A DNA stretch of 64,000 nucleotides from Chloroflexota bacterium (GTDB lineage Bacteria > Chloroflexota > Anaerolineae > SpSt-313): assembly GCA_029553955.1 (NCBI GenBank), contig JAKPJZ010000074.1, forward strand, positions 62,001 to 126,000, read 5' to 3'. This document shows positions 1 through 64,000 of the stretch, piece by piece (positions within the stretch are counted from its first letter, which is position 1; each line of letters opens with the position of its first letter). The notes beneath the pieces are model-generated. The model did no database searches. It was not told the origin of the DNA and was given only the letters and a program-made list of their open reading frames with translations. Position numbers and translations under genes: made by a program.

Positions 1-2
1 AC

Positions 3-452
3 CGCCTGGTGGCCGACCTGCAGCGGGCCAAGATACCGGCGGCCGTGATCCACGGCGAACGCTCGCAGGTCGAGCGGGTTTCGGCGCTGGAGGCGTTCCG
101 GCGTGGGCGTACGCGCGTGCTCGTGGCCACCGACATCGCGGCGCGCGGCCTCGACGTGGAAGGCATCGCCCTGGTGGTGAACTATGACGTGCCCACCCAT
201 CCCGAGGACTATGTGCACCGCATCGGTCGCACCGGCCGGGCGACCGCCGCCGGGCAGGCCTGCACCCTCGTCACCCGCGAAGATGAGCGCATGATCCACC
301 GCATCGAGTACATCCTGCAGCGCAAGCTCGAGCGCCGGCAGGTTGAGGGGCTGGATTATCGCCGGCCCGCCGTGCACATGCCCACGCCGGAGGAGATCCG
401 GCGCTACGTGGAGGCCAACCGGCGCCGGCCCAGCCCCGCGGCCAACGCCTAG
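3..452 (+). CDS. DEAD-box RNA helicase, C-terminal part (5' end outside window)
   Basis: This is the carboxy-terminal RecA-like helicase domain of a DEAD-box ATP-dependent RNA helicase; the reading frame is open to the left edge, so the gene begins upstream. Motif V (VATDIAARGLDV) and motif VI (HRIGRTGRA) are intact, as is the Ia-like segment VIHGERSQ. The visible part ends with a short basic tail (RRYVEANRRRPSP) rather than a long RNA-binding extension. These enzymes unwind short RNA duplexes in ribosome assembly or mRNA turnover. The ORF-track start at 9 is only an internal GTG. Confidence 0.93.
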   Translation, partial: RLVADLQRAKIPAAVIHGERSQVERVSALEAFRRGRTRVLVATDIAARGLDVEGIALVVNYDVPTHPEDYVHRIGRTGRATAAGQACTLVTREDERMIHRIEYILQRKLERRQVEGLDYRRPAVHMPTPEEIRRYVEANRRRPSPAANA

Positions 453-811
453 CGGCACGACGGCCCGAAAGCGGGCTGCGGTCGATGCTGCCGCCCTGGC
501 TGTCCGAGGCGGCCTGCTGTCCGGGCTTTACGCTGTGCACACGGCCGGAATGGAATCCTTTGGGGGGAATTCTCGGTGGGTGGGCTGGCCCGTGGCCGCC
601 CGCGGGCGGCCACGGGCCAGCCCACCCACCGAGAATTCCCCTTCCGGGCCAGGGCCGGGCTGAAGCGTAACGCATCAGCCGGCAGCCACCTGGATCGCCA
701 ACCGCCCACACCAAGTATGGTTCTGGTGCACCAAGTGGAGGGGACGGGTCGCTTTCTGGGCGTGGCCAAGGCGTGCGCGGCGCTGCAGGCCGGTGACGGA
801 GGAGGTGGGCC
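453..811. other. Intergenic region with palindromic element
   Basis: No gene is supported here. It holds a 78-nt perfect palindrome (listed separately) inside a roughly 180-bp element whose flanks resemble those of the palindrome at 3372-3453: both have a pyrimidine-rich TCCGGGCTTTACGCT segment before it and a CCGGGC and CGGCAGCCACC stretch after it. The last bases carry the ribosome binding site of the next gene. Confidence 0.7.
564..641. repeat. Perfect loopless palindrome, 39-bp arms
   Basis: The sequence is its own reverse complement over 78 nt with no spacer; the centre is CCCGCGGG at 602/603 and the ends are GGGGAATTCTCGG and its complement. It lies 112 bp after the helicase stop. The arm sequence is related to that at 3372-3453 but differs in the middle, and both copies are still perfectly self-complementary. 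It could act as a bidirectional transcription barrier or be a mobile palindromic unit. Confidence 0.9.
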
Positions 812-2272
812 ATGACGCTCATGACGGCAGACGAGTATGTGGCCAGCCTGCGCAGCGTGCGCAAGCGTGTCTTCGTCCTGGGCGAGGAGGTGGGGGACTA
901 TGTGGACCACCCCCTCATCCGCCCGTCGCTCAACGCCTGCGCCGAGACCTACGCCGTGGCGCAGGAGCCGGCCTACGAGGCGTTGGCGACGGCCCGGTCG
1001 AGCGTGACGGGCGAGCGCGTCAACCGCTTCACGCACCTGCACCAGGACCCGGGCGACCTGGTGGCCAAGGTCAAGCTGCTGCGCCTGCTGGGGCAGCGCA
1101 CCGGCTGCTGCTTCCAGCGCTGCGTGGGCATGGATGCGCTGAATGCGGTCGACTCGGTCACCTTCGAGCTGGACCGCGACCTGGGCACCGGCTACCACGC
1201 CCGGTTCCGCGAGTACCTGCGCCATGTGCAGGCGCGCGACCTGGTGGTCGACGGCGCCATGACCGACCCCAAGGGCAACCGCCGCCTGGCGCCTGGCGAG
1301 CAGGCCGACCCCGACCTCTTCCTGCGCATGACGGAGCGGCGCGCGGACGGCATGGTGGTGCGCGGCGCCAAGGTGCACCAGACCGGCGCCGTCAACGCCC
1401 ACGAGATCCTCATCATGCCGACGCAATCGCTCGCCGAGGCCGACGCCGCCTATGCCGTGGCCTGCGCCGTGCCCGCCGACGCGCCGGGCCTGCTTTGCGT
1501 CGTCGGCCGCCAGCCGTCGGACTCGCGCAAGCTCGAGGGCGTCGACGCCGGCAACGCGCGCTTTGGCGGCCATGAGGCGGTCATTATCCTTGACGACGTC
1601 TTTGTGCCCTGGGAGCGCGTCTTTCTCTGCGGCGAGGTGCGCCACGCCGGGCTGCTCGTCGAGCGCTTTGCCGGCTATCACCGCCAGTCGTATGGCGGCT
1701 GCAAGGTGGGCGTGGGCGACGTGCTCATCGGTGCGGCGCAGGCGCTGGCCGAGTACCAGGGCACCGAAAAAGCCTCGCACATCCGCGACAAGATCATCGA
1801 AATGGTGCACCTCAACGAGACCCTCTTCGCCTGCGGCATCGCCTGCTCGGCCCAGGGCACGGCGACCGCCTCGGGCACCTACCTCGTCGACCTGCTCCTG
1901 GCCAACGTCTGCAAGCTCAACGTCACCCGCTTCCCCTACGAGATCGCGCGCCTGGCGCAGGATATCGCCGGCGGCCTCCTGGTGACCCTGCCCTCCGAGC
2001 GCGATTTCCAGCACCCGGCCGTGGGCGGCTACCTCGAGAAGTACCTGCGCGGCGTCGCCCGCTACAGCACCGAGCAGCGCTGCCGCATGCTGCGCCTGGT
2101 CGAGAACCTGACCATCGGCCCGGGGGCGGTGGGCTACCTCACCGAATCGCTGCACGGCGCCGGCTCGCCGCAGGCGCAGCGCATCATGCTGGGGCGGCTG
2201 GCCGATATTGGCAGCAAGGTGCGCCTGGCCGAGCGGCTGGCCGGGTATGGGGAGACATCCGGTTCGTTGTGA
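812..2272 (+). CDS. 4-hydroxybutyryl-CoA dehydratase / vinylacetyl-CoA isomerase family protein
   Basis: A 486-residue member of the HpaB/AbfD flavoprotein family. The iron-sulfur ligands typical of 4-hydroxybutyryl-CoA dehydratase are present with the expected spacing: Cys100 and Cys104 in CCFQRCVGMDA, and His290 and Cys297 in HRQSYGGC. The length matches the family (about 485-490). The enzyme dehydrates 4-hydroxybutyryl-CoA to crotonyl-CoA using FAD and a [4Fe-4S] cluster. The ATG follows GGAGGAGGT. No other 4-hydroxybutyrate genes (CoA transferase, alcohol dehydrogenase) are adjacent, so the pathway context is missing. The retained cluster ligands argue against a plain HpaB monooxygenase. 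Confidence 0.85.
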   Translation: MTLMTADEYVASLRSVRKRVFVLGEEVGDYVDHPLIRPSLNACAETYAVAQEPAYEALATARSSVTGERVNRFTHLHQDPGDLVAKVKLLRLLGQRTGCCFQRCVGMDALNAVDSVTFELDRDLGTGYHARFREYLRHVQARDLVVDGAMTDPKGNRRLAPGEQADPDLFLRMTERRADGMVVRGAKVHQTGAVNAHEILIMPTQSLAEADAAYAVACAVPADAPGLLCVVGRQPSDSRKLEGVDAGNARFGGHEAVIILDDVFVPWERVFLCGEVRHAGLLVERFAGYHRQSYGGCKVGVGDVLIGAAQALAEYQGTEKASHIRDKIIEMVHLNETLFACGIACSAQGTATASGTYLVDLLLANVCKLNVTRFPYEIARLAQDIAGGLLVTLPSERDFQHPAVGGYLEKYLRGVARYSTEQRCRMLRLVENLTIGPGAVGYLTESLHGAGSPQAQRIMLGRLADIGSKVRLAERLAGYGETSGSL

Positions 2273-2348
2273 GGGAGAGTGGGCGCTGGCGCAGGCATGC
2301 AGCGCCCCAGGAGGCGCTGCATGCCTGCGCCAGCGCCCACTCTCCCTC
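2271..2348. repeat. Long inverted repeat at gene end, 36-bp arms, 6-nt loop
   Basis: Perfect 36-bp arms (2271-2306 and 2313-2348) with loop CCAGGA. The left arm starts inside the TGA stop codon of the dehydratase gene. No T-run follows, so it is not a classical intrinsic terminator, but it could stall transcription or protect the 3' end of the mRNA. Confidence 0.9.
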
Positions 2349-2420
2349 ATTACAGGCAGACGTTTGCGAGGCGCGGCTGGGGGTGGTAGAATGCAGACAG
2401 ACTGCATGACAGGGGGTGTG

Positions 2421-3284
2421 ATGGCTCAAGCGGGGCGCTTCGATTTCGCGGTGGGCGAGCTGCGCTGTATCGCCTTCGCCGACGCCACAGCGACGGTGGC
2501 GGCGGAGGGCATTGTCGTGGATGTGCCGCTCGAGCAGTGGCAGCGGGCGCTGCGCGAGCACGGCCTGCCCACCACCGAGGCCACGAACTACTACAACTGC
2601 CTCTATATCGAGACGGGCGAGTGCAACGTGCTGGTCGACGCTGGCTGGGGGCGGGGCACGGAGCGCCGCGACGGGATGCTGGCCGAGCGCCTGCTGGCCG
2701 CGGGCGTCGCTCCGGCGGATATCGATATCGTCATCATGACTCACTTTGACCCCGACCATGCGGGCGGCCTGTTGACCGCGGAGGGCGACCTGGTGTTCAC
2801 CAGTGCCGACTATGTGCTCTCGCGCGAGGCCTGGGAGTTCTGGTCCGATGGCGCCAGGGTGGCATCGTTGCCCGAGATGCGCACGGCCGCGGCGCGTCGG
2901 GCGCTGCCCCTGATCGCCAACCGGCTCGAGGTTGTCGAAGCGGGGCTCGAGTTCCTGCCTGGCTTTGCGCTCATCGCGGCACCCGGCCACCGGCCCGGGC
3001 ACACGGCGCTGGCCATGGAGTCGGCAGGTGAACGCCTCTACCACGTTGGCGATGCGGTGGGGCATGTGGTGTTGCTGGAACACCCTGCATGGCATTGGTC
3101 TTTCGACAGCGACCCGGCGCAGGCTGAGCGGGACCGGCGCGCGCTCTTGGGCCGGGCCGCGGCCGAGCAGGCGCTGCTGTTCGCCTCGCACCTGCCGTTC
3201 CCCGGCGTGGGACGGGTCACGCCGCAGGGCGATGGCTGGCGCTGGCAGCCTGTGCATAGGGCTCCGGGCAGCCTGCCGGAATGA
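2421..3284 (+). CDS. MBL-fold metallo-hydrolase
   Basis: A 287-residue metallo-beta-lactamase-fold hydrolase. The metal motif THFDPDHAGG is present, with further conserved pieces APGHRPGH and HVGDAVGHV that supply later metal ligands. The ORF track extends upstream through the palindrome, but ATG 2421 is preferred because AGGGGGTG precedes it and homology-like sequence begins there. The architecture fits lactonase-type or N-acyl homoserine lactonase-like MBL enzymes; the substrate cannot be told. It lies 150 bp after the dehydratase gene, beyond the inverted repeat, so co-transcription is uncertain. Confidence 0.85.
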   Translation: MAQAGRFDFAVGELRCIAFADATATVAAEGIVVDVPLEQWQRALREHGLPTTEATNYYNCLYIETGECNVLVDAGWGRGTERRDGMLAERLLAAGVAPADIDIVIMTHFDPDHAGGLLTAEGDLVFTSADYVLSREAWEFWSDGARVASLPEMRTAAARRALPLIANRLEVVEAGLEFLPGFALIAAPGHRPGHTALAMESAGERLYHVGDAVGHVVLLEHPAWHWSFDSDPAQAERDRRALLGRAAAEQALLFASHLPFPGVGRVTPQGDGWRWQPVHRAPGSLPE

Positions 3285-3371
3285 GAGATCCTCGATGCTG
3301 CAGCCCTACTTGTCCGTAATGGCACCCTATCCGGGCTTTACGCTTCGCGCATGACCGGAACTGAACCTATT

Positions 3372-3453
3372 GGGGGGAATTCTCGGCGGGTTGGCTGTTC
3401 CCTGGCCGCCCGCGGGCGGCCAGGGAACAGCCAACCCGCCGAGAATTCCCCCC
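3372..3453. repeat. Perfect loopless palindrome, 41-bp arms
   Basis: 82 nt, perfectly self-complementary, centred at 3412/3413 on CCCGCGGG. The flanks (about 3330-3540) resemble those of 564-641, so the two are copies of one element family whose arms have changed in step. Confidence 0.9.
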
Positions 3454-3563
3454 TCCGGGCCGGGCCAGCCGGACGCACAGCGGACCACCCGGCAGCCACC
3501 CGTACCGTCACCAACCACTCGCAGCCGGTACGGTTGTCGCATTGACCAGAAGGGAGGCACGAA

Positions 3564-4409
3564 GTGAAGGAGAGCACAGGGCATTTCGAAGGCGTGAGGG
3601 GCTGCCGGCTGTTCTACCAGACCTGGCTGCCCGAGTGGGCGCCACGGGCGGTGGTGGTGCTGGTGCACGGCGTGGGCGAGCACTGCGGCCGCTACGGGAA
3701 CATGGTCGACGGCCTGGTGGCGGCCGGCTACGCCGTGGCGGGCTATGACCACCGCGGCCACGGGCGCTCGGAGGGGCAGCGCGGCCATGTCGAGGCCTTT
3801 GCGGATTACTGCGACGACCTGGGCCTGTTCCTCAAGCTGGTGGGCGGGCTGCTGCCGGGGCTGCCGGTGTTCCTCTACGGGCACAGCATGGGGTCGCTGA
3901 TCGCGCTCGACTACCTGCTGCGCGACCCGGCGGGCCTGCAGGGCGCGATCATCTCGGGCACGGCGCTCGACCCGGGCGACTCCGCCTCGCCGCTGCAGGT
4001 GCTGCTGGCGAAGGTGCTCTCAGGCATCGCCCCCAAGACCACCATCCGCATGAAGCTCGACGGCAGCACGCTGTCGCGTGACCCCGAGGTGGCCAGGGCG
4101 TACATGGAGGACCCGCTGGATAGCTGGGACCGCTCGGCCCGCTGGGGCACCGAGTTCCTCAAGGCGATTGCGTGGCTCAAGGGCCGCGCCGGCGACGTGC
4201 GGCTGCCGCTGCTCTTCCTGCACGGCGAGTGTGACCCCATCGTGCGCGTTGCGGGCGCCAAGAGCTTTTACGAGCAGATCACCTTCCCCGACAAGGAGAT
4301 CCACATCTACCCCGGCGGCCTGCACGAGCCGCACAACGACATTCAGCATGACGAGGTGCTGCGCGACGTGCTGCAGTGGCTCGACAGGCACCTGCCGCCC
4401 AGCCAGTAG
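3564..4409 (+). CDS. Alpha/beta hydrolase, monoacylglycerol lipase-like
   Basis: A 281-residue serine hydrolase of the Hydrolase_4 / monoacylglycerol lipase type. The oxyanion segment LVHGVGEHCGRY, the nucleophile elbow GHSMGS with Ser108, the acid in HGECDP and the His in GGLHEPHND are all visible and correctly ordered. The usual helical lid lies between about 150 and 210. No signal peptide is seen, so it is probably cytoplasmic. The GTG start at 3564 follows GGGAGG. The stop codon lies in the left arm of the inverted repeat 4406-4489. It converges on the RuBisCO-like gene. Confidence 0.87.
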   Translation: MKESTGHFEGVRGCRLFYQTWLPEWAPRAVVVLVHGVGEHCGRYGNMVDGLVAAGYAVAGYDHRGHGRSEGQRGHVEAFADYCDDLGLFLKLVGGLLPGLPVFLYGHSMGSLIALDYLLRDPAGLQGAIISGTALDPGDSASPLQVLLAKVLSGIAPKTTIRMKLDGSTLSRDPEVARAYMEDPLDSWDRSARWGTEFLKAIAWLKGRAGDVRLPLLFLHGECDPIVRVAGAKSFYEQITFPDKEIHIYPGGLHEPHNDIQHDEVLRDVLQWLDRHLPPSQ

Positions 4410-4489
4410 GGGTTGTGAGACGTCGTGGGGCGCAAGCGGCCCGCCTACGGGCGGGCCGCTTGCGCCCCACGACGTCTCACAACCCCTAC
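4406..4489. repeat. Long inverted repeat between convergent genes, 39-bp arms, 6-nt loop
   Basis: Perfect 39-bp arms (4406-4444 and 4451-4489) around loop CTACGG. The outer end GTAGGGG supplies the TAG stop of the hydrolase; the opposite RuBisCO-like gene stops 5 bp beyond the right arm. The position is what a bidirectional transcription terminator would need, although no T-runs flank it. Confidence 0.9.
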
Positions 4490-4493
4490 GAAA

Positions 4494-5798
4494 CTACATG
4501 CCCATGCCCTTGAAAGGGTCGACCCAGGCTTCGAGGGCCGCCTTGAGCTCGGGGTACTCCTGGGCCGCCTCTTCGAGCGGCCGCCCCTGCAGCGTGGCCT
4601 GGATGGCCTGGCGGAAGGCCCTGGCGCCGGCCACCGGGCCCTGCGGGTGAGCGTGAATGCCGCCGCCCGAGCCGATGACGATGTCGGGGCCCAGGTCCTT
4701 GATCACGGCGGGCACCATCTTGGGGGTGATGCCGCCGGAGGGCATGGGGAAGCTGGGCCGCAGGTGGTAGAGGGGAAGGGCGAGGTTCTGCGCCACGCGC
4801 TGGAACTTTTCCGGCAGCACCGGCGCCTTGCCGTAGGGCGCGGGAAAGACGACGATATCGGCGCCGGCGAGGCGCGGCAGTTTGCCGAGGACGAGGTGCG
4901 AGCTGAGGCCGTGCCACTCGGAGGCATAGAGCGCGCCGGCCACGTCCATGTGCGCCAGGATGGGCACGTTGATGGCCGGGTCCTCGGCCAGGGCGCGCAG
5001 CACAGGGAAGCCGGTGGCCAGGTAGTTGACCATGATGGCGTTGCAGCCCAGCTCCACGGCGCGCCGCGCGTGCTCAAAGATCAGGGGCACCTCGTCGGTG
5101 ATGTTGACCGTATAGAGCGTGCGCTCGCCCTTTTGCTCGTAGACCTGCCGCTCGGCCTCCATGTAGAGCTTGACGCGCGCCTGCACCTCGTTGAACGAGG
5201 CGTTGGCGATCAGTTCGTCGTCTTTGATAATGTCGCAGCCGCCCAGGGCTGCGGCGCGGAAGAGCGCCACGCCCACCTCGGGCGGGTAGCCGGTGCAGGG
5301 CTTGATCATATTGTTGAGCAGCGGCCGCCCCTGCACGCCGAGCAGCTCGCGCACGCCCTTGATGCCGAACTTGCAGCCCCTGAAGCCGGCGACATAACGC
5401 TCGGGCAGGCGGACGTCGAGCACCTTGACCCGGCCGCCCATGGAGATGTTGCCGACGATACTGGTCAGCAGCATGGGGAGCTGGGTGCCAATGTTCACCT
5501 GCGGGAAGGCGATCTGGATGACATAATGCCGCTGCTCTACCTCGCGCGGCACCGCCCACTCATAGTCGGGCACTTCGTAGACGCCGATGACCTTGGCCAC
5601 GTGCTGGCGGCGTACTTCGGGCGTTTCGCCGGGGACGGGCAGCCAGGTGCCGGTTGACTGTTCGATGGCCAGCGCAGGGGCGAGCTGCGGCACCGGGATC
5701 GACCGGGGGAAGGAGACGAGGTAGGTGGCGACGAGATAGTCGTCATAGTCGACCCCGTCGGGCAGGGCGATGGGCAGCGAGAGCACGTCGAGTCTCAT
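4494..5798 (-). CDS. RuBisCO-like protein (form IV-type)
   Basis: A 434-residue RuBisCO large-chain fold protein. The carbamylation/metal motif is kept (IIKDDE, Lys192), as are the first active-site lysine (IKPCTGYPP, Lys166), His283, a lysine at the loop-6 position (PYGK, Lys324), SGG at 354-356 and the phosphate-binding GSGGG. In true RuBisCO the segment is TIKPK; here the second lysine is replaced in KPCTG, and the HR pair is HM, so carboxylation of RuBP is unlikely. Such RLPs act as enolases, isomerases or (trans)carboxylases on sugar phosphates. Start 5798 is set by GGAGGACAACC; the longer ORF in the track lacks a ribosome site. It lies 54 nt downstream of a FGGY kinase in the same operon, suggesting the kinase makes its phosphorylated substrate. 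Confidence 0.88.
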   Translation of the reverse strand: MRLDVLSLPIALPDGVDYDDYLVATYLVSFPRSIPVPQLAPALAIEQSTGTWLPVPGETPEVRRQHVAKVIGVYEVPDYEWAVPREVEQRHYVIQIAFPQVNIGTQLPMLLTSIVGNISMGGRVKVLDVRLPERYVAGFRGCKFGIKGVRELLGVQGRPLLNNMIKPCTGYPPEVGVALFRAAALGGCDIIKDDELIANASFNEVQARVKLYMEAERQVYEQKGERTLYTVNITDEVPLIFEHARRAVELGCNAIMVNYLATGFPVLRALAEDPAINVPILAHMDVAGALYASEWHGLSSHLVLGKLPRLAGADIVVFPAPYGKAPVLPEKFQRVAQNLALPLYHLRPSFPMPSGGITPKMVPAVIKDLGPDIVIGSGGGIHAHPQGPVAGARAFRQAIQATLQGRPLEEAAQEYPELKAALEAWVDPFKGMGM

Positions 5799-5815
5799 GG
5801 TTGTCCTCCTGTGGA

Positions 5816-5835
5816 GGGCGGTTCGGGAACCGCCC
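5816..5835. repeat. Short intercistronic hairpin
   Basis: GGGCGGTTC and its complement GAACCGCCC are separated by GG, between the kinase stop and the start of the RuBisCO-like gene. Transcribed within the operon, it may modulate relative expression or mRNA stability. The wider GTGGAGGGCGG...CCGCCCCTACAC form suggests a dispersed repeat. Confidence 0.6.
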
Positions 5836-5852
5836 CTACACATCATGCGGCG

Positions 5853-7412
5853 TCAGGGTGCGCTGGACGATGCGGTGAGCTGGGACCTGCCGAATCTTTC
5901 TCCGTTGACCTCCCTGTACAGGCCACGCAGGCGGTCGTAGAGCCGGCGATAGGCGCGGTAGAGGCGATCGTAGGTCTCGGCGTTGGCTGCCTGGGGCGTG
6001 AACTCGCCCGTGGTGTGGACGACGTCTTTGAGCTTTTCGACGCTGGGGTACAGCCCCAGGCCCACGGCGGCGGTGAGCGCGATGCCGACGGCGCCGGCCT
6101 CCAGGGGGTGGGCGACGGGCTGTACGCGCCGCCCGGTGATGTCGGCGATGATCTGCAGCCAGGGCGCGCCCTGCGCGCCGCCGCCGATGGCGCGCAGCAC
6201 CGGCAGCGGGAAGCCGAACTGCTCCTCCACGATTTCGATGATCCAGCGCAGGTTAAAGGCGACGCCCTCGTAGACGGCGCGCAGCAGGTGCTCGCGCGTG
6301 TGGTCGGCCGAGAGGTTAAAGATGGTGGAGCGCACCCAGGTGTCGGCGATGGGGGCGCGCTCGCCGAACATCCAGGGCGTGCAGATGAGCGAGCCGGCGC
6401 CCGGCGGCACCGCCTGCACATCGCAGTCCATCAGCGCGTAGACGTTGGGCACGCTGGGGTCGGCACGCTCGGCGCGGTAGAACTGATCGGCGATCCACTT
6501 GAGGCAGGCCCCGGCGGTCTCCATCTCGGCCAGGAGGAGCGCGCGCGCCGGGTCGGCCGACTGCATGCAGACGACGCCGTGGCGGCCGGTGGGGCTTTTG
6601 CGGGTGACGACGCCCACCCAGCCGGAGGTGCCCAGGTAGACATGGCCATCGCCTTCGCAGACCGCGCCGGCGCCGGCGGCCGCCCCCTGAGCGTCGCCGC
6701 CGCCGCCGAAGACGGGCGTGCCGGCGAGGAGGCCGCACTCACGCGCGGCCTCGGGCGTCAGCGCGCCGACCTGGTCGATGGCGCGCACCAGCGGGGCGAA
6801 TTTGCCCTGGTCGAGCCCGATGTGACGGATGACGCCGCGCAGCCAGTCCTTCTTTTGGACGTCAAAGGCGATGGCCGAGGCGCACGACCATTCCATGGCC
6901 TGCACGCCGGTGGCGCGGTAGGTGAGGTAGCCGTTGACGTCGAGGAAGCAGGCCATCTTGTGATAGACCTCGGGCTCGTTCTCCTTGAGCCAGAGCAGCT
7001 TGGCCAGGCCATCCTTGCCCGAGAGCTCGGCGCCGGCGATGGCGGCAAAGACGCGGCGGCCCAGGAAACGGCGCATGATGCGTTCGGCCTGTTCGGGCGC
7101 GCGGGCATCGAGCCAGATGATGGCTGGGCGCAGGGGCCGGCCGTCGCCGCCCATGGGGACGATGCCGAGGAGCTGGGTGGTGTGGGCGATGGCGAGGACG
7201 CGGCCGGGGGCGACGCCTGAGCGCTGCAGCACTTCGTGGGTGCTGGTGACAATGGCGCGCCACCAATCGTCGGGCGACTGCTCGGCCCAGTCGGGGTGGG
7301 GGTGGTGCACCGGATAGGCGGCAAAGGCCGTGGCGAGGACGCGGCCGCCGGCGTCCACAAGCACGGCCTTGTTGCCGCTGGTGCCAACATCGTGTGCCAG
7401 GAGATAGCCCAT
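5853..7412 (-). CDS. FGGY-family carbohydrate kinase (xylulokinase-like)
   Basis: A 519-residue sugar kinase of the FGGY family with the two actin-like ATPase lobes. The N-terminal phosphate-1 loop HDVGTSGNKAVLVD, the catalytic region IIWLDARAPEQAE, the second-lobe phosphate loop LGTSGWVGV and adenosine motif AIGGGAQGAPWLQIIAD are all present. The substrate is probably a pentose, tetrose or polyol. ATG 7412 is chosen over the track start because AAAGGTGG precedes it and the conserved N-terminus begins there. It is the first gene of an operon with the RuBisCO-like protein, and it is divergent from a GntR/UTRA regulator with operator-like palindromes in between. A second, different FGGY kinase is at 57365-58951. 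Confidence 0.9.
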   Translation of the reverse strand: MGYLLAHDVGTSGNKAVLVDAGGRVLATAFAAYPVHHPHPDWAEQSPDDWWRAIVTSTHEVLQRSGVAPGRVLAIAHTTQLLGIVPMGGDGRPLRPAIIWLDARAPEQAERIMRRFLGRRVFAAIAGAELSGKDGLAKLLWLKENEPEVYHKMACFLDVNGYLTYRATGVQAMEWSCASAIAFDVQKKDWLRGVIRHIGLDQGKFAPLVRAIDQVGALTPEAARECGLLAGTPVFGGGGDAQGAAAGAGAVCEGDGHVYLGTSGWVGVVTRKSPTGRHGVVCMQSADPARALLLAEMETAGACLKWIADQFYRAERADPSVPNVYALMDCDVQAVPPGAGSLICTPWMFGERAPIADTWVRSTIFNLSADHTREHLLRAVYEGVAFNLRWIIEIVEEQFGFPLPVLRAIGGGAQGAPWLQIIADITGRRVQPVAHPLEAGAVGIALTAAVGLGLYPSVEKLKDVVHTTGEFTPQAANAETYDRLYRAYRRLYDRLRGLYREVNGERFGRSQLTASSSAP

Positions 7413-7490
7413 AGCTGGTCCACCTTTCAGGGGCGAGAAACCAGGCTGGGAAGGAGCTGCGTCGTCACAGGCCGCCGGCACGATGATGGG

Positions 7491-7503
7491 AGAGTTGCAC
7501 TCT
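7491..7503. promoter_or_regulatory. Second operator-like palindrome
   Basis: AGAGTTGCACTCT is a 13-nt palindrome sharing TTGCAC with the site at 7531-7545. It lies just downstream of the predicted transcription start of the kinase operon, a common roadblock position for a repressor. Confidence 0.5.
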
Positions 7504-7515
7504 ACCTCAATTCCC

Positions 7516-7544
7516 ATTATACTGCATTTTGTTGCACAGTGCAA
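7516..7544 (-). promoter_or_regulatory. Sigma-70 promoter of the kinase/RLP operon
   Basis: On the minus strand TTGCAC (7539-7544) and TATAAT (7516-7521) are separated by 17 nt, a near-consensus promoter. The -35 box overlaps the palindrome at 7531-7545, so binding of the adjacent GntR-type protein would block polymerase. Confidence 0.75.
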
Positions 7545-7545
7545 C
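7531..7545. promoter_or_regulatory. Operator-like palindrome, probable GntR/UTRA site
   Basis: GTTGCACAGTGCAAC is a perfect 15-nt palindrome with a single central base. It lies between the divergent kinase and GntR genes and overlaps the kinase -35 box. Assignment to the neighbouring regulator is by position. Confidence 0.6.
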
Positions 7546-7561
7546 TGTGCAGAAGCAGGCG

Positions 7562-7611
7562 CCGGGGAGACACCTGACAGGTCGCCCAAGACCTGTCAGG
7601 TGTCTCCCCGG
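7562..7611. repeat. CCTGACAGG-family hairpin, 21-bp arms
   Basis: Perfect 21-bp arms (7562-7582 and 7591-7611) with an 8-nt loop. The core GAGACACCTGACAGGT recurs at 19504, 42188 (interrupted) and 54966, with a shorter relative at 47605, so this is a dispersed palindromic unit. Confidence 0.85.
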
Positions 7612-7645
7612 TATCGCACGTTGCTGGAGGAGTAGCGTAGGGCGT

Positions 7646-8479
7646 ATGACCAATACCGATTACGGGCTGGACCTGGACCGCAGCCGGGCGCAGACGATCC
7701 ACGAGCAGGCGCGCGAGGCGATTGTGGAGGCGATCCGCGGCGGGCGCACGGGCTTTGGCACCGGCGACCGGTTGACGGCGGCGGAGCTGGCGCGACATAA
7801 TGCCATCCACCGCAACACGCTGACCCCTGTGATGGACGACCTGGTGCGCTTGGGGTTCCTGCGCCGCCTGCCCAACAGGGGCTTTGAGGTGGTCTACCCG
7901 GCGCCAGAGCGGCCGCCGCTGCTCACGCGCCAGATCCTTTCGCTGACCGACGTGGCCGCGCGGCATCATCTCGACTCGCGCTCGGAGCCTATCGCCGCCG
8001 AGTGTGGGGTGCGCAAGGCGCGCGAGTTGGTGGGGCCGCTGGCGCGGGTGCGGCGCGACCTGGGGCTGGCGGCGGGCGATAGCGTCGGCGTGCTGGCGCG
8101 CTGCCGCTCCATGAAGCGCCCGCGGTTGCGCCGCTGGGAGCCGGTAGCGATCGAGCAGTCGTTCGTGCCTGTGGGGCGCGTGGCCGGCTTCCTGGAGGCG
8201 GCGCTGCAGCAGATCGAACAGGAGGGCGACTTTTCCGTCTACCGCCAGTTGCGCCGCGCCCTGCCGAAGGAAGATTTCTTCAAAGCGCACTATGAAATCT
8301 CGCTCACGCCGCTGCCCGAGGCACTGGCCGCCCACTGGCCCGCGGGCTGCCCCACGATGTGCGTGGTCGCCATCACCTACTGCTCGCAGGGGCCGGTGGA
8401 GTTGACGCGTACCTGGTTCGACACCAGCCGGGCTGCACTGCTGGCAGGCTCGCTCGAAATCAAAATCGGCGACATCTAG
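7646..8479 (+). CDS. GntR-family regulator with UTRA domain
   Basis: A 277-residue transcription factor. Residues about 12-80 form the GntR winged helix-turn-helix (IVEAIRGGR... LTAAELARHNAIHRNTLTPVMDDLVRLGFLRR). The rest fits a UTRA effector domain, ending with the strand pattern VVAITYCSQGPVELTRTWFDTSRAAL, which resembles the family pattern for a ligand-binding pocket. The effector is probably the sugar or sugar phosphate handled by the divergent kinase/RLP operon. The track ORF starts upstream inside the hairpin 7562-7611; ATG 7646 is preferred because the domain starts there. Confidence 0.85.
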   Translation: MTNTDYGLDLDRSRAQTIHEQAREAIVEAIRGGRTGFGTGDRLTAAELARHNAIHRNTLTPVMDDLVRLGFLRRLPNRGFEVVYPAPERPPLLTRQILSLTDVAARHHLDSRSEPIAAECGVRKARELVGPLARVRRDLGLAAGDSVGVLARCRSMKRPRLRRWEPVAIEQSFVPVGRVAGFLEAALQQIEQEGDFSVYRQLRRALPKEDFFKAHYEISLTPLPEALAAHWPAGCPTMCVVAITYCSQGPVELTRTWFDTSRAALLAGSLEIKIGDI

Positions 8480-8491
8480 CATCATATCGGC

Positions 8492-8740
8492 CTGTCACTG
8501 CGAGTAACCCAGGGTCTCGGAACCCTGTGCCCAGCACACAGAACCTTGACCTGTCATTGCGAGTATCCCATGCCGCCGCGCGGCATGTGCAAGCACAGAA
8601 ACTGCGACTGTCATTGCTTCGTCGGCTGCGGCCTCCTCGCAATGACAAACGGGAAGTTTCTCAACAGCCGCAGCGAAGCAGTCTCCTGTCTGGCGTGGAG
8701 ATTGCTTCGCTGTGCTCGCAATGACGGCCTGAAACGTGCG
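8492..8740. repeat. TCATTGCGAG-type repeat cassettes
   Basis: At least four consecutive units begin or end with TGTCATTGCGAG or its complement CTCGCAATGACA, interleaved with AACCCAGGGTCTCGGAACCC and CCATGCCGCCGCGCGGCATG hairpins. The same cassettes recur at 16694 and 52858. Confidence 0.8.
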
Positions 8741-8758
8741 GGAAACGTGCGCTGCGAG

Positions 8759-8787
8759 TTGTGTTGTAGAGAAAACTGATGTATAAT
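8759..8787 (+). promoter_or_regulatory. Sigma-70 promoter of zinc-ribbon gene
   Basis: TTGTGT and TATAAT are separated by 17 nt. The start would be near 8794, giving an unusually long untranslated leader before the coding start at 8905. Confidence 0.6.
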
Positions 8788-8904
8788 GGTTCTGCTCGAA
8801 TCTTTCCGCATAGAGCAGAAAGCGGCTGCGCATGAACATGCCTCCTGATCGCCAACGCGCTAGCGGATAGAGTGGCCAGCAATCGATATGAAATCAGGAG
8901 ATGC

Positions 8905-9276
8905 ATGAACATGCAGGACAAGACCCTCACCTGCCGCGACTGTGGCGCCCAGTTCACGTTCACCGTCGGCGAGCAAGAGTTCTACGCCGAGAAGGGCTTT
9001 ACCAACGAGCCCTCGCGCTGCCCGAACTGCCGCGCTGCCAACAAGGCGAGCCGCGGTGGCGCTGGGCGGCCGCGCGACCGCGAGATGTACCCGGCCGTGT
9101 GCGATCGCTGCGGCAAGGAGACTCAAGTGCCCTTCCAGCCGCGCGGCGACAAGCCGGTCTACTGCTCCGAGTGCTTCTCGGCGCAGCGGTCTGGTGGCGG
9201 CGGTGGCGGCGGCGGCCGTGGCCCGAGGGGCGGCGGTGGCCCGCGCGGCCGGGGCCGCGACGACGACCGCTGGTAG
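8905..9276 (+). CDS. Small zinc-ribbon protein with RG-rich tail
   Basis: About 123 residues with two CxxC pairs forming a first zinc ribbon (CRDCG...CPNC), a second pair set (CDRCG...CSEC), and a tail of Gly/Arg repeats ending DDDRW. The family is the probable zinc-binding proteins with a CxxC-x-CxxC core found widely in Chloroflexota. The RGG-like tail suggests RNA or single-stranded DNA binding. AGGAG lies 4 nt before ATG 8905 and 10 nt before ATG 8911, so either could be the start. A strong terminator follows, so it is monocistronic. Confidence 0.8.
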   Translation: MNMQDKTLTCRDCGAQFTFTVGEQEFYAEKGFTNEPSRCPNCRAANKASRGGAGRPRDREMYPAVCDRCGKETQVPFQPRGDKPVYCSECFSAQRSGGGGGGGGRGPRGGGGPRGRGRDDDRW

Positions 9277-9335
9277 CCGGCGGGCGCGCACACGGGCGGC
9301 GCGACCGGTTTGAGCTACGAAGAGCGAGCCCTACG

Positions 9336-9368
9336 AAGGGGGCAGCGTGTGACGCGCTGCCCCCTTTT
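9336..9368 (+). terminator. Rho-independent terminator of zinc-ribbon gene
   Basis: AAGGGGGCAGCG pairs with CGCTGCCCCCTT around a 7-nt loop and is followed by TTTT. It is the clearest intrinsic terminator in the window. Confidence 0.88.
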
Positions 9369-9396
9369 CCGTGGCTGCGCGGGCCGGCGATACTGA

Positions 9397-9522
9397 GCTC
9401 GTAGTGCGCACGCCTGTGCGCCGTGAGGCTTGCCGCGGCTGGGCAGTGGCTTCGCGAGCCCTCTTTGCCTGTCCGAATCGGCGCCCTGTGGCGGCTGGCG
9501 CACAGGCGTGCGCACTATGAGC
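9397..9522. repeat. Imperfect inverted-repeat element, about 26-bp arms
   Basis: GCTCGTAGTGCGCACGCCTG at the left is matched by its near complement (GCGCACTATGAGC end) at the right, about 74 bp apart. It lies between the zinc-ribbon gene and the end of the archaellum operon. Size and form suit a miniature element; no target duplication was identified. Confidence 0.6.
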
Positions 9523-9533
9523 TTGCCGCTGAC

Positions 9534-10376
9534 TCAGGGCTGGCTGGGGATGATCAACCGCTGCCCCGGGCGAACGAGGGTATCGCCCAAGTCGTTGGCG
9601 GCCATGATGGCCTCGACGCTCGTGCCGTAGCGCCTGGCAAGGGAGTAGAGCGTGTCGCCGCCACGCACCGTGTAGACGACGGGCTCGGGGGGCGGCGTGG
9701 CAGTGGGCGGCGGCGTCGCGCTGGGCGTTGGCATGGGCATGGCCGTGGCCGGGGGCACGCTGGCAGTGGGCGAGGGTAGCGCCTTGGCGGCGTGCGGCGA
9801 CGTGTAGGCGACGATAGCCATCCTCAGCAGGTGTTTGGCGTCGCCATGCTCGACGATGCTGACGCCGCTGATGACGCAGCCCGGCAGCGCTCCCTCGTCG
9901 ATGCGCGAAAGGCAGTGGATCAGCCCCGCCAACGGACCTGCGATCTGCACGTCGAGGACCCTGACGCTGTAGACGTCGTCAGCGGCGCCTTTCTGCACCG
10001 GCTGGCTCTGCAGGCTGACGATCTCGACCCCACTGGCGCCCGCATACTCGTAGAGGCGGGTGGGCATCTCGGCGGCCTGACCCTCGCTGAGGAGTATGCC
10101 TGCCGCCTGGGCGAGCGCGGCCTCGGCGGCGGCCCTGCGCCTCTCCGCTGCGCCTGGGGCGAGGGCCTGGGCCTCGCGCGCCTTGGCGAGCGCTGCGTCG
10201 GCTGCCGCCACCTGGGCCGAGAGGTCCATCCACGCGCGGATGCTCGGGACGAGCCCGCGCGCCGCAATGAGCCCGTAGGCCACGATGATGGCCGCGATGG
10301 TGCACGCGGCCAGCAGCGAGTAGAGCCGGTCGCCGCTGGGCAGCTTGCCCTGCAAATCGTTCAGGGCATCCTTCAT
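9534..10376 (-). CDS. PilO-like membrane protein with C-terminal LysM domain
   Basis: 280 residues: one membrane helix at about 20-42, a coiled-coil/alpha segment rich in Ala and Glu (50-95), a PilO-like ferredoxin-fold region (about 100-195), a Pro/Thr linker (200-230) and a LysM domain at 233-280 (VVYTVRGGDTLYSLARRYGT...). PilO partners PilN in the alignment complex of type IV pili; LysM binds peptidoglycan. The fusion could anchor a surface filament base to the cell wall. It overlaps the preceding PilN-like gene by ATGA and is the last gene of the archaellum operon. The PilO assignment rests on fold-like pattern and gene order, not on a strong motif. Confidence 0.7.
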   Translation of the reverse strand: MKDALNDLQGKLPSGDRLYSLLAACTIAAIIVAYGLIAARGLVPSIRAWMDLSAQVAAADAALAKAREAQALAPGAAERRRAAAEAALAQAAGILLSEGQAAEMPTRLYEYAGASGVEIVSLQSQPVQKGAADDVYSVRVLDVQIAGPLAGLIHCLSRIDEGALPGCVISGVSIVEHGDAKHLLRMAIVAYTSPHAAKALPSPTASVPPATAMPMPTPSATPPPTATPPPEPVVYTVRGGDTLYSLARRYGTSVEAIMAANDLGDTLVRPGQRLIIPSQP

Positions 10377-11608
10377 TGCGGCCCCGCTTTGGCCACCACG
10401 ACGATCTCGAACTGCACTGAGCTGGTTTCTTGAGCGCGCTCGCTCATCGGGAGCGGGAGCTGCGCCACGCCCCGCACGACCAGTAGCGGTGCGGCCAGCC
10501 CGGGCCTCCGCGAGGAGGCCGGCAGCGCGCCGCTCGGCCCGGAGCTGGTCGCTGTCGGTGTCGGCGTGCTCGTCGGCGTTGGCGTGGCCGTCGGCGGCAG
10601 CAGCGTGTTGGTGGGCGTGGGCGGCACGGGCGTGCTTGTCGGCGGCACGGAGGTGGGCGGCACCGGCGTGGCTGTGGGCAGGTACTCCTCGGCCGTCAGG
10701 CGGTACGACATCTTGGGGCCGTAGCTGCCGCGGTTCTTGACCTCGACGACGGCGCGCACGTCGGCGCTGCCCACCTGGAAGGCAACCTCGGAGCGCAGCG
10801 TGCCGGGTTTGACATCGTCGTTGACAAAGGTGGCGTCGCCCACCGTCACCGCCAACAGCGTATCGACACCCGGCGCCAGGTCGGACGTAAAGACCCGGTA
10901 GAACCTGCCCGCCTTGGCCAGAAAGCGGACCTGGTCCACATCGTCGGCAGGGCAGAACGCGCGCTGCTGTGCCTGGCTCAGAAAGATGTCGCGGGGCTCG
11001 GCGTCGTCGGGCTCGAAGGCATCGTGCCAGTCGGGCGTCGGCGTGGGCGTCGGGCTGGCCTCGGTGGGCGTGACGGCCGGCGGGGCGAATGGCCTGGCGA
11101 CGGTCTTCATCGATTGCACGCTGACGCGCTCAAAGAGGGCCGACGCTTCGAGCGCACGGACATAGGCGGCGACGGCGGCTTCGTTGGCGGCCGTGCCCTT
11201 GAGGGTGATCTCACGGCCGTTCTGTGTGACGGCAAGCAGGGCGAGCTGTGCCGGGTCATAGCTGCCGATGGCCGCGATCACGGCCGGCCATACGACGCGG
11301 CCGGCGGCAATCGTCGGCTTGATGGCGGCGACCCTGGCGGCTGCCGTCTCGACCCTGGCGACGGCGCCCGACGACTCGAGCTCGTGGGGCTGCGGCGTGG
11401 CCGCCTGCGCGGCGGCCGTCTGCAGGGGCGCGAGTTGCGCCTGCAGGGAGGTCGCCTGGCTGCGTATGCTGGCTGAGGCCAGGTTGAGGGTGAGCAGGAA
11501 CACGGCCAGTGCTGCGGCGACCAGCCACAGCACGACCGTTCTGGCTGAGAGCCTCGCGGGCTCATCCTCGATAGGGGCCTCCAGGTCATACGGAGCCGAC
11601 GAATCCAT
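10373..11608 (-). CDS. PilN-like membrane protein with Pro/Thr-rich region
   Basis: 411 residues. A single membrane helix at 24-46 is followed by an extracytoplasmic coiled coil and a PilN-like segment (VWPAVIAAIGSYDPAQLALLAVTQNGREITLKG...AVAAYVRALEASALFERVSV). A middle beta-rich domain with DAFEPDDAEPRD and DVDQVRFLAKAG resembles pre-peptidase C-terminal type modules. Then come VPPTSTPVPPTPT repeats and a hydrophobic tail. PilN-type proteins form the periplasmic alignment complex with PilO. It sits between the three-domain membrane protein and the PilO-LysM gene, with 2-nt and 4-nt junctions that imply translational coupling. Its presence next to archaellum genes is unusual. Confidence 0.65.
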   Translation of the reverse strand: MDSSAPYDLEAPIEDEPARLSARTVVLWLVAAALAVFLLTLNLASASIRSQATSLQAQLAPLQTAAAQAATPQPHELESSGAVARVETAAARVAAIKPTIAAGRVVWPAVIAAIGSYDPAQLALLAVTQNGREITLKGTAANEAAVAAYVRALEASALFERVSVQSMKTVARPFAPPAVTPTEASPTPTPTPDWHDAFEPDDAEPRDIFLSQAQQRAFCPADDVDQVRFLAKAGRFYRVFTSDLAPGVDTLLAVTVGDATFVNDDVKPGTLRSEVAFQVGSADVRAVVEVKNRGSYGPKMSYRLTAEEYLPTATPVPPTSVPPTSTPVPPTPTNTLLPPTATPTPTSTPTPTATSSGPSGALPASSRRPGLAAPLLVVRGVAQLPLPMSERAQETSSVQFEIVVVAKAGPQ

Positions 11609-11610
11609 GG

Positions 11611-12753
11611 TTAGCCTGCCTCAAGGCTGCGTCGATGCGGGATCCTCTGCAACTGGGCGAGTGCCTCGTTTGACTGCACCACCAGGTCGCCGATGTCTAC
11701 GCCATCGGCGATTTTGACCAACGCCTCGCGGCGGGGGTCCATAAAGTCTACGTCGCCCAAAAGCTCCGACAGGATGGCCTGCGGGTCGCTCGTTTCAGGA
11801 GCGTCGCCCTCGGCAGCCTGTACATCGTGCCCGGGGTCTTGGCCCTGCTCGGGTGCGGCGCTATGGCTGTCGTTACCCTTGCCGCCGTCTGGCCCTGCGG
11901 CAGCCGTGCTGCCCTCCTGCTTCGACCCAGCCGCGGTTGCGTCGGCCGGGCCGCTGTCGCCGTCGCTCAGGCGAACGCGCTGCACCTGCCGTGCCGGCGC
12001 AGGCTGAGAGCCGGCCTGCTGGCCCTGCGCCTGCGCTGCGTCCTGTTGCTCAGCCTGTTTCTGGGCTGGCGAGGAGGCGGCCTGGGCCTGCGCGCTGTCG
12101 TCGTCGAGGCCCTGCAGCCAGGGCTTGGGCGCGGCGGTGCCTCGTGCCGCGAGCGGCCCATCCGCATCGTCCTCGGCCAACTGCTCGAGCCCGCGCTCTG
12201 CCGCTCTGCGGCCATAGCGTGGCGGGGCAATCGCCAGGGCAGCCGCGGCGGCCAGCAGCACCAGGGCCAGCGCGGCGCTCCAAAAGACGGCCCTCTGCCG
12301 GAGCAGCGTCGTCAGGAGCGACGGCGGCGAGTCGGGCAGGGCCAGGGCCTCGCGCAACGCCGCCAGCGACTCGCGCGCCTCGGGGCTCGCACTCTCCCTC
12401 TCTATGGTCGTCAGCAGGGCCGCCAAGGCTTCGGCATTCCACCCGGCAAGGTCCTTTTTGGCCTGGGTCAGGCTGCCGTTGCGCGCCAAGTCGGCCGCCA
12501 CGAGTGTGACATAACGTCCCTGGCGGCCAGCTTCCAGCTCCCAGGGGGCACAGCCGGCGACGCGCGCCGGCCACAGCCACCAGCCGATCGCCAGCCAGCC
12601 GACGAGCAGGCCGGCGAGGAAGATGAGGATGGCGACATACTTGTCGAGGCCGCCGGGAACGGCCGGGCGCCTTGTGTGTCCCTTGGCCGCCCGCCCGCCG
12701 GCGGCAGGGCTGCCGTCATCGGCCAGCGTGTCTGCGAGGTCTTGGGCTTGCAT
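11611..12753 (-). CDS. Two-helix membrane protein of unknown function, archaellum operon
   Basis: 380 residues, not recognised. Membrane helix 1 lies at about 38-61 and helix 2 at about 155-176; between them is a mostly helical domain containing YVTLVAADLARNG, a pattern I associate with Chloroflexota membrane proteins. After helix 2 comes a Gln/Ala-rich low-complexity stretch, then a C-terminal segment SDPQAILSELLGDVDFMDPRREALVKIADGVDIGDLVVQSNEALAQL that looks structured. The track ORF begins far upstream in the arlJ gene; ATG 12753 is preferred because it follows the arlJ stop by 2 nt and begins the protein-like sequence. Position suggests an archaellum-specific component. Confidence 0.6.
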   Translation of the reverse strand: MQAQDLADTLADDGSPAAGGRAAKGHTRRPAVPGGLDKYVAILIFLAGLLVGWLAIGWWLWPARVAGCAPWELEAGRQGRYVTLVAADLARNGSLTQAKKDLAGWNAEALAALLTTIERESASPEARESLAALREALALPDSPPSLLTTLLRQRAVFWSAALALVLLAAAAALAIAPPRYGRRAAERGLEQLAEDDADGPLAARGTAAPKPWLQGLDDDSAQAQAASSPAQKQAEQQDAAQAQGQQAGSQPAPARQVQRVRLSDGDSGPADATAAGSKQEGSTAAAGPDGGKGNDSHSAAPEQGQDPGHDVQAAEGDAPETSDPQAILSELLGDVDFMDPRREALVKIADGVDIGDLVVQSNEALAQLQRIPHRRSLEAG

Positions 12754-12755
12754 CG

Positions 12756-14249
12756 TCAACCTACTCTGAAGAACGCCTGGACGAGCGGGGGCATGACGAC
12801 CAGGCAGACGCCCGACAACGCCAACAGGATAGAGAAGTAGAACGACCCCTTCAGAAGGTGCCCGCCATCGGCGGCGGCAATGGCGAAGGCGTTGACCAGC
12901 GCCAGCACGACGACCATGGCATAGGTGAGGGTCATGACGGTGCCCAAGATGGGGCTGGCGAAGCTGAGCATCGGGAGCTGCAGCGAGGCCGCGGCCTCTT
13001 CGGCCTGCGAGCTCGCGGCGGCCGCGATGAGGTCGGTGAACGTGCGGATGACCTCCAGGATGATGATCATCAGGGCGCAAACGGCCACGTGCATGACGAT
13101 GGTCAGATTGGAGAACGTCGAGGAAATGCCGCGCCGCCTGGCGCGGAGCATGACCTCGGTGGTGGCGAACTGGCTGCAGAGCGAGCCCACCGTGGCGGTG
13201 TCGCTGCCGAGCTTGATGGCATCATAGAACACGGTGATGGTATCGTTGATCAGCTTGCTGCCGGTCTCGACGGCGAATTGCTTCCAGCAGAGGGCCGGCG
13301 CGATGGCGGCCTTGAAGCGCCAGCCGAGCCGCTTCAGGTCGGGCAGCAGGCTGGGGAAGGAGGCCGGATCGAGCTGGTCGAGGGCCGCCGCGAGTGTGGT
13401 GCCGGTCGACGCCGCCACGGCGCCAAAGGTGCGCAGGAAGGGGCCAATCTCCCGGTCCTTCTTCTCCACTTCGAGCGAGGCCCGCAGGCTGACGACGCCC
13501 AGGGGCAGCAGGGCCAGGCCGGCCACGATGAGGAGCCAGCCCAACGACACTCTGAGCAGGCCCAGCAGGAGGCAGAGGCCGAGCGTGGCCGGCAGCGATG
13601 CCTTGGCGAGCCGCAGCGCCAGGCGCTGCAGGGCCGGCCCTGTGGCAACGAACAGGGCCTCGGCCTCGCAGGGCGCGGCGCGCGAGATGATCCAGGCCCC
13701 GCCGGCGCTCGCCAGCACCGCGGTGATGATCAGGCCGGCGCTCATGCCGGCGCCCAGGTCGTAGATCATCGTCGAGGTCAGGTTGACGATGACAATCAGC
13801 GTCGCCGAGACGACAAGAGCGCCGTAGGCATCGGTCCACCTGGTGAGCGATGAGAGGTTGCGGTCATATTGCTTCTCGTAGACGTTGCCCTGCACCTCGG
13901 CTTCCTGGGTTAGGAAGGCAACCTCGGGGTGGCCCGAGGAGAGCGCATCGGCAAAGCGCAGGAGCAACGTCTTCATGGCCTCCGACGTGGACTTTTGGCC
14001 GACCGCAGTGCACGCGGCAGGATAGTTGTAGCCCAGCTTTTCGCAGAGCAGATGGACACGCTTAAAGTACTCGGCCGGAGAGCTGACCAGCCGTGCGGCA
14101 AGCTGGAAGAGCTGGCCTCTGGCAATGCCCGCCGACGCGATCGCCGACATGTAGATCAACTGGTAGAAGAGGTCAAACTCGGACGGTTCCTTAAACGAGA
14201 CCTTGCTTGCGGGCCTCGGCAATGACCTTGAAGAGCTGATGGAAGCCAT
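12756..14249 (-). CDS. arlJ: Archaellum membrane platform protein ArlJ (T2SF/GspF family)
   Basis: About 497 residues of polytopic membrane protein containing two GspF-type cytoplasmic helical domains (KTLLLRFADALSSGHPEVAFLTQEAEVQGNVYEKQYDRNL and FLRTFGAVAASTGTTLAAALDQLD...) separated by groups of hydrophobic helices, with a final membrane cluster. This is the layout of ArlJ/FlaJ, the platform on which ArlI works. The start is uncertain: ATG 14249 overlaps the arlI end by 59 nt and TTG 14222 by 32 nt. The track ORF start at 14681 is out of frame inside arlI and is rejected. Tight spacing to both neighbours supports an operon. Confidence 0.85.
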   Translation of the reverse strand: MASISSSRSLPRPASKVSFKEPSEFDLFYQLIYMSAIASAGIARGQLFQLAARLVSSPAEYFKRVHLLCEKLGYNYPAACTAVGQKSTSEAMKTLLLRFADALSSGHPEVAFLTQEAEVQGNVYEKQYDRNLSSLTRWTDAYGALVVSATLIVIVNLTSTMIYDLGAGMSAGLIITAVLASAGGAWIISRAAPCEAEALFVATGPALQRLALRLAKASLPATLGLCLLLGLLRVSLGWLLIVAGLALLPLGVVSLRASLEVEKKDREIGPFLRTFGAVAASTGTTLAAALDQLDPASFPSLLPDLKRLGWRFKAAIAPALCWKQFAVETGSKLINDTITVFYDAIKLGSDTATVGSLCSQFATTEVMLRARRRGISSTFSNLTIVMHVAVCALMIIILEVIRTFTDLIAAAASSQAEEAAASLQLPMLSFASPILGTVMTLTYAMVVVLALVNAFAIAAADGGHLLKGSFYFSILLALSGVCLVVMPPLVQAFFRVG

Positions 14250-15873
14250 CGACGCCTCCCCTCCTGTGCAGCCTTTCCAGGATCCTGGCCCGGCGCTGCA
14301 GCTCCTGGTAGATCTCTCTCTTGCGGCTCTCCGGCAGGTTGCGCCTGCGGGCGAGCTTTTCCTCGAGGACGTAGCTGTTCTTGTTTCCCGGGAACTCGAA
14401 GGTGTCGTCGTCAGGCTTCCAGCGAAAGGTCGTGATGAATGAAAAGCTATCGGACCGGGTCTCATACTCCACGATTTCGTTGATGCTGAGTACCCGGCGC
14501 ACCATCCTGCCGTCGGGGCCGCGGACGGCAGACTGGATGACGACGACGTCCAGGTTGTCGATATAGGTCTTGGGCACGTTGATTGGGTTGCCGGTGAGGC
14601 GCTGGATGAGGCGCTGCACCGAGGCGGCATGGAAGGTGGCCATGACGCCGTGCCCCGTCTGCATGGCCTGGAAGGCGACATTGCCCTCGATGCCGCGGAT
14701 TTCGCCGATCATGATGCGGTCGGGGCGCTGCCGCAACGCCGCCTTGAGCAGGGTGAACATGTCGATCGCCGTGCTCCGTTCCGAGTTGCCCGTGTCGCGG
14801 ACGACCTCGCGGAGCCAGTTGGCCTGTGGCATTTGGAGCTCGGGCGTGTCTTCGATGCTGATGACCTTGGCATCGGGGATGATAAAGGTCGTCAGCGCGT
14901 TCAGCAGGGTCGTCTTGCCCGAGGCCGTCTCGCCGCAGACAAAGACGTTGAGCCCTTCCTCGATGACCATCCAGAGGTAGGCGGCCATGGTATAGTCGAG
15001 GCTGCCGAAGGCGATCAACTGCACGATGCTGAGCGGCTCTTCGGCGAACTTGCGGATGGTAAAGTTGCTGCCGCGCTTGGCAATGTCGCGGCCGTAGACG
15101 ATGTTGATGCGTGAGCCGTCGGGCAGCACGGCGTCGACGATGGGGTTGCGCACCGTGACCGGCCGCTTGATGCGCTCGGCCAGCCAGAGGACGAACTCGT
15201 CGAGCTCATCCATGCACGAAAAGACGATGGAAGCCTGGATGCTGCGAAAGATCTTGTGCTCGATAAAGATGTGCCCCACGCCGGAGCAACTGATGTCTTC
15301 GATGTAGGGGTCTTGGATCAGCGGCTCGAGCACGCCGAGCCCCACCTTGTCACGGAGGGTCAGGTAGCGCACGGCCTCGATCTGCTGCGGGGAGACATGC
15401 ACCTGCCCGTTGTTCTCCCCCGGGCGCATGGTGCAGACGTGGCCGAGGCACTTGAGAAAGACCGCGGCGCGCTCGTCATCTTGGGCTTGGCCAATCTCCT
15501 CGGCCCAGTCGAGCAGCCGGAAATCGACCTCCTGCATCAGCCCGCCCAGCTCGACCGTCAGGTCGGGCGTGATGGGGATGTAAAAGTCGCGCTCGCCGAC
15601 GGCGTCGGGGTAGATGTGCACATAGTGCCCGTCTTTGCTGGGGTAGATCAGGTTGCGGCCGGGGAGGCTGCCGAGCGAGCGGCTGAGCCGGGGGTAGTAC
15701 TGCGGAATGCCGATCTCGGCGACCGGCAGGCCTTCGAGGTACGCGCGCAGATACGGCTTCGCCTGCGCGGCCTCTTGCAGCGCGCGGGGAAACCGGCCGA
15801 GTTGGTTGGGTGCAGAGCCTCGCCTGCGCCCCATGACCCGCTCGCGGGGAAAAGGTAGCCTGATCTCTGGCAT
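14191..15873 (-). CDS. arlI: Archaellum motor ATPase ArlI (type II/IV secretion ATPase)
   Basis: 560 residues. The N-terminal domain is followed by the RecA-like ATPase domain: Walker A GETASGKT at 314-321, an Asp box around 340 (ISIEDTPELQ), Walker B RIMIGE at 386-391 and the His box TGHGVMATFHA at 406-416. The sequence style (LPDGSRINIVYGRDIAKRGSNFTIRKF) is that of archaeal FlaI/ArlI rather than PilB or CpaF. It would power filament assembly and rotation. It is flanked by arlH 8 nt upstream and overlaps arlJ. ATG 15873 is used; Met14 is an alternative. Confidence 0.92.
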   Translation of the reverse strand: MPEIRLPFPRERVMGRRRGSAPNQLGRFPRALQEAAQAKPYLRAYLEGLPVAEIGIPQYYPRLSRSLGSLPGRNLIYPSKDGHYVHIYPDAVGERDFYIPITPDLTVELGGLMQEVDFRLLDWAEEIGQAQDDERAAVFLKCLGHVCTMRPGENNGQVHVSPQQIEAVRYLTLRDKVGLGVLEPLIQDPYIEDISCSGVGHIFIEHKIFRSIQASIVFSCMDELDEFVLWLAERIKRPVTVRNPIVDAVLPDGSRINIVYGRDIAKRGSNFTIRKFAEEPLSIVQLIAFGSLDYTMAAYLWMVIEEGLNVFVCGETASGKTTLLNALTTFIIPDAKVISIEDTPELQMPQANWLREVVRDTGNSERSTAIDMFTLLKAALRQRPDRIMIGEIRGIEGNVAFQAMQTGHGVMATFHAASVQRLIQRLTGNPINVPKTYIDNLDVVVIQSAVRGPDGRMVRRVLSINEIVEYETRSDSFSFITTFRWKPDDDTFEFPGNKNSYVLEEKLARRRNLPESRKREIYQELQRRARILERLHRRGGVDGFHQLFKVIAEARKQGLV

Positions 15874-15880
15874 GGGCGAT

Positions 15881-16660
15881 CTACCCTTGGGCCTTGTTGA
15901 TCGGGATTATCCTCATGCCCAGCCCCGGTTCCACCTCAAAGCTGACGATGTTGCCGGTGTTCTTGCTCGCGCCTCTGACCTTGGACACTTGCATGACCTT
16001 GACCAGCTTGGCACCCACCTCCTCGGTGCGCAGGCAGAGGTGCGCATCGCACAGCGAAGTGATGCGCACGAGCAGCTCCGACGAGACGGCATGGGAGTGG
16101 ATGATGTTGACGATGGTCATGCTCTCAGAGCACAGCCGCTTGCAGCCCTCGAAGAAACCAATGACGTCCTCGGGCGGTGTGGCGAGGATGAAGGGCGTGA
16201 GCGCATCGACGAAGACAATGTCGCTGCCGCGATAGTGCTCGGCCCTGATCGCCTCCAGCAGGGCGCCCAGGCAGTCGCCCTCCGAGCGTGCGACTTCCAT
16301 GGGGTAGATGCGCAGCCGGCGCAGCAGCATAAAGTCGAGAATGTCGATGTTCAGGCTCTGCATCTGCTTGATCAGGCTCTTCACCGTGTTCTCGGTGGTA
16401 AAGAAGGCGAGGCGAAAGCCGTCGTAGAGCGAGCCCCACATCATCTGCTGCGATAGCACCGACTTGCCCGCATGGGAATGGCCGTCGATCAGGGTCAGCG
16501 AGCCGATGGGGATGCCGCCACCCATCTTGTTGTCGATCTCCATGTTGCCTGTGGACACCACGCTCTTCCTGGGCTGGTCGCCGGCAGCCTGCTCAGCGCC
16601 GGAGGCGCTGAACGTCTGGCGTGCCTCGCCGATGAGCGTGCCTACAGAGGGTGCTGGCAT
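15881..16660 (-). CDS. arlH: Archaellum regulatory ATPase ArlH (KaiC-like)
   Basis: 259 residues of RecA/KaiC-like fold. Walker A GHSHAGKS is at 60-67, preceded by MGGGIPIGSLTLIDG, and a Walker B-like segment DIVFVDALTPF follows at about 147-157. It has the FlaH-specific features NIIHSH and a C-terminal VKVMQVSKVRGASKNTGNIVSFEVEPGLGMRIIPI. In archaea ArlH binds ArlI and controls motor assembly through ATP binding. It is the strongest single indicator that the cluster is an archaellum and not a Tad or type IV pilus. Confidence 0.93.
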   Translation of the reverse strand: MPAPSVGTLIGEARQTFSASGAEQAAGDQPRKSVVSTGNMEIDNKMGGGIPIGSLTLIDGHSHAGKSVLSQQMMWGSLYDGFRLAFFTTENTVKSLIKQMQSLNIDILDFMLLRRLRIYPMEVARSEGDCLGALLEAIRAEHYRGSDIVFVDALTPFILATPPEDVIGFFEGCKRLCSESMTIVNIIHSHAVSSELLVRITSLCDAHLCLRTEEVGAKLVKVMQVSKVRGASKNTGNIVSFEVEPGLGMRIIPINKAQG

Positions 16661-16693
16661 TCCTGCCTCCCTGCCTACCCGTGAGCGTGCATA

Positions 16694-16862
16694 CCGTCAT
16701 TGCGAGTGACCCAGGGTCTCCGAACCCTGTGCCCAGCACAGAACCTTGGCCTGTCATTGCGAGGAGGCGGCCGCAGCCGCCGACGAAGCAATCCCCAGGT
16801 TGCGAGCGCAGCGAGGCAACTCCAATGCCCGACGCGGAGACTGCGCTGCGCTCGCAATGACA
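16694..16862. repeat. TCATTGCGAG-type repeat cassettes inside the archaellum operon
   Basis: Units GTCATTGCGAGTGACCCAGGG, TGTCATTGCGAGGAGGCGG...ACGAAGCAATC and CGCTCGCAATGACA fill the arlH-arlF gap, where other gene junctions in the operon are a few nt. The first unit is nearly identical to the one at 8500. Confidence 0.82.
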
Positions 16863-16878
16863 GTGTGAGCGCTCAAGC

Positions 16879-17406
16879 TTACTTGACAAAGGCCAGCGAT
16901 GCGGCGATGCCGTTGGGCGTCGAGACGGTCGCCACGCCGGCCGTGCCAACCTTCACCGGGGGCGAGACCTTGACGCGGATGACCAGCTCTTCGCCGGGGT
17001 TCACGATGCCCGGGTCCTGGACCTCCGGGAGGGCTTTGGCGGCGTCGTGGTAGATGCCCTATAGCGCCCACTGGTTCTGCCCGGGGTCGGCCGCCTGGGC
17101 ATACGGGTACCACCCGGCCATGCGGCCGGTGGGCGTCACGTACTCGAGCACGACGTCCCACTGCCGCAAGTCGGAGAGCTTGACGCTGCCATCGTTCTTC
17201 AGGGTGATGGTGACCACGTCGCCGGTGGCCTCCATGCCGGCGCCGACGGGCGACAGGCTGGTGCGCGAGCGCTCCAGAGCGCGCTCATCCATGGCGCGCC
17301 ACGACTCCAGCAGGCCGGTTTGCGCCGAGATGCAGGCATAGGTCAGGGTCAGCATGCTGAGTAGGACGAGGATGATGATGAGTGCCGCTGCTACCACCGT
17401 CTCCAT
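16879..17406 (-). CDS. arlF: ArlF-like archaellum protein interrupted by an in-frame TAG
   Basis: The track ORF (17059-17406, 115 residues) ends at TAG, but the same frame stays open for 59 more codons to TAA at 16879, and those codons read as the missing end of the protein (GIYHDAAKALPEVQDPG...NPGEELVIRVKV...VSTPNGIAASLAFVK). The PGE and TPNG motifs match the C-terminus of the adjacent paralogue 17410-17886 (PGERYFF...TTPNGVS). N-terminal residues 1-25 are a membrane/pilin-like helix and the rest is a beta-sandwich, as in ArlF, the periplasmic stator partner that binds the S-layer in archaea. The stop is thus a single nonsense change, an assembly error or readthrough. The repeat insertion lies directly downstream. 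Confidence 0.75.
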
Positions 17407-17409
17407 GGC

Positions 17410-17886
17410 TCACCTGTTGGGGCTAAAGTAGTACTCGGTCGAGACGCCGTTGGGCGTGGTCATCTTGAAGAAATAGCGTTCGCCCGGCACGAGGACGTAG
17501 CTGAGATCGACGGTGACCTTGAGGGTGCTGCCGGGCTTCCAATAGGTGTCGTTCTCCACGGCGTATTCCCAGTGCGGGTCGCCACTGTCGTGAGGGATGC
17601 GCTGATAGTTGCCCTCCGGGCCAAAGAAGACATCGCAACGCTCGACGGCCTTGATGGAAGAGGCGCCGATGTTCTTGACCCAGACGAGGGCGACGTCGGT
17701 ATAGTCGGGCGACGTACAGGCGTGGATCACCGCGAGCTGGCTGGAGAAGCGCTCATCGATGCGCGCCTTCATGCCGACCAGGGCATTGCTGCTCTGTATG
17801 ACCGCCGGATAGACGGCGCTGAAGAGCATCGTGGCCGCAATGACCCCGGCGACGATCAGGAGGGTGGTGACGATGGCCTTATCCAA
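17410..17886 (-). CDS. arlG: ArlG/ArlF-like archaellum stator protein
   Basis: 158 residues: an N-terminal hydrophobic helix (MDKAIVTTLLIVAGVIAATMLFSAVYPAV) then an extracytoplasmic beta-sandwich with KNIGASSIKAVERCDVFFGPEGNY and PGERYFFKMTTPNGVSTEYYF. This fits the FlaG/FlaF group whose pair forms the stator of the archaellum motor. MDKAIVT at the N-terminus is typical of that group. It is 3 nt from the downstream arlF-like gene and overlaps the upstream ArlD-like gene by 8 nt. Confidence 0.8.
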   Translation of the reverse strand: MDKAIVTTLLIVAGVIAATMLFSAVYPAVIQSSNALVGMKARIDERFSSQLAVIHACTSPDYTDVALVWVKNIGASSIKAVERCDVFFGPEGNYQRIPHDSGDPHWEYAVENDTYWKPGSTLKVTVDLSYVLVPGERYFFKMTTPNGVSTEYYFSPNR

Positions 17887-18571
17887 CCTTCACCTCCTCC
17901 ACCAGCCGGCGGGTGGCCGCGACGTCGACATCGCGCCCCAGGGCCTCGTTCAGCTTGAGGAGGAGCTCGAGCACCACGCGCAGGCGGACACGCTCCGCCG
18001 GCGGCTCGTCATCGCTGAGCTCGATGAGCTGCAGCAGGGCATCTCTGACCCCCTGGTCGAGATAGCCTGCGTTCGCATAGATCTCGATGGCCCGGATGGT
18101 GCGCTCTTTGCCAATCTTCTGCACGCTGCCGCCGGCCCATTCGGTCAGCCGCGCCACAAGGCCCCAGTCGGTGCTCTCGGCCTCCGGCGGCGCGAGAGAG
18201 GCTGCGCCGGTGCCCTCCGGCGGCAGCGCGGCCTCGGGGGCGTCGCCTGCATCCGACAATGACCTCAAGGCGTCGCTGCGCACGAGCGAGCCCACCCTCA
18301 GCGCCGGCGCATCCACGGCAGGGGCTGGCTCCAGCTCTGCCATGGTGACCCGCTGTACGCCCGAGAACGAAGCCGCGCCGTGTTGCGACCCATTGCCCCT
18401 GAGCGCAGGCGCGGCGGCGTCGGGGGCAGGCGCCTCCTGGGCCCTGAGGTCGGGATAGTAGTGGAAGAGGATCTGCTCCTGGATCTCGAGCAACGTGTTG
18501 CGGATCTGGTCCTTCAGGATGCCTAGTTCGTCCTCAAGGGTCTTGACTCTGTTTTCCAGTGCCACAGGCAT
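17879..18571 (-). CDS. ArlD/E-like cytosolic archaellum protein
   Basis: 230 residues. A short N-terminal coiled coil (LENRVKTLEDELGILKDQIRNTLLEI) and an Ala/Pro-rich linker lead to a C-terminal helical domain (TDWGLVARLTEWAGGSVQKIGKERTIRAIEIYANAGYLDQGVRDALLQLIELSD) that resembles the FlaD/E domain, in which a W..fL..kvG...l..Yy..gWI..V...Ll pattern is conserved. In archaea ArlCDE links the motor to the chemotaxis adaptor CheF; there is no chemotaxis gene in this window. The assignment is by pattern and position. Confidence 0.65.
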   Translation of the reverse strand: MPVALENRVKTLEDELGILKDQIRNTLLEIQEQILFHYYPDLRAQEAPAPDAAAPALRGNGSQHGAASFSGVQRVTMAELEPAPAVDAPALRVGSLVRSDALRSLSDAGDAPEAALPPEGTGAASLAPPEAESTDWGLVARLTEWAGGSVQKIGKERTIRAIEIYANAGYLDQGVRDALLQLIELSDDEPPAERVRLRVVLELLLKLNEALGRDVDVAATRRLVEEVKVG

Positions 18572-18594
18572 GCCTCGCTCTATGGGTAAGGATG

Positions 18595-18630
18595 GCGGTT
18601 CAGCCGGGCCTCGCGACCCGGCTGAACCGC
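18595..18630. repeat. Hairpin after the archaellin gene
   Basis: GCGGTTCAGCCGGG and its exact complement (14-bp stem) enclose CCTCGCGA, in the 89-bp gap between the archaellin gene and the rest of the operon. Such a stem downstream of a filament subunit gene may stabilise the 3' end of a short abundant message or give partial termination, making archaellin the most abundant product. Confidence 0.75.
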
Positions 18631-18660
18631 TCGGTACAGACCCTGGGGAGGCAGGATCGT

Positions 18661-19260
18661 CTAGTGGAAATCGATCACAGTGTCGATGTAGGAGGGCGTC
18701 GTCTTTTGGATCAGCAGCACGCCGCCGCGCGGCGGTTTGACTTCGATGGCGAAGGTCGTGTCCGTGCCGAGCGTGATGCCGTTCTTCGTATCGGTCAGGT
18801 CGATCGTGATCTTGGCCAGTTCGCCGTCCTCCAGCAGGTTGTCTTCATCGTGCCTGACTGGCCAGTCCACCGACCACTGGAGGCCGGAGACTGACTTCTC
18901 GGCATCGCGGTAGTCGATGACGACCTTGTTGGTGCCGGAGATGGTGCTGGTCAGGTCGATGGCCGTGCCGCCGGCGACATTGCCCACGGTGAACACGATG
19001 TTCTTGATTTGGCCCTCTCCAGCGGCGCCAGGGGTGTTCTCGGTGGCGAGGACGGCTCCGCGCAGCTCGAGCGAGGCGCTGACCTCCTGCAGCCCAGAGA
19101 GAATGGCTTCCTTGGCCTTCTCTGTCGAGGTCGTGCCAGCCGAGAGGACCGTGAAGGCAAAGACGGCGGCGACCACGACGAAGGCGATCAGGATGATGGC
19201 GGTTTCGAGGGCGGTGATGCCGCTCTCATCCCTAAAGAACCTCTTTAGCCTGTCGTACAC
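18661..19260 (-). CDS. arlB: Archaellin (archaellum filament subunit)
   Basis: 199 residues with a class III signal peptide: basic leader MYDRLKRFFRDESG, predicted cleavage after Gly14, then ITALETAIILIAFVVVAAVFAFTVLSAG, the signature helix of archaeal flagellins. The C-terminal end VKPPRGGVLLIQKTTPSYIDTVIDFH also matches archaellin. GTG 19260 follows AAAGGAG. A prepilin peptidase must process it but none is in this window. First gene of the archaellum operon. Confidence 0.94.
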   Translation of the reverse strand: MYDRLKRFFRDESGITALETAIILIAFVVVAAVFAFTVLSAGTTSTEKAKEAILSGLQEVSASLELRGAVLATENTPGAAGEGQIKNIVFTVGNVAGGTAIDLTSTISGTNKVVIDYRDAEKSVSGLQWSVDWPVRHDEDNLLEDGELAKITIDLTDTKNGITLGTDTTFAIEVKPPRGGVLLIQKTTPSYIDTVIDFH

Positions 19261-19503
19261 CTTTGACTCCTTTCGTGTGCCACTCAGCGTGGCAAGACGT
19301 TACTGCTCTCCCCAAGATCGAAGGCTCGGCCGATGCCGGCTTCGCCCGGGCGCCGCCGCGGCGGGCAGTCACTGCTGCGCGCGGGAGCACTGCGCATCGG
19401 AATCGACATATCCTCGTTGATTAGGCGCATGTGGAGCGCACAGACCTTCGCACGCGGCGTAAAGCCACAGTTAAAGATCAGCTCTGTGCCGGAGAGCGGG
19501 CGA
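19261..19503. other. GC-rich leader upstream of archaellin
   Basis: On the minus strand this has several adjacent stem-forming segments (GCCGCCGCGGCGGC, CGCCCGGGCG, GCCGGCATCGGC, TGCCACGCTGAGTGGCA) before the AAAGGAG site. No convincing -10/-35 pair was found here. It may be a structured 5' leader, but I cannot match it to a known riboswitch. Confidence 0.35.
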
Positions 19504-19551
19504 TGGGGAGACGCCTGACAGGTCTCCAGAGACCTGTCAGGCGTCTCCCCA
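19504..19551. repeat. CCTGACAGG-family hairpin, 23-bp arms
   Basis: TGGGGAGACGCCTGACAGGT and its complement with a 2-nt loop, between the divergent archaellin and MscS genes. Both arms carry the same A-to-G variant (ACGCC) relative to other copies, so base pairing is kept. Confidence 0.85.
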
Positions 19552-19591
19552 CCACTACAATCCAAAAGGAGCGCGGTCTGAGCAGGTGACG

Positions 19592-19620
19592 TTGCAGCGC
19601 GAGTTGTCACATGTTATAAT
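19592..19620 (+). promoter_or_regulatory. Sigma-70 promoter of the MscS gene
   Basis: TTGCAG and TATAAT separated by 17 nt, 25 nt before ATG 19645, with a GGAAAGGGGTAGGGG ribosome site in between. Confidence 0.75.
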
Positions 19621-19644
19621 GCTGCCTCGGAAAGGGGTAGGGGA

Positions 19645-20691
19645 ATGGCCTTCCTGCAGTGGACCGTCCTCGGCAACACGGTGCAGACTTGGGCCTGTGC
19701 GCTCCTGATCACGATCCCGATCTTGGTGTTGTTCTGGGCCGCGCAGCGCGTGTTGCTGCGGCGCTTTCGCCGCCACGCGCTGGCCACCAAGAGTGCTGTT
19801 GACGATGTGATCAGCGGCGTTCTGGCGCGGACGCGCTTCTGGCTGCTGGCCGTGCTGGCGGTCTATGCGGGGTCGCTGGTGCTCACGCTGCCGCCCGAGG
19901 TGGCCGCCTGGAGCGGCGCCCTCGCGCTGGCTGGGCTGCTGGCGCAGTTGGCCATCTGGGCCGATGCGCTGATCGACCATTGGCTGGCCTGCTACCAGAA
20001 GCAGCACGGCGGCGGCGAAGGCGTGGGCACCATGCGCGTGGTGGGCTTTTTCGCGCGGCTGGCGCTCTATTCGCTCGTCGCGCTCCTCGCGCTCGACAAC
20101 CTGCCCAACGTCCAGGTCACGAGCCTCATCGCCAGCCTGGGGGTGGGCGGCATTGCCGTCGCCCTGGCGGTGCAGAACATTCTGGCCGATCTGTTGGCGT
20201 CGCTGTCCATCGCCTTCGACCGGCCCTTTGTCATCGGCGATGCGATCGTCGTGGGCGACTATTCGGGCACCGTGGAGCAGATTGGGCTCAAGACCACGCG
20301 GCTGCGCAGCCTCTCGGGCGAGCAACTGATCATTTCGAACAACGACCTGCTGAGCAGCCGCATCCGCAACTATCGGCGCATGCAGGAGCGGCGCATCGCC
20401 TTTACCATCGGCGTCACCTACGAGACGCCGTATGACAAGCTCGAGCGCATCCCGGCGCTGATCAGGGAGATCATCGAGGCGCAGCCGCTGGCGCGTTTCG
20501 ATCGCGCGCATTTTCAGGCGTACGGCGATTTGGCGCTGCTCTTCGAGACGGTCTACTATATGCGCACGCCCGACTATGCCGCCTATATGGATACGCAGCA
20601 GGCCATCAACCTGGCCATCTTTCGGCGCTTTGCCGAGGAGGGGATTGCCTTCGCCCGCCCGGCGCAGATGCTGTACGTCAGCAAGAACTAG
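19645..20691 (+). CDS. MscS-family mechanosensitive channel
   Basis: 348 residues. Four hydrophobic segments precede the pore-lining helix (TSLIASLGVGGIAVALAVQNILADLLASLSIAFDRPF), which has the Gly/Ala ridge of MscS TM3, followed by the beta domain (VIVGDYSGTVEQIGLKTTRLRSLSGEQLIISNNDLL) and the C-terminal alpha/beta domain. It opens on membrane tension to release solutes under osmotic downshock. It is monocistronic with its own promoter. Confidence 0.92.
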   Translation: MAFLQWTVLGNTVQTWACALLITIPILVLFWAAQRVLLRRFRRHALATKSAVDDVISGVLARTRFWLLAVLAVYAGSLVLTLPPEVAAWSGALALAGLLAQLAIWADALIDHWLACYQKQHGGGEGVGTMRVVGFFARLALYSLVALLALDNLPNVQVTSLIASLGVGGIAVALAVQNILADLLASLSIAFDRPFVIGDAIVVGDYSGTVEQIGLKTTRLRSLSGEQLIISNNDLLSSRIRNYRRMQERRIAFTIGVTYETPYDKLERIPALIREIIEAQPLARFDRAHFQAYGDLALLFETVYYMRTPDYAAYMDTQQAINLAIFRRFAEEGIAFARPAQMLYVSKN

Positions 20692-20745
20692 CGAAGCTTC
20701 GCCTCAAGCAGACGAGGACATCCACCGCAGAGGCGCGGAGGGCGC

Positions 20746-20847
20746 TGTAATGGTCTTGATGGGCCGTAGCCTAGCCGCTTGTGGGCGTCGCAGCCCTGTG
20801 ATGGTCTTGATGGGCCGTAGCCTAGCCCCTTGTGGGCGTCGCAGCCG
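20746..20847. repeat. Tandem repeat, two 51-bp units
   Basis: Units 20746-20796 and 20797-20847 differ at a few positions and contain GATGGGCCGTAGCCTAGCC and TTGTGGGCGTCGCAGCC. A related GTAGCCTAGCC...GTGGGCGTCG segment occurs inside the inverted-repeat element at 21968-22104. Confidence 0.8.
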
Positions 20848-20867
20848 AAGACCGTTGCGCTGAGCCG

Positions 20868-21833
20868 CTAGATAGATGAGCGCTCGCGGTAGGGCGTGGT
20901 GCCAAAGCGCGTCACGACGACTGCGCCGAGGCCCCATACGCCGATGGCGCCAATGACGATAAAGCCGACGCAGGGGATGCTGGTGAGCGTGGCCAGGATG
21001 GCGAGGCCCACGGTGGCGGCGAGGAGCGGCTCGTGGCCGCCGCGCCGGCCGGTGAGCGCCTGCTGGCCCACGGCGAGGCCGGCCGGCAGCCAGGCAAAGA
21101 GCAGGCCGGCCGCCAGGGCGATGACGATAGCGGCCGCAAGTGGAATGCCGATGACGGTTGAGGCCAGGAGCGGCACGCCGACGACAGCGACAAGCCAGGC
21201 CAGCAGCCCGGCGGCCACGCTCTGCCAGGGGTGGCGGCGCAGGGCGTGGCTGGCGCGCTCGGCCGGGCCGGGGGCGATAGTGAGCACGAGCAGGCCCAAC
21301 GCCACGACGACGAGGCTCCCCAGGAGCACTTGCAGCGCCCAGACGAAGAGGTTGCCGGCCATGCCGATGCCCCACGGCCAGCCGAACCAAAAGCTCGGCA
21401 GCGAGAGCAGGCAGCGTTCGCGCCAGCGGCTGAGGAGGGGCGCCTGAGGGCTGCCGCGGCCGCCCATGACCTCGCCGTGGACCACGGCGCCGGCCCGCCG
21501 CAGCACACCGCCAGAGGCCAGAACGTCGCCCGCCACCCGCGCCGTCTCGGCCAGCGTAATGTCGCCGCTGGGCGCAAAGGCTTGCCCGTCGACCTGGCCG
21601 GCGATGGAGATGCCGCCGCCGAGGGCGAGCACATCGCCGTGGACCGCGGCCCCCGGCCCCACAATGACGTTGCCGCCAAAGGCGACCATGTGTCCGTCGA
21701 GCCGTTGGCCGGCGGCCAGAGTCACGTCGCGGCCAAAGCTTACCCAACTGCCGAGGCCACCACGACGGAAAAGGGGCTGCCCAACCACCAGGAGCAGCAC
21801 CAGCAGCGCCAGCAGCACCCGCCACTTGGACAT
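20868..21833 (-). CDS. Polymer-forming (bactofilin-like) membrane protein
   Basis: 321 residues. An N-terminal membrane helix is followed by about 100 residues of short beta repeats (VAFGGNVIVGPGAAVHGDVLALGGGISIAGQVDGQAFAPSGDITLAETARVAGDVLASGG), the right-handed beta-helix style of polymer-forming cytoskeletal domains. The C-terminal half has about six hydrophobic helices rich in Gly, Ala and Val. The combination is common in uncharacterised envelope proteins; the function is unknown. ATG 21833 follows GGGAGGT; the longer track start is unsupported. Confidence 0.75.
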   Translation of the reverse strand: MSKWRVLLALLVLLLVVGQPLFRRGGLGSWVSFGRDVTLAAGQRLDGHMVAFGGNVIVGPGAAVHGDVLALGGGISIAGQVDGQAFAPSGDITLAETARVAGDVLASGGVLRRAGAVVHGEVMGGRGSPQAPLLSRWRERCLLSLPSFWFGWPWGIGMAGNLFVWALQVLLGSLVVVALGLLVLTIAPGPAERASHALRRHPWQSVAAGLLAWLVAVVGVPLLASTVIGIPLAAAIVIALAAGLLFAWLPAGLAVGQQALTGRRGGHEPLLAATVGLAILATLTSIPCVGFIVIGAIGVWGLGAVVVTRFGTTPYRERSSI

Positions 21834-21967
21834 CGCGCGCACCTCCCGCACACGCCCACTGCCACGGGCATCAGCAATCTGCATGCCGTGGCAGCGGGCT
21901 GCGCGGAGTCAGGCTGGCAGGAGCTGCCGCGCGGAACGGATGAGTGCCTCGCGCCGCTCGCAGGCAG

Positions 21968-22104
21968 CTAGAACATCGGTCAAGTATTCGCATAGACGAC
22001 GTAGCCTAGCCCCCCTTGGCCGCCGCAGGCGGCTTCGTGGGCGTCGGAGGACGATGATTCGGCCGTCTGGGGGCCTTCGCAGGAATACTTGACCGATGTT
22101 CTAG
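21968..22104. repeat. Inverted-repeat element with 22-bp perfect ends
   Basis: CTAGAACATCGGTCAAGTAT at the left is repeated as its exact complement at the right (arms 21968-21989 and 22083-22104) around 93 bp. It lies at the 3' boundary of the decayed kinase remnant. It looks like a miniature inverted-repeat element. Confidence 0.75.
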
Positions 22105-23206
22105 GCCGGCCTGCTGCATGCCCAGAAGGACGGCGCCAATGACCGGCGGGGCCGTCAACCGCACCAGGCGCGCCCGCAGCGCAAGGGCATGAATCGTCTG
22201 ACGCATCGGCTCGATGAGCGCCGGGCCGCCATCGAACATGCTGCCGATGAGCACCACGTCAAAGGCGAGCTCGGCAAACTCGAGCTGGCGGATGACGGCG
22301 CAGGCCAGCTCGCCCAGCGGATGATCTCCAGGGCGACGGAATCGCCCTGTGCGGCTACCTGGAACACCAGTGGCGCCGCATCGGCGTGTACCTCGACCTT
22401 GCCTGAGGTCAGGCCCTCGAGGAGCTCCTCGATGCTGCGCAGCCCGGCGCGCTTGACAAAGGCTGGGGTCAGTTGCGTGCGTGGGCCGCGCCGTATCCAT
22501 TCGTGAGCGATGGTCTGCAGCGTTTTGAACACGAGCTCGCTCGCGCCCGCTGCCTCGCCCACGGCCACGCCCCAGCCTGCGGCCGCACCTGCAGCAGGCC
22601 CAAGGCACCATCGTTGACCGCCTCGATCGACGCCTGGAGGCCAGGGGGCGGATGTGCGAGGAGGGCCTGGTAGGCAGCGCGCTGGCTCCCGGTCACCGCG
22701 GCCTCGGCCGCCAGCAGCTCATACGCCTCGACCTGTGCCAACAGGCCAAAGCATACTGCGGGAAGCGGCTCCGCAGGCGGAGGATGGATGCCGTCACGGT
22801 CAACGCGGCAGGGCAGCTCCAGAACCCAATCCTGCGGCCAGCCTGGCACCGCGCCACCATGGGGCGCATTGACCACGTGCGTCTCGCCGGTGTCGTTGAC
22901 GAGCCCGTGTCTCTGCCCCAGGTACTCGTCGGCGCGCGAGGCAGCCATGCCGCCGGCGCGCAATTGGGCGATGACATAGGCCGCGCCCTCGATGGCCGCG
23001 CGCTGGTCGTGCGACAGGACTACACGGGACGGGTTGCCTTGGGCGGCCACCATGCGCTGGGCGAGACCGCCCACGATGGCCAGCCGTGCGGCGTCGATGT
23101 CCATCAAGCACAACTCGCTCAGGGGAAGGGAACCAGCGCGCGCCAGGAAGCCGCTGACCAACTCGGGCGTGCAGGTTGACCCTCCACCAATGACAGTGAT
23201 CTTCAC
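22105..23206 (-). pseudogene. Decayed fusion of a GH4 glycosidase and a BadF/NAGK-type kinase
   Basis: The frame from ATG 23206 reads as the start of a family-4 glycoside hydrolase (MKITVIGGGSTCTPELVSGFL, then ELCLMDIDAARL) but jumps from the NAD-binding half (RHGLVNDTGETHVV) directly to the C-terminal part (NAPHGGAVPGWPQDWVLELPCRVDRDG), so roughly 200 central residues are missing. It then runs into the middle of a BadF/N-acetylglucosamine-kinase protein (EAVNDGALGLL). The continuation switches frame near 22585 (AGWGVAVGE...ELVFKTLQTIAHEW) and again near 22320 (GELACAVIRQLEFAELAFDVVLIGSMFDGG). Both genes have lost function. They were probably neighbours in an amino-sugar or phospho-glycoside locus. 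Confidence 0.8.
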
Positions 23207-23259
23207 GATCTTGTGCGCCGCACGCCTGCCTTGATGCTCGCAGCCGTGAGGGGCGCTGC

Positions 23260-26200
23260 CTATAGCTGCGCCAGCTTGAGCGCATGCGCCTGCGCGATGG
23301 CCTGCGTCCGGCTGTTCACGCCAAGCTTGCGGTAGATATTCTCCAAATGGGTCTTGACGGTGCTGGTAGAGATGAAGAGCCTGGCCGCGATCTCGCGGCT
23401 GGACAGGCCGGCGCTCAGCAAGCGCAGCACTTCTTGTTCACGCGGCGTGATGGATGCGGCAATGGCCAATGCCGGCGGTTCGTCTGCGGGTGTGGTCTCT
23501 TGTGCGCCGTTGGCCTGTCCCAGCTTGGTGAGGGTCCCCCTGAGAAAAGACTGGATACCGGCATCAAGGTTCGCAGTATGGAGCACGAGCGAGAGCAGGG
23601 GGGCAACTTGGGGGGCGTAATCCAGGAACGGGCGGATGAAGAACTCGGGTGCGGCGCGTCGCGCCGCTTCGGCCATGACCCGGCGCGCCTGATGTGCCCT
23701 GCGCTGATTGAACAGGGCGATGGCCAGCATCACGCGCGCCCGCATCATCGGCAACGAGTAGAAGCCATGAGGGTATCTGTCGAGGAGGTGGTTCAGGATG
23801 TCTTCGGCGGCCACGTTTCTGTCTTGCTCGATGAGGATCTCTGCGCGAGCAAGTGCCGAGAACGCGTTTTCCTCGGTCTCCCCTCCTTCGCTCAGGAACC
23901 GCTCAGCGGCGGCGAAATCCCGCTGTCGCAGGCAGAACAGCGCCTGATACGCTGCCAGATCCTGATCGAGCCAGATGCTGGAAGGGCGTTGGGCGTGGAG
24001 CTCCCGTACAGCCTGGATGGTGGCAAAGGCCGCTTCGTTATCTCCCTGCGCCGACTGGATCTTGGCGCGCAGAACCGCGACCGTGACCAGTTCATTGCTG
24101 CCGGTAGGGTTCGGATTTACCTCCGTGGCGCGGACCAAGAGCTGATGTGCCTGCGTCAATTGACTGCGCATAAAGTAGACGCCGCTCAAGGCGGTCAGGG
24201 CGATGCTCGCTGGCTCTGGAAGCCTGCCGCGCAATTCCAGTGCCTGTCGCAGGACCTGGTTGGCGATCTGTTCGCTTCGCCGCAGATGGCCTTGCGAGAA
24301 CGCCAGGTTGGCGCAGCCTCCCCCTGCCACCAGAATGGTGTAGAGATGCCCCCTTTCCTGTGCAGTTTGGTACGCCGCCGTTGCTTCTGTTTCTGCCCCG
24401 ATCACATCGCGGCGGTAGTCGCGGTAGCACTGCAGCATGCCGTTCAGCATCGGCCAGACGGAGTCATCGGCTCCACCTGCCGGCAACTCGGCGGCCTCCT
24501 GGCCACTCCGTGCCCAGGGGCGGCAGATTCGCTGCACCTGCGAGTGTGTCTCTGGCACGGTGCCGGGCTTCTCCAGCGGCGATCTGGCGGCCATGCTCAG
24601 CTCCGTGCGCGCCAGAAGGCTCTCCACCGCGGTCGACGGCAGTGCTATGCCTGCCAGCCGGACATACAGCGCAAGCAACGCCCTGTGCTGCTGCACCACG
24701 GCCTCCGGCAGGTGCTGCAACCAATGCAGCAGGCGAGAATCCTCTCCGAGGTGCTCCAGCTCGCGCAACGCCACGCTTTCGAGCAAGACCGCGGCTTCTT
24801 CCCATGCTTCGATGGCCAGCAGATGACATACCGCATCTGCCGGGGCGTTCTGTGCCTGGTACCACTGTGCCGCCTGGCGATGCAGGCGCGGGATTTCGGC
24901 GGGGCACTGCTCCTGCAACTGTGCACAGAGCGTCTCGCGGAACAAGTCATGATAGCGGTACCAGTTCGCCTCCTCCAACCGTTCAAGGAAGAGCCTTTCC
25001 TCCCACAAGCGCGCCAGCATGCCGGCAGCGCCTCTCTGGCCGGTGACGGCGTCGCACAAGGGCGCTGTGAGATGTCTCAGGATCGATGTCTTGAGGAGGA
25101 ACGTCTGTACCGCTGGCGCTTGCCTCTGCAGGACGCTTGTGGCAAAGAACTCGCGGAGCAAGCTGTGCGCGCCTGTGAAGGCCTCCATAAAGCTGGAGCG
25201 CTTCCCCTGTTGCGCCAGCACGCAGGTCGCCAGCACAAGGCCGGTTATCCAGCCCTCCGTGCGCTTGACCAGTGTCTGCATGTCGCCATAGACCAGGTGT
25301 CGCCCTGGCGAGTGCTGCTGCAAGAACTCGGTCCCCTCTTCCAGGGTGAAGCGCAGGTCGTCGGCCCCCAGCTCTACCACCATCCCTCTAGCCTGCAGAT
25401 AGCCCAGGACCAGAGGCGGCTTGGTGCTGCTGGCCACGACCAGTTTGAGTGTTGGAGGTATGTGCTCCAGCCAGGTCTGGAGGGAGGTGTGAATCCCCGG
25501 GTGCTGGATGTGGTGATAGTCGTCCAAGACCAGGCCGATGCGGTGGTGCGCGTTGGGCGCGTCGCTCGCTCGGATGATATCGTTCGTCAGGTTGACGACG
25601 ATCTCGGAGAGGGTCGAAGGTGAGGAACTGTGGAGCTGTGACAGCCAGCTCTGGCCCAGGCTTGGGTCAACCGTCTGCAAGGCTGTCACCACCGTAGACC
25701 AGAAGCGCAGCGGATGATCATCGTCTGCGTTGAGGGCCACCCATGCCACCGGCATGCCGCAGCCCTGCCGCCACTCGTTCAGCAGCGTGGTCTTGCCGAA
25801 GCCACTGGGGGCGTTGACGAAGGTCACCGGCCTGTCGATGCGCTGGGTGAGCCGCGCACGCGCGACGAGCTTTTCCGGCAAGGCGGGCGGCTTGACCTTG
25901 GTCAGGGGCAGGGAAGTCATCTCACCCAAGGACGCGGCAGCGGTATCCGTTGGGCTCGGCGCCGCGAGCAACCCGGTGGGATGGCCATCGCTCATCAGTC
26001 GCCGCAACGGAATCTGCCCTGCGAGGAAGGCGCCGGCCTGCTCGAGGCGTTCCGGCGTCAACTCTCCTGACTTGCCCAGATAGGTCTTGGCCAGTTTCCC
26101 GTTGCGCCGCCGGTAGCCATACCAATAGCCGATGCCGCGACGGTGTTCGAGGCGAGCGGTGAAGCGCCCCGTGCCGCCTTCGTAGATGAATGTGCTTTGG

Positions 26201-26319
26201 CCGGTAAGCCAGGCATACCAGGACTCATGCCCGACCCGCACCGGATTGGCCGCGCAGCCGGCAGGGCCATCGGCGACCAACAGATCGTTGCGGACAAGAG
26301 GTTTGCTGTCTCTGCGCAT
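23260..26319 (-). CDS. MalT-like LuxR-family ATP-dependent transcriptional regulator
   Basis: About 1019 residues. An N-terminal module (WYAWLTGQSTFIYEGG..FTARLEHRRGIGYWYGYRRRNGKLAKTYLGK) precedes a STAND ATPase with Walker A APSGFGKTT at about 170-178 and LVLDDYHHI as Walker B. A long TPR-like helical region and a C-terminal LuxR helix-turn-helix (ITPREQEVLRLLSAGLSSREIAARLFISTSTVKTHLENIYRKLGVNSRTQAI) follow. These proteins are inducer- and ATP-activated activators. It is divergent from the catabolic island, its likely target. The track start is a TTG inside the promoter; ATG 26319 lies downstream of the -10 box and is preferred. Confidence 0.9.
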   Translation of the reverse strand: MRRDSKPLVRNDLLVADGPAGCAANPVRVGHESWYAWLTGQSTFIYEGGTGRFTARLEHRRGIGYWYGYRRRNGKLAKTYLGKSGELTPERLEQAGAFLAGQIPLRRLMSDGHPTGLLAAPSPTDTAAASLGEMTSLPLTKVKPPALPEKLVARARLTQRIDRPVTFVNAPSGFGKTTLLNEWRQGCGMPVAWVALNADDDHPLRFWSTVVTALQTVDPSLGQSWLSQLHSSSPSTLSEIVVNLTNDIIRASDAPNAHHRIGLVLDDYHHIQHPGIHTSLQTWLEHIPPTLKLVVASSTKPPLVLGYLQARGMVVELGADDLRFTLEEGTEFLQQHSPGRHLVYGDMQTLVKRTEGWITGLVLATCVLAQQGKRSSFMEAFTGAHSLLREFFATSVLQRQAPAVQTFLLKTSILRHLTAPLCDAVTGQRGAAGMLARLWEERLFLERLEEANWYRYHDLFRETLCAQLQEQCPAEIPRLHRQAAQWYQAQNAPADAVCHLLAIEAWEEAAVLLESVALRELEHLGEDSRLLHWLQHLPEAVVQQHRALLALYVRLAGIALPSTAVESLLARTELSMAARSPLEKPGTVPETHSQVQRICRPWARSGQEAAELPAGGADDSVWPMLNGMLQCYRDYRRDVIGAETEATAAYQTAQERGHLYTILVAGGGCANLAFSQGHLRRSEQIANQVLRQALELRGRLPEPASIALTALSGVYFMRSQLTQAHQLLVRATEVNPNPTGSNELVTVAVLRAKIQSAQGDNEAAFATIQAVRELHAQRPSSIWLDQDLAAYQALFCLRQRDFAAAERFLSEGGETEENAFSALARAEILIEQDRNVAAEDILNHLLDRYPHGFYSLPMMRARVMLAIALFNQRRAHQARRVMAEAARRAAPEFFIRPFLDYAPQVAPLLSLVLHTANLDAGIQSFLRGTLTKLGQANGAQETTPADEPPALAIAASITPREQEVLRLLSAGLSSREIAARLFISTSTVKTHLENIYRKLGVNSRTQAIAQAHALKLAQL

Positions 26320-26330
26320 AGGCGCCCCCA

Positions 26331-26378
26331 CAAGTTGCCCAACACGGAGATTATACTCACTGTTGGGCAACTTGGCAA
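26331..26378 (-). promoter_or_regulatory. Promoter embedded in an inverted repeat, regulator gene
   Basis: On the minus strand TTGCCA (26373-26378) and TATAAT (26350-26355) are 17 nt apart. They overlap a perfect inverted repeat CAAGTTGCCCAACA / TGTTGGGCAACTTG (26331-26344 and 26361-26374), with the -10 box in the spacer. This suggests self-repression or control by a dimeric regulator. Confidence 0.7.
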
Positions 26379-26728
26379 GCTACTCCATCCGCTGTACCGG
26401 TCCTTTCGCAGCACAGTAACGATTGTGCATACAGTCTAGAATCCGCCGGAATGGGGATAGACGGTCGTCCGTTTCTACCGTACAATAGGGGCGGCTACCA
26501 GGAGCGCGGGGGAACGGGCGGGGAACCTGGCGAGAGTCCCAAACCTTCGCCAACCTCCCCGCCGCCGGCCGACCTACCAGCCGCCAGAAAGCCTCCAAGC
26601 TTTGCTTCCGGTCCTCTGCGAAGCACAAGGCCCGCCGTTCCCGGCCCCTCAAGCGCCAACAAGCATGGCGGTCGTGGTGATCGAGCATTGAGCCTCAGGT
26701 CTGGGCGAAACGGAAAGGGGAGTCCTCG
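26379..26728. other. Intergenic region upstream of catabolic island
   Basis: No gene is supported. TACAAT at about 26479 with TAGACG 17 nt upstream is a weak plus-strand promoter candidate. Bases 26520-26660 contain CCTCCAAGCTTTGCTTCCGG and CTCTGCGAAGCACAAGGCCCG, resembling the flank of the palindromic element at 59113-59196, but no perfect palindrome remains; it looks like a degraded copy. Confidence 0.45.
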
Positions 26729-28120
26729 ATGGTCAGAGTCGTCGTCGTTGGGGGAGGCTGTGCGGGCATAGCCGCTGCGGTGGGGGCGCGCAAGGCGGGC
26801 GCCGAGGTTATCCTGCTGGAAAGACAGGATCAGCTCTTGGGTATCGGCCGCATCGCCGGCAGCATGGACGTGGGCGGCAGGTATCCGCTGCATCTGGAGA
26901 TTGTGGAGATGGGGGCCGGCGAGGTAAACGAGGCCCTCGATGCGGTCTGTTTGCCCAATGTTGAGAACTATCGCAAGTCGCACTATCCCCATCATAGCTT
27001 GCCTGGTTCGGAAGAGATGACCAAGCACTCCTGGGTCTACAACGTGCTGACGGCGGAACCCGTCCTGCGCAAGCTGTTGCAGAAGATGGGGGTCGAGATC
27101 CGCTGGCGAAGCCGGGCGGTCGACGTGGCCAAAGAAGGCAGCCGCGTGATCAAGGTCAAGCTCGCCAACGGCGACTGGGTCGAGGGGGATGCGTTCATCG
27201 ATGCCACCGGCTCGGCCGGGGGGCAGAATCACTGCATCCCGGATGTTGGCGGCTGCGTGATGTGCCCCTGGATGCAGTGCGCCACTTTCGGCAATCGGGT
27301 GGATATTTGCGGCAAAGCCGGCGCGACCACAGTGAGCATGCACCAGAAGGATGGCAGGCCCGGCATCAAGTACAACGGGCTCTATCTGTACAAGGGGTCA
27401 CTCTCAAAAGAGCTGCAGCAGCAACTGGACGAGAACCACCAGATATTTGTGCCGTTTCGGGGGGTCATCGATTGGGATGTTGACCCCGAGTGGAGCTGGG
27501 GCACTCGAGGGCAAGACGGCAATGACGGCATGGGCCATCCGGCAGACCCGGAAACGAGCTGGAGAGTAGCGCCGGATGTTGGCCGTTTCCGGCTGCTGGA
27601 TCGGGGCATTTTTGCCGGCGGCGCGGGGCCGAGCCCGATACCCCTGGAGAAGCTGAGAGAAATCCCAGGGTTCGAGAACGTCGTCTTGGCGGCACCCGTA
27701 GGGGGCCAGAATCTCTGGTCATTGGGCTACGATCTGGTCTTTTGCGAGGACTGTCTGCGCGTCCCTCCGCTCGACAACTTGTTCACTGCCGGCAGCAAGG
27801 CGCACATGGTCGACGTTCAGCCCGGCATCAACTCGGGGTACCTGGCTGGTTTCAACGCCGTGCGGGCCGCCGTGGGCCAGGAGCCGGTCGAGCTGCCGCG
27901 GACCACGGTGACGGGTGATATCATTGCCTTCACCCAGCAGTTCCTCAGGGATTCGGCGCAGACCGAGTATGGCGGGCCGACCACGTTCGTCAGCGCGCAT
28001 GCCGGCCACTATCTGCGCCGGCTGAAGGACGTCGGCTTCTTCCCGGATAACCCGGAGAAGGCCAGGAAACGGATTGCAGAGGCAGGGCTGACGGGTTTCT
28101 TCAAACAGCAAGTCATCTAG
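26729..28120 (+). CDS. FAD-dependent oxidoreductase
   Basis: 463 residues. The N-terminal Rossmann motif VVVVGGGCAGIAAAVGARKAGAEVILLERQ binds FAD. A central IDATGSAGG and a C-terminal LFTAGSKAHMVDVQPGINSGYLAGFNAVRAA motif are typical of the FAD_oxidored family, whose members often act with ferredoxins or on hydroxylated acids. Cys-rich GGCVMCPWMQC near residues 175-185 is unusual and could be a metal site or redox pair. It is the first gene of the island; ATG 26729 follows AAAGGGGAG. Confidence 0.85.
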   Translation: MVRVVVVGGGCAGIAAAVGARKAGAEVILLERQDQLLGIGRIAGSMDVGGRYPLHLEIVEMGAGEVNEALDAVCLPNVENYRKSHYPHHSLPGSEEMTKHSWVYNVLTAEPVLRKLLQKMGVEIRWRSRAVDVAKEGSRVIKVKLANGDWVEGDAFIDATGSAGGQNHCIPDVGGCVMCPWMQCATFGNRVDICGKAGATTVSMHQKDGRPGIKYNGLYLYKGSLSKELQQQLDENHQIFVPFRGVIDWDVDPEWSWGTRGQDGNDGMGHPADPETSWRVAPDVGRFRLLDRGIFAGGAGPSPIPLEKLREIPGFENVVLAAPVGGQNLWSLGYDLVFCEDCLRVPPLDNLFTAGSKAHMVDVQPGINSGYLAGFNAVRAAVGQEPVELPRTTVTGDIIAFTQQFLRDSAQTEYGGPTTFVSAHAGHYLRRLKDVGFFPDNPEKARKRIAEAGLTGFFKQQVI

Positions 28121-28260
28121 GGCTGACGCATAGCCGGTCTGTGGCTTGGCCCGGTGCGCCGCAGCAGGTCGCAACTGGGCCGGCCCAGCCCGGGCCAGGC
28201 GCAGGCAGAGCGAGGGAGCCTCCTGAGCGCTGCGCTGCACAAGCGCACGAGGATACACAG

Positions 28261-28827
28261 ATGGGCACCGCGAAATGGCACACGCAAAAGGTCTACGGCA
28301 GAGACCAAGTCTTGCGGGATATCCAAGAACGCGCCAACGCGCACAGTGATATGGTCGTGCAGGACGTCAGAGCCGTCATGCATGACTATGAAGTCGACAT
28401 GTACCGGCTCGTCCTTGCCGTCGGGAAACGATATGGCCTGGACACGGCCTATGAGATCATGAGTGAAACGGTCGCCGAAAAGAGACTCAGATGGCTGGAC
28501 CAGGTGAGGGCCGATTTGGAGCTCGCCGGCACCGATGTTGAGCAGGGTCTGGGTCTCTATCGCAAGTACTTTCGACCGCAAGAGGGTGACTTGAGAATCA
28601 CCGAACAGGCAGCGGGAAGAGTGGTATTCAAGCGAAGGGACTTTGTGAATGCTATCGCCCATGCCTGTGACGCTCTGGGGCTCGATGTGATTACAGTGAA
28701 CAACCAAGTCTACGCCAGAACAATGAACTTGATGTTCGAGAGGGTTGGTCTCCGGCTGCAGCATGTATTTCTCAAGTACCATGATGGCTGGTATGATGAG
28801 ATGATCGTATCCAGCGCCAGCAAGTAA
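28261..28827 (+). CDS. Small protein, possibly L-2-amino-thiazoline-4-carboxylate hydrolase-like
   Basis: 188 residues, no signal peptide. A helical N-terminal half (VLRDIQERANAHSDMVVQDVRAVMHDYEVDMYRLVLAVGKRYGLDTAYEIMSETVAEKRLRWLDQ) is followed by an alpha/beta C-terminal part (FVNAIAHACDALGLDVITVNNQVYARTMNLMFERVGLRLQHVFLKYHDGWYDEMI). The arrangement recalls the ATC-hydrolase family, but I cannot point to its catalytic residues. ATG 28261 is used because it is the first start with a GAGG site; the track extends further upstream. Confidence 0.6.
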   Translation: MGTAKWHTQKVYGRDQVLRDIQERANAHSDMVVQDVRAVMHDYEVDMYRLVLAVGKRYGLDTAYEIMSETVAEKRLRWLDQVRADLELAGTDVEQGLGLYRKYFRPQEGDLRITEQAAGRVVFKRRDFVNAIAHACDALGLDVITVNNQVYARTMNLMFERVGLRLQHVFLKYHDGWYDEMIVSSASK

Positions 28828-28888
28828 GACTTGTCTGCCATTGACCAAGCCACACGTGCCCCGAAGCAAACGGCAAAGGAGAGTAGTG

Positions 28889-30019
28889 GTGCACGTACAA
28901 GATGGTGCCAGCTCTGCAGCCTCCAACTTGCAGGACGAAAAGTACCCGCCGCATGTGCACTTGGATGGCCGAGTCACATTTCGCTTCAAGGCCCCCATGG
29001 CGCAAAGAGTGCAGATCGAGCCGGTGAACGGCCAGCCCGAGAACAATGGCTACAACGGCCTGGGGAAAGCACCCTATGACATGACCAGGGACGAGCATGG
29101 CCTCTGGACCGTGACGACGCCGCCGGCTGTCCCCGGGCTGCATGCCTACTGGTTGGTCGTGGATGGTGTCCGCGTCAACGACACCGCCACCAAGAGCTAT
29201 GGCGGTCGGGCAAAAGCCTGTGGGGTGGAGGTGCCCGAGCCAGGGGTTGATTTCTATGACATCAAGGATGTGCCTCACGGACAAGTGCGCATGCAATGGT
29301 ACTACTCGAAGGTAACCGAGGCCTGGCGCCGGGCGTTTGTGTATACCCCGCCGGATTACGATGACAATCGGGAACAGCGCTATCCGGTCTTCATCCTTCG
29401 CCATGGTGGCGGAGAGGATGAGACAAGCTGGGTGGAGCAAGGGCGCGCCAATTTCATCGTGGATAATCTGATTGCGGAAGGCAAAGCCAAGCCGATGATC
29501 GTTGTCATGGATTGGGGCCAGGCCCCGACGCCCGGCCAGCCACTTCTCCATATCCCTTCCACGCCGCCCCCGCCGGAAATGACGCAAGTGACCGTCAAAG
29601 AACTGATCCCCATGGTGGATGCCACTTTCCGGACCATCCCCGATCGTGAACACCGCGCCATGGCGGGGCTGTCGATGGGCAGCGTGCAGACGCTGTATAT
29701 CGGCCTGACCAACCTGGACACGTTCTCCTATCTTGGCATCTTTAGCCGGCGGCCCATGTCGGCCGCAGAGTTCAATGTCGCCCAGTCGTTTGGCGGCGTG
29801 TTCACCGATGCGGCTGCCTTCAAACAGCAAGTGAGACTCTTCTGGTGGGGCGCAGGGACCGCAGAGGAAGGCATCTACAACGCGACGAAAGCAGACCTGG
29901 CCGAACTGGCCAAGGCCGGCATCGAGTCCGTCTTTGTCGAGTTCCCCGGCACCTCGCACGAATGGCAGACCTGGCGCAAGAGTTTGTATGACTTTGCCCC
30001 CAGACTCTTCCGGAGGTGA
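28889..30019 (+). CDS. Esterase D / feruloyl-esterase-like hydrolase
   Basis: About 376 residues. An N-terminal E-set/CBM48-like beta domain (VTFRFKAPMAQRVQIEPVNG...GLWTVTTPPAVPGLHAYWLVVDGVRVND) is joined to an alpha/beta hydrolase with RRAFVYTPPDYDDN, nucleophile elbow GLSMGS and a C-terminal GTSHEWQTW histidine. This is the XynZ/Fes architecture that hydrolyses feruloyl, acyl or siderophore esters. No signal peptide is seen. AGGAG sits 7 nt before GTG 28889; the TTG in the track is less likely. Confidence 0.85.
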   Translation: MHVQDGASSAASNLQDEKYPPHVHLDGRVTFRFKAPMAQRVQIEPVNGQPENNGYNGLGKAPYDMTRDEHGLWTVTTPPAVPGLHAYWLVVDGVRVNDTATKSYGGRAKACGVEVPEPGVDFYDIKDVPHGQVRMQWYYSKVTEAWRRAFVYTPPDYDDNREQRYPVFILRHGGGEDETSWVEQGRANFIVDNLIAEGKAKPMIVVMDWGQAPTPGQPLLHIPSTPPPPEMTQVTVKELIPMVDATFRTIPDREHRAMAGLSMGSVQTLYIGLTNLDTFSYLGIFSRRPMSAAEFNVAQSFGGVFTDAAAFKQQVRLFWWGAGTAEEGIYNATKADLAELAKAGIESVFVEFPGTSHEWQTWRKSLYDFAPRLFRR

Positions 30020-30054
30020 CTCCTGGGCAAGCAGGTTGTTGGAGGTGTCTTGCA

Positions 30055-30840
30055 GTGGCCAACGCTATCTTTCGTTCTCGGCCGATTTGCGCGAATACCT
30101 GGCTCATTCAGGGCGATGGCAGCAACTCGTATCTGCTTGTTGGCGACACGTGCGGTGTGGTGATCGACACGGGATTCGCCACGGAGAGCATTCAGGCGTA
30201 CGCGCAGACACTGGCCGACAGGCCTGTGGCGATGGCGGCCAATACGCATGGCCACTTTGACCATACCGGCGGCAATGGCTGGTTCGCTCGCGCGTACATG
30301 AGCGCACAGGCGCTCGAAATCGCCAAGACGCCGTATGCGAGCCTGGATGCGTCCAAGTACCCGACCGCCTATCCGGTCACAGTAGTTGGGGACGGCGATA
30401 CCATCGACTTGGGCAATCGAATGCTCGAGGTCATCGAGATCCCTGCTCATGCCCCGAGCAGCATCGCTTTCTTGGACAGAAGAGAACGCATCATGTTCAC
30501 TGGCGATGAAGTGGATGCCCGTGTCATGCTCTACTGGATTCAGGATGAGCCGCAACCCACGGTGGAGCAGCACGCCCTGAATATGGAAAAGCTGCTGAAG
30601 CGCCGGGAAGAGTTCGATTTCGTCTGCGGCGGCCATGAGCGAGTGATGGCCGCCGCCTCACTGGTAGAGGAGTATTTGGAGAACGACCGTCGCATCATGT
30701 CGGGTATTGAGGGGGGGCCGATGGTGCTGCCCGACATCGGCCCGGCGGATTTCCACCTGTACCAGATCGAGTTCAAGCGCGTGTCCGTCTTCAAGGGCAC
30801 CAGCGTTGGTTACGATCTTCGCTATGTCCGCAACAGGTGA
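30055..30840 (+). CDS. MBL-fold metallo-hydrolase
   Basis: 261 residues with the metal motif THGHFDHTGG, later FTGDEVDAR and CGGHERV, the order expected for a dinuclear zinc hydrolase. IPAHAPSSIAFLDR supplies the third ligand. The GTG start at 30055 is supported by GGAGGTG 7 nt upstream. Substrate unknown; the context of esterases and an importer suggests a lactone or thioester of an imported compound. Confidence 0.85.
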   Translation: MANAIFRSRPICANTWLIQGDGSNSYLLVGDTCGVVIDTGFATESIQAYAQTLADRPVAMAANTHGHFDHTGGNGWFARAYMSAQALEIAKTPYASLDASKYPTAYPVTVVGDGDTIDLGNRMLEVIEIPAHAPSSIAFLDRRERIMFTGDEVDARVMLYWIQDEPQPTVEQHALNMEKLLKRREEFDFVCGGHERVMAAASLVEEYLENDRRIMSGIEGGPMVLPDIGPADFHLYQIEFKRVSVFKGTSVGYDLRYVRNR

Positions 30841-31006
30841 CGCGAGCAACGACTCCAGTGCCGCCAGCCGTGAGACAGTGTCAGAAGCCACTGAGAGGAG
30901 GATGGACAGCGAGAGAAACCGGTTTGTCCACAGAATGTGGTGCGGACAACGTATCCAGTGTCGGCAGCTCCCGAACGGAACAGACACCATCAAGAGGAGA
31001 AACAAG

Positions 31007-32656
31007 ATGGAAACGAGAAAGGTCGTTGCGTTCTTCCTAGTCCTGTCGATGACGCTTGCAGCCCTGACGGCTTGTGCACCTGCACCCGCGCAGCCCACCA
31101 CTGCACCCGCGCAGCCCGCCACCAGCGCGCCGGCGCAAGCCACCACTGCACCGGCGCAGCCCAGCAGCGCTGCGCCCAGCATCGCTTCCAAGGTCATCGT
31201 GGCTATTGGCGCCGATCCTTCTGACCTGTCGCCGTTCGTCGGCATGAGCATGGGACGTATCGCCGTCCTCCGGACCACCTACGAGTACCTGTTTGGTGTC
31301 ACCAAGATGGGTGGCGAGCTGGTCCCCTTTGTCGCCAAGGGCGTCGAGAAGACCGGCGACAAGACGTATGTCGTAACGCTCTTCGATAACGTCGCCGACA
31401 GTGCCGGCAACAAGATCACGGCCGCAGACGCCGCCTGGTCCTACAACACGGGCATGGCGGCGGGCAATCTTCGTCCGCTGGGAGACATCGAGTCGGTTAC
31501 GGCCACGGGCGACTATACTGTGCAGTTTGTGTTCAAGAAAGTGCTGGGGATAGGTGAGCTGGAAAAGCTGCTCACAGAGTGCCCAATCGTCAGCCGGGCC
31601 TCCTATGAAGCCAGCCCCGACCAGTTCGCCACCAAGCCGATCACAAGCAGCCCTTACGTCTTGAAGGAGTATGTCCCGGGCTCCAGCCTCACGTTCGAGA
31701 GACGCGCTGAGTACTGGCAGAAGGATGCATCGTTGTCACCCGAGCTCAGCCGGGCCAACGTTCAGACGATCGTCTTCCAGATCATCACTGAACCGGCTCA
31801 ACACTCAATCGCCCTGGAAACCGGTTCAGCCCACATCTCGGCGTCTGTGACCGGAGACGATATTGCCCGCTTTAGGTCTGCAGCCGGGTTCTCCGTGTTT
31901 GGATTCCAGGACAACCTGACACAACTACTGGCATTCAACGGCTCTGAGGGGCATGCCTTTACCAAGAAGGAGTTGAGGCAGGCGGTAGCGTATGCGATCG
32001 ATACCACGGCGATGTGCAATGCCGTAGCGCCAGGGGCTTGTGCAGCGACCCATACCATTGGCAACAGCAACTTCGGCGGCTATCAGGCCAAATGGGACAC
32101 TGAACCCTACTACGACTATGATCTGGCCAAGGCTCAGGGGCTGTTGGCTGCCGCCGGCTACAAGCCGGGCGACCTGACTGTCAAGTTGTTGGCCCAGAAC
32201 GATCCCAAGTCGGGGCTGATGGCCCAGGTCATCCAGAGCCAGCTCAAAGAACTCGGGATCAAAGTGGAGATCAGCCAGGTGGAGCCGACCGTGTACAATC
32301 AGCTAAAGCCGGACCCCAAAGCGTATGATCTGTTGATTGATGCGGCCGCAGGCGGAGACTTTATCATCAACCCCTGGAAGCTTGTCTATGATCAGACTCG
32401 GAATAACGGCAAGACCTCTAACTTTTTCCTGGACAATCAGCTACAGGAGCTTTTGGATGCGGCGAGCCAGCTCAGCGGCTTTACCCCAGAGAAGCTCGAT
32501 GCCTTCCAGCAGTATCAGAAGGAACAGGTCTATGCCTATGGGATGCTCTCCTACTTTAACAACGTTGTAGGTGTCGCCGGCATCACCAAGGTCGTGAGGG
32601 ATGGCAGAGGCCAGATCATCCCTGGCGCCTGCGAGTATGCCCCCGACTTTAAGTAG
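31007..32656 (+). CDS. Peptide/nickel-type ABC transporter substrate-binding lipoprotein
   Basis: 549 residues of the SBP family 5. A lipoprotein signal peptide with lipobox LTAC (Cys23) is followed by a Pro/Ala/Thr linker and the binding domain (YEYLFGVTKMGGELVPFVAKGVEKTGDKTYVVTL..ADAAWSYNTG, ALETGSAHISASVTGDDIARFRS, ELRQAVAYAIDTTAMC). It captures oligopeptides or other solutes at the outer membrane face for the permeases that follow. GAGGAGAAACAAG precedes ATG 31007; the track start is too long. Confidence 0.92.
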   Translation: METRKVVAFFLVLSMTLAALTACAPAPAQPTTAPAQPATSAPAQATTAPAQPSSAAPSIASKVIVAIGADPSDLSPFVGMSMGRIAVLRTTYEYLFGVTKMGGELVPFVAKGVEKTGDKTYVVTLFDNVADSAGNKITAADAAWSYNTGMAAGNLRPLGDIESVTATGDYTVQFVFKKVLGIGELEKLLTECPIVSRASYEASPDQFATKPITSSPYVLKEYVPGSSLTFERRAEYWQKDASLSPELSRANVQTIVFQIITEPAQHSIALETGSAHISASVTGDDIARFRSAAGFSVFGFQDNLTQLLAFNGSEGHAFTKKELRQAVAYAIDTTAMCNAVAPGACAATHTIGNSNFGGYQAKWDTEPYYDYDLAKAQGLLAAAGYKPGDLTVKLLAQNDPKSGLMAQVIQSQLKELGIKVEISQVEPTVYNQLKPDPKAYDLLIDAAAGGDFIINPWKLVYDQTRNNGKTSNFFLDNQLQELLDAASQLSGFTPEKLDAFQQYQKEQVYAYGMLSYFNNVVGVAGITKVVRDGRGQIIPGACEYAPDFK

Positions 32657-32700
32657 GATTGAGCCGTCTGGCTTGCTTTGACGGCAGGCAAAGCTAAACA

Positions 32701-32756
32701 CGATGCGGCACTGCTTGAGCTTTCAAATCATCGCGCGTGATGGCAGTGCCGCATCG
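32701..32756. terminator. Inverted repeat after the binding-protein gene
   Basis: CGATGCGGCACTGC and its complement (14-bp stem) enclose 28 nt, in the 345-bp gap between the binding-protein and permease genes. It would reduce readthrough into the membrane components, as is common for importers. It lacks a clear T-run. Confidence 0.55.
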
Positions 32757-32769
32757 TTGTTGCAGACAT

Positions 32770-32797
32770 CTGACAAAACTGGTCGGTGTGGTATGAT
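32770..32797 (+). promoter_or_regulatory. Candidate promoter of the permease genes
   Basis: CTGACA and TATGAT with 16-nt spacing, 205 bp before the first permease ATG. It would give the importer genes their own start after the inverted repeat. Confidence 0.5.
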
Positions 32798-32843
32798 ATG
32801 CGCACGGCGCAACTCCTATTGCCGGACAGGTTAGCCCAGATCC

Positions 32844-32887
32844 CGCACTCAGCAGAGGCCGCTCTCACGCCGCCTCTGCTGAGTGCG
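32844..32887. repeat. Inverted repeat with a second copy near 37676
   Basis: CGCACTCAGCAGAGGC pairs exactly with GCCTCTGCTGAGTGCG around 12 nt. The right arm and following GGAAAACAGG recur almost unchanged at 37676-37701. Confidence 0.75.
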
Positions 32888-33001
32888 GAAAACAGGGTTG
32901 GGGGCCGTCATCGACTGTTGTGGCCGGCGGGACTGTCGAAGGAGAAGGCGGACGACCACGGGCAGGGAACCGGACAAGGGCCACGAGGGAGGTCTTCATC
33001 A

Positions 33002-33958
33002 ATGGGCAGATACATACTGAAGAGGCTGCTTTGGATGATCCCGGTCATCATCGGGGTGACCATCCTGATCTTTACGATCATGTACTCTATCCCCGGCGAG
33101 CCTGTATCCTTGATGCTAGGCCCAGAGGCGACGCACGCGCAGATCGCAGCCAAGCGGCAAGCGCTGGGCTTGAATGATCCCTACCTGGTACGCCTGGGCA
33201 GGTTTGTTGGGGGTATCGTCCTGCATTTCGATTTCGGCGATTCCTGGGTCTATCATACCCCTGTCACTACGGAACTGCTTCACCGTCTGCCGCGCACGCT
33301 CACCATCGCGGCGCTTTGCATAGCGATGCAGGTACTCTTGGGCATCCCCTTGGGCATTATCGCGGCTGTCAAACAGGACACCTGGATCGATCGCATCGCG
33401 ATGTTCACTGCGCTGTTTGGCATCTCCATGCCCAACTTTTGGATTGCCCTGATGCTGGTCCTTCTCTTCTCGGTGAGGCTTGGTTGGCTACCCCCATACG
33501 GCATCAGCGGATGGCAATACTATGTCCTCCCTGTCGTTGCCAATGGGTTTGTTGGGGTTGCCACCCAGGCCCGGCAGACGCGCTCGAGCATGCTCGAAGT
33601 CATCCGCTCTGACTACATCGTCACGGCGCGGGCGAAGGGCATGTCTGAGTTCAGAGTCCTGCTGCGGCACGCTCTCCCGAATGCGCTGCTGCCGGTCATC
33701 ACCGTTATCGGCAACGGCATGGGCAGGATGCTTGCCGGCACGGTGGTCATCGAATCGATCTTCTCCATCCCCGGCGTCGGCATGTACCTGGTAGGTGGCA
33801 TCAACTCTCGGGACTATGCGGTCGTCCAGAGCTCTGTGATTTTCCTGGCAATGGCCTTCACCCTCGTCATGTTGCTGGTGGACCTGGCCTATGCTTTCAT
33901 CGATCCCCGCATCAAGGCGCAGTTCGCGGGCAGGAAGAGGAGAAAGCAATATGCCTAA
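33002..33958 (+). CDS. ABC transporter permease, DppB-type
   Basis: 318 residues. N-terminal helix MGRYILKRLLWMIPVIIGVTILIFTIMYSIPGEP, then the BPD_transp_1 domain with six helices and the EAA loop region DYIVTARAKGMSEFRVLLRHALPNALLPVI, which contacts the ATPases. GGGAGG lies 9 nt before ATG 33002; the upstream ORF extension in the track is noncoding. Confidence 0.93.
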   Translation: MGRYILKRLLWMIPVIIGVTILIFTIMYSIPGEPVSLMLGPEATHAQIAAKRQALGLNDPYLVRLGRFVGGIVLHFDFGDSWVYHTPVTTELLHRLPRTLTIAALCIAMQVLLGIPLGIIAAVKQDTWIDRIAMFTALFGISMPNFWIALMLVLLFSVRLGWLPPYGISGWQYYVLPVVANGFVGVATQARQTRSSMLEVIRSDYIVTARAKGMSEFRVLLRHALPNALLPVITVIGNGMGRMLAGTVVIESIFSIPGVGMYLVGGINSRDYAVVQSSVIFLAMAFTLVMLLVDLAYAFIDPRIKAQFAGRKRRKQYA

Positions 33959-34838
33959 CGTGGCAACCGCAGAAATGACAGCCAGCGGAGTCAAGAGGCA
34001 AAGCCAGGCTGTTGTTGTCGCCCGGCGCTTGTCCAGGAATCCATCTGCTGTCTTGGGTCTTGTTGTGGCATTGTTCCTGGTGATTATCGCGGTTTTCGCC
34101 CCGCTGCTCGCCCCATACCCATATGACAAACAGGACCTGCTGCACACACGTGCAGCCCCGTCGGCGCAGCATCTTTTTGGCACCGATGAGCTGGGACGCG
34201 ACGTCTTTAGCAGGGTGATCTGGGGGAGCCGCTTCTCGCTGAGCATCGGGATCCTTGCGGTTGTGATCGGCACAACGGTTGGCATGTTCTTTGGTTCACT
34301 TGCCGGCTATTTTGGCGGCTTGGTGGATGACATCATCATGCGCCTGGTAGACATCCTTTCGTCGATCCCCGACATACTGCTTGCGATCGCTGTCTCTGTC
34401 GTATTGGGTCCGGGCTTCTTCAACAGCGTGCTGGCGCTCTGCATCGGCAGCATTCCGATGAGCGTCCGCTTGCTACGGGCCGCGATTCTGAGCATCCGAC
34501 AACAGGAGTACTTGGAAGCAGCCACATCCATCAATGCCGGCACGGCGCGGATCATTGTCAGGCACGTACTCCCGAACAGCTTCTCTCCCGTGCTGGTTTC
34601 GTCAACCATGATGATCGGTCACGTCATATTGGCAGCTGCCATGCTGAGCTTTATCGGTCTCGGCGTTCAGCCGCCCATGCCTGAATGGGGCTCGATGATC
34701 GCGGGGGGGCGAAGCCTTATTCGCACCGCTCCTCACATGGTCACCTTCCCGGGCATCTTTATTATGCTCGCTGTCTTGGCGCTCAATATGTTTGGCGACG
34801 GCCTGCGCGACGCCTTGGATCCGAAGCTCAAGAAATAG
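33951..34838 (+). CDS. ABC transporter permease, DppC-type
   Basis: 295 residues. The N-terminal OppC_N segment (RRLSRNPSAVLGLVVALFLVIIAVFAPLLAPYPYDKQD) is followed by FGTDELGRDVFSRVIWGSRFSLSIG and the EAA loop EYLEAATSINAGTARIIVRHVLPNSFSPV. It overlaps the previous permease by 8 nt, so the two are translationally coupled and form the transmembrane channel together. Confidence 0.94.
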   Translation: MPNVATAEMTASGVKRQSQAVVVARRLSRNPSAVLGLVVALFLVIIAVFAPLLAPYPYDKQDLLHTRAAPSAQHLFGTDELGRDVFSRVIWGSRFSLSIGILAVVIGTTVGMFFGSLAGYFGGLVDDIIMRLVDILSSIPDILLAIAVSVVLGPGFFNSVLALCIGSIPMSVRLLRAAILSIRQQEYLEAATSINAGTARIIVRHVLPNSFSPVLVSSTMMIGHVILAAAMLSFIGLGVQPPMPEWGSMIAGGRSLIRTAPHMVTFPGIFIMLAVLALNMFGDGLRDALDPKLKK

Positions 34839-34852
34839 GGATGGGTGGCATT

Positions 34853-35836
34853 ATGGATCATCAGAGTGGTGCTTTTCTCGCGGTGAGGGACCTGGTTGTC
34901 GAATACACCGCTGAAGGCCAAGTGGTTCATGCAGTCAACGGGGTCTCATTCGACCTGGAACGCGGCAAGACCTTTGGGTTGGTCGGCGAAACCGGCGCGG
35001 GCAAGACATCGATCGCAAAGGCCATCATGCGCATCCTTCCGGATCCCCCGGCGAAGATCAAAAGTGGGGAGATATGTCTTGATGGTGAAGACCTTCTCAA
35101 GATCAGCGAACGAGCCATGCGTAGAGTGCGTGGCCGGAAGGTATCCATGATCTTCCAGGACCCGATGACGGCGCTGAATCCGATCATGAAGGTCGGCGAT
35201 CAGATTGCCGAAGTCATCAAGCTGCACAACAACATCACCTGGCGTGAGGCCAACAGGCGAGCTGTCAACATGCTGGAGATGGTCGGCATACCCGGCGAAC
35301 GTTTTGGCGAGTATCCCCACCAGTTCTCCGGCGGCATGAAACAGCGTGTGGTCATCGCCATGGCCCTCGCGTGCAGCCCAGAGCTGTTGCTTGCGGATGA
35401 ACCGACGACCGCCTTGGATGTGACCATCCAGGCGCAGGTGCTGGAGATGATCAACAAGCTGAAGAGGGATTTCAACACGTCCATGATCATGATCTCGCAC
35501 AATCTTGGCGTGGTCGCCGACGTATGCGATGACCTTGGCGTAATCTATGCGGGCGAAATCGTCGAGCTCGGCAGCAAAGAAGCGATCTTTGATCGCCCGG
35601 CACATCCATATTCCGTGGGACTGTTCGGAGCGGTTCCCACCCTGGATGAAGAGAAGAAGAGACTGAATCCCATAGCTGGGTTGCCGCCTGATCCCTCCAA
35701 TTTGCCCACGGGCTGCCACTTCGGCCCTCGCTGTCCGCTCGCGACCGAGCAGTGCAAAAGTGGGACGATCGCACTGCGCGAGGTTGAACCGGCTCATTTC
35801 TGCCGCTGCATTCAGGTTGCTAGCCGGGAGGGATGA
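34853..35836 (+). CDS. ABC transporter ATPase, DppD-type
   Basis: 327 residues. Walker A GETGAGKTS, Q-loop MIFQDPMTALNP, signature FSGGMKQR, Walker B LLLADEPTTALD and switch His ISHN are intact. The C-terminal oligopeptide-transporter extension with CHFGPRCPLATEQC carries Cys residues typical of a [4Fe-4S] site in this subfamily. ATG 34853 is preferred; ATG 34841 in the same frame is possible. Confidence 0.93.
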   Translation: MDHQSGAFLAVRDLVVEYTAEGQVVHAVNGVSFDLERGKTFGLVGETGAGKTSIAKAIMRILPDPPAKIKSGEICLDGEDLLKISERAMRRVRGRKVSMIFQDPMTALNPIMKVGDQIAEVIKLHNNITWREANRRAVNMLEMVGIPGERFGEYPHQFSGGMKQRVVIAMALACSPELLLADEPTTALDVTIQAQVLEMINKLKRDFNTSMIMISHNLGVVADVCDDLGVIYAGEIVELGSKEAIFDRPAHPYSVGLFGAVPTLDEEKKRLNPIAGLPPDPSNLPTGCHFGPRCPLATEQCKSGTIALREVEPAHFCRCIQVASREG

Positions 35837-35837
35837 C

Positions 35838-36794
35838 ATGCCTGCACTCGTTGAAGCAAGGAACCTAAAGAAGTACTTTGAGACCCCGAGAGGGCTGCTG
35901 CACGCCGTCGACGATGTATCCTTCTCGATCGAGCAAGGCAAGACGATGGGCATCGTCGGTGAATCTGGCTGCGGCAAGTCGACGCTGGGGCGTGTGATCA
36001 TCCATCTGCTTGACAGCACCGGTGGATCAATCTACTTTGGGGGCGAAAACGTTACCACTGTGAATTCGCGCAGGTTGAGAAGACTGCGAGAAGACATGAA
36101 GATCATCTTCCAGGATCCGTACTCCTCGCTGAATCCCAGGATGACCGTGGAACAGACGATCATGGAACCCCTGATTATCTCCGGCCGCTTTACCAGGAAG
36201 GAAGGGCAGGAGGAAGCAGAGCGTCTGATGGCCATGGTTGGGATTGACCAGCGCCTCCGATTGTCGTACCCGCATGAGTTGGATGGCGGCAGAAGGCAGA
36301 GGGTCGGCATTGCTCGGGCACTGGCACTCAACCCCAAGTTCATCGTCTGCGATGAACCGGTTTCTGCTCTGGATGTCTCTATTCAGGCGCAAGTCCTGAA
36401 TCTCCTTCAGGACCTTCAGGATCAGTACGGTCTGACCTACATGTTCGTCACGCACGACCTGTCTGTTGTGCGCCATATTTCCGACGACATCTGTGTGATG
36501 TACTTGGGCCAACTGGTCGAGACAAGCCCCTCCAAAGAGCTGTTCAGGCGCCCGCTGCATCCTTACACTCAGGCGCTCATTTCTGCGGTCCCCACTATCG
36601 ATACTCGCCACAAGAAAGAACGCATCATTCTTGAGGGCGAGATTGTCTCTCCGATCAATCCCAAGCCCCATTGCCGTTTTGCCAAGAGATGCAAATATGA
36701 GTCCGAGAAGTGTCACCGACCGCAGCAACTCGAGGAAGTACTGCCAAACCACTTTGTTGCTTGCTGCAGAGTGAGGGAAATCAATGGCCTGTAA
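35838..36794 (+). CDS. ABC transporter ATPase, DppF-type
   Basis: 318 residues. Walker A GESGCGKST, Q-loop IIFQDPYSSLNP, Walker B FIVCDEPVSALD and THDLSVV are normal, and the C-terminal CRFAKRCKYESEKC cysteine set is present. The signature reads LDGGRRQR instead of the usual LSGGQRQR: the serine that contacts ATP is Asp. The partner DppD-type ATPase has a normal signature, so the transporter may have one degenerate ATP site. It is 1 nt after the DppD-type gene. Confidence 0.92.
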   Translation: MPALVEARNLKKYFETPRGLLHAVDDVSFSIEQGKTMGIVGESGCGKSTLGRVIIHLLDSTGGSIYFGGENVTTVNSRRLRRLREDMKIIFQDPYSSLNPRMTVEQTIMEPLIISGRFTRKEGQEEAERLMAMVGIDQRLRLSYPHELDGGRRQRVGIARALALNPKFIVCDEPVSALDVSIQAQVLNLLQDLQDQYGLTYMFVTHDLSVVRHISDDICVMYLGQLVETSPSKELFRRPLHPYTQALISAVPTIDTRHKKERIILEGEIVSPINPKPHCRFAKRCKYESEKCHRPQQLEEVLPNHFVACCRVREINGL

Positions 36795-36826
36795 GGGCTC
36801 GTTGGATTCCAAGAAAGGTGAAGCAT

Positions 36827-37705
36827 ATGCAGTGTGATGAGAGTGTCAGGGCAATCAACCTCGCGGTCGAAGGCTTTCGACAATCCGAATTCACCGATCC
36901 CGACACGGGGATAACGCTCAAGTACAATCTGTACATCCCCAGGAGCTATGACGCGAGCAAGCCGTATCCTCTGGTCTTGTTTATTCACGATGCAGGAGCA
37001 ATCAGCAGCGATACGCGGATGACTCTGATGCAAGGCATCGGGGCCATCATCTGGGCAACCCCATCAGAACAGGCCAAGCACGAATGCTTCGTGCTTGCCC
37101 CGCAGTATGCTACCGTAATCGTGAATGACAATTCCGAAGCAACCCGCGAGCTGGGTGCCACAGTAGACCTCGTAAGGGCCCTCGTGAGTCGATATAGCAT
37201 CGACAGGAACCGCGTGTATGCGACCGGCCAATCCATGGGATGTATGGCCTCGATTGAGATGCTCATTCGATATCCCGACATGTTCGCAGCCGCGCTCTTG
37301 GTTGCGGGGCAATGGGACGCGACCAGAATGTCTTCATTGACAGAGGCAAATCTGTGGGTCATTGTCGCAGAAGGGGATCGGAGAGCTTTTCCTGGGATGA
37401 ATGCCAGCATGGCCGCCCTGGAGGCAGCCGGCGCGAGAATCAGCCGGGCAACCTGGAACGGTCGGGCAACCCGGGAGGAATTCGCCGTAGAGGTGAGCAA
37501 GATGGTTGCCGAAGGCAACACCATCAAGTACACGGTGCTGGGCAGAGGAACGGTTGTGCCTGAAGGCCTGCCAGACGATGGTCGCAACAACCACGTGCAC
37601 ACCTGGCGGATCGCCTATGCCATCGAGGGGGTCAGGGACTGGTTGTTTGCCCAAGCCAAAGCGACGGACTTGACCGCCTCTGCTGGGTGCGGAAAACAGG
37701 CTTAG
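36827..37705 (+). CDS. Esterase / PHB-depolymerase-like serine hydrolase
   Basis: 292 residues. LKYNLYIPRSYDASKPYPLVLFIHDAG, nucleophile motif GQSMGC and NNHVHTWRIAYAIEGVRDWLF fit the LpqC/esterase branch of alpha/beta hydrolases. No signal peptide. The last codons (about TASAGCGKQA) are supplied by a copy of the repeat also found at 32872-32897, so the natural C-terminus may have been replaced. AAGAAAGGTG precedes ATG 36827. Confidence 0.8.
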   Translation: MQCDESVRAINLAVEGFRQSEFTDPDTGITLKYNLYIPRSYDASKPYPLVLFIHDAGAISSDTRMTLMQGIGAIIWATPSEQAKHECFVLAPQYATVIVNDNSEATRELGATVDLVRALVSRYSIDRNRVYATGQSMGCMASIEMLIRYPDMFAAALLVAGQWDATRMSSLTEANLWVIVAEGDRRAFPGMNASMAALEAAGARISRATWNGRATREEFAVEVSKMVAEGNTIKYTVLGRGTVVPEGLPDDGRNNHVHTWRIAYAIEGVRDWLFAQAKATDLTASAGCGKQA

Positions 37706-37730
37706 TGCGGAATCTGGGCTCAGTGAGGCA
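37671..37730. repeat. Repeat copy overlapping the esterase 3' end
   Basis: GCCTCTGCTGGGTGCGGAAAACAGG matches 32872-32897 apart from one base, and the following AGTGCGGAATCTGGGCTCAGTG corresponds in reverse to TTAGCCCAGATCCCGCACT at 32831. It straddles the esterase stop and carries the ribosome binding region of the ferredoxin gene. Confidence 0.7.
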
Positions 37731-37736
37731 AACGGA

Positions 37737-37958
37737 ATGGCTATCGAACGAATCGACCCCGTACTGTGCAAAGGCTGTGGGATATGTGTCATTAGCTGTC
37801 CTGCAGACGTGATCAGAATGGACCAGGAAAGCAACAAGGCGGTCGTAAGGTATCCTGAGGACTGCATGGTATGCTGCTGGTGCCTTGTGGAATGCCCTGA
37901 AGACGCAGTCCGTATCTCGCCGATCAGGACGTCGCCACTGTTGACGAGCTGGGGGTAG
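37737..37958 (+). CDS. Ferredoxin-type protein with two [4Fe-4S] motifs
   Basis: 73 residues with LCKGCGICVISCP and MVCCWCLVECP, giving two cysteine sets for two cubane clusters, in the style of the AprB/2[4Fe-4S] dicluster ferredoxins. It ends 7 nt before the flavoprotein gene and presumably carries electrons to or from it. Confidence 0.9.
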   Translation: MAIERIDPVLCKGCGICVISCPADVIRMDQESNKAVVRYPEDCMVCCWCLVECPEDAVRISPIRTSPLLTSWG

Positions 37959-37965
37959 AGGACCA

Positions 37966-39645
37966 ATGGACGCTTCAACCGGGGAGAACAGACTGCACGC
38001 CGATGTCCTTGTCATTGGCGGGGGCATCGCCGGCTGTTTTGCGGCCATCAAGGCCAGAGAGCAGGGCGCCGAGGTGATCCTGGTCGACAAGGGCTTTGCC
38101 GGCAAGTCGGGGCAGACCCCCTATGCGAGAGGCTTCATGGCCTTCAACCCGGAGTGGGGCCATGAACTGGATGTCTGGCTGAACTATATCAACAAGACCA
38201 GTGAGTACGTCAACAACCGCTACTGGACCGAGATTACGATCAAGGAATCGTACGCCAGATACCAGGACTTGGTCTCGTGGGGAGTGCGCTTCAAGGAAGG
38301 TGACGACGGGCAACCGATGAGGTACCCTGTGCCTCCCGGAGTAACCGCCAGCCTGGAGATTGACGATGGCAGCAGGGGCGAGTATGCCCAAATCCTGAGG
38401 AGGCAGGTACAAAAGAGCGGGGTCAGGATCCTCGACAGAATCATGGTTGCCGAGCTGTTGAAGCAAGGCGGAAGGATCGTTGGCGCGATAGGTTTCCCCC
38501 TCGACAGTGATGGCCTGTATACCTTTATCGCGAAAGCAACCATCATCTGCGCTGGCGCTTGCGGCTTCAAGCCGGCCGGGTATCCGCCAATCGTCCAGTT
38601 GACCTGTGACGGCGAGGCCATGGCCTACCGCGCTGGTGCTGAGATCCTCGGCAAGGAATTTGTGGACACGCATTCCACCAGAATGGATACCCCTATTGGC
38701 ATACCCAACATGCTTGGCCGAAACAGGGATGTGCCGGATGACCTCCGAGTGCTCGTCGGCCCCGCGAGGGGCAAGCCCGAGGTCAACGCGGAAGGGACCA
38801 AGTTGCCGGATCGTCCTGTGGACGCATCGCACTATGGGTATACCTATCTCGAGCGGGAGTTTGAAGCCCATGCCGGACGGACGCCGATTTACACGCCCAC
38901 CCCGAGCGGCAACAAGCAAGTCGTTGGCGGCGCCTGCCTGGGGATGTCACTCCGTAAAGCAGATGGCATCTGGCCGGCGAACACCGACTGTGGTTCAAGC
39001 CTTCCCGGACTGTACGCTGCCGGCGACGCCCTGGGCAACATGCAAAACGGCGCCGTCTATGCGCTTTCTGGCTCGGCTCTGGCCGGCGGTGCGGTGACCG
39101 GCACCATAGCCGGAGTGGCTGCGGCCAGAGAGGCCCTCCAAATCGGAAGCCTGACGGTCGATGAGCAAGAGATCATCAGGGCAAGGCAGGCTGTGCATGC
39201 GCCCCAAGAGCGCCAGGGCGGGTTCAGTCCGAGGTGGGTGACACAACTGCTTCAGAATACCATGATGCCCTACTTCATCTCATACATCAAAAGGGCCGAC
39301 CGCTTGCAGGCGACGCTCACCATCGTCGAGTTCATGCAGGAACACCTTGTTCCCAGGCTGTTGGCCAGAGACCCTCATGAGCTGCGCCTTGCCCACGAGA
39401 CGAAGAATATGGTGCTCAGCGCCGAAATGAGGCTGCGATCTGCCCTTTTCAGAACCGAGAGCCGCGGTAACCACTATCGGGAGGACTATCCGCGGCGGGA
39501 TGACCCCGACTGGCTGGCGTGGGTGAAGATCAGAGAAGAGCAGGGCAAGATGGCGCTCATCAAAGTGCCTGTGCCAAGGGAGTGGTGGCCAGACTTGTCC
39601 ACGCCCTGCCAACAGAGGTATCCTTTTCGATTCCCAGGTGAGTAA
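37966..39645 (+). CDS. AprA/fumarate-reductase-like FAD flavoprotein
   Basis: 559 residues. FAD motif VLVIGGGIAGCFAAIKAREQGAEVILVDKG, a second FAD region IICAGACGFKP and GLYAAGDALGNMQNGAVYALSGSALAGGAVTG are intact, and the C-terminal helical domain of the SdhA/FrdA/AprA superfamily is present. Pairing with a dicluster ferredoxin is the AprBA-like arrangement, but the AprA identity is not proven; other members reduce enoates or oxidise organic substrates. Likely redox step of the island. Confidence 0.85.
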   Translation: MDASTGENRLHADVLVIGGGIAGCFAAIKAREQGAEVILVDKGFAGKSGQTPYARGFMAFNPEWGHELDVWLNYINKTSEYVNNRYWTEITIKESYARYQDLVSWGVRFKEGDDGQPMRYPVPPGVTASLEIDDGSRGEYAQILRRQVQKSGVRILDRIMVAELLKQGGRIVGAIGFPLDSDGLYTFIAKATIICAGACGFKPAGYPPIVQLTCDGEAMAYRAGAEILGKEFVDTHSTRMDTPIGIPNMLGRNRDVPDDLRVLVGPARGKPEVNAEGTKLPDRPVDASHYGYTYLEREFEAHAGRTPIYTPTPSGNKQVVGGACLGMSLRKADGIWPANTDCGSSLPGLYAAGDALGNMQNGAVYALSGSALAGGAVTGTIAGVAAAREALQIGSLTVDEQEIIRARQAVHAPQERQGGFSPRWVTQLLQNTMMPYFISYIKRADRLQATLTIVEFMQEHLVPRLLARDPHELRLAHETKNMVLSAEMRLRSALFRTESRGNHYREDYPRRDDPDWLAWVKIREEQGKMALIKVPVPREWWPDLSTPCQQRYPFRFPGE

Positions 39646-39708
39646 TGGCTCTGACAAGGCTCTCCTGGCCAAGATTGTTGTCTTCCTGCGAAGGAGGTAT
39701 GGTTCGTA

Positions 39709-40950
39709 ATGAGCAGAGAGCGCGGTGCTCTGTCGGCGGGCGCTGCCAGAATAGACATCACCCCCCACGACCTGACAGGACTGACCAACCTGTGGGGACG
39801 CCCGTTCGAGGGCATTCATGATCGGATCTTTGTGCGCGCCCTGGTAGTGGACAACGGCATCGACTGTGCTGCTGTCGTGGCTGCTGATCTCGTCGAGTTT
39901 GGTGATACCAGTGAAATCCGCGAACGGATCGAAAGGGAAATCGGCATTCCCGTCGATCACATCATCATCGCGGCCAGCCACGACCATAATGCCCCCCGGG
40001 TCGGCAGGGTCACTCCTGGGGCAACAGCACAAAAAGGAGGTTCTGCAACTGGAGCATACACCGAGATGGTGTATGAGCGTATCCTCCAGGCTGTCTGCCA
40101 AGCCCAGGCGGCGCTGCAGCGGGCTCGAGTTGGAGTGGGCAAGGGGACAGCCGACGCCAACACTAACCGCGATGTGTTCACGGCTGAGGGCTGGAGGCTG
40201 GGCGCCAATCCAGAGCGTCCTTCAGACAAGACCGTCTGGGTGGTCAGGTTTGAAGCGGAATCGGGTGAGCCGATAGCCATCCTGATGAACTATGCCGTGC
40301 ACTCGGTTGTCTTGGGGCCGAACAACACCCTGGTAACCGGGGACCTTGCGGGGGCAGTTGAGCGATACGTTGAGGCGTACTACGACGATGCAGTGGTCGC
40401 ACTATGGACAGTTGGTCCTGCAGGAGACCAGAATCCCAAGTTCATGAGTTACGACGAGAATCCCCCCCAGTCCTCTGAAAGGACACCTGGCTACCCGCTC
40501 ATGGATACCCTGGGACAATTCCTGGGTGAGGAAGTGGTTCGCGTGGCTGGGAGGATCGGGCGCACGTCCTCGGAGGTGTGCATCGAGGCTGGCGAGAGAA
40601 TGGTGCCTTGCCCAGCGAGGATGCCTCCTCGGGGAGCGAGGCACTCCGGAATGGAAGTGAAGCGGGTCGATTCGCTGAGCATCCGCCTGGGCCTGATCAT
40701 GATTGATCATATTGCATTGACCTGGGTATCCGGCGAGGTGGTGACCAATATCTACCGGCACCTCAGAGAGGAATCGCCTTACTCGAACACCATCATGATC
40801 ACAATGGCGAATGATCGGGTTGGATACATCGTTGACGATGCCGGCTATGATACGCCCACTTTCGCGTCGCTGGCTTCACCTCTGCAGCCCGGATATGCCG
40901 AGTCGGCGATCGTCAATGGTTTGGTGGAGATGTTGCGCCGACCCAGGTGA
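39709..40950 (+). CDS. Neutral/alkaline ceramidase-like protein
   Basis: 413 residues. LSAGAARIDITPHD at the N-terminus, AASHDHNAPR (zinc site), VVTGDLAGAVERYVE and VGPAGDQNPK are the blocks of the neutral ceramidase N-terminal domain family. Many bacterial members are short and of unknown substrate; this one has no signal peptide, unlike secreted ceramidases. GGAGG lies upstream of ATG 39709. Last gene of the island. Confidence 0.8.
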   Translation: MSRERGALSAGAARIDITPHDLTGLTNLWGRPFEGIHDRIFVRALVVDNGIDCAAVVAADLVEFGDTSEIRERIEREIGIPVDHIIIAASHDHNAPRVGRVTPGATAQKGGSATGAYTEMVYERILQAVCQAQAALQRARVGVGKGTADANTNRDVFTAEGWRLGANPERPSDKTVWVVRFEAESGEPIAILMNYAVHSVVLGPNNTLVTGDLAGAVERYVEAYYDDAVVALWTVGPAGDQNPKFMSYDENPPQSSERTPGYPLMDTLGQFLGEEVVRVAGRIGRTSSEVCIEAGERMVPCPARMPPRGARHSGMEVKRVDSLSIRLGLIMIDHIALTWVSGEVVTNIYRHLREESPYSNTIMITMANDRVGYIVDDAGYDTPTFASLASPLQPGYAESAIVNGLVEMLRRPR

Positions 40951-41016
40951 TGCTTTCGCGCTCAGCACGCTGCATGCCGGGTCGGCCATGCGAGGAGTAT
41001 CGGCAGGTAACGCCTG

Positions 41017-41089
<73 letters not shown>

Positions 41090-41155
41090 GGGTTCTCTTG
41101 TTCCCCGGACTCGCCGGCGTCGAGGGAGCCGCCTCTGCTTCCAGGATAGGCCCCA

Positions 41156-41184
41156 ATTATACCCTGAACATAACCAGCGGTCAA
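41156..41184 (-). promoter_or_regulatory. Promoter of tRNA-Glu
   Basis: On the minus strand TTGACC and TATAAT are 17 nt apart, about 65 bp before the tRNA 5' end. Confidence 0.75.
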
Positions 41185-41192
41185 GCACACAA

Positions 41193-41222
41193 AGTGGGAC
41201 GGCCATTGGGCGCCGTCCCACT
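41193..41222 (-). terminator. Probable terminator of rplY
   Basis: AGTGGGACGGC and its complement enclose 8 nt, 21 bp after the L25 stop; on the minus strand it is followed by TTGTGTG. It separates L25 from the tRNA promoter. Confidence 0.65.
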
Positions 41223-41243
41223 CACATCGCGCCGGGAGAACGC

Positions 41244-41891
41244 TTACTCTCCCCTACCCTCTTCAGGCTTTTCGCGGCTGACGACCTCGACCTCGGTCTC
41301 GGCCTGCGGCGCGGCCTCTTCGATCACTTCCTCTTGCACCGGGATGACCCGGGCCAGGACCTCGCTCGGGTCGCTGAGGATCTGGTACTTGTCGCCGAGC
41401 TGCAGGCTGCCGACGGTGATCTCCTGGTCCATCTCGGCCAGCGTGCTGGCGTCGACCTCGATGTGGCTGATGAGGTCGGCCGGCAAGCACTCGACACCGA
41501 CCGACTCGACGCCGCGGTAGAGCAGGCCGTCGCCGCGCTTGACGACGGGCGAAGTGCCCACAAGGACCACCGGGATCTCGGTACGGATGCGCTCGGTCAT
41601 GACGACTTCAAAAAAGTCCACATGCAGCGGCAGGCGCTTGACCGGCTCGCGCTGCACTTCGCGAAGGAGCACCATGCGGGGCGTTGCGCCGTCGCCCACC
41701 AGTAGGCGGATGAGCTGGTTGCCGCCGACGCGCAGCAGCATGTGGCGCAGCTCGCGCTCGCTGATCTGCACCGCGAGTGGCTCGGTCCGGTGGCCGTAGA
41801 CGACCGCCGGAATCAGCCCGTCGCGGCGCAGGTGCCGCACCTGCTTGCCGGTGACGGTGCGAGGCTGAGCGTTGAGGGTGATCTCCTCCAT
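41244..41891 (-). CDS. rplY: 50S ribosomal protein L25 / general stress protein Ctc
   Basis: 215 residues. The N-terminal L25 domain (TLNAQPRTVTGKQVRHLRRDGLIPAVVYGH) binds 5S rRNA, and the C-terminal TL5/Ctc beta domain (EIPVVLVGTSPVVKRGDGLLYRGVESVGVECLPADLISHIEVD) is complete, ending with an acidic tail. This is the long two-domain form. It has its own promoter and a hairpin-containing leader. Confidence 0.95.
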   Translation of the reverse strand: MEEITLNAQPRTVTGKQVRHLRRDGLIPAVVYGHRTEPLAVQISERELRHMLLRVGGNQLIRLLVGDGATPRMVLLREVQREPVKRLPLHVDFFEVVMTERIRTEIPVVLVGTSPVVKRGDGLLYRGVESVGVECLPADLISHIEVDASTLAEMDQEITVGSLQLGDKYQILSDPSEVLARVIPVQEEVIEEAAPQAETEVEVVSREKPEEGRGE

Positions 41892-41994
41892 GATGACGAC
41901 GTCCTCTCTCCCTAAGACTGGGCAGTCGCCGGCACGTCGCCGCTACTGCCTCTGTTCATGCAAGGGCCGGGTGTCGAGCCGGGCGCACAAAAGA

Positions 41995-42016
41995 GGAGGG
42001 ACCGGCCAGTCCCTCC
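41995..42016 (-). terminator. Terminator-like hairpin in the L25 leader
   Basis: Minus strand GGAGGGAC, loop, GTCCCTCC followed by TCTTTTGTG, lying between the promoter at 42043-42071 and the L25 start, about 105 nt before ATG. As there is no upstream gene to terminate, it may be an attenuator responding to free L25 or to ribosome assembly. Confidence 0.6.
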
Positions 42017-42042
42017 CAGGGTCACCTGCCACAAGACACGAG

Positions 42043-42071
42043 ATTTTAGCGCAGTCGCGCGTTTTCGTCAA
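42043..42071 (-). promoter_or_regulatory. Promoter of rplY
   Basis: Minus strand TTGACG and TAAAAT with 17-nt spacing; the start would be near 42036, giving a leader of about 145 nt. Confidence 0.75.
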
Positions 42072-42224
42072 GTTGCCAGGTCGTCCCGCTGTACGCCTGC
42101 CGATGCCGCCGCCTCTTGGGGCAGCAAGAAGCGTGCCAGTTGGGGAGAAGACACGCCCGAGGTGCATCACCCGAGCCTTGGGCGGTGCCGGGGAGACACC
42201 TGACAGGTTCTTGAAAACCTGTCA

Positions 42225-42527
42225 CACCGATTTCCATGGCAGGAAGGCGATTGGCAACAACTCCGGCAGAGGCCTGCCCATGCCGCGGCTTGGCCCCCCC
42301 TACCGTTCCCCCGTCGCGGGGGAATTGGGCTGTCTTCCGCGGCACTAGATCGCTCGCTTGCCGTTTCTTGGCTGCACAGGATGCGGTAGGGCGACCCAAT
42401 TCCCCCGCGACGGGGGAACGGTAGGGGGGCACCCTACAGCAGGAGAAACCGTCTGTCAGCCGCGGCGCGAGCTGGACCGAGTTATTGCCAGAGACCTGGC
42501 GCTGACCACCCGCCAGGGAAATAGGTG
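42225..42527. mobile_element. 303-bp miniature inverted-repeat element
   Basis: It is bounded by a 5-bp direct repeat TGTCA and has terminal inverted repeats CACCGATTTCC / GGAAATAGGTG (one mismatch). It has no coding capacity. Inside are two 35-bp perfect inverted arms (42295-42329 and 42395-42429) carrying TACCGTTCCCCCGTCGCGGG. It would need a transposase in trans. Confidence 0.8.
42295..42429. repeat. Internal inverted repeat of the element, 35-bp arms
   Basis: Perfect arms around 65 bp; each arm itself holds the palindrome CCCCCGTCGCGGGGG, so a nested stem is possible. Confidence 0.8.
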
Positions 42528-42612
42528 TGTCAGGTGTCTCCCCGGCACCGCTCTCCGGTGCTACGAACGAGGGTCGCCGACGCTTTGGGATATGCCCGCT
42601 GCGCCGGGGCCG

Positions 42613-42641
42613 TTGGCAAGGCGGCGGCGCCGGCGTATAAT
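42613..42641 (+). promoter_or_regulatory. Promoter of the LOG-family gene
   Basis: TTGGCA and TATAAT with 17-nt spacing, 86 bp before the start codon. Confidence 0.75.
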
Positions 42642-42727
42642 GACCGTCTCAGAAGTGAGGCCGAAGTGAAAGCCTTGGCGTACGATTGAGGCGATGGTGC
42701 TTCCTCCAATAGAAGGGTCGGGTAATC

Positions 42728-43303
42728 TTGTCTGTTTCACATCCCAGGGTCATCTCCGTCTTTGGCAGCGCGACGATTGCGCCCGGCAGCGACGAGTATG
42801 GGCGCGCCGAGCGGCTGGGCCGGTTCTTGGCCGGGGCCGGCTGGGTGGTGATGACCGGCGGCTTTGATGGGGCCATGGCGGCCTGTTGCCGCGGCGCCCG
42901 GGAGGCGGGCGGGCACACCGTCGGGGTGACCCTCAGGGCCTGGAACCGCCCGGCCAACGCCTGGGTGTGCGAGGAGCGGCCCCAGGCGACGTACCAGGAG
43001 CGGTTGCTGTACATGGCGACGATGGCCGATGGCTATGTGGCCGTCGACGGCGGCATCGGCACCCTGGGGGAATTGGCGCTCGTCTGGAGCCTGCTGGAGA
43101 CGCGCAGCCTGCCGCCGCGGCCGCTAGTGGCCGTGGGCCGGCGCTGGCGGCGGCTGTTCGACGTGTTTGCAGAAGAACTGGTCTTGAGGCGCGAGCACCT
43201 GGCGCTGGTGAATGTGGTGGCCTCGCCGGAGGAGGCGGTGCCGGTGCTAGGGCAGGGTTTCGTGGGCGCTGAGGCCCCGAATGGCGCGAATTCACACGGA
43301 TAG
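42728..43303 (+). CDS. LOG-family protein (TIGR00725-like)
   Basis: 191 residues of the lysine-decarboxylase-like Rossmann family: ISVFGSATIAPG at the N-terminus, VVMTGGFDGAMAACCRGAREAGGHTVGV, and ADGYVAVDGGIGTLGELALVWSLLE, which is the PGGxGTxxE-type motif in the variant form DGGIGTLGE. Related proteins release cytokinin bases by phosphoribohydrolase action; this branch is uncharacterised. The start is TTG 42728 after GAAGGG; no other start is better placed. Confidence 0.82.
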   Translation: MSVSHPRVISVFGSATIAPGSDEYGRAERLGRFLAGAGWVVMTGGFDGAMAACCRGAREAGGHTVGVTLRAWNRPANAWVCEERPQATYQERLLYMATMADGYVAVDGGIGTLGELALVWSLLETRSLPPRPLVAVGRRWRRLFDVFAEELVLRREHLALVNVVASPEEAVPVLGQGFVGAEAPNGANSHG

Positions 43304-43372
43304 GGCCACGCGGGCAGGAGATTGCTTCGCTGTGCTCGCGATGAAGGCACGAACAGGTACGTGGAGGTGACG

Positions 43373-43846
43373 ATGCTGCTGGGCGTGGTTTCAGATACGC
43401 ACGGCTACTTCCAGCCGGGGCTGAAAGAGCTCTTCAGGGGAGTCGACCGCATCCTGCACGCCGGCGATATCGACGCGCAGGGCGTGCTCGACGCCCTGGA
43501 GGAGATAGCGCCAGTCACGGCGGTGCGCGGTAACGTGGATCGGGGACGGCTCGCCGCCGACTATCCTGCATGGCTCGACATGGAGGTCGAGGGCCACAGG
43601 CTGCTGTTGATCCACCGCGGCGGCAGGGTGCTGCATGCAGAGGCGACCCTGGCAGCCATGCTCGAGCAGGTGCGGCCGGATATCATCGTCTACGGCCACA
43701 CCCACCAGGCTCTTGCTACCTGGGAGGACGGCGTCTACCTCTTCAACCCGGGCCTCGGCGGACGACCCAGGTTGGGGGTGCGGCCGTCGGCGGGGCTGCT
43801 CGTGGTGGAGCCTGGGCGCGTCGAGGGCACTATTCACAGGCTGTGA
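43373..43846 (+). CDS. YfcE-like metallophosphoesterase
   Basis: 157 residues. VVSDTHG, HAGDID, RGNVD, IHRGG and VYGHTHQ are the successive metal and catalytic blocks of MJ0936/YfcE phosphodiesterases. GTGGAGGTGACG precedes ATG 43373; the longer track ORF starts within a repeat. A fragment of the TCATTGCGAG repeat lies directly upstream. Confidence 0.9.
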   Translation: MLLGVVSDTHGYFQPGLKELFRGVDRILHAGDIDAQGVLDALEEIAPVTAVRGNVDRGRLAADYPAWLDMEVEGHRLLLIHRGGRVLHAEATLAAMLEQVRPDIIVYGHTHQALATWEDGVYLFNPGLGGRPRLGVRPSAGLLVVEPGRVEGTIHRL

Positions 43847-43938
43847 AACTTGCGCACGGCCTCTGATTATGCTATCATCCTCTCGCGTCGGCATCGTTGG
43901 CGGTTGTCGATCGCTGGCCGAATCGACAGGAGTGAGCC

Positions 43939-44880
43939 GTGAGCGGAGTGCCCCTGGTGCAGCGTATTGCTGGCGCCGCCGATCTGAGGTCCCTGTTTGA
44001 GGCGGTTGGGCTAGCCGGCGAGTGTATCCTCGTCAAGCCCAACTGGTTCAGCCTTCACCCCGGCAACTATACCGGTGCCGAGGTTCTTGACCTCGTGCTG
44101 GCCGCCCTGCCGGGCCGCGCCATCGTAGTGGAGTCCTACACCGGCATGCGCCACGACGGCGGCCGCAAGATCACGCCCAAGAACGGCCGCAGCCACTGGG
44201 ATTGGTTACGCCAGCAGGACGCCTGGTTTCTGGCGACTACGGGCATCGGTGATGTGTTGGCTCGCCACGGCGCCGAGTTTGTGAATGTGACTGAGGCGGT
44301 CTGGTCGGGGCGGGGGGCGCCTGAGGCCGAAGTGGCGACCCGCGTCGAAGCCTGCTATGGGGCCATCGATCAGCCCGAGCTGTATCGCTACGTGCCACAA
44401 CGCCTGTTCGACCTGGCCGGCTGCCCGCTGCTCAGCCTGGCGCGCTACAAGCCAACTTGGAGCCTTTCTCTGAAGAACCTCTTCGGCCTGATCCCCGATC
44501 CGCTGCGCGACCGCTGGCATGGCATACGTGACCGCGACTTGGGGCGCAGCATCGTCAATATTGCGACGATCTATCACGCGCTGTTCCGTACTGTGGGACT
44601 GGTGGAGACGTTGGCCCCATTTCCCGTGTATCATCCTGGCGGGCAGTATCACACCCCCTGGGGCGATTATGACTTGCGTCCGGCGGCGGGGGTCGTCATC
44701 TGTGGCACTTCGCTCCCGGCGGTGGATGCAGCAGCCGCCCGTGCGTTTGGGGCCGACCCCGCGCAGCTCGAGTACCTGCAACTGGCCGAAGGGCGACTCG
44801 GCAATTGGCGCGAGGGGCTGGGCGCGGCGATGCCGCCGGAGCTGGCGGAACTGCGCGGGCTGAGCGAGGGCGACGAATGA
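43939..44880 (+). CDS. DUF362-domain protein
   Basis: 313 residues. ILVKPNWFSLHPGNYTGAEVLDLVLAALPGRAIVVESYTG, KITPKNGRSHWDW and KPTWSLSLKNLFGLIPDPLRDRWHG match the DUF362 pattern. Members often carry a ferredoxin extension; this one does not. Function unknown. The GTG start 43939 follows GGAGTGAGCC. It overlaps rpiA by ATGA. Confidence 0.8.
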   Translation: MSGVPLVQRIAGAADLRSLFEAVGLAGECILVKPNWFSLHPGNYTGAEVLDLVLAALPGRAIVVESYTGMRHDGGRKITPKNGRSHWDWLRQQDAWFLATTGIGDVLARHGAEFVNVTEAVWSGRGAPEAEVATRVEACYGAIDQPELYRYVPQRLFDLAGCPLLSLARYKPTWSLSLKNLFGLIPDPLRDRWHGIRDRDLGRSIVNIATIYHALFRTVGLVETLAPFPVYHPGGQYHTPWGDYDLRPAAGVVICGTSLPAVDAAAARAFGADPAQLEYLQLAEGRLGNWREGLGAAMPPELAELRGLSEGDE

Positions 44881-45602
44881 TCGTCGAATGGCAAAAGAGC
44901 GCGGCCGAGTATGCGGTGTGCTACGTCGAGAGCGGCATGGTCGTGGGCCTGGGCTCGGGCAGCACGGCGGCGTTTGCCGTGCGCCGCATTGGGCAGCTCC
45001 TGCGCACGGGGCGGCTGCAGCGCATCCGCGGCGTGCCCACGTCGCGAGCTGTGGAGGCGCTGGCGCGCGAGCAGGGCATCCCGCTGACGACGCTGGAGCG
45101 CGACCCGGCCATCGACGTCACCATTGACGGCGCCGATGAAGTGGACCCCCATCTGAACCTGATCAAGGGGCGGGGCGGCGCCCTGCTGTACGAAAAGATC
45201 GCGGCCTGGTCGTCAAGGCGCGAGATCATCGTCGTCGACGAGTCCAAGCTGGTACAAAAGCTGGGCACGCGGGCGCCCGTGCCTGTCGAAGTGGTGCCCT
45301 GCGCCCGTGCCGTGGTGGCGCTGGCCCTGAGTGAGCTTGGCGGCGAGCCGGCGCTGCGCGAGCGCGACGGCGCAGCGGCGCCCACCGATGAGGGCAATCT
45401 GATCCTCGACTGTCGTTTCGACGGCATCGACGATCCGAGCGGACTCGACCGGGCGATTAGTGCCATCCCGGGGGTGGTGGAGCACGGCCTCTTCTTGGGG
45501 TTGGCGAGCATGGTCGTGGTGGCAGGCCGCGAGGGCGTGCGCGTGCTGCACGCGCGTGGGTGCCGAATGGGGGCTGGTGGCGATGCAACCGATGCGTGGT
45601 GA
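44877..45602 (+). CDS. rpiA: Ribose-5-phosphate isomerase A
   Basis: 241 residues. GLGSGSTAAFAVRRIG (substrate phosphate), TIDGADEVDPHLNLIKGRGGALLYEKIAAW (catalytic Asp/Glu/Lys) and DESKLVQKLG are intact. It interconverts ribose 5-phosphate and ribulose 5-phosphate in the pentose phosphate pathway. ATG 44877 overlaps the DUF362 stop; the end overlaps the next gene by 20 nt. Confidence 0.94.
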   Translation: MIVEWQKSAAEYAVCYVESGMVVGLGSGSTAAFAVRRIGQLLRTGRLQRIRGVPTSRAVEALAREQGIPLTTLERDPAIDVTIDGADEVDPHLNLIKGRGGALLYEKIAAWSSRREIIVVDESKLVQKLGTRAPVPVEVVPCARAVVALALSELGGEPALRERDGAAAPTDEGNLILDCRFDGIDDPSGLDRAISAIPGVVEHGLFLGLASMVVVAGREGVRVLHARGCRMGAGGDATDAW

Positions 45603-47088
45603 GGATGATGCGCTGGAGCGGGCTGGGCGGCAGGCGCGGCTCTTGGTGGTGGACGATGACCGGGCCACGCGCGAGTTGATCCACGACGCCCTGGAATGCC
45701 CCGAGTTGGGGGTGGCGGTGGCCCACGACGGCGCGCAGGCGCTGGCATTCCTGGAATGGGATTTCTACCATGTGGTCATAATCGACCTGCGCCTGCCCGA
45801 TATGGAAGGCCTGGCGCTGCTCCGCGAGATCAAGGAGCGCAGCCCCGATAGCGAAGCGGTGATCCTCAGCGCCTATGCCGACCTGGGCTCGGCGGTGGAG
45901 GCGCTGCGCCTGGGGGCCTGCGACTATATGCGCAAACCTCTGGAGGATGTCAGCCTGCTGAGCAAGACGGTGCAGCGCGCCCTCGAGCGGCAGGAACTGC
46001 GGCTGGCCAACCGCTACTTGCTTGACGAGTTGCGCCGGGCCAACAACGAGCTGCGCCGGCAGCGGCGGCGGGAGCTACGTCGCCTCGAGGAGGTGGGGTT
46101 GGCCCTGGCGGGCGCCCTGCAGCGCGACGAGGTCCTCGAAGTGCTGCAGCGCTCCATCTCGGCGGCGCTGGCCTGTGACGTGCTCGCGCTCTACCTGCTC
46201 AGCCCCGAGCTGGGTGGGCCGGTGCTGCGGGTGCACACGCAGTGGCCGCTGCCCGACAATCTGCTGGCTGACCTGTGCCAGGCGGCGCGGGAGGTGCCGG
46301 CGCCTGCCGGTGCTGTGGAGCGCGCGGCGGCCAACTGCGAGGTGAGCGTCCTCGCGGCCCAGCCTGCGGCGGCCCCGGAGGCCCTGGGGACGGTGGCTTC
46401 GAGCGTTCTGGCCACTCGGGGGGTATGTCTGGGCCTGGTTACCGTGGCGGCCGAGCGGCCCGAGGCCTTTGTGCCCGAGGAACTGCAACTGCTGCGCATC
46501 CTCTGCAACCAGGCGGCCGTGGCGCTCGAGAACGCCCTCTTGTTCCATCAGGCGCAGTTCCTGGCGACTCGCGACGGCCTGACCGGGCTGCTCAACCATC
46601 GCACCTTCTATCAGCGCCTCGACGAGGAGATCGCCCGCGCCAAGCGGCACGACGCGCCGCTCAGCCTGGTCATCCTCGACACCGATTGCCTGAAGCGCAT
46701 GAACGATCGCTACGGCCACCTGACGGGCGACGAGGTGCTGCGCGTCTTTGCCCGGTTGATTGCGAGCACGGTGCGCCGCAGCGATATCGTGGCCCGCTAC
46801 GGGGGCGACGAATTCGCCATCCTGCTGCCGCACACGACCGCTGAGGCAGCCAAGGCGCTCTGCGAGCGGCTGCGCCGGCGCATCGAGGCCCATACCTTCA
46901 CCGTTGGCGAACAGGCCGAGCAGATCGGCGCCAGCTTTGGCATCGCCGGCTACGATCCGCTGGTCGACAGCGACGGCACCGAGATCGTGCGCCGCGCCGA
47001 CGAGGCACTGTACCGCGCCAAGAACGCCGGGCGCAACTGCATCGCGACGGCGCAGCCCGCCGGCCTGGAGGGGAACTGGGAAGGATAG
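45583..47088 (+). CDS. Response regulator with GAF and GGDEF (diguanylate cyclase) domains
   Basis: 501 residues: receiver domain 18-135 with phospho-acceptor Asp68 (VVIIDLRLPD) and Lys118 in MRKP, a coiled coil at 140-170, a GAF domain (about 175-320) and a GGDEF domain (330-490). The active site GGDEF is intact at 407-411 and the product-inhibition motif RxxD (RRSD) is 5 residues upstream, so it should make c-di-GMP and be feedback-limited. No partner kinase is adjacent. The start could be 45583 or 45592; both overlap rpiA. Confidence 0.9.
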   Translation: MQPMRGEDDALERAGRQARLLVVDDDRATRELIHDALECPELGVAVAHDGAQALAFLEWDFYHVVIIDLRLPDMEGLALLREIKERSPDSEAVILSAYADLGSAVEALRLGACDYMRKPLEDVSLLSKTVQRALERQELRLANRYLLDELRRANNELRRQRRRELRRLEEVGLALAGALQRDEVLEVLQRSISAALACDVLALYLLSPELGGPVLRVHTQWPLPDNLLADLCQAAREVPAPAGAVERAAANCEVSVLAAQPAAAPEALGTVASSVLATRGVCLGLVTVAAERPEAFVPEELQLLRILCNQAAVALENALLFHQAQFLATRDGLTGLLNHRTFYQRLDEEIARAKRHDAPLSLVILDTDCLKRMNDRYGHLTGDEVLRVFARLIASTVRRSDIVARYGGDEFAILLPHTTAEAAKALCERLRRRIEAHTFTVGEQAEQIGASFGIAGYDPLVDSDGTEIVRRADEALYRAKNAGRNCIATAQPAGLEGNWEG

Positions 47089-47096
47089 TCTTCCCC

Positions 47097-47124
47097 TTGC
47101 ATTCCAGAACATTTGTGTTATAAT
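47097..47124 (+). promoter_or_regulatory. Promoter of ssb
   Basis: TTGCAT and TATAAT with 16-nt spacing, starting 9 bp after the diguanylate cyclase stop. Confidence 0.75.
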
Positions 47125-47168
47125 GGGAGCGTCGATGGGGGCTGTAGTGAGGAGAGAGGAGAAAGCCC

Positions 47169-47573
47169 ATGTATCAGCGAACTATTGTAGTGGGCCGGCT
47201 GGGGCGTGATCCGGAGATGCGCTACACGCAGGATGGCACGCCGGTCACATCGTTCAGCGTGGCGACCGACCGCAAGTGGAACGACCGCGAGGGCAACCTG
47301 CAGAAGGAGACCACCTGGTTCCGGGTGAGCGTGTGGGGGCGGCAGGCCGAGCCCTGCAACCAGTATCTGAGCAAGGGCCAGATGGTGCTGGTGGATGGCA
47401 GGGTGACCGCCTCGGCCTGGAAGGGCGCCGACGGCGAGCCCCGGTCCTCGCTGGAGCTGCGGGCCGACCGCGTCGTCTTCCTGAGCAGCCGTGGCGAGGC
47501 AGGGCCTCGCGAGGAGGATTCCGACGTGCGTGGCCCCGTAGAGCGGGCTGACGAGGACGGTATCCCCTTCTAG
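47169..47573 (+). CDS. ssb: Single-stranded DNA-binding protein
   Basis: 134 residues. OB fold with YQRTIVVGRLGRDPEMRYTQDGTPVTSFSVATDRKW and TTWFRVSVWGRQAEPCNQYLSKGQMVLVDGRV. The acidic tail ends EDGIPF, the C-terminal protein-interaction tip. It binds ssDNA in replication and repair. GAGAGGAGAAAGCCC precedes the ATG. Confidence 0.96.
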   Translation: MYQRTIVVGRLGRDPEMRYTQDGTPVTSFSVATDRKWNDREGNLQKETTWFRVSVWGRQAEPCNQYLSKGQMVLVDGRVTASAWKGADGEPRSSLELRADRVVFLSSRGEAGPREEDSDVRGPVERADEDGIPF

Positions 47574-47604
47574 CCGCCAGCCGGCTGCAGTGCCTCGAGT
47601 CGCA

Positions 47605-47644
47605 GGCAAACCTGACAGGTCCGCGGAGACCTGTCAGGTTTGCC
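47605..47644. repeat. CCTGACAGG-family hairpin, 17-bp arms
   Basis: GGCAAACCTGACAGGTC and its complement around CGCGGA, 32 bp after the ssb stop. A shorter member of the family with a different outer stem. Confidence 0.85.
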
Positions 47645-47671
47645 GCCTCCCCATCTCTCCGCAGTGAGGGT

Positions 47672-47700
47672 TTGACCCACCCCTGGCCCTGCGCTACAAT
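47672..47700 (+). promoter_or_regulatory. Promoter of the carboxypeptidase gene
   Basis: TTGACC and TACAAT with 17-nt spacing, 58 bp before GTG 47758. Confidence 0.7.
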
Positions 47701-47757
47701 AGCCTTGTCGTTCTCGAGCGGTTGTGTGTTGCTGTGGGCCGGAGTCCCGATTGTGCC

Positions 47758-48864
47758 GTGAAAAAGCCGTTGCCGTTGCCGCTGCGCGCCGCGTTCGTGC
47801 TGCTGCTCGTGCTGGGGCAGGGCGTGTGCGCCGGGTTTGGGCCGCCACAGCTCGCCGCGCGCGATTTCGACAGCACGGCGCTCTGGCCCGAGCAGGTGCG
47901 CGAGTTGGTGGCCGTGGGCCGGCAGCCGCAGGTCGACGCCAAGGCGGCGCTGCTCATCGATATGGGCAGCAAGGCTGTGCTCTACGAGAAGAACGGTACG
48001 CGGCGGCTGCCGCAGGCGAGCACGACCAAGATGATGACGGCCCTGGTGGCGCTCGAGCGAGGCAACCTCAGCGATACCGTGGTGATAGAGCCGGGCGACC
48101 TGGTCGTGGCGTCGGCCGCGGGGTTGAGGGCCGGCGAGATGTGGACGCTGGGCGACCTGCTCTACGCTCTGATGCTGCCCTCCGATAATGCGGCGGCGGT
48201 GGTCATTGCCCGGCACGTTGGCGGGTCCGAGGCGGCGTTTGTCGATATGATGAACAGTAAGGCGGCCGAGTGGGGCCTTACGGATACGCACTTTGCCAAC
48301 CCGCACGGCCTCGACGACCCCGCGCACCATAGCTCGGCGCGCGACCTGGCGCAAATCGCCATGCGCGGCCTGGCCGAGCCGCGTTTTGCCGCCATCGTGA
48401 GCACGGCCGAGCGTGAGGCCGGCGGCCGCACGCTGCGCAACCTCAACCAGTTGCTGGGGAGCTATGTGGGGGCCGAGGGGGTCAAGACAGGCACGACCGA
48501 AGGGGCCGGGCAGTGCCTGGTAGCGCTGGCCGGGCGCGGTGAGGGGCGGGTGCTGAGCGTCGTCTTGGGCAGCGATGACCGCTATCGCGATACGCGGGCG
48601 CTCTTGGACTATTACTATGCCAACTATCGCACGGTGCCGCTCGACCTGGGGCCCAAGGGCATCAATGTGATCCGCCGCTCCGACGGTTCGAAGGCGGTGT
48701 TGGCGCTCGAGGGGCAGCCCACGGCCCTGCTGCCGTTGTGGCAACTGCCCTGGCTGCAGGTGCTGCGCGTGACGCCGGGGGCGGAGGGGACGGCGGGCAT
48801 GGCGCGCTTCGTCGCGGGCGGCACGCTGCTGGCTGAGGAGCCACTGAACGCGCTCTCGCCATAG
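47758..48864 (+). CDS. D-alanyl-D-alanine carboxypeptidase (S11, DacA-like)
   Basis: 368 residues with a signal peptide (KKPLPLPLRAAFVLLLVLGQGVCA). The penicillin-binding triad is complete: SxxK in ASTTKMM, SDN in MLPSDNAAA and KTG in VKTGTT. A C-terminal beta domain follows. It trims peptidoglycan stem peptides outside the membrane. GTG 47758 is chosen because the signal peptide starts there. Confidence 0.92.
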   Translation: MKKPLPLPLRAAFVLLLVLGQGVCAGFGPPQLAARDFDSTALWPEQVRELVAVGRQPQVDAKAALLIDMGSKAVLYEKNGTRRLPQASTTKMMTALVALERGNLSDTVVIEPGDLVVASAAGLRAGEMWTLGDLLYALMLPSDNAAAVVIARHVGGSEAAFVDMMNSKAAEWGLTDTHFANPHGLDDPAHHSSARDLAQIAMRGLAEPRFAAIVSTAEREAGGRTLRNLNQLLGSYVGAEGVKTGTTEGAGQCLVALAGRGEGRVLSVVLGSDDRYRDTRALLDYYYANYRTVPLDLGPKGINVIRRSDGSKAVLALEGQPTALLPLWQLPWLQVLRVTPGAEGTAGMARFVAGGTLLAEEPLNALSP

Positions 48865-48888
48865 GGACGAGCCGCTGAAGCCACCACT

Positions 48889-49794
48889 ATGAAGGGGGAT
48901 GCGCGAGTCATCGTGGTCGAAGAACGACTACAGAAGGTGTTGGCCCAGGCAGGGGTGGCGTCGCGCCGCCGGGCAGAGGAAATGATTGTGGCTGGGCACG
49001 TCAAGGTGAACGGCGAGGTGGTGACGCAACTCGGCACCAAGGTCAACCCGCACCGCGACGTCATTCAGGTCGATGGCCAGACGCTCGGCAAGCCGGAGCG
49101 GCCGGTCTACATCCTGCTGAACAAGCCCCGCGGCGTGCTCTCGGCGGCGCGCGATACCCGCGGGCGCAAGACGGTGGTGGACCTCGTGCGGACCCGCTCA
49201 CGACTGTACCCGGTGGGGCGCCTCGATCTCGACAGTGAGGGGTTGTTACTCTTGACGAACGATGGCGCCCTGGCGCTGCGCCTGGCGCACCCGCGCTACG
49301 AGCACGAAAAGGAGTACCGGGTGTTGGTGGCCGGGGTGCCAGGCGAGGAGGCGCTGGCCCGCCTGCGCGGCGGGGTGGGGCTGGAGGGCGGCTGGACGCG
49401 CCCGGCCCAGGTAGAGATCGAGCGCGAGGTCGATGGCAAGGCCTGGCTGCGCCTGGTGCTGCGCGAGGGGCGCAAGCGCCAAATCCGGCGTATGGTCGAG
49501 GTGGTTGGCCACCAGGTGCTGCGGCTGATCCGGGTGCGCATGGGCCCGCTGCGCCTGGGCAGCCTGGCGCCGGGGGCCTACCGGCCGCTGACCAAGGGTG
49601 AGCTTTTGGCCGTGCGCCGCATCCGCCGCGACGGCGAGGGGGCCAGGGAGGGCCGAGGTGGCGCAGCGGCCAGGCCGGCCCACAAGCCGGCCGGTCGCGG
49701 CCGTTCACAGGCCAGGCCAGGGCAGCGGGGCCGTGCCCGTCCGCCTGCCGCCCGGCCTACACGTGGTAGACAGAAGCGAGGGCAGAGCGCTTGA
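48889..49794 (+). CDS. RluB-family 23S rRNA pseudouridine synthase
   Basis: 301 residues. An S4 RNA-binding domain (ERLQKVLAQAGVASRRRAEEMIVAGHVKVNG) precedes the synthase domain with catalytic GRLDLDSEG and EGRKRQIRRMVEVVGH. A 45-residue Arg/Gly/Pro-rich tail is an addition likely to bind RNA. The stop overlaps the next start by 4 nt. Confidence 0.92.
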   Translation: MKGDARVIVVEERLQKVLAQAGVASRRRAEEMIVAGHVKVNGEVVTQLGTKVNPHRDVIQVDGQTLGKPERPVYILLNKPRGVLSAARDTRGRKTVVDLVRTRSRLYPVGRLDLDSEGLLLLTNDGALALRLAHPRYEHEKEYRVLVAGVPGEEALARLRGGVGLEGGWTRPAQVEIEREVDGKAWLRLVLREGRKRQIRRMVEVVGHQVLRLIRVRMGPLRLGSLAPGAYRPLTKGELLAVRRIRRDGEGAREGRGGAAARPAHKPAGRGRSQARPGQRGRARPPAARPTRGRQKRGQSA

Positions 49795-50480
49795 CAGTGG
49801 CATCCCGGATCGCAATCGACGGCCCGGCAGCATCGGGCAAGAGCACCATTGGCAAGATGGTGGCCGAGTGCCTGGGGTATCTCTACTTCGATACGGGCGT
49901 CATGTACCGGGCCGTCACCTGGGCGAGCCTGGAGCGCGGCATCCCGATCTCCGACGAGGTGGCCGTCACCCGTCTGGCCCAGGAGCTGCACATCGACGTC
50001 ACGCGCCCGACGGTGGCCGACCGCCGGCAGTACACGGTGTTGGTCGACGGGGTCGACGTCACCTGGGAGATTCGCCGCCCCGAGGTCGATGCGGCGGTCT
50101 CGCCGGTTTCGGCCTACCCCGGCGTGCGCGCCGCGCTGACGGCGCAGCAGCGCCGCATCGGCGCCGCCGGCCGGGTGGTGATGGTGGGGCGCGACATCGG
50201 CACGGTGGTGATGCCCGATGCGGACCTGAAGGTGTACCTCGATGCGGCAGTCGCCGAGCGGGCGCGGCGGCGCTACTGTGAGATCATCGCCCGTGGCGAG
50301 CCGGCCACGTACGAAGACGTGCTGCGTGGCATGGAGGAGCGCGACGCGATCGACAGCTCGCGGGCCACGGCGCCGTTGTGCGCGGCGCCCGATGCGGTGG
50401 TGCTCGATACGACGCGCCTCAGCATCGAAGGGGTTGTGCAGGTGGTCATGAGGTTGGTCAACCAGGCTCAGGAGAAGTGA
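49791..50480 (+). CDS. cmk: Cytidylate kinase
   Basis: 229 residues. P-loop IDGPAASGKSTIGKMVAECLGYLYFDTGVMYRAVTW, a VVMVGRDIGTVVMPDADLKVYLDA segment with the CMP-binding GRDIGT, and a lid-type ERARRRYCE. It phosphorylates CMP and dCMP. TTG 49791 overlaps the upstream TGA; GTG 49797 is an alternative. Confidence 0.95.
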   Translation: MTVASRIAIDGPAASGKSTIGKMVAECLGYLYFDTGVMYRAVTWASLERGIPISDEVAVTRLAQELHIDVTRPTVADRRQYTVLVDGVDVTWEIRRPEVDAAVSPVSAYPGVRAALTAQQRRIGAAGRVVMVGRDIGTVVMPDADLKVYLDAAVAERARRRYCEIIARGEPATYEDVLRGMEERDAIDSSRATAPLCAAPDAVVLDTTRLSIEGVVQVVMRLVNQAQEK

Positions 50481-50484
50481 GGCC

Positions 50485-51177
50485 GTGCTTGTCGGACAGC
50501 GCATCATCAATGCGATCCTGTGGCCGCTGGTGGCTTGGCTCCTGCCATGGGATGTGCAGGGGCTGGAGAACCTGCCGGCGCATGGCCCGGTGCTCGTGCT
50601 CATGAACCACATCAACTTTCTCGACGTCATCGTGCCGGCCTTTTTCCTGCCGCGCGACGTGGTCATGCTCTCCAAGATCGAGAACTTTCGCGCCCCGATA
50701 TTGGGCTTTTTCGTCTGGGCGTATGGGGCGCTGTCGGTTCGGCGCGGCGAGGCCGATCTGCAGGCCATGCGGCGCTCGCTCGGCGTTCTGAAGAAGGGGC
50801 AGGTGTTGTGTATCGCCCCTGAGGGCACGCGCAGCGGCAACGGCCAGTTGCAGCAGGGCCACGACGGCGCGGCCTTTGTGGCCATGCAGGCCGATGTGCC
50901 GGTGGTGCCTCTGGTCAGCTATGGCCACGAGCAGTTCGGCCGCAACATCAGGCGGCTGCGGCCGACGCGGCTGCACGTCCGTGTCGGCCCGGCATTCCGC
51001 TTTGTGCAGCGCGGCAGCCGGCTGCGCGATGACCTGCGGCCGATGACCGACGAAGCCATGTGCCGTATGGCAGCCCTGCTGCCGCCCGAGTATCGCGGCG
51101 CCTATGCCGATGCCGGCCAGGCCACACCGGGCTACACCGAGCCCTGGCCCGGCGCGGCCAGCAAGGGGGCCGAGTGA
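50485..51177 (+). CDS. 1-acyl-sn-glycerol-3-phosphate acyltransferase (PlsC-like)
   Basis: 230 residues. HX4D motif in NHINFLD, FxxR-type SVRRGEAD, PEGTRS and VPLVSYG are the four acyltransferase blocks. N-terminal hydrophobic stretch anchors it to the membrane. It forms phosphatidic acid. Operon with cmk (4-nt gap) and the DUF512 gene (overlap GTGA). Confidence 0.92.
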   Translation: MLVGQRIINAILWPLVAWLLPWDVQGLENLPAHGPVLVLMNHINFLDVIVPAFFLPRDVVMLSKIENFRAPILGFFVWAYGALSVRRGEADLQAMRRSLGVLKKGQVLCIAPEGTRSGNGQLQQGHDGAAFVAMQADVPVVPLVSYGHEQFGRNIRRLRPTRLHVRVGPAFRFVQRGSRLRDDLRPMTDEAMCRMAALLPPEYRGAYADAGQATPGYTEPWPGAASKGAE

Positions 51178-52481
51178 CGGCTGCGGGCGGGCAGATCGTC
51201 GCGCTCGCACCCGGCGGCCTGGGCGAGGCGCTCGGCCTGCGCGCGGGTGACCGCCTGCTGCGGCTCAACGGGCATGCCCTGCGCGACGTGATCGACCTGC
51301 AGTTCTACGGCGCCGAGGAGACGGTGGCGCTGGCCCTGGAGCGCGGAGGGCGCGAGCTGGAGGTGCAGGGCCGGCGGCGCTACGGCCAGGGCTGGGGGGT
51401 CGAGTTCGCCGAACCGCTGTTCGACGGCCTGCGCACTTGCGGCAATCACTGCCCCTTCTGCTTCGTCACGGGCCTGCCGCCCGGCCTGCGCCCATCGCTG
51501 TACGTCCGCGACGACGACTATCGCCTCTCATTCCTCCAGGGCAACTTTTGCACGCTGGCCGACCTCAGCGAGCGCGACTGGCAGCGGCTCGCGGAGCAGC
51601 GCCTCAGCCCACTCTATGTATCGGTGCAGGCCACCGAGCCCGATTTGCGGCGGCGGCTGCTGGGGGGGCGACCGATCCCCGACGTGCGCGAGCAAATCCG
51701 GCGCCTGGGCGAGCTGGGCATCGGCATCCACGCGCAGGTGGTCATCTGCCCCGGGCTCAACGACGGCGCCGCATTGGAGCAGACCGTCGCCGACCTGTGG
51801 GCGCTGCGCGAAGCGGTCGAGTCGGTCGCACTGGTGCCGGTCGGCCTGACCAGCCACCATCCCCTGCGCCTGCGGCCCATGACGGCCGAGCAGGCGCGCG
51901 CCGTGCTCACCCTGGCCGGCCGCCGGCGGCGGCGCGCTTTTGCGGAGGAAGGCCGCCGCTTCGTCTATCCGTCAGACGAGATGTACCTGCTGGCTGGGCG
52001 GCCGCTGCCCGTGGCGCGCACCTACGACGGCTTCCCCCAGTTGGCCAACGGGGTCGGCCTGCTGCGGCGCTTCATCGATGGCTGGAAGCGGCAGGAGCGC
52101 ACGCTTTCGCGGCCCGGCGCGCCGGCGGCCGCGGTGCGGAGCGCCACGCTCGTCTCGGGACGGGCCTTCCTGCCCTTCCTGGAGCCGGTGGCGGCCGGGC
52201 TGGCGCGCCTCCTGGGCATTGGCTGCCGCGCGCTGGGGGTCGAGAACCGGCTCTTCGGCGGCGACGTGACCGTCGCCGGCCTGCTCGCGGCGCAGGATGT
52301 GCTGGCCGCGCTGCAGGGGCAGGCGTTGGGCGAGCGGGTCGTGCTGCCGCGCAGCATGTTCGACGCTGCCGGCGAGCGCACGCTCGACGACTGGACGCTG
52401 GAGCGCCTGACCGCGGCGCTTAGCCGGCCGGTGGCCATAGCGGGCACGCCGGCAGAACTGGTTGCCGCGCTGGTGGCGTGA
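51174..52481 (+). CDS. DUF512 radical-SAM-like iron-sulfur protein with PDZ-like N-terminus
   Basis: 435 residues. A PDZ-like segment (APGGLGEALGLRAGDRLLRLNGHALRDVIDLQFYG) precedes a radical-SAM-type Cys motif CGNHCPFCFV. LYVRDDDYRLSFLQGNFCTLADL and the C-terminal DUF512 region follow. The family is widespread, often next to the GTPase Der, and uncharacterised. GTG 51174 overlaps the PlsC-like stop; the longer track ORF is in another gene. Confidence 0.88.
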   Translation: MTAAGGQIVALAPGGLGEALGLRAGDRLLRLNGHALRDVIDLQFYGAEETVALALERGGRELEVQGRRRYGQGWGVEFAEPLFDGLRTCGNHCPFCFVTGLPPGLRPSLYVRDDDYRLSFLQGNFCTLADLSERDWQRLAEQRLSPLYVSVQATEPDLRRRLLGGRPIPDVREQIRRLGELGIGIHAQVVICPGLNDGAALEQTVADLWALREAVESVALVPVGLTSHHPLRLRPMTAEQARAVLTLAGRRRRRAFAEEGRRFVYPSDEMYLLAGRPLPVARTYDGFPQLANGVGLLRRFIDGWKRQERTLSRPGAPAAAVRSATLVSGRAFLPFLEPVAAGLARLLGIGCRALGVENRLFGGDVTVAGLLAAQDVLAALQGQALGERVVLPRSMFDAAGERTLDDWTLERLTAALSRPVAIAGTPAELVAALVA

Positions 52482-52734
52482 TCTGTGTTGAGAGACTTCC
52501 CGTCTGTCATTGCGAGAACCCAGGGTTGCCGCAACCCTGCGCCAGGCGGATGACGTCGCACTGTAGCCGCGGCATCGTGCCGCGCGGGAGAGTCCCACGG
52601 CAACATGCCGCGCCTTCAGTCCGGCGGCCTCCTGATTTGAAAATGCGCGCCAACCCGCAGCCCCTTGTGGGCGTTTTCGTGCTACGTTGTGCCCAATCGG
52701 GCATGGGCGACTGATCTGAAAATAGGGCTCCGAT

Positions 52735-52806
52735 TCACCGCAGAGAGCGCCTCGTGCAAGCACGGGGGACGCAGAGGAATGAGTTATCTCTGCGTCCTCT
52801 GCGGTG
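52735..52806. repeat. CACCGCAGAG inverted repeat
   Basis: CACCGCAGAG at the left and CTCTGCGTCCTCTGCGGTG at the right with GGACGCAGAG between them. The left end matches CCACCGCAGAGGCGCGGAG at 20723. Confidence 0.65.
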
Positions 52807-52857
52807 CAAGGCCCCGTTTTCATCGCTTGTGGTGCCCCTGGGGGCATGTCGTCTGCT

Positions 52858-53130
52858 CAGAGACTTGGGCTTGTCATTGCGAGCCGCAGCGAAGCAATCT
52901 CCACGTCGGGCATTGGGGATTGCTTCGTCGGCTGCGGCCTCCTCGCAATGACAGTCGCAGTCTCTGCTTGCACAGGCTGCACCACGACCTGGGATACTCG
53001 CAATGACAGTCGTCGTTTCTGTGCTTGCACAGGCTGCGCCGCGGCCTGGGGTACTCGCAATGACAGTCGCAGTTATTGTGCTTGCCCATGCCGCCGCGCG
53101 GCATGGGATACTCGCAATGACAGGCTGAGT
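52858..53130. repeat. TCATTGCGAG-type repeat array
   Basis: About five units joined head to tail, alternating CTCGCAATGACAGTCGCAGT-like ends with CTTGCACAGGCTGCGCCGCGGCCTGGG hairpins at a spacing near 57 bp. The last ends 30 bp before the amine-oxidase ATG. Confidence 0.82.
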
Positions 53131-53163
53131 AGCTGCATCGGTTTGAGGCCAAGCCTCTCTAGA

Positions 53164-54444
53164 ATGGAATCGTCGTCTGTGGATGTGATTGTCGTGGGCG
53201 CCGGCCTGGCCGGGCTGGGCGCGGCCTGGCGCCTGCAGCAGGCGGGCGCGCGGGTGCAGGTGCTGGAGGCCACCGATTGGGTTGGCGGCCGGGCACGGAC
53301 GGTGGAGTGGGAGGGGTTCTCGCTCGATCCCGGCGCGAGGGCCATCTTTGATGAAGACCGCCTGCTGATGTCGCTCATCGATGAGCTCGGCCTGCGCGCC
53401 GACCTGGCGGCCTACGAGCCGCCCCTGCAGCAGGCGGCGCTGGTGCGTGGCGGCGCGCTCAGCCGCTTCGACCCGGCGCCGCGAGCAGCATCGGCCTGGC
53501 GGGGCGGGCTGAGCGCCGCGCTCATCCCCCGCCGCCCCCGTCCCTACGAGCCCGAGAGTTTTTCCGGCGACCACCGGCTGACCGCGGGCGAGCGCCTGGC
53601 CCACGCTGGTGGCGAGGGACTGGCCGCAGCCTGGGCCGGCCCGCTGCTGGCCTGGGCGTGGGGCTGCCGGCCGGGCGACGTGAGCGCCGGCATGCTGGGC
53701 CACCTTGCCGGGTTGGCCAGCCGCAAGGCGTGGACCCTGCGCGGCGGCATCGGCGCGTTGCCGCGCCAACTGGCCTCGCGCCTGCACGTCGCTACCGAGG
53801 TGCGCGTGACCCGTATCGCCACACGCGAGGGGCGCGCCGGCGTCAGCTTTATGTGCGATGGGCGACAGGAGGAGCGCGAGGCCGACGCGGTGGTCATTGC
53901 GGTGCCGGGCACGCTGGTGCGCGGGCTGCTCAATGCGGTGCCTGCGGCCTGGGCGCCGCTTCTGGAGCGCGTGGCCTACGCCATGGGGCTCGCTGTCTAC
54001 CTGGTGTTGGAGGTGGGTGACGGGCTGGAGCTGCAGCCGCCATGTCGCCTCTTTGCGGCGAGCGAGGGGAATGCCCTGGTGGGGTTGGCCGCCATTGCTC
54101 ACAGCACACATCGGCGGCGGTTATTGGTGCAGGCCGTGCCCAACGACGCGGCCGAGCTCTTTGCCTGCCGTGAAGACGACATCTATGCGCTCGTCGAGAG
54201 CACGATGGCGGCGGTGTGGCCCGAGATGGCCGCAGGCCGGGTGCTGGCGCGCTGGCTCTTTCGCTGGGCCAACCAGGCGCCCTGCTGGCGGCCCGGCTAC
54301 CTCGAAGCGCTGCGTGCCGCGAGAGCGCACCTGCGCGAGGGGCCGCTCTACCTCACCGGCGACTACCTGGCCGGCCCGGGCGCCGGCGCAGCGTTGGCCG
54401 ACGGCTGGGCCTGCGCCGAGCAGGTGTTGAGACAGGCGGCATAG
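53164..54444 (+). CDS. FAD-dependent amine oxidase / protoporphyrinogen-oxidase-like protein
   Basis: 426 residues. VIVVGAGLAGLGAAWRLQQAGARVQVLEATDWVGGRARTVEWEGFSLDPGARAIF is the FAD motif with the GG doublet of the amine oxidase superfamily; TLRGGIGALPRQLAS and YLTGDYLAGPGAGAALADGWACAEQVL complete it. HemG/HemY and HpnE-like desaturases share this pattern, so the substrate is open. ATG 53164; the track extends into the repeat array. Confidence 0.85.
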   Translation: MESSSVDVIVVGAGLAGLGAAWRLQQAGARVQVLEATDWVGGRARTVEWEGFSLDPGARAIFDEDRLLMSLIDELGLRADLAAYEPPLQQAALVRGGALSRFDPAPRAASAWRGGLSAALIPRRPRPYEPESFSGDHRLTAGERLAHAGGEGLAAAWAGPLLAWAWGCRPGDVSAGMLGHLAGLASRKAWTLRGGIGALPRQLASRLHVATEVRVTRIATREGRAGVSFMCDGRQEEREADAVVIAVPGTLVRGLLNAVPAAWAPLLERVAYAMGLAVYLVLEVGDGLELQPPCRLFAASEGNALVGLAAIAHSTHRRRLLVQAVPNDAAELFACREDDIYALVESTMAAVWPEMAAGRVLARWLFRWANQAPCWRPGYLEALRAARAHLREGPLYLTGDYLAGPGAGAALADGWACAEQVLRQAA

Positions 54445-54450
54445 CAGGGT

Positions 54451-54480
54451 TGTCATTGCTTCGCTGCGCTCGCAATGGCA
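54451..54480. repeat. TCATTGCGAG-type unit
   Basis: GTCATTGCTTCGCTGCGCTC and CGCAATGGC, a degenerate single hairpin between convergent genes. Confidence 0.65.
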
Positions 54481-54529
54481 TGCCGGCCACTGGTGGCGGA
54501 CGTCCTCACCAGCTCGAGGCGAAGCTCTG

Positions 54530-54889
54530 CTATGGCTTGAGCCTGACCGCCTCGCCGGCCAGGTGATAGACGTAGGTCTGACCGGCGTGGCTCAGCGTCA
54601 CCACGTGTCCTTCGGTAATGACCTGGGCGTACATCATGCCGGGCTCAGGCAGGCCCAGGCTGGCGTCGTTCCAGGTCTGCGGCTCGGCCGAGCTGACGGT
54701 GATCTCGCCGGCGGCGACGTGCAGGCGCTGGGCCAGGTCGGCAAGCGCGCGCTCGACGTGCTCGGGATACTGGGCCTCTGCCGGGTTGCCCTGCGCGCTC
54801 GAGGGCGCTGCCAACTGGGCCAGGAAGATGGTGGCCACCAGCGTGACGACGAGCATGGTGGCGGCGAGTATGGCGCGAGAGGTATTCAT
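54530..54889 (-). CDS. Small secreted protein of unknown function
   Basis: 119 residues. The N-terminal signal/anchor (ILAATMLVVTLVATIFLAQLAA) precedes a conserved-looking domain: VERALADLAQRLHVAAGEITVSSAEPQTWNDASLGLPEPGMMYAQVITEGHVVTLSHAGQTYVYHL. The W.D.SLG.P.PG..YAQ pattern recurs in uncharacterised extracytoplasmic proteins. AAGGAGGAGACC fixes ATG 54889. Confidence 0.7.
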   Translation of the reverse strand: MNTSRAILAATMLVVTLVATIFLAQLAAPSSAQGNPAEAQYPEHVERALADLAQRLHVAAGEITVSSAEPQTWNDASLGLPEPGMMYAQVITEGHVVTLSHAGQTYVYHLAGEAVRLKP

Positions 54890-54965
54890 GGTCTCCTCCT
54901 TGGGTATCAAGGGCCGGTTCATTCTGCCGTAATGACGTTTGCAGAGGCGCAAAAGTTCCGCAGGG

Positions 54966-55029
54966 ACCGTTTGCGGGGAGACACCTGACAGGTCTCCGAA
55001 GACCTGTCAGGTGTCTCCCCGCAAACGGT
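54966..55029. repeat. CCTGACAGG-family hairpin, 29-bp arms
   Basis: Perfect arms 54966-54994 and 55001-55029 (ACCGTTTGCGGGGAGACACC end) around TCCGAA. The longest member of the family in this window, extended by ACCGTTTGC. Confidence 0.88.
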
Positions 55030-55059
55030 TCTGGGGCACACCCCGTTTGCAGAAACGCT

Positions 55060-55089
55060 TTGCCGTTTGTGGCCGGGGCATGCTATAAT
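55060..55089 (+). promoter_or_regulatory. Promoter of glmS
   Basis: TTGCCG and TATAAT with 18-nt spacing; the transcript would begin about 55 nt before the ribozyme cleavage site. Confidence 0.65.
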
Positions 55090-55150
55090 GGCGCCAATCC
55101 GGGCGAGTGAGGAGGCGGCCCATCAGGCGATAACAGCGACACTCGAGCAA

Positions 55151-55357
55151 GGGGAGAGCAGCGCATGGGCTCGGGCAGGGCGCCCGAGCTGACGAGGTGG
55201 AGGTTCCCTGCCGCGAGGCGGGGCTAACCCGCGCGCATCCGGCGTGGGGAGAATCGACAGATCAGCGGATGCCTCCAGGGCCGGCCACGTCCCTTCTGTT
55301 CCCCTCCTGGCAAAGCAGGCTGCGAAATCCGGCGGGCGACCGCCGGGACAAGCCGCC
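55151..55357 (+). ncRNA. glmS ribozyme / riboswitch in the glmS leader
   Basis: AGCGC at the 5' side (cleavage expected between A55160 and G55161), a GC-rich P1-type hairpin (GCTCGGGC/GCCCGAGC), then the invariant core GCTGACGAGGTGGAGG, ATCGA and GCGGATGCCTCC appear in the correct order 280-170 nt before the glmS ATG, followed by further hairpins. These are the hallmark segments of the glmS ribozyme, which cleaves its own mRNA when glucosamine 6-phosphate is bound. The insert between the two core blocks is longer than in the classical Bacillus version. The 3' limit is approximate. Confidence 0.85.
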
Positions 55358-55438
55358 TGCAGTGGCGCATCACAAGCACGGCCCGTGTGGGCAGGCGTGC
55401 GCGTGCCTGCATGCGGGCCATACAGGAGGGGATACACC

Positions 55439-57280
55439 ATGTGTGGCATCGTGGGCTATGTGGGCGGCCGCGAGGCTGCCTCCATCGTCGTCAACGGCCT
55501 CAGCCGCCTCGCGTACCGCGGCTACGACTCTGCCGGGCTGGCGGTCGTCGGTCCCGCAGGGCTGGCGTTGCGCCGCTCGGTGGGCAAGCTCGACAACCTC
55601 TCGCACCTCTTGCAGCAGAACCCCGCGCCCGGTTCCACCGGCATCGGCCATACCCGCTGGGCCACTCACGGCGGCGTCACCGAGGCCAACACCCACCCGC
55701 ACACCGACTGCGCCGGCCAGGTCGTTGTGATCCAGAACGGCATCGTCGAGAACTACCTGGAGCTGAAGCAGGCGCTGCGCGCCCAAGGCCACGAGTTCCG
55801 CTCACAGACCGATACCGAGGTCATCGCCCACCTGGTCGAAAAGTACCTGGCCGGCGGCGCCGACCTGCCCGAGGCGGTGCGCCTGGCGCTGGCGCAGCTC
55901 AAGGGCGCCAACGCCGTCGTCGCGCTGGCGGCGCGCTGGCCCGACCAGATTGTGGCCGCGCGGCTGGGCAACGCCGGCGGCGTGACGGTGGGCCTGGGCG
56001 ACGGCGAGACCCTGGTGGCCTCCGACATGCCGGCCATCCTCGAACACACGCAGCGGGTCGCCTTTCTCGGTGACCGCGAGATGGCGGTCATCCGTCGCGA
56101 GGGTGCGCGCTTCTATGGCCTCGACGGCGAGCCGCTTGTCAAGCGGACCGAGACCGTGGCCTGGGACCCTGTCTCGGCGGCGCGTGGGCGCTACAAGCAC
56201 TTTATGCAGAAAGAGATCTATGAGCAGCCGCGCTCCGTGACCGACGCCATTCGTGGCCGGGTCGACTTTGAGGCGGCCGAGGTGCGGCTCGAGGGCCTGC
56301 CCTTCAGCGCCGAGCGGCTGAGGCGCGTGCGGCGCATCCACACCGTGGCCTGCGGCACGGCCTGGCACGCCGGGCTGCTGGGCAAGTTTATGATCGAACA
56401 CCTGGCGCGCCTGCCGGTGGAGGTGGACTATGGCTCCGAGTTCCGCTACCGCGACCCGCTGATCGACCCCGACGACCTGGTGCTCGTCATCACCCAGTCG
56501 GGCGAGACGGTGGATACGCTGGCGGCGATGGAGGAAGCGCGGCGCATGCACGCCGCGACCATCTCTATCGTCAACGCCGTTGGCAGCCAGGCCGCGCGCC
56601 TGGCCGACGGCGTGGTCTACCTCAACGCCGGGCCCGAAATCGGCGTGGCCTCCACCAAAGCCTTCACTTCGATGCTGGTGGCGCAGTACCTGCTGGCCGT
56701 CTACCTGGGCCAGGCGCGGGGCACGCTGGGCCGCGCGGTGCGCGCGGGGCTGCTGCAGAGCCTGGCCAAGCTGCCCAACCTGGTGGGCCAGGTGCTCGCG
56801 GGCAGCGGCCTGTACCAGGAGCTGGCGCAGCGCTACCAGCACTGCACCGACTCCCTCTTCCTCGGCCGCGGCATCAACTACCCGGTGGCGCTGGAGGGGG
56901 CGCTCAAGCTCAAAGAGATCTCCTACATCCACGCCGAAGGCTACCCGGCGGGCGAGATGAAGCATGGCCCCATCGCCTTGATCGACGAGGCCATGCCGGT
57001 AGTGGCCATCGTGGCCCGCGACCACGTGCGCGACAAGATGCTCTCCAACGTCGAGCAGGTCAAGGCGCGTGGCGGGGTGGTCATCGCCGTGGCCGACGCC
57101 GCGGACGAAGAGGTCGCCGCCAAGGCCGACCACGTGCTGCCGGTGCCGCACCTCTCGCCGCTCTTGGCGCCGGTGCTGAACGTGCTGCCGCTGCAGCTCT
57201 TGGCGTACCACGTCGCCGTGCGTCGCGGCTGCGACGTGGACCAGCCGCGCAACCTGGCCAAGAGCGTTACTGTAGAGTAG
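55439..57280 (+). CDS. glmS: Glutamine--fructose-6-phosphate aminotransferase (isomerizing)
   Basis: 613 residues. The class II glutaminase domain starts with catalytic Cys2 (MCGIVGYVGG), and HTRWATHGGVTEANTHPH is intact. Two SIS domains follow (TVACGTAWHAGLLGKFMIE, ITQSGETVDTLAAMEEA, and FLGRGINYPVALEGALKLKEISYIHAEGYPAGEMKHGPIALID), ending LAKSVTVE. It makes glucosamine 6-phosphate for cell wall synthesis. Control is by the ribozyme in its leader. ATG 55439 follows AGGAGGGG; the longer track ORF runs through the ribozyme. The stop lies in the palindrome 57277-57368. Confidence 0.97.
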   Translation: MCGIVGYVGGREAASIVVNGLSRLAYRGYDSAGLAVVGPAGLALRRSVGKLDNLSHLLQQNPAPGSTGIGHTRWATHGGVTEANTHPHTDCAGQVVVIQNGIVENYLELKQALRAQGHEFRSQTDTEVIAHLVEKYLAGGADLPEAVRLALAQLKGANAVVALAARWPDQIVAARLGNAGGVTVGLGDGETLVASDMPAILEHTQRVAFLGDREMAVIRREGARFYGLDGEPLVKRTETVAWDPVSAARGRYKHFMQKEIYEQPRSVTDAIRGRVDFEAAEVRLEGLPFSAERLRRVRRIHTVACGTAWHAGLLGKFMIEHLARLPVEVDYGSEFRYRDPLIDPDDLVLVITQSGETVDTLAAMEEARRMHAATISIVNAVGSQAARLADGVVYLNAGPEIGVASTKAFTSMLVAQYLLAVYLGQARGTLGRAVRAGLLQSLAKLPNLVGQVLAGSGLYQELAQRYQHCTDSLFLGRGINYPVALEGALKLKEISYIHAEGYPAGEMKHGPIALIDEAMPVVAIVARDHVRDKMLSNVEQVKARGGVVIAVADAADEEVAAKADHVLPVPHLSPLLAPVLNVLPLQLLAYHVAVRRGCDVDQPRNLAKSVTVE

Positions 57281-57368
57281 GGTTCTCTTGGAAACGAGGA
57301 GAGGGTGCGCTCGCGCCTGCCGCGGCAGGCGCGAGCGCACCCTCTCCTCGTTTCCAAGAGAACCCTAC
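57277..57368. repeat. Perfect loopless palindrome shared by two convergent stops, 46-bp arms
   Basis: 92 nt, self-complementary without spacer, centred at 57322/57323. Its ends read GTAGGG...CCCTAC; the left TAG is the glmS stop and the right one, on the other strand, is the stop of the FGGY kinase. It is a candidate bidirectional terminator. Confidence 0.93.
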
Positions 57369-58951
57369 CTTTTGTTGAGTTGCTGGAAGAGGCGGCAGTT
57401 GCCGCGGTAGAGCGCGGTATAGGCGGCATAGCTGCGCTCGTAGACGGCCTGGTGCTCGGGCTGGGGCGCGAACGCCTCGCGCACGCGCAACAGCGCCTTG
57501 GCCTCCTCGAACGACTTGAAGAGCCCCAGCCCCACGGCGCAGACGACGGCGGCGCCCGCCGCGCCGGCGTTCTGCGCGCCCTCCACGACCTCGACGGTGC
57601 GGCCGGTCACATCGGCCATGATCTGCGCCCACACCCGCGAGCGCGCGCCGCCGCCGACAAAGCGCACCCAGTCGCGGCGCGGCACCTTTTTCTCCACCGT
57701 CTCCAGCATCCAACGACAGTGCAGGGCCACGCCCTCGAGCACAGCGCGGATGAGCTCGCGCTTGCCCGTCTCGAGGCCGATGTTGAACAAGACGCCGCGG
57801 GCCAGCGGGTCCTCGAAGGGCGATCGGTTGCCGTGCAGCCAGGGGGCAAAGAGCACGCCGCCTGCGCCCGGCGCGACCGCTGCGGCGGCGGCGTCGAGCG
57901 CAGCGTACAGGCTGCCCGGGGCCGGCGGCGCGCCCGAGTAGAGGCCGAGCTCGTCGAGGGCCAGGTGGTCGCGCGCCCACTGCAGGCAGCGCCCGGCGGT
58001 CTCCTGTTCGGCGATATAGTTGTAGCGGCCGGGGATGGCGCCGAGGATCGAGGCGACCATGCCGTCGATATCGGTCATGCGCCGGTCGACGGTGGCCACG
58101 ACCCAGCCCGAGGTGCCGACGTAGATGTGGGTGTCGTAGATGTCGAGCCCGCCCGAGCCGATGGAGATGAGCGACAGGTCGCCGCCGCCGCCAAGGACCG
58201 GCAGCCCCGCCGGCAGCCCCAGCTCGCCCGCGGCCTCGGCGGTGAGCCGGCCGGCCACGCTGGTGGCGCCGATGACGCGCGGCAGGTGGCGCATGGCGAC
58301 GCCAAAGGTGCGACAGAGGCCCTCGTGCCAGCGCAGGCGGTTGGGGCGGGTGTCGAAGAGGAAGGTGGCGTGGGCCGAGTCGAGGCCCATAGTGAAAGCG
58401 CCGGTGCAGCGCACGACCAGGTAGTCCTTGACGTCGAGCCAGGCGTGCATGGCGGCAAAGGTCTCGGGCTCGTTGTCGCGCAGCCAGAGATACTTCCAGA
58501 GCGGGTCCTTGACCGAGGCTGCGGCGCCGCCGGTGATGACGAGCCAGCGCAAGAGCTTGCGCGCGTTCCACTCGCCGACGCGCAGCAGGCCATGGTAGAG
58601 GCCGCGGCGGATCTGCGCCGTGGCGCGGCTATCCATGTAGCTCATGGCGCGGCGCAGCGCGTGGCCCGCGCGGTCGACGGCGACCAGGCCCTGCATCTGG
58701 GCGCAAAAGGCCATGCCGGCGATGCCCTGCGGCGCCACGCCCGCGCGCGCCACCACGGTGCGGGTGGCGCTGCAGACCGCCCGCCACCAATCCTCGGGCT
58801 CTTGCTCGGCCCCGCCGTTGGGCAGCACGTAGAGCGGGTACTCGACCAGCGCCGCGTCCACCAGCGAGAGCTCGTCGGCGATGCGGTAGAGGCACGACTT
58901 GACGCCGGTGGTGCCGACATCATGGACGAGCACATGGGTCGCTTGGGCCAT
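57365..58951 (-). CDS. FGGY-family carbohydrate kinase
   Basis: 528 residues. LVHDVGTTGVKSCLYRI, MSYMDSRATAQIRRG, YVGTSGWVVATVD and RFVGGGARSRVWAQIMADVTGRTVEVVEGAQNAGAAGAAVV are the FGGY blocks. It resembles xylulokinase/L-fuculokinase types but differs from the first FGGY kinase in this window. In an operon with a class II aldolase and a class III aminotransferase it may phosphorylate a ketose or sugar amine for cleavage by the aldolase. GGAGGGGACT precedes ATG 58951; the palindrome 59113-59196 lies upstream. Confidence 0.9.
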   Translation of the reverse strand: MAQATHVLVHDVGTTGVKSCLYRIADELSLVDAALVEYPLYVLPNGGAEQEPEDWWRAVCSATRTVVARAGVAPQGIAGMAFCAQMQGLVAVDRAGHALRRAMSYMDSRATAQIRRGLYHGLLRVGEWNARKLLRWLVITGGAAASVKDPLWKYLWLRDNEPETFAAMHAWLDVKDYLVVRCTGAFTMGLDSAHATFLFDTRPNRLRWHEGLCRTFGVAMRHLPRVIGATSVAGRLTAEAAGELGLPAGLPVLGGGGDLSLISIGSGGLDIYDTHIYVGTSGWVVATVDRRMTDIDGMVASILGAIPGRYNYIAEQETAGRCLQWARDHLALDELGLYSGAPPAPGSLYAALDAAAAAVAPGAGGVLFAPWLHGNRSPFEDPLARGVLFNIGLETGKRELIRAVLEGVALHCRWMLETVEKKVPRRDWVRFVGGGARSRVWAQIMADVTGRTVEVVEGAQNAGAAGAAVVCAVGLGLFKSFEEAKALLRVREAFAPQPEHQAVYERSYAAYTALYRGNCRLFQQLNKR

Positions 58952-59282
58952 AGTCCCCTCCGAACCTACGACCGTCCAGACAGCAGCAGAGCAGCAGAGC
59001 AGAGCAGCAGAGGCGGCTCCCATGCCGCCGGCTCAGTGGCCCGCACCCTACTATTGGGCGCAGGGGTGCCTCGAAGGGGCGGGCGTCAGTGCGCCCGGCG
59101 CTATCCGGGCTAGGGGTTTTGGAGGTTGTCCGGCGCCGTTGGCCGGCCCGCCCGCGGGCGGGCCGGCCAACGGCGCCGGACAACCTCCAAAACCCCACCA
59201 AAAGGGCTTGTTCCGGTTCCGTGCGAAGCGCAGAGCCCGGATACTGCCCAGGGTTGAGACACAACCAGGCTTGCAGATGCGT
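58952..59282. other. Intergenic region with palindromic element
   Basis: No gene is supported. The palindrome 59113-59196 is surrounded by a CTATCCGGGCT segment on the left and GAAGCGCAGAGCCCGGATA on the right, reverse-oriented matches to the flanks of the element at 3372-3453. Confidence 0.7.
59113..59196. repeat. Perfect loopless palindrome, 42-bp arms
   Basis: 84 nt, self-complementary, centred on CCCGCGGG at 59154/59155; ends GGGGTTTTGGAGG. Arms differ in sequence from the copies at 564 and 3372, but the centre and the outside flanks are related. It is inside the presumed operon, between the aminotransferase and the kinase. Confidence 0.92.
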
Positions 59283-60743
59283 CTACTCGGCGCCCTCCAC
59301 GCCCGAAAGCACATACTCAAAGCGGTCGAGGGCGTCGTCGATGACGTCGTCGGTATCGGCCATGCTGGTGTAGGCGCGGCTGCCGGCGAGGGTGATGATG
59401 CCCTGCGCCATGTAGGCCGCGCCCATCTCTTCCATCATGTGTTTGCGTGGCTTCATTTCGCGCAGCAGCTTGAGCGGGTTCTTGAAATCGAGCAGCATCA
59501 CGGCCGACGTCTCGAGGTGGACGATCGAGCCCTGGTTGTAGGCTACGAAGGGCAGGGCGTGGCGTTCGATGATCTGCTGCAGGCCGCGGGTGAGGCGGTC
59601 GCCGGCGCGCCCGGCGATGGCCGGCGCGTTGGTGCGTTCCATCTCGAGCAGGGCATAGTAGCCGGCCACGCAGCTCAGCGGGTTGGCCGAGAGGGTGCCG
59701 CCGACGTAGGCGCGCTCGCCGCTGCCGCCAATGCCCGCGGCGAAGCAGGCCATCACGTCGCGGCGGCCGCCGACGGCGCCAGCCATGGGATAGCCGCCGG
59801 TGACGCACTTGCCCAGGATGGTCAGGTCGGGGCGCACGCCAAAGTAGCCCTGCGCGCCGCCCATGCCCAGGCGAAAGCCGGTGACGACCTCGTCAAAGAT
59901 CAAGAGCGCGCCGAACTCGTCGCAGAGCCGGCGCACCTCGGCGCTGAACTGGCGCGGCACAGGGCGCGTGCCGCTCTCGGGGCCGACCGGCTCGACGATG
60001 ACCGCGGCCGTGCCGCCGCGCAGACGGTTGAACATCATGAGCCGCCGCAGGTGGTCCAGATCGTTGGGGAAGAACTCTTGCGTGTGCCCGCTGGCACCGC
60101 CGGGGATGCCGGTCGCCTCCATGCGCCGGGTGCCGGGGATGTGCAGGCCATAGACCATCTGGTCGCTCCAGCCGTGGTAGGCGCCGCCGGCCTTGATGAC
60201 CTTCTTCTTGCCGGTAAAGGCGCGCGCGGCGCGGATGGCGGCCATCACGGCCTCGGTGCCCGAGCCGAGCATGCGGCACTGCTCGATCGACGGCATGAAG
60301 CGGTTGATCAACTGTGCCAGCTTGAGCTCGTATTCGTGAAAGAGCCCGGTCACCGGCCCGCACGACTGCAACAGCTCGAACACCCGCTCACGCACCGGCG
60401 CATAGTTGCTGCCGAGCACGGTGGGGCCGCCCGCCTGCAAAAAGTCGATGTAGCGGTTGCCGTCCACATCCCACATGTAGGGGCCATCGGCGCGCGCGAT
60501 GGCGAGGGGGAAGGGGTAGTTGAAGGCCAGGTTGTGCTGCACACCGCCGGGGATGTACTTCTTGGCCTCGTCGGTGAGCGCCTGCGAGCCGGCGCAGCGC
60601 GTCTCGAAATAGTCGAGCACTGCCTGCAGGCGCTCGCGCCGCAGCGGGCGCATCGGCTGGCCGATGAGCGCGCGCAGCCGGGCATAGATGGCATCGGTGT
60701 CGTGATACTCAGAGATGGCGTACTGAGGACCGTGTGTGGCCAT
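59283..60743 (-). CDS. Class III (glutamate-1-semialdehyde-type) aminotransferase
   Basis: 486 residues. PLP-lysine in TILGKCVTGGYPMAGAVGG, the aspartate in LLIFDEVVTGFRLG and GSGTEAVMAAIRAARAFTGKKKVIKAGGAYHGW define the GSA-aminomutase/ornithine aminotransferase superfamily. The extra N-terminal 60 residues and position in a sugar operon suggest an amino- or deoxy-sugar substrate or a beta-amino acid, not heme synthesis. It is 15 bp downstream of the aldolase gene. Confidence 0.87.
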   Translation of the reverse strand: MATHGPQYAISEYHDTDAIYARLRALIGQPMRPLRRERLQAVLDYFETRCAGSQALTDEAKKYIPGGVQHNLAFNYPFPLAIARADGPYMWDVDGNRYIDFLQAGGPTVLGSNYAPVRERVFELLQSCGPVTGLFHEYELKLAQLINRFMPSIEQCRMLGSGTEAVMAAIRAARAFTGKKKVIKAGGAYHGWSDQMVYGLHIPGTRRMEATGIPGGASGHTQEFFPNDLDHLRRLMMFNRLRGGTAAVIVEPVGPESGTRPVPRQFSAEVRRLCDEFGALLIFDEVVTGFRLGMGGAQGYFGVRPDLTILGKCVTGGYPMAGAVGGRRDVMACFAAGIGGSGERAYVGGTLSANPLSCVAGYYALLEMERTNAPAIAGRAGDRLTRGLQQIIERHALPFVAYNQGSIVHLETSAVMLLDFKNPLKLLREMKPRKHMMEEMGAAYMAQGIITLAGSRAYTSMADTDDVIDDALDRFEYVLSGVEGAE

Positions 60744-60758
60744 GCCTCCCTCCCAGGT

Positions 60759-61418
60759 TTACTGGTACCGTTTCTCGTCCTTACGCAACTGGGCAAAGGC
60801 GATCTCGCGCACCGCCAACGGGATGCGGTCGATGTGGCGCCCGGTGCACAGCGCCAGCAGATAGGCGAGGGCGCACTTTTCGAGGAGTTCCACGTTGCGC
60901 TCGGCGCGCTCGGCGTCATGGCCGAGCACGAGCGCGCCATGGTTCTTGAGGATGTAGGCGTTGTGCCCGTTGCGCACCCGCGACCGGACGTTGTTCTTGA
61001 GCAGGCCGGTGCCCGAGGGGGCGTAGGCGATGATCTCGACGGCGCGGCCCAGGTAGCGCACCTGCTCGTCGAACAGCGCCGGGATGGGCGCGTTGATGAG
61101 CGCCAGCGCGCTGGCGTAGACCTGGTGCGTGTGCAGCACCGCATTCACATCGGCGCGCGCCTGGTAGACAACGGCGTGCAGGGCGCTCTCGATGGAGGGC
61201 TTGCGCGCGCCCTCGATGACGTGGAGCTGCCAATCCAGCACGCACACGTCCTCGGGCACCATGCGGGTATAGTCATAATTCGAGGGGGTGATGGCAAAGG
61301 CGTCGTGGCCGGCCACGCGCAGTGAGACGTTGCCCCCCGTGCCTTTGAGGTACCCGCCCGCCACCAGGCGCTGGGCAGTGTCCACAACCTGCTGCTTGAA
61401 GGCGTCGTATGCTCCCAT
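60759..61418 (-). CDS. Class II aldolase/adducin family protein (fuculose-1-phosphate-aldolase-like)
   Basis: 219 residues. GTGGNVSLRV, IESALHAVVYQ, VLHTHQVYASAL and ILKNHGALVLGHDAERAERNVELLEKCA are the family blocks, with the zinc histidines in HTH and a further His in NHG. These enzymes cleave phosphorylated ketoses to dihydroxyacetone phosphate and an aldehyde. ATG 61418 is chosen; the 61-codon extension in the track runs over the promoter. First gene of the operon. Confidence 0.88.
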   Translation of the reverse strand: MGAYDAFKQQVVDTAQRLVAGGYLKGTGGNVSLRVAGHDAFAITPSNYDYTRMVPEDVCVLDWQLHVIEGARKPSIESALHAVVYQARADVNAVLHTHQVYASALALINAPIPALFDEQVRYLGRAVEIIAYAPSGTGLLKNNVRSRVRNGHNAYILKNHGALVLGHDAERAERNVELLEKCALAYLLALCTGRHIDRIPLAVREIAFAQLRKDEKRYQ

Positions 61419-61501
61419 AGGCCCTGCCTTGGAGCCTGCCGAGGCAGCACAGTCGGTTCGCATGCCGCCGCTACCGCCGCATCGGCAGGCCCTCATACGA
61501 A

Positions 61502-61548
61502 ACTTGACACTGTAAAGATTATACACTACAATCTTTACAGTGTCAAGT
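61502..61548. promoter_or_regulatory. Inverted repeat holding two mirror-image promoters
   Basis: Perfect 19-bp arms ACTTGACACTGTAAAGATT and complement around ATACACTAC. The minus strand carries TTGACA and TATAAT with a 17-nt spacer (aldolase operon). The plus strand carries TTGACA and TACAAT, also with 17 nt, directed toward the TetR gene. The -35 of one overlaps the arms of the other, so only one polymerase could bind at a time; a dimeric repressor binding the repeat would switch off both. Confidence 0.82.
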
Positions 61549-61556
61549 GTATTGAC

Positions 61557-61590
61557 ACTGTCATTGCTTCGCTGCGCTCGCAATGACAGT
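61557..61590. repeat. TCATTGCGAG-type hairpin
   Basis: ACTGTCATTGC and GCAATGACAGT enclose TTCGCTGCGCTC. A complete single unit of the family directly beside the divergent promoters. Confidence 0.82.
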
Positions 61591-61695
61591 CTGGGGACCA
61601 AATGCTTCCAGTCAAATCCTGCGTTACGCGGATACGTTCAGGAAGCGTGCTCCCGTCGCCTACAATCGACCTGGACGTATCTGGACGGGGTATGA

Positions 61696-61760
61696 GGCCA
61701 CGAATGGCACGAATTCGCACGAGGGCGCTCCGTTCGTGGTAATTCGTGTCATTCGTGGCC
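61696..61760. repeat. GGCCACGAATG inverted repeat
   Basis: GGCCACGAATGGCACGAATT pairs with AATTCGTGTCATTCGTGGCC (one mismatch) around 25 bp. It is in the leader of the TetR gene. A reduced form (CCCGAATGGCGCGAATT) is seen at the end of the LOG-family gene near 43278. Confidence 0.75.
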
Positions 61761-61827
61761 AACTCCGTCGGCCCTATGGATCGCTGACGTATCGCACAAT
61801 CAACCTGGAAGCATTTAGGAGCCTTTG

Positions 61828-62469
61828 ATGAAAAGGGGTGTGTTGGCCAAGACTCCGTACCACCACGGCGACCTCAAGAACGCGCTGATCGAGGCCGGCA
61901 TCGAGGTCCTGGCGCACGAGGGTGTGCAGGCGCTGAGCCTGCGCCGTGTGGCGCGCCGCGCGGGCGTGAGCCACGCGGCGCCCTATGCCCACTTTGCCGA
62001 CAAGCAGGCCCTCGTGGCCGCTATCTCTACCGAGGGCTATGGCAAGATCTACGAAAGGCTGCGCGCAGCGATCGAGCGGCATCGCGGCGACCCCGTGCGG
62101 CAGCTCGTCGAGGCCGCCTGGGCCTACGTCAAGTTTGCTACCGGCGACAGCGCCCACTTCAAGATCACGCTCTCGGGCGTGGTCGAGAGGGAGCAGGAGT
62201 ACCCGGCGCTCGTGGCGGCCACGCAGCGCAGCTTTGCGCTCGTGATCGAGCTGGTGCAGGTGTGCCAGGCGGCAGGCGTGCTGCGCCCGGGGCCTGCCGA
62301 CCTGATGGCCGCGAGTGTGTGGGGGCTGGTGCACGGCCTGGCCTCGCTCATCCTCGAGGGCCAGGTGTCGCATACGCTGCTCGAGCGCTACTCGCTCAAG
62401 GAGATGCTGGTGTTCTCGCTGAGCCAGATCATGGCCGTCGAGGTCGATGTGCAGGCGCTCAGCCGCTGA
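61828..62469 (+). CDS. TetR-family transcriptional regulator
   Basis: 213 residues. HTH: YHHGDLKNALIEAGIEVLAHEGVQALSLRRVARRAGVSHAAPYAHFADKQALVAAIS, with the recognition helix SHAAPYAHF. The C-terminal helical domain of the WHG/TetR_C type follows. It is the regulator nearest to the aldolase operon and may bind the repeat at 61502-61548, although that repeat is longer than a usual TetR site. TAGGAG precedes ATG 61828. It overlaps the converging protease gene by 11 nt. Confidence 0.9.
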   Translation: MKRGVLAKTPYHHGDLKNALIEAGIEVLAHEGVQALSLRRVARRAGVSHAAPYAHFADKQALVAAISTEGYGKIYERLRAAIERHRGDPVRQLVEAAWAYVKFATGDSAHFKITLSGVVEREQEYPALVAATQRSFALVIELVQVCQAAGVLRPGPADLMAASVWGLVHGLASLILEGQVSHTLLERYSLKEMLVFSLSQIMAVEVDVQALSR

Positions 62470-63586
62470 CCGAGGCTTGGAGCTTGAGAAAGGCGACTAC
62501 GCGCTCTGGCGTCAGCATACCGACGAGTTGGCCGTCTTCGAGCACGGGCAGGGGTGGCGCGTTGTCGCCGGTCAAGGCATTCACGGCCTCCAGCAGCGTT
62601 TGCGAAGGGCGCGTGATGTGCAGCTCGCCGGCAGGGATCATGGCCTGGCGGGCGGTGCGCCTGGGCCATTCGTGGCGCGGCTGGGCTTGCAGGCGCTGCG
62701 GGGTCAACACCCCCAGGAGGGCGCCGTTTTCCACCAGGGGCAAGCCATGGCAGGCGCCCTGCAGCAGGCCCTGGTCGGCGATTTCCTGCAGGCTGCGGTC
62801 GGGGCTGAGCGCCGGGCAGTCGCGGATCATGATCTCGGCCACGGTGTGCCCGGCCAGCCGGGTCTGGATGAGGACCTGCTGGTAGCCGGCGCGGGCGGTC
62901 GTGTCGAGAAAGCAGCCGATGGCGGCGAGCCAGAGCCCATTGAGCAGGCTGGTGGTGACGCCCTGCCACGCGCCGCAGGCGATACAGAGCACGGCGATCA
63001 GGCGCGCCGCCCGCGTGGCCCAGCGCGTGGCCCACTCGAGGTTGTGGCTGCGCTGCCAGAGGATGGCCCGTAGCACCCGTCCGCCATCGAGCGGAAAGCC
63101 CGGGATGAGGTTGAAGAGGCCGAGCGAGAGGTTGATGCCACACACGTAGCCCAGCACAGCGGCTAACGGCTGCCCGTGGCCCTGCAGCATGGCTGGCAAC
63201 CAGAGCAGCGCGCAGACGGCGCCGGCGGCGAGGCTCGCCACCGGGCCGGCGATGGCCATCACCAACTCTGCGCCGGGAGTCGACGGCTCGCTGCTGATTT
63301 CGGAGACGCCCCCCAACAGGAAGAGCACGATACCCTGCACGTGCAGGCCCTGATGCCTGGCGACGAGCGAGTGCGCCAGCTCGTGGAGCAGGACCGACGC
63401 AAAGAGGAGCAGGCTGGTGGCCAGGCCAAGCGCATAGTGCACGCCCTGCGGCCACTGCGGGTAGTAGGTGGGAAAGTAGATGCCGGCGAGCGTGGCCGTG
63501 GCCAGTGCGAAGAGCAGGAGCCAGCTCACGTGGGCGCGCACGGGGATGCCGAAGAGCCTGCCCACCTGCAGCGAGTGGCTGCTCAT
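62459..63586 (-). CDS. Site-2-type zinc metalloprotease with CBS domains
   Basis: 375 residues. Transmembrane M50 core with HELAH (zinc and catalytic Glu) in VLLHELAHSLVARHQG, and the third ligand in NLIPGFPLDGGRVLRA. Two CBS domains follow the last membrane helices (AEIMIRDCPALSPDRSLQEIADQGLL and RQAMIPAGELHITRPSQTLLEAVNAL), probably sensing nucleotides. It cleaves membrane-anchored substrates such as anti-sigma factors. ATG 63586 follows GGAAGGAAC. Confidence 0.93.
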   Translation of the reverse strand: MSSHSLQVGRLFGIPVRAHVSWLLLFALATATLAGIYFPTYYPQWPQGVHYALGLATSLLLFASVLLHELAHSLVARHQGLHVQGIVLFLLGGVSEISSEPSTPGAELVMAIAGPVASLAAGAVCALLWLPAMLQGHGQPLAAVLGYVCGINLSLGLFNLIPGFPLDGGRVLRAILWQRSHNLEWATRWATRAARLIAVLCIACGAWQGVTTSLLNGLWLAAIGCFLDTTARAGYQQVLIQTRLAGHTVAEIMIRDCPALSPDRSLQEIADQGLLQGACHGLPLVENGALLGVLTPQRLQAQPRHEWPRRTARQAMIPAGELHITRPSQTLLEAVNALTGDNAPPLPVLEDGQLVGMLTPERVVAFLKLQASVSG

Positions 63587-63765
63587 GGCCGTTCCTTCCG
63601 CCCGGGCGAGGCCGGGCCGCCGCCGCACGAGGGGTTGCGTTCAAGTATCCCCCACACTTATCATTATAGCCGAGGCGCGGCGCCGCTTCCAGGGCACAAA
63701 AGGGGCTGTCCCGGCCAGTCCGTTATACCCGGTCCGCGGCCCCAACCGGCGCGCTGCCGCCCTTT

Positions 63766-63922
63766 GCGCCGGCCGCGGTGGGTGTATCCCAGAATCGTCG
63801 GCAACCGACGGGGGCCGATCACCACGAAGGACACAAAGGAGGCAAGGACGGCACCCAAAGCCCTTTGTGGCCTTTGTGGCTCAAGAGCTCCCGATGGTTC
63901 TGGGATACACTCGGCCGCGGCG
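63766..63922. repeat. Imperfect inverted-repeat element
   Basis: GCGCCGGCCGCGG..GTGTATCCCAGAA and TTCTGGGATACAC..GGCCGCGGCGC bracket about 85 bp that itself holds CACAAAGG / CCTTTGTG. Two nested palindromes suggest a composite miniature element. Confidence 0.6.
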
Positions 63923-63937
63923 CGCCCGAACCTCTAT

Positions 63938-63966
63938 TTGACGCGCCGGGGTTGCCTCCCTATACT
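63938..63966 (+). promoter_or_regulatory. Promoter for a gene beyond the window
   Basis: TTGACG and TATACT with 17-nt spacing near the right edge, pointing outward. Confidence 0.65.
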
Positions 63967-64000
63967 ACGGTGTCCCCCTGTGCCACCCGGTTGGGGGAGC

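Follow-up and report, generated by a model that had tools for sequence, protein, structure and literature searches.

PilN and PilO-LysM homologs in the archaellum operon of a Chloroflexota bacterium: class-wide conservation and a proposed wall-anchored collar

The closest described relative of the locus analysed here is that of Litorilinea aerophila, for which the available text of two reports (PMC12488501, 2025; PMC13319060, 2026) describes PilN and a LysM-bearing PilO encoded beside the archaellum operon and proposes anchoring to peptidoglycan; the available part of the later report also proposes a PilN/PilO scaffold. The literature on PilN, PilO, LysM and Chloroflexi taken together yielded nothing beyond these two. 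According to the accessible sections of PMC13319060, 235 of 244 archaellated Chloroflexota have peptidoglycan genes, 34 of these 235 encode pilO and pilN, and only 3 carry pilO with LysM near archaellum genes, the homologs having been identified by BLASTP searches that used the proteins of L. aerophila as queries. The same sections report a density between the membrane and the inner layer at the archaellum base, place envelope layers outside the peptidoglycan, and describe ArlF and ArlG as archaellin-derived Ig folds holding the S-layer. Expression in L. aerophila was low by qRT-PCR in the accessible part of PMC12488501. According to the pilus literature cited in the available text of PMC13319060, PilN pairs with PilO in a complex anchored in the membrane, and the platform protein PilC, to which ArlJ corresponds, is contacted and localised by PilO. 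Our locus resembles that of L. aerophila, as far as the latter is described in the available text, in having PilN and PilO-LysM by archaellum genes and neither PilM nor PilQ, and in inviting the same anchoring hypothesis. The idea of a wall anchor formed by PilN/PilO-LysM, which the original prediction took for a new adaptation of the motor, had already been put forward in these two reports and is not new here.

In the window (the whole stretch of 64,000 nucleotides that was analysed) the archaellum cluster lies on the minus strand and runs from arlB (starting at 19260) to arlJ (ending at 12756). Directly behind arlJ it continues unbroken into three ORFs read on the same strand, those of protein X, PilN and PilO-LysM. 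The spacing from arlJ to PilO is that of an operon, with 2-base gaps or, between PilN and PilO, a 4-base ATGA overlap. The NCBIfam and Pfam assignments are clear for the archaellin gene arlB, the first of the cluster (18661–19260; PF01917, E=4.6e-24), arlH (15881–16660; NF004723, E=1.1e-73, above cut-off), the motor ATPase gene arlI (14191–15873; NF058587, E=2.4e-190, above cut-off) and the platform protein gene arlJ (12756–14189; NF004703, E=1e-104, below the cut-off of that model). Taken alone, the matches of arlF (17059–17406; NF052590, E=2.5e-6), arlG (17410–17886; NF052591, E=4e-6; PF01917, E=2.4e-7) and an arlCDE-like gene (17879–18571; PF04659, E=0.06) are weak; their positions are kept in relatives, and the last is assigned by its position and its homology in related arl loci. 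With arlB, arlF/G, arlH, arlI and arlJ together in one cluster, the locus is that of an archaellum. The arlF gene is cut by an in-frame TGA at 17059–17061, and comparison with ArlF of two related loci (L082 and L083) indicates that the same frame continues to about 16879. A frameshift was considered and rejected, since the translation shows an in-frame stop, which may be a sequence error of the metagenome assembly.

PilN (411 aa, 10373–11608, minus strand) was identified by its match to PF05137 (E=4.2e-10; score 40 bits, cut-off 22.8), which covers residues 119–171 (11096–11254), together with a motif check and reading of the sequence; the same family is matched by all 37 PilN members scanned. 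The protein comprises a short cytoplasmic tail, a TM helix, a coiled coil, the PilN domain, one EPDD (PPC-like) unit, Pro/Thr linkers and a final strand, FEIVVVAK (10388–10420), which is conserved whether or not a member carries the insert. The elements of the AF2 model fit a TM helix, coiled coil and ferredoxin-like domain; the modelled stretch did not include the last strand and gave no PDB match below E=0.01. One to four EPDD units are found in about half of the relatives. They sit between the third strand and the conserved last one (V-E-F-V-I-x-x-E-L-K), where other PilN proteins have a short linker. Because relatives without the insert keep the C-terminal strand, the PPC-like unit and its linkers appear to interrupt the PilN fold between its strands 3 and 4. 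The term PPC-like refers to the repeated EPDD pattern, Pfam PPC being called in only 1 of 37 PilN proteins. Such units also occur in pilus-linked PilN (L170–L172), so the insert is not archaellum-specific.

In known pili an N-terminal motif of PilN docks PilM. The motif D-x-N-(L/I)-L-P is found at the N-terminus of all six pilus-linked PilN proteins, and a docking motif of this N-L-L-P type is found in none of the 36 archaellum-linked ones, that of the window included. The genome of the window (91.8% complete) likewise gave no PilM, no secretin and no match at the level of PilT or PilB, and the same holds for both members of its family. Only one of the 17 archaellated genomes tested (G510) has PilT above cut-off. 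Compared with the PilMNOPQ complex of type IVa pili, the locus shares the PilN and PilO families and, by the fold match of PilO and as the model elements suggest for PilN, their plan of TM helix, coiled coil and ferredoxin-like fold; it differs in the missing PilM, secretin and PilB/PilT of the genome, in the absent docking motif and in additional tails of putative wall-binding type.

PilO, encoded by the final gene of the arl operon (280 aa, 9534–10376, minus strand), is recognised mainly by its fold. Its core has no Pfam match of its own, and the protein gives a weak match to T2SS GspM (E=8.7e-5). The AF2 model (pLDDT 78) combines a TM helix with a long coiled coil and with a domain of the order alpha-beta-beta-alpha-beta-beta, assigned by DSSP to residues 104–192 (9801–10067, ferredoxin-like). 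In the PDB this fold matches best with the PilO chain of the type IVa pilus machine model 3jc8 (E=1.7e-5) and with P. aeruginosa PilO 2rjz (E=3.5e-4), and 7 of 34 relatives match Pfam PilO (PF04350; best E=1.7e-6). PilN-like and PilO-like genes do stand behind arlJ, as originally predicted; with respect to the fold, the prediction held for PilO and found no significant counterpart in the PDB for the truncated PilN model. The predicted C-terminal LysM is also there: after a Pro/Thr-rich linker (about residues 199–232), residues 235–277 (9546–9674) match PF01476 at E=1.3e-15 (57.5 bits against a cut-off of 20.9) and LysM structures of the PDB, best 4uz2 (E=2.6e-20).

Relatives were searched with residues 1–195 of PilO, a full-length query being flooded by LysM matches. 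LysM is present on 15 of the 34 archaellum-linked PilO proteins and is thus absent from more than half of them; several of the tails contain TPR, with or without LysM, and reading of the sequences gives an SH3-like tail on PilO of L099 and lectin-like ones on some others. In G469 a PilO-TPR-LysM protein is encoded within a genuine type IV pilus locus, which also contains PilM, PilD and PilT. The origin of LysM for the archaellum was therefore rejected, and the expectation of a motor-specific invention was not borne out. Judging by the sequences, the presence of LysM in a pilus locus and on only part of the archaellum-linked tails argues that wall binding by PilO would be an inherited, exchangeable property.

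The same data bear on the proposal that a LysM collar replaces the contact between ArlF and the S-layer as the stator anchor. The LysM of the window's PilO and the in-frame stop in its arlF would fit such a replacement. We nevertheless regard it as highly improbable, given the LysM-less majority of PilO proteins, the possible assembly error behind the arlF stop and the layers outside the peptidoglycan described in the accessible part of PMC13319060. ArlF and ArlG are kept beside the motor genes in most relatives whose contig covers the 5' half of the cluster, and since they remain, the replacement is unsupported as a general claim. ArlF/ArlG and the PilN/PilO pair share an operon and would both be envelope-spanning parts of one motor; they have no sequence relation to each other.

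Protein X (380 aa, 11611–12753, minus strand) has no family match in Pfam and NCBIfam searches. Its sequence indicates two TM helices, a helical segment outside the cytoplasm, a long acidic tail inside it and a C-terminal motif that is conserved. Its relatives behind arlJ across the class have one or two TM helices and the acidic tail, and their conserved C-terminal stretch ends in a D-V-D-I-like motif. In other classes, 4 of 10 loci have a match to the X profile near arlJ (E from 2e-3 to 2e-7, and 9e-9), and a fifth has an X-like protein recognised by eye. X had originally been grouped with PilN and PilO. This stands for the latter two; X belongs, by these profile matches, to a different set from the pilus-derived pair, and may be a phylum-wide archaellum component. 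In many relatives a type IV leader peptidase gene (PF01478, E=2e-14 in L087) lies between X and PilN; it is absent from the window's operon. Because this gene occurs in arl operons and PilD adjoins PilM/PilN/PilO in pilus loci too, PilD, PilN and PilO may have been captured as one block.

A search of 396 class genomes for ArlI gave 21 with the gene, and a 400-genome sample of the phylum added 10 from other classes. A scan of GTDB genomes with ArlJ gave 38 loci whose titles point to Anaerolineae, Anaerolineaceae, Caldilineaceae, Aggregatilineales or unclassified Chloroflexi, from which the class carrying the module is taken to be, probably, Anaerolineae. Every locus was then searched with profiles derived from the first ones, and 44 class loci remained after duplicate contigs had been merged by hand. 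Of the 35 informative class loci, 34 have PilN inside the arl cluster, joined by PilO on every contig that extends far enough, whereas the profile search found neither gene in the 10 arl loci of other classes; both are hand counts, and the remaining 9 of the 44 class loci end too early to tell, contig ends limiting adjacency counts in genomes that are nearly all metagenome assemblies. In one of the 34 the PilN-PilO pair lies upstream of arlB. The 35th (G555) was at first taken to lack the pair; this was rejected when the pair was located at a distance of about 25 kb, close to a second archaellin gene. Such conservation across dozens of genomes excludes a chance observation. PilN/PilO accompanies almost every archaellum of this class and is missing from those sampled in other classes. 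Since archaella of other Chloroflexota classes do without it, a LysM collar does not generally take the place of the S-layer contact, contrary to the original prediction. The published figure of 3 appears to be too low, which would be expected of single BLASTP queries against PilN/PilO cores mostly only 25–45% alike.

The PilO-core profile matches 40 of 337 class genomes, namely all 20 arl-positive genomes and 20 of the 317 arl-negative ones (Fisher p=1.7e-21, with shared ancestry ignored), so that the pair is strongly linked to arl in this class and does not occur mainly apart from arl genes; within the order of the window's genome PilO was found in all three genomes examined. Its occurrence is not restricted to arl genomes. 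The arl-negative matches are of two main kinds, pilus loci (e.g. G417, G601 and G527) and stand-alone PilN-PilO pairs. At E<1e-40, 6 of 24 genomes with PilO are without ArlI or ArlJ (G435, G457, G446, G660, G585 and G638). Two of these, G585 and G660, are 93–94% complete, gave no archaellin and fall inside the archaellum clade of the tree described below, and the genes preceding their pair are unrelated ones; the archaellum may have been lost there, or the pair may have a second use. The window's genome itself has a second PilN-PilO plus TPR-LysM locus. Such stand-alone and second loci would fit a pair serving another envelope system (a remnant pilus, a Tad pilus or a wall sensor) and merely co-transcribed with arl. 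This we consider improbable, because the pair is present in every arl-positive genome of the sample, mostly contiguous with arlJ, and most of these genomes are without pilus machinery.

The nearest relatives of the window's PilO outside the class (27–29% identity) belong to pilus loci with PilB, PilC, PilM, PilN, PilD and PilT. The pilus loci of Chloroflexota (G019/L054, G015/L052, G469/L170 and G510/L172) encode homologous PilN and PilO and share the PPC-like inserts (L170–L172) and the PilO-TPR-LysM arrangement (G469); they differ in keeping the PilM motif and the pilus genes and in having no arl motor genes. A tree built on the concatenated PilN and PilO cores of 50 loci, with many open forks, places the pilus-linked rows at the base except for G469, and on it the archaellum label requires 6 changes against 13.8 in shuffles. 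These relationships are compatible with a possible single capture of the pair.

As the probable explanation we propose that a PilN-PilO pair was taken from a Chloroflexota type IV pilus into the arl operon of one class and acts there as a static collar and wall anchor round ArlJ and the filament base. Its direct support is the homology, the PilO fold, the operon membership and conservation, and the missing PilM, PilT, PilB, secretin and PilM motif. A PilN-PilO heterodimer or ring would surround the ArlJ platform in the membrane, the contact of pilus PilN with PilM having been lost. The TM helices and coiled coils would cross the membrane and the lower periplasm, and the PilO tails (LysM in this case) and the PPC-like units of PilN would extend into the wall and bind it in vivo. 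Beside the ArlF/ArlG stator, the collar would guide the rotating filament through the wall and tie the machine to it, and it may have some role in torque. The model agrees with the order of the genes, with the loss of PilM and with the density that the available text of PMC13319060 describes at the base of the archaellum. Against the collar stand the stand-alone pairs of several genomes that lack ArlI/ArlJ, two of which fall within the archaellum clade, from which it follows that the pair may work without an archaellum; the LysM-less PilO majority, the other-class archaella without PilN/PilO, the low L. aerophila expression and the PilN model with no significant PDB match were weighed against it as well.

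It is less likely that the pair is mainly an assembly factor, which clamps ArlJ and positions it so that the archaellum forms at the right pole, and whose wall binding serves only to hold it there, with no part in torque. The PilO-PilC contact and the localisation of PilC by PilO mentioned above, the place of the pair directly behind arlJ and X, and the variable PilO tails with no fixed LysM agree with this, yet an assembly factor alone would leave the recurring tails of glycan- or wall-binding type unexplained. More tentatively than the collar, the pair might be seen as a fixed third envelope module of the whole class, re-docked on ArlJ/X once PilN had lost its contact with PilM, and anchoring or bearing the motor via exchangeable glycan-binding tails, in part replacing the contact of ArlF with the S-layer.

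The available portions of the L. aerophila papers make no mention of the PilM-motif loss, the exchangeable tails, the prepilin peptidase of the operon or the X-like proteins of other classes. The distribution of PilN/PilO among arl loci within and outside the class, the loss of the PilM motif and the inherited, exchangeable PilO tails are new here. The near-universal presence of PilN-PilO in the arl operons of the class corrects the published impression of rarity, and class-wide conservation, PilM loss and tail swapping turn a speculation on one species into a testable class-wide rule. They bear on the question posed in the accessible parts of PMC12488501 and PMC13319060, namely how a motor of the archaeal envelope works in a peptidoglycan cell: near-universality in one class suggests that PilN-PilO is a real part of the seating of the motor in a walled cell.

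The arlF gene of the window (minus strand) is cut by an in-frame TGA at positions 17059–17061, as seen from its translation. The 59 further codons beyond it in the same frame read as clear ArlF sequence, and the stop may be either an assembly error or a real loss of this stator gene. The region between arlF and arlH contains a copy of an interspersed repeat (about 16693–16863), which is also found elsewhere in the window (about 8494–8563 and about 52872–53067) as well as on a second contig (L055, 2938–3110).

The same genome harbors a second, divergent PilN-PilO pair (L055, 6946–8803, contig C108). It is adjoined by no arl or pilus genes; its neighbors encode a TPR-LysM protein and an apparent GAF/HD-GYP protein.

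In the archaellum operon of locus L095 the gene of an FHA-GAF-histidine kinase protein (12805–14490) is placed between X, the gene behind arlJ, and that of the leader peptidase, and a gap similar in size to this gene is seen in L184, L187, L188, L190 and other loci. In genome G542 the PilN and PilO genes (L085, 15672–18007) are located upstream of the archaellin gene arlB and not behind arlJ, and this PilO carries two LysM domains preceded by repeated TPR-like stretches. Genome G417 encodes an archaellin (L164, 3571–4197; PF01917, E = 1.6e-24) flanked by pilT and pilD within a type IV pilus locus, which also encodes PilM, PilO and a protein with three LysM domains. G417 has no ArlJ, nor was ArlI found in it by the class-wide search, and its archaellin may serve as the pilin of a bacterial pilus.

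The motor regulator ArlH possesses an N-terminal response-regulator receiver domain in several loci. This domain is recognized by Pfam in L086 (10516–11577; Response_reg, E = 8e-23) and, as judged by sequence, is likewise apparent in L082 (7295–8389), L092 (7663–8733) and L089 (6123–7190); further loci also have it, and it is not present on ArlH of the window. The length of ArlH exceeds 330 residues in 18 of the 51 loci. No report of ArlH with a receiver domain was found in a literature search. Such a domain could provide a direct route for chemotaxis signals to the motor regulator.

Follow-up and report, generated by a model that had tools for sequence, protein, structure and literature searches.

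Several insertion sequences (ISs), namely ISPsy8, ISPa11, ISPpu9/10, ISRm22 and ISRm19, stand in a type 1 association with REP palindromes, which serve as their targets (Tobes and Pareja 2006, PMC1525189). ISs whose insertions all (100%) hit REPs, always at the same point, have already been described. In ISPsy8 and ISRm22 this point is the REP symmetry axis, and the mixed direct repeats of REP-targeting ISs have been attributed to recombination between copies (PMC1525189). The reverse of the situation analysed below, in which IS1111 inserts into the REP of a MITE, appears in the portion of the MITE review on which we draw here (PMC10969869). A search of the literature for the repeat analysed below found no paper on it.

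The window, i.e. the whole stretch of 64,000 nucleotides analysed, contains a 303-bp insert at positions 42225-42527, which is bordered by TGTCA at 42220-42224 and again at 42528-42532. The sequence reads GCGGTGCCGGGGAGACACCTGACAGGTT-CTTGAA-AACCTGTCA / CACCGATTTCC...GGAAATAGGTG / TGTCAGGTGTCTCCCCGGCACCGC, with the insert between the slashes. The initial annotation was correct in these coordinates, in the length and in the 5-bp duplication. It had also proposed that excision restores a hairpin, and removal of 42225-42527 together with one TGTCA does rebuild one, whose arms pair perfectly over 28 bp and enclose a loop of 6 nt. The left arm (42182-42209, 28 bp) has the inner end ACCTGACAGGTT. The right arm is split into an inner part at 42216-42224, whose last 5 bases are the left duplication copy, and an outer part at 42533-42551, directly behind the right duplication copy; the hairpin parts, the duplication and the element as a whole carry no strand assignment. 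Within the element, the terminal inverted repeats lie at 42225-42243 (plus strand) and 42509-42527 (minus strand) and read CACCGATTTCCATGGCAGG and CACCTATTTCCCTGGCGGG. They are followed inwards by the left inner terminal motif TGGCAACAACTC at +28 (42252-42263, plus strand), a candidate transposase-binding site, and the right inner motif TGGCAATAACTC at +38 (42479-42490, minus strand). The neighbours are a ribosomal L25 gene on the minus strand and a SLOG/lysine-decarboxylase-like gene on the plus strand. The RNA fold of the 303-mer has z = -9.3 relative to shuffles; this is due to the palindromes nested in it and is no evidence for an RNA function. Rfam covariance models at gathering thresholds gave no match in 41700-43000, and the element had no match in a plasmid collection.

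Further copies with the same ends, for which the initial annotation had proposed to look, are present elsewhere in the 5.37-Mb draft genome. With at most 2 mismatches the end pattern occurs at 144 ends, as opposed to 0 for the reversed control pattern, and the inner 22-mer was found 0 times in 100 shuffles; chance is therefore excluded. A blast search of this genome gave more than 40 matching loci, and 70 paired copies, the window copy among them, could be assembled from fetched stretches, so that the family has at least 70 members. Nearly all of them are 119-336 bp long and fall into steps of 126, about 152-176, 211-216, 246-257, 301-313 and 328-336 bp with common ends, whereas a single locus of 567 bp consists of two elements joined in a nested fashion. 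Apart from this nested case, no copy exceeds about 336 bp; the copies are built of palindromic modules and contain no transposase gene. The 11-bp terminal repeats originally reported are identical at 10 of 11 positions in the window copy, but the family shows a terminal repeat of about 19 bp, CASCRATTTCCMTGGCRGG, with the ends CASCRATTTCC, plus an inner motif. This TGGCAAAAACTC-like motif is found at 132 of 140 ends, compared with 5% in shuffled controls, and mostly at +28 or +38; the element consequently has a distinguishable left and right end. Copies match their best counterpart with a median identity of 91%, and the most similar pair reaches 98%, so that most of the movement is old. Being short and multi-copy, with terminal inverted repeats, a target-site duplication and no transposase gene of its own, the element has the properties of a MITE.

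RCCTGWCA, with at most 1 mismatch, precedes 136 of the 141 good ends (those with at most 2 mismatches). Essentially all copies thus occupy a fixed position in a palindromic repeat, as in the type 1 association of ISs with REPs. The full motif ACCTGWCAGGT is nearly confined to hairpins of the form ACCTGACAGGT-loop-ACCTGTCAGGT. We counted 41 sites in 266 kb, a sample whose site density is biased because it includes hairpin-rich stretches; paired hairpins contain 39 of these, and the two others are the interrupted window site and a solitary one. Since the motif is hardly ever found outside the two stem arms of the hairpin, nearly every copy of the element interrupts a hairpin arm. By strict standards 96 intact hairpins are present in the genome. 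Four intact ones are located in the window (7562-7611, 19504-19551, 47605-47644 and 54966-55029), and their outer arms are perfect but locus-specific.

As the arms differ at W, with TGACA in the left arm and TGTCA in the right, this base tells which arm was hit. Where the hairpin is retained only on the left, the flanks are T|T in 11 copies and T|A in 2; where it is retained only on the right, they are A|A in 10/10. Of 23 single-arm insertions, 21 therefore have the same W base in both flanks (p = 7e-5), and this concordance makes the 5-bp duplication real. The window copy is T|T, that is, a right-arm insertion. Two off-target copies, L088 (TATCT/TGTCT) and L090 (TGTTA/TGTCA), are also consistent with 5 bp. 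With a target so palindromic, the exact 5-bp border rests on the W base and on these two copies.

The near constancy of the flanks would also fit a reading in which the terminal repeats are longer, with ACCTGWCA as their outer part, and the hairpins derive from the element by internal deletion, and so would the copies without a loop described below, in which the inverted repeats continue unbroken across the border. However, the W pattern tracks the arm hit (21/23), the outer arms vary among loci while the ends do not, L088 and L090 lack the flank, and 11 other genomes have hairpins without the element. This reading is already contradicted and we give it hardly any credence. Judged from the sequence, the flanking ACCTGTCA...TGTCAGGT is best explained as belonging to the target hairpin and not to the element. 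The order of events first proposed (hairpin first, insert second), the stem arm as the target and the character of the insert as a non-autonomous mobile element are all supported by about 70 copies.

A second class of copies, about as frequent as the single-arm insertions, has no loop. In 22 of them CCTGACA|element|TGTCAGG lies between outer arms that are complementary to each other, and A|T flanks outnumber T|A flanks by 22 to 1 (p = 6e-6). One locus, L014, is the converse form with a loop on both sides, and three loci (L026, L091 and L150) contain more than one element, the second being truncated in L091 and L150. Recombination between two insertions offers the simplest explanation for the loopless copies: elements in both arms of one hairpin would recombine unequally and the loop would be deleted. 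Such an exchange predicts two products, and would account in this way for both the loopless forms and L014; the multi-element loci are plausible intermediates of loop loss. Recombination between copies has likewise been invoked for ISRm22 (PMC1525189). What speaks against this best explanation is the high share of loopless copies, which equal the single-arm ones in frequency and would call for frequent double insertion. An origin of the A|T copies by insertion into single loopless palindromes was rejected, as such sites are nearly absent and T|A would then be equally common, in contrast to the 22 to 1 observed.

Alternatively, the transposase could read the extruded hairpin (cruciform) and not the linear sequence. 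Hairpins of differing sequence would then be usable (ACCTGWCAGGT here, AATTGWCAATT in a cousin), and the loopless copies would be direct products of a one-step swap of the hairpin tip for the element. All 22 are indeed exact replacements of GGT-loop-ACC by the element and, lone ACCTGWCAGGT sites being almost absent, the data do not set recognition of the linear sequence apart from that of the hairpin. A search with half-hairpins furthermore revealed a cousin, CACTGATTTCCCT, at ACCTGTCA in G040, a genome from another family of the class, where the target is the same. A second G040 cousin, which has the inner motif TGGCAAGTATTC in common, adjoins a hairpin with a different core, AATTGTCA, so that both are found beside hairpins. 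The AATTGTCA case is nevertheless one copy, single-arm insertions with an ordinary duplication are equally frequent, and recombination between two insertions also accounts for the loopless class; we therefore regard recognition of the extruded form as unlikely. An open frame of 37 codons that extends into the G040 end was considered as a transposase C-terminus. It gave no significant homologue in tblastn, the piece holding it has an inner inverted repeat like other MITEs, and this reading was dropped.

What we observe directly are the ends, the 5-bp duplication, the choice of target and the number of copies. Taken together, and with the cousin ends at the same target in G040, we are highly confident that they represent a MITE family with ends of about 19 bp and a 5-bp duplication, which is presumably moved in trans and prefers the TGWCA-centred palindrome of a dispersed hairpin. 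The enzyme would be a cut-and-paste transposase, probably of the DDE type, that favours palindromes centred on TGWCA, here ACCTGWCAGGT, and it may now be absent, unbinned or lost. The initial annotation had suggested looking for a transposase with such ends. Searches of the draft genome, from which repeats may be unbinned, with DDE_Tnp_1, IS1634, Y1 (the families covered) and the end pattern found neither a linked nor an autonomous one; the DDE_Tnp_1 and IS1634 searches yielded one ORF, on contig C118, which is not linked to element ends. Three Y1_Tnp matches are present in the genome, which would be in line with a REPIN-like repeat that owes its mobility to a Y1 (RAYT) transposase, as would the palindromic nature of the copies, their depletion from ORFs and their tandem or convergent contexts, all of which are REP-like (PMC3733652). 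Against this, the element has a 5-bp duplication and its ends carry neither a GTAG nor a CGTC tag, making such an origin very improbable for the element itself. To our knowledge, Y1 enzymes make no target duplication. The inner module could have been moved by a Y1 (RAYT) enzyme.

The inner 35-bp inverted repeat noted initially is exact (42295-42329, plus strand, and 42395-42429, minus strand). It forms a separate nested palindromic module and is not part of the mobile ends. The 212-bp form has one simple inner palindrome, CCCCCCTACCGTTCCCCCG-TCG-CGGGGGAACGGTAGGGGGG, and the 303-bp form has two such hairpins around a further 65 bp. The same architecture, GACCCCCTACCGTTCCCCCG...CGGGGGAATAGG...CGGTGGGGGGTC, makes up tandem arrays outside any such element in G001 and G002, two genomes of the same family. 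These arrays (L062-L067) are intergenic; their double-hairpin unit (GACCCCCTACCGTTCCCCCG...) of ~110-140 bp is a relative of the module inside the window element. The 35-bp repeat is a second palindromic module that also spreads by itself in related genomes, and the window locus is a hairpin within an element within a hairpin. A second subfamily (246-257 bp) has another inner palindrome, AGCTCGTAGTGCGCACGCCTGTGCGC. The same module is found in the window at 9396-9523 as an inverted repeat with 74 bp between its arms and without recognisable element ends. In two copies (L097, 5471-5677, and L100, 1480-2093), an arm of AGCTCGTAGTGCGCACGCCTGTGCGC is broken by a sequence beginning with ATTGTGTAGGTTTTTGTT, which is probably a further insertion sequence with hairpins among its targets.

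Among 60 genomes of class-level relatives searched, the target hairpin is present in 11 further ones, with 28 occurrences in G049, and absent from G001 and G002. The element ends were found as a family only in the source genome among those searched. No orthologous empty site was found, the nearest genomes available for comparison belonging to another genus and lacking the hairpin. When GTDB representatives were scanned for the exact terminal repeat, 7 isolated matches appeared, about the chance number by our own estimate. A match on a viral contig (L229), among phage genes and without a second end, was judged to be chance. By greedy, crude ORF calling, 19 of the 53 copies with enough flank (36%) are inside an ORF, compared with 86% of random points; the copies outside, by the same crude calling, lie between tandem (18), convergent (15) or divergent (1) ORFs.

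Other repeats occur in the same window. Long perfect palindromes with arms of 37-49 bp are found at 562-641, 2270-2349, 3372-3453, 4406-4489, 57277-57368 and 59113-59196, several with the outer ends GTAGGG...CCCTAC, and the genome seems to be rich in several perfect-palindrome families. A dispersed palindromic repeat of the type GTCATTGCGAG...CGCAATGAC is present at 8494-8647, 16696-16869, 43317-43353, 52506-53131, 54451-54487 and 61559-61595, in places as tandem 57-bp units.

At about 70 independent loci in one genome, the family shows how a non-autonomous element can rely nearly completely on a different repeat family for its landing sites, and single-arm, double and recombined forms occur side by side. 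The strong depletion from ORFs and the mostly tandem and convergent contexts suggest that hairpin targeting may be a safe-haven strategy, and from the nesting the layers can be ordered: hairpin, element, inner palindrome.

As with the REP-targeting ISs, a palindromic repeat is interrupted by (nearly) every copy at one fixed point, and a short direct repeat is present (PMC1525189). Those ISs, however, are autonomous and have 4-9 copies each where numbers are given, whereas this element is non-autonomous with at least 70 copies, and its target is a hairpin of another family in which both arms are used (PMC1525189). In size, terminal repeats, target duplication, lack of a transposase gene, high copy number and size variants it resembles Chunjie, QMITE and MITEAba12 as covered in the portion of the review considered here; it differs from them, as portrayed there, in its near-absolute preference for a palindromic repeat and its stepwise nested inner palindromes (PMC10969869). 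The target hairpin and the inner module resemble the dispersed intergenic palindromes REP, BIME and REPIN, and the inner module shares with these the paired units in opposite orientation; unlike them, the element makes a 5-bp duplication and has no GTAG or CGTC tag (PMC3733652, PMC3116915). By analogy, the family is best read as a non-autonomous counterpart of the REP-targeting ISs, and with its strictness, its numbers and its nesting it ranks as a good variant of described kinds and not as a new category.
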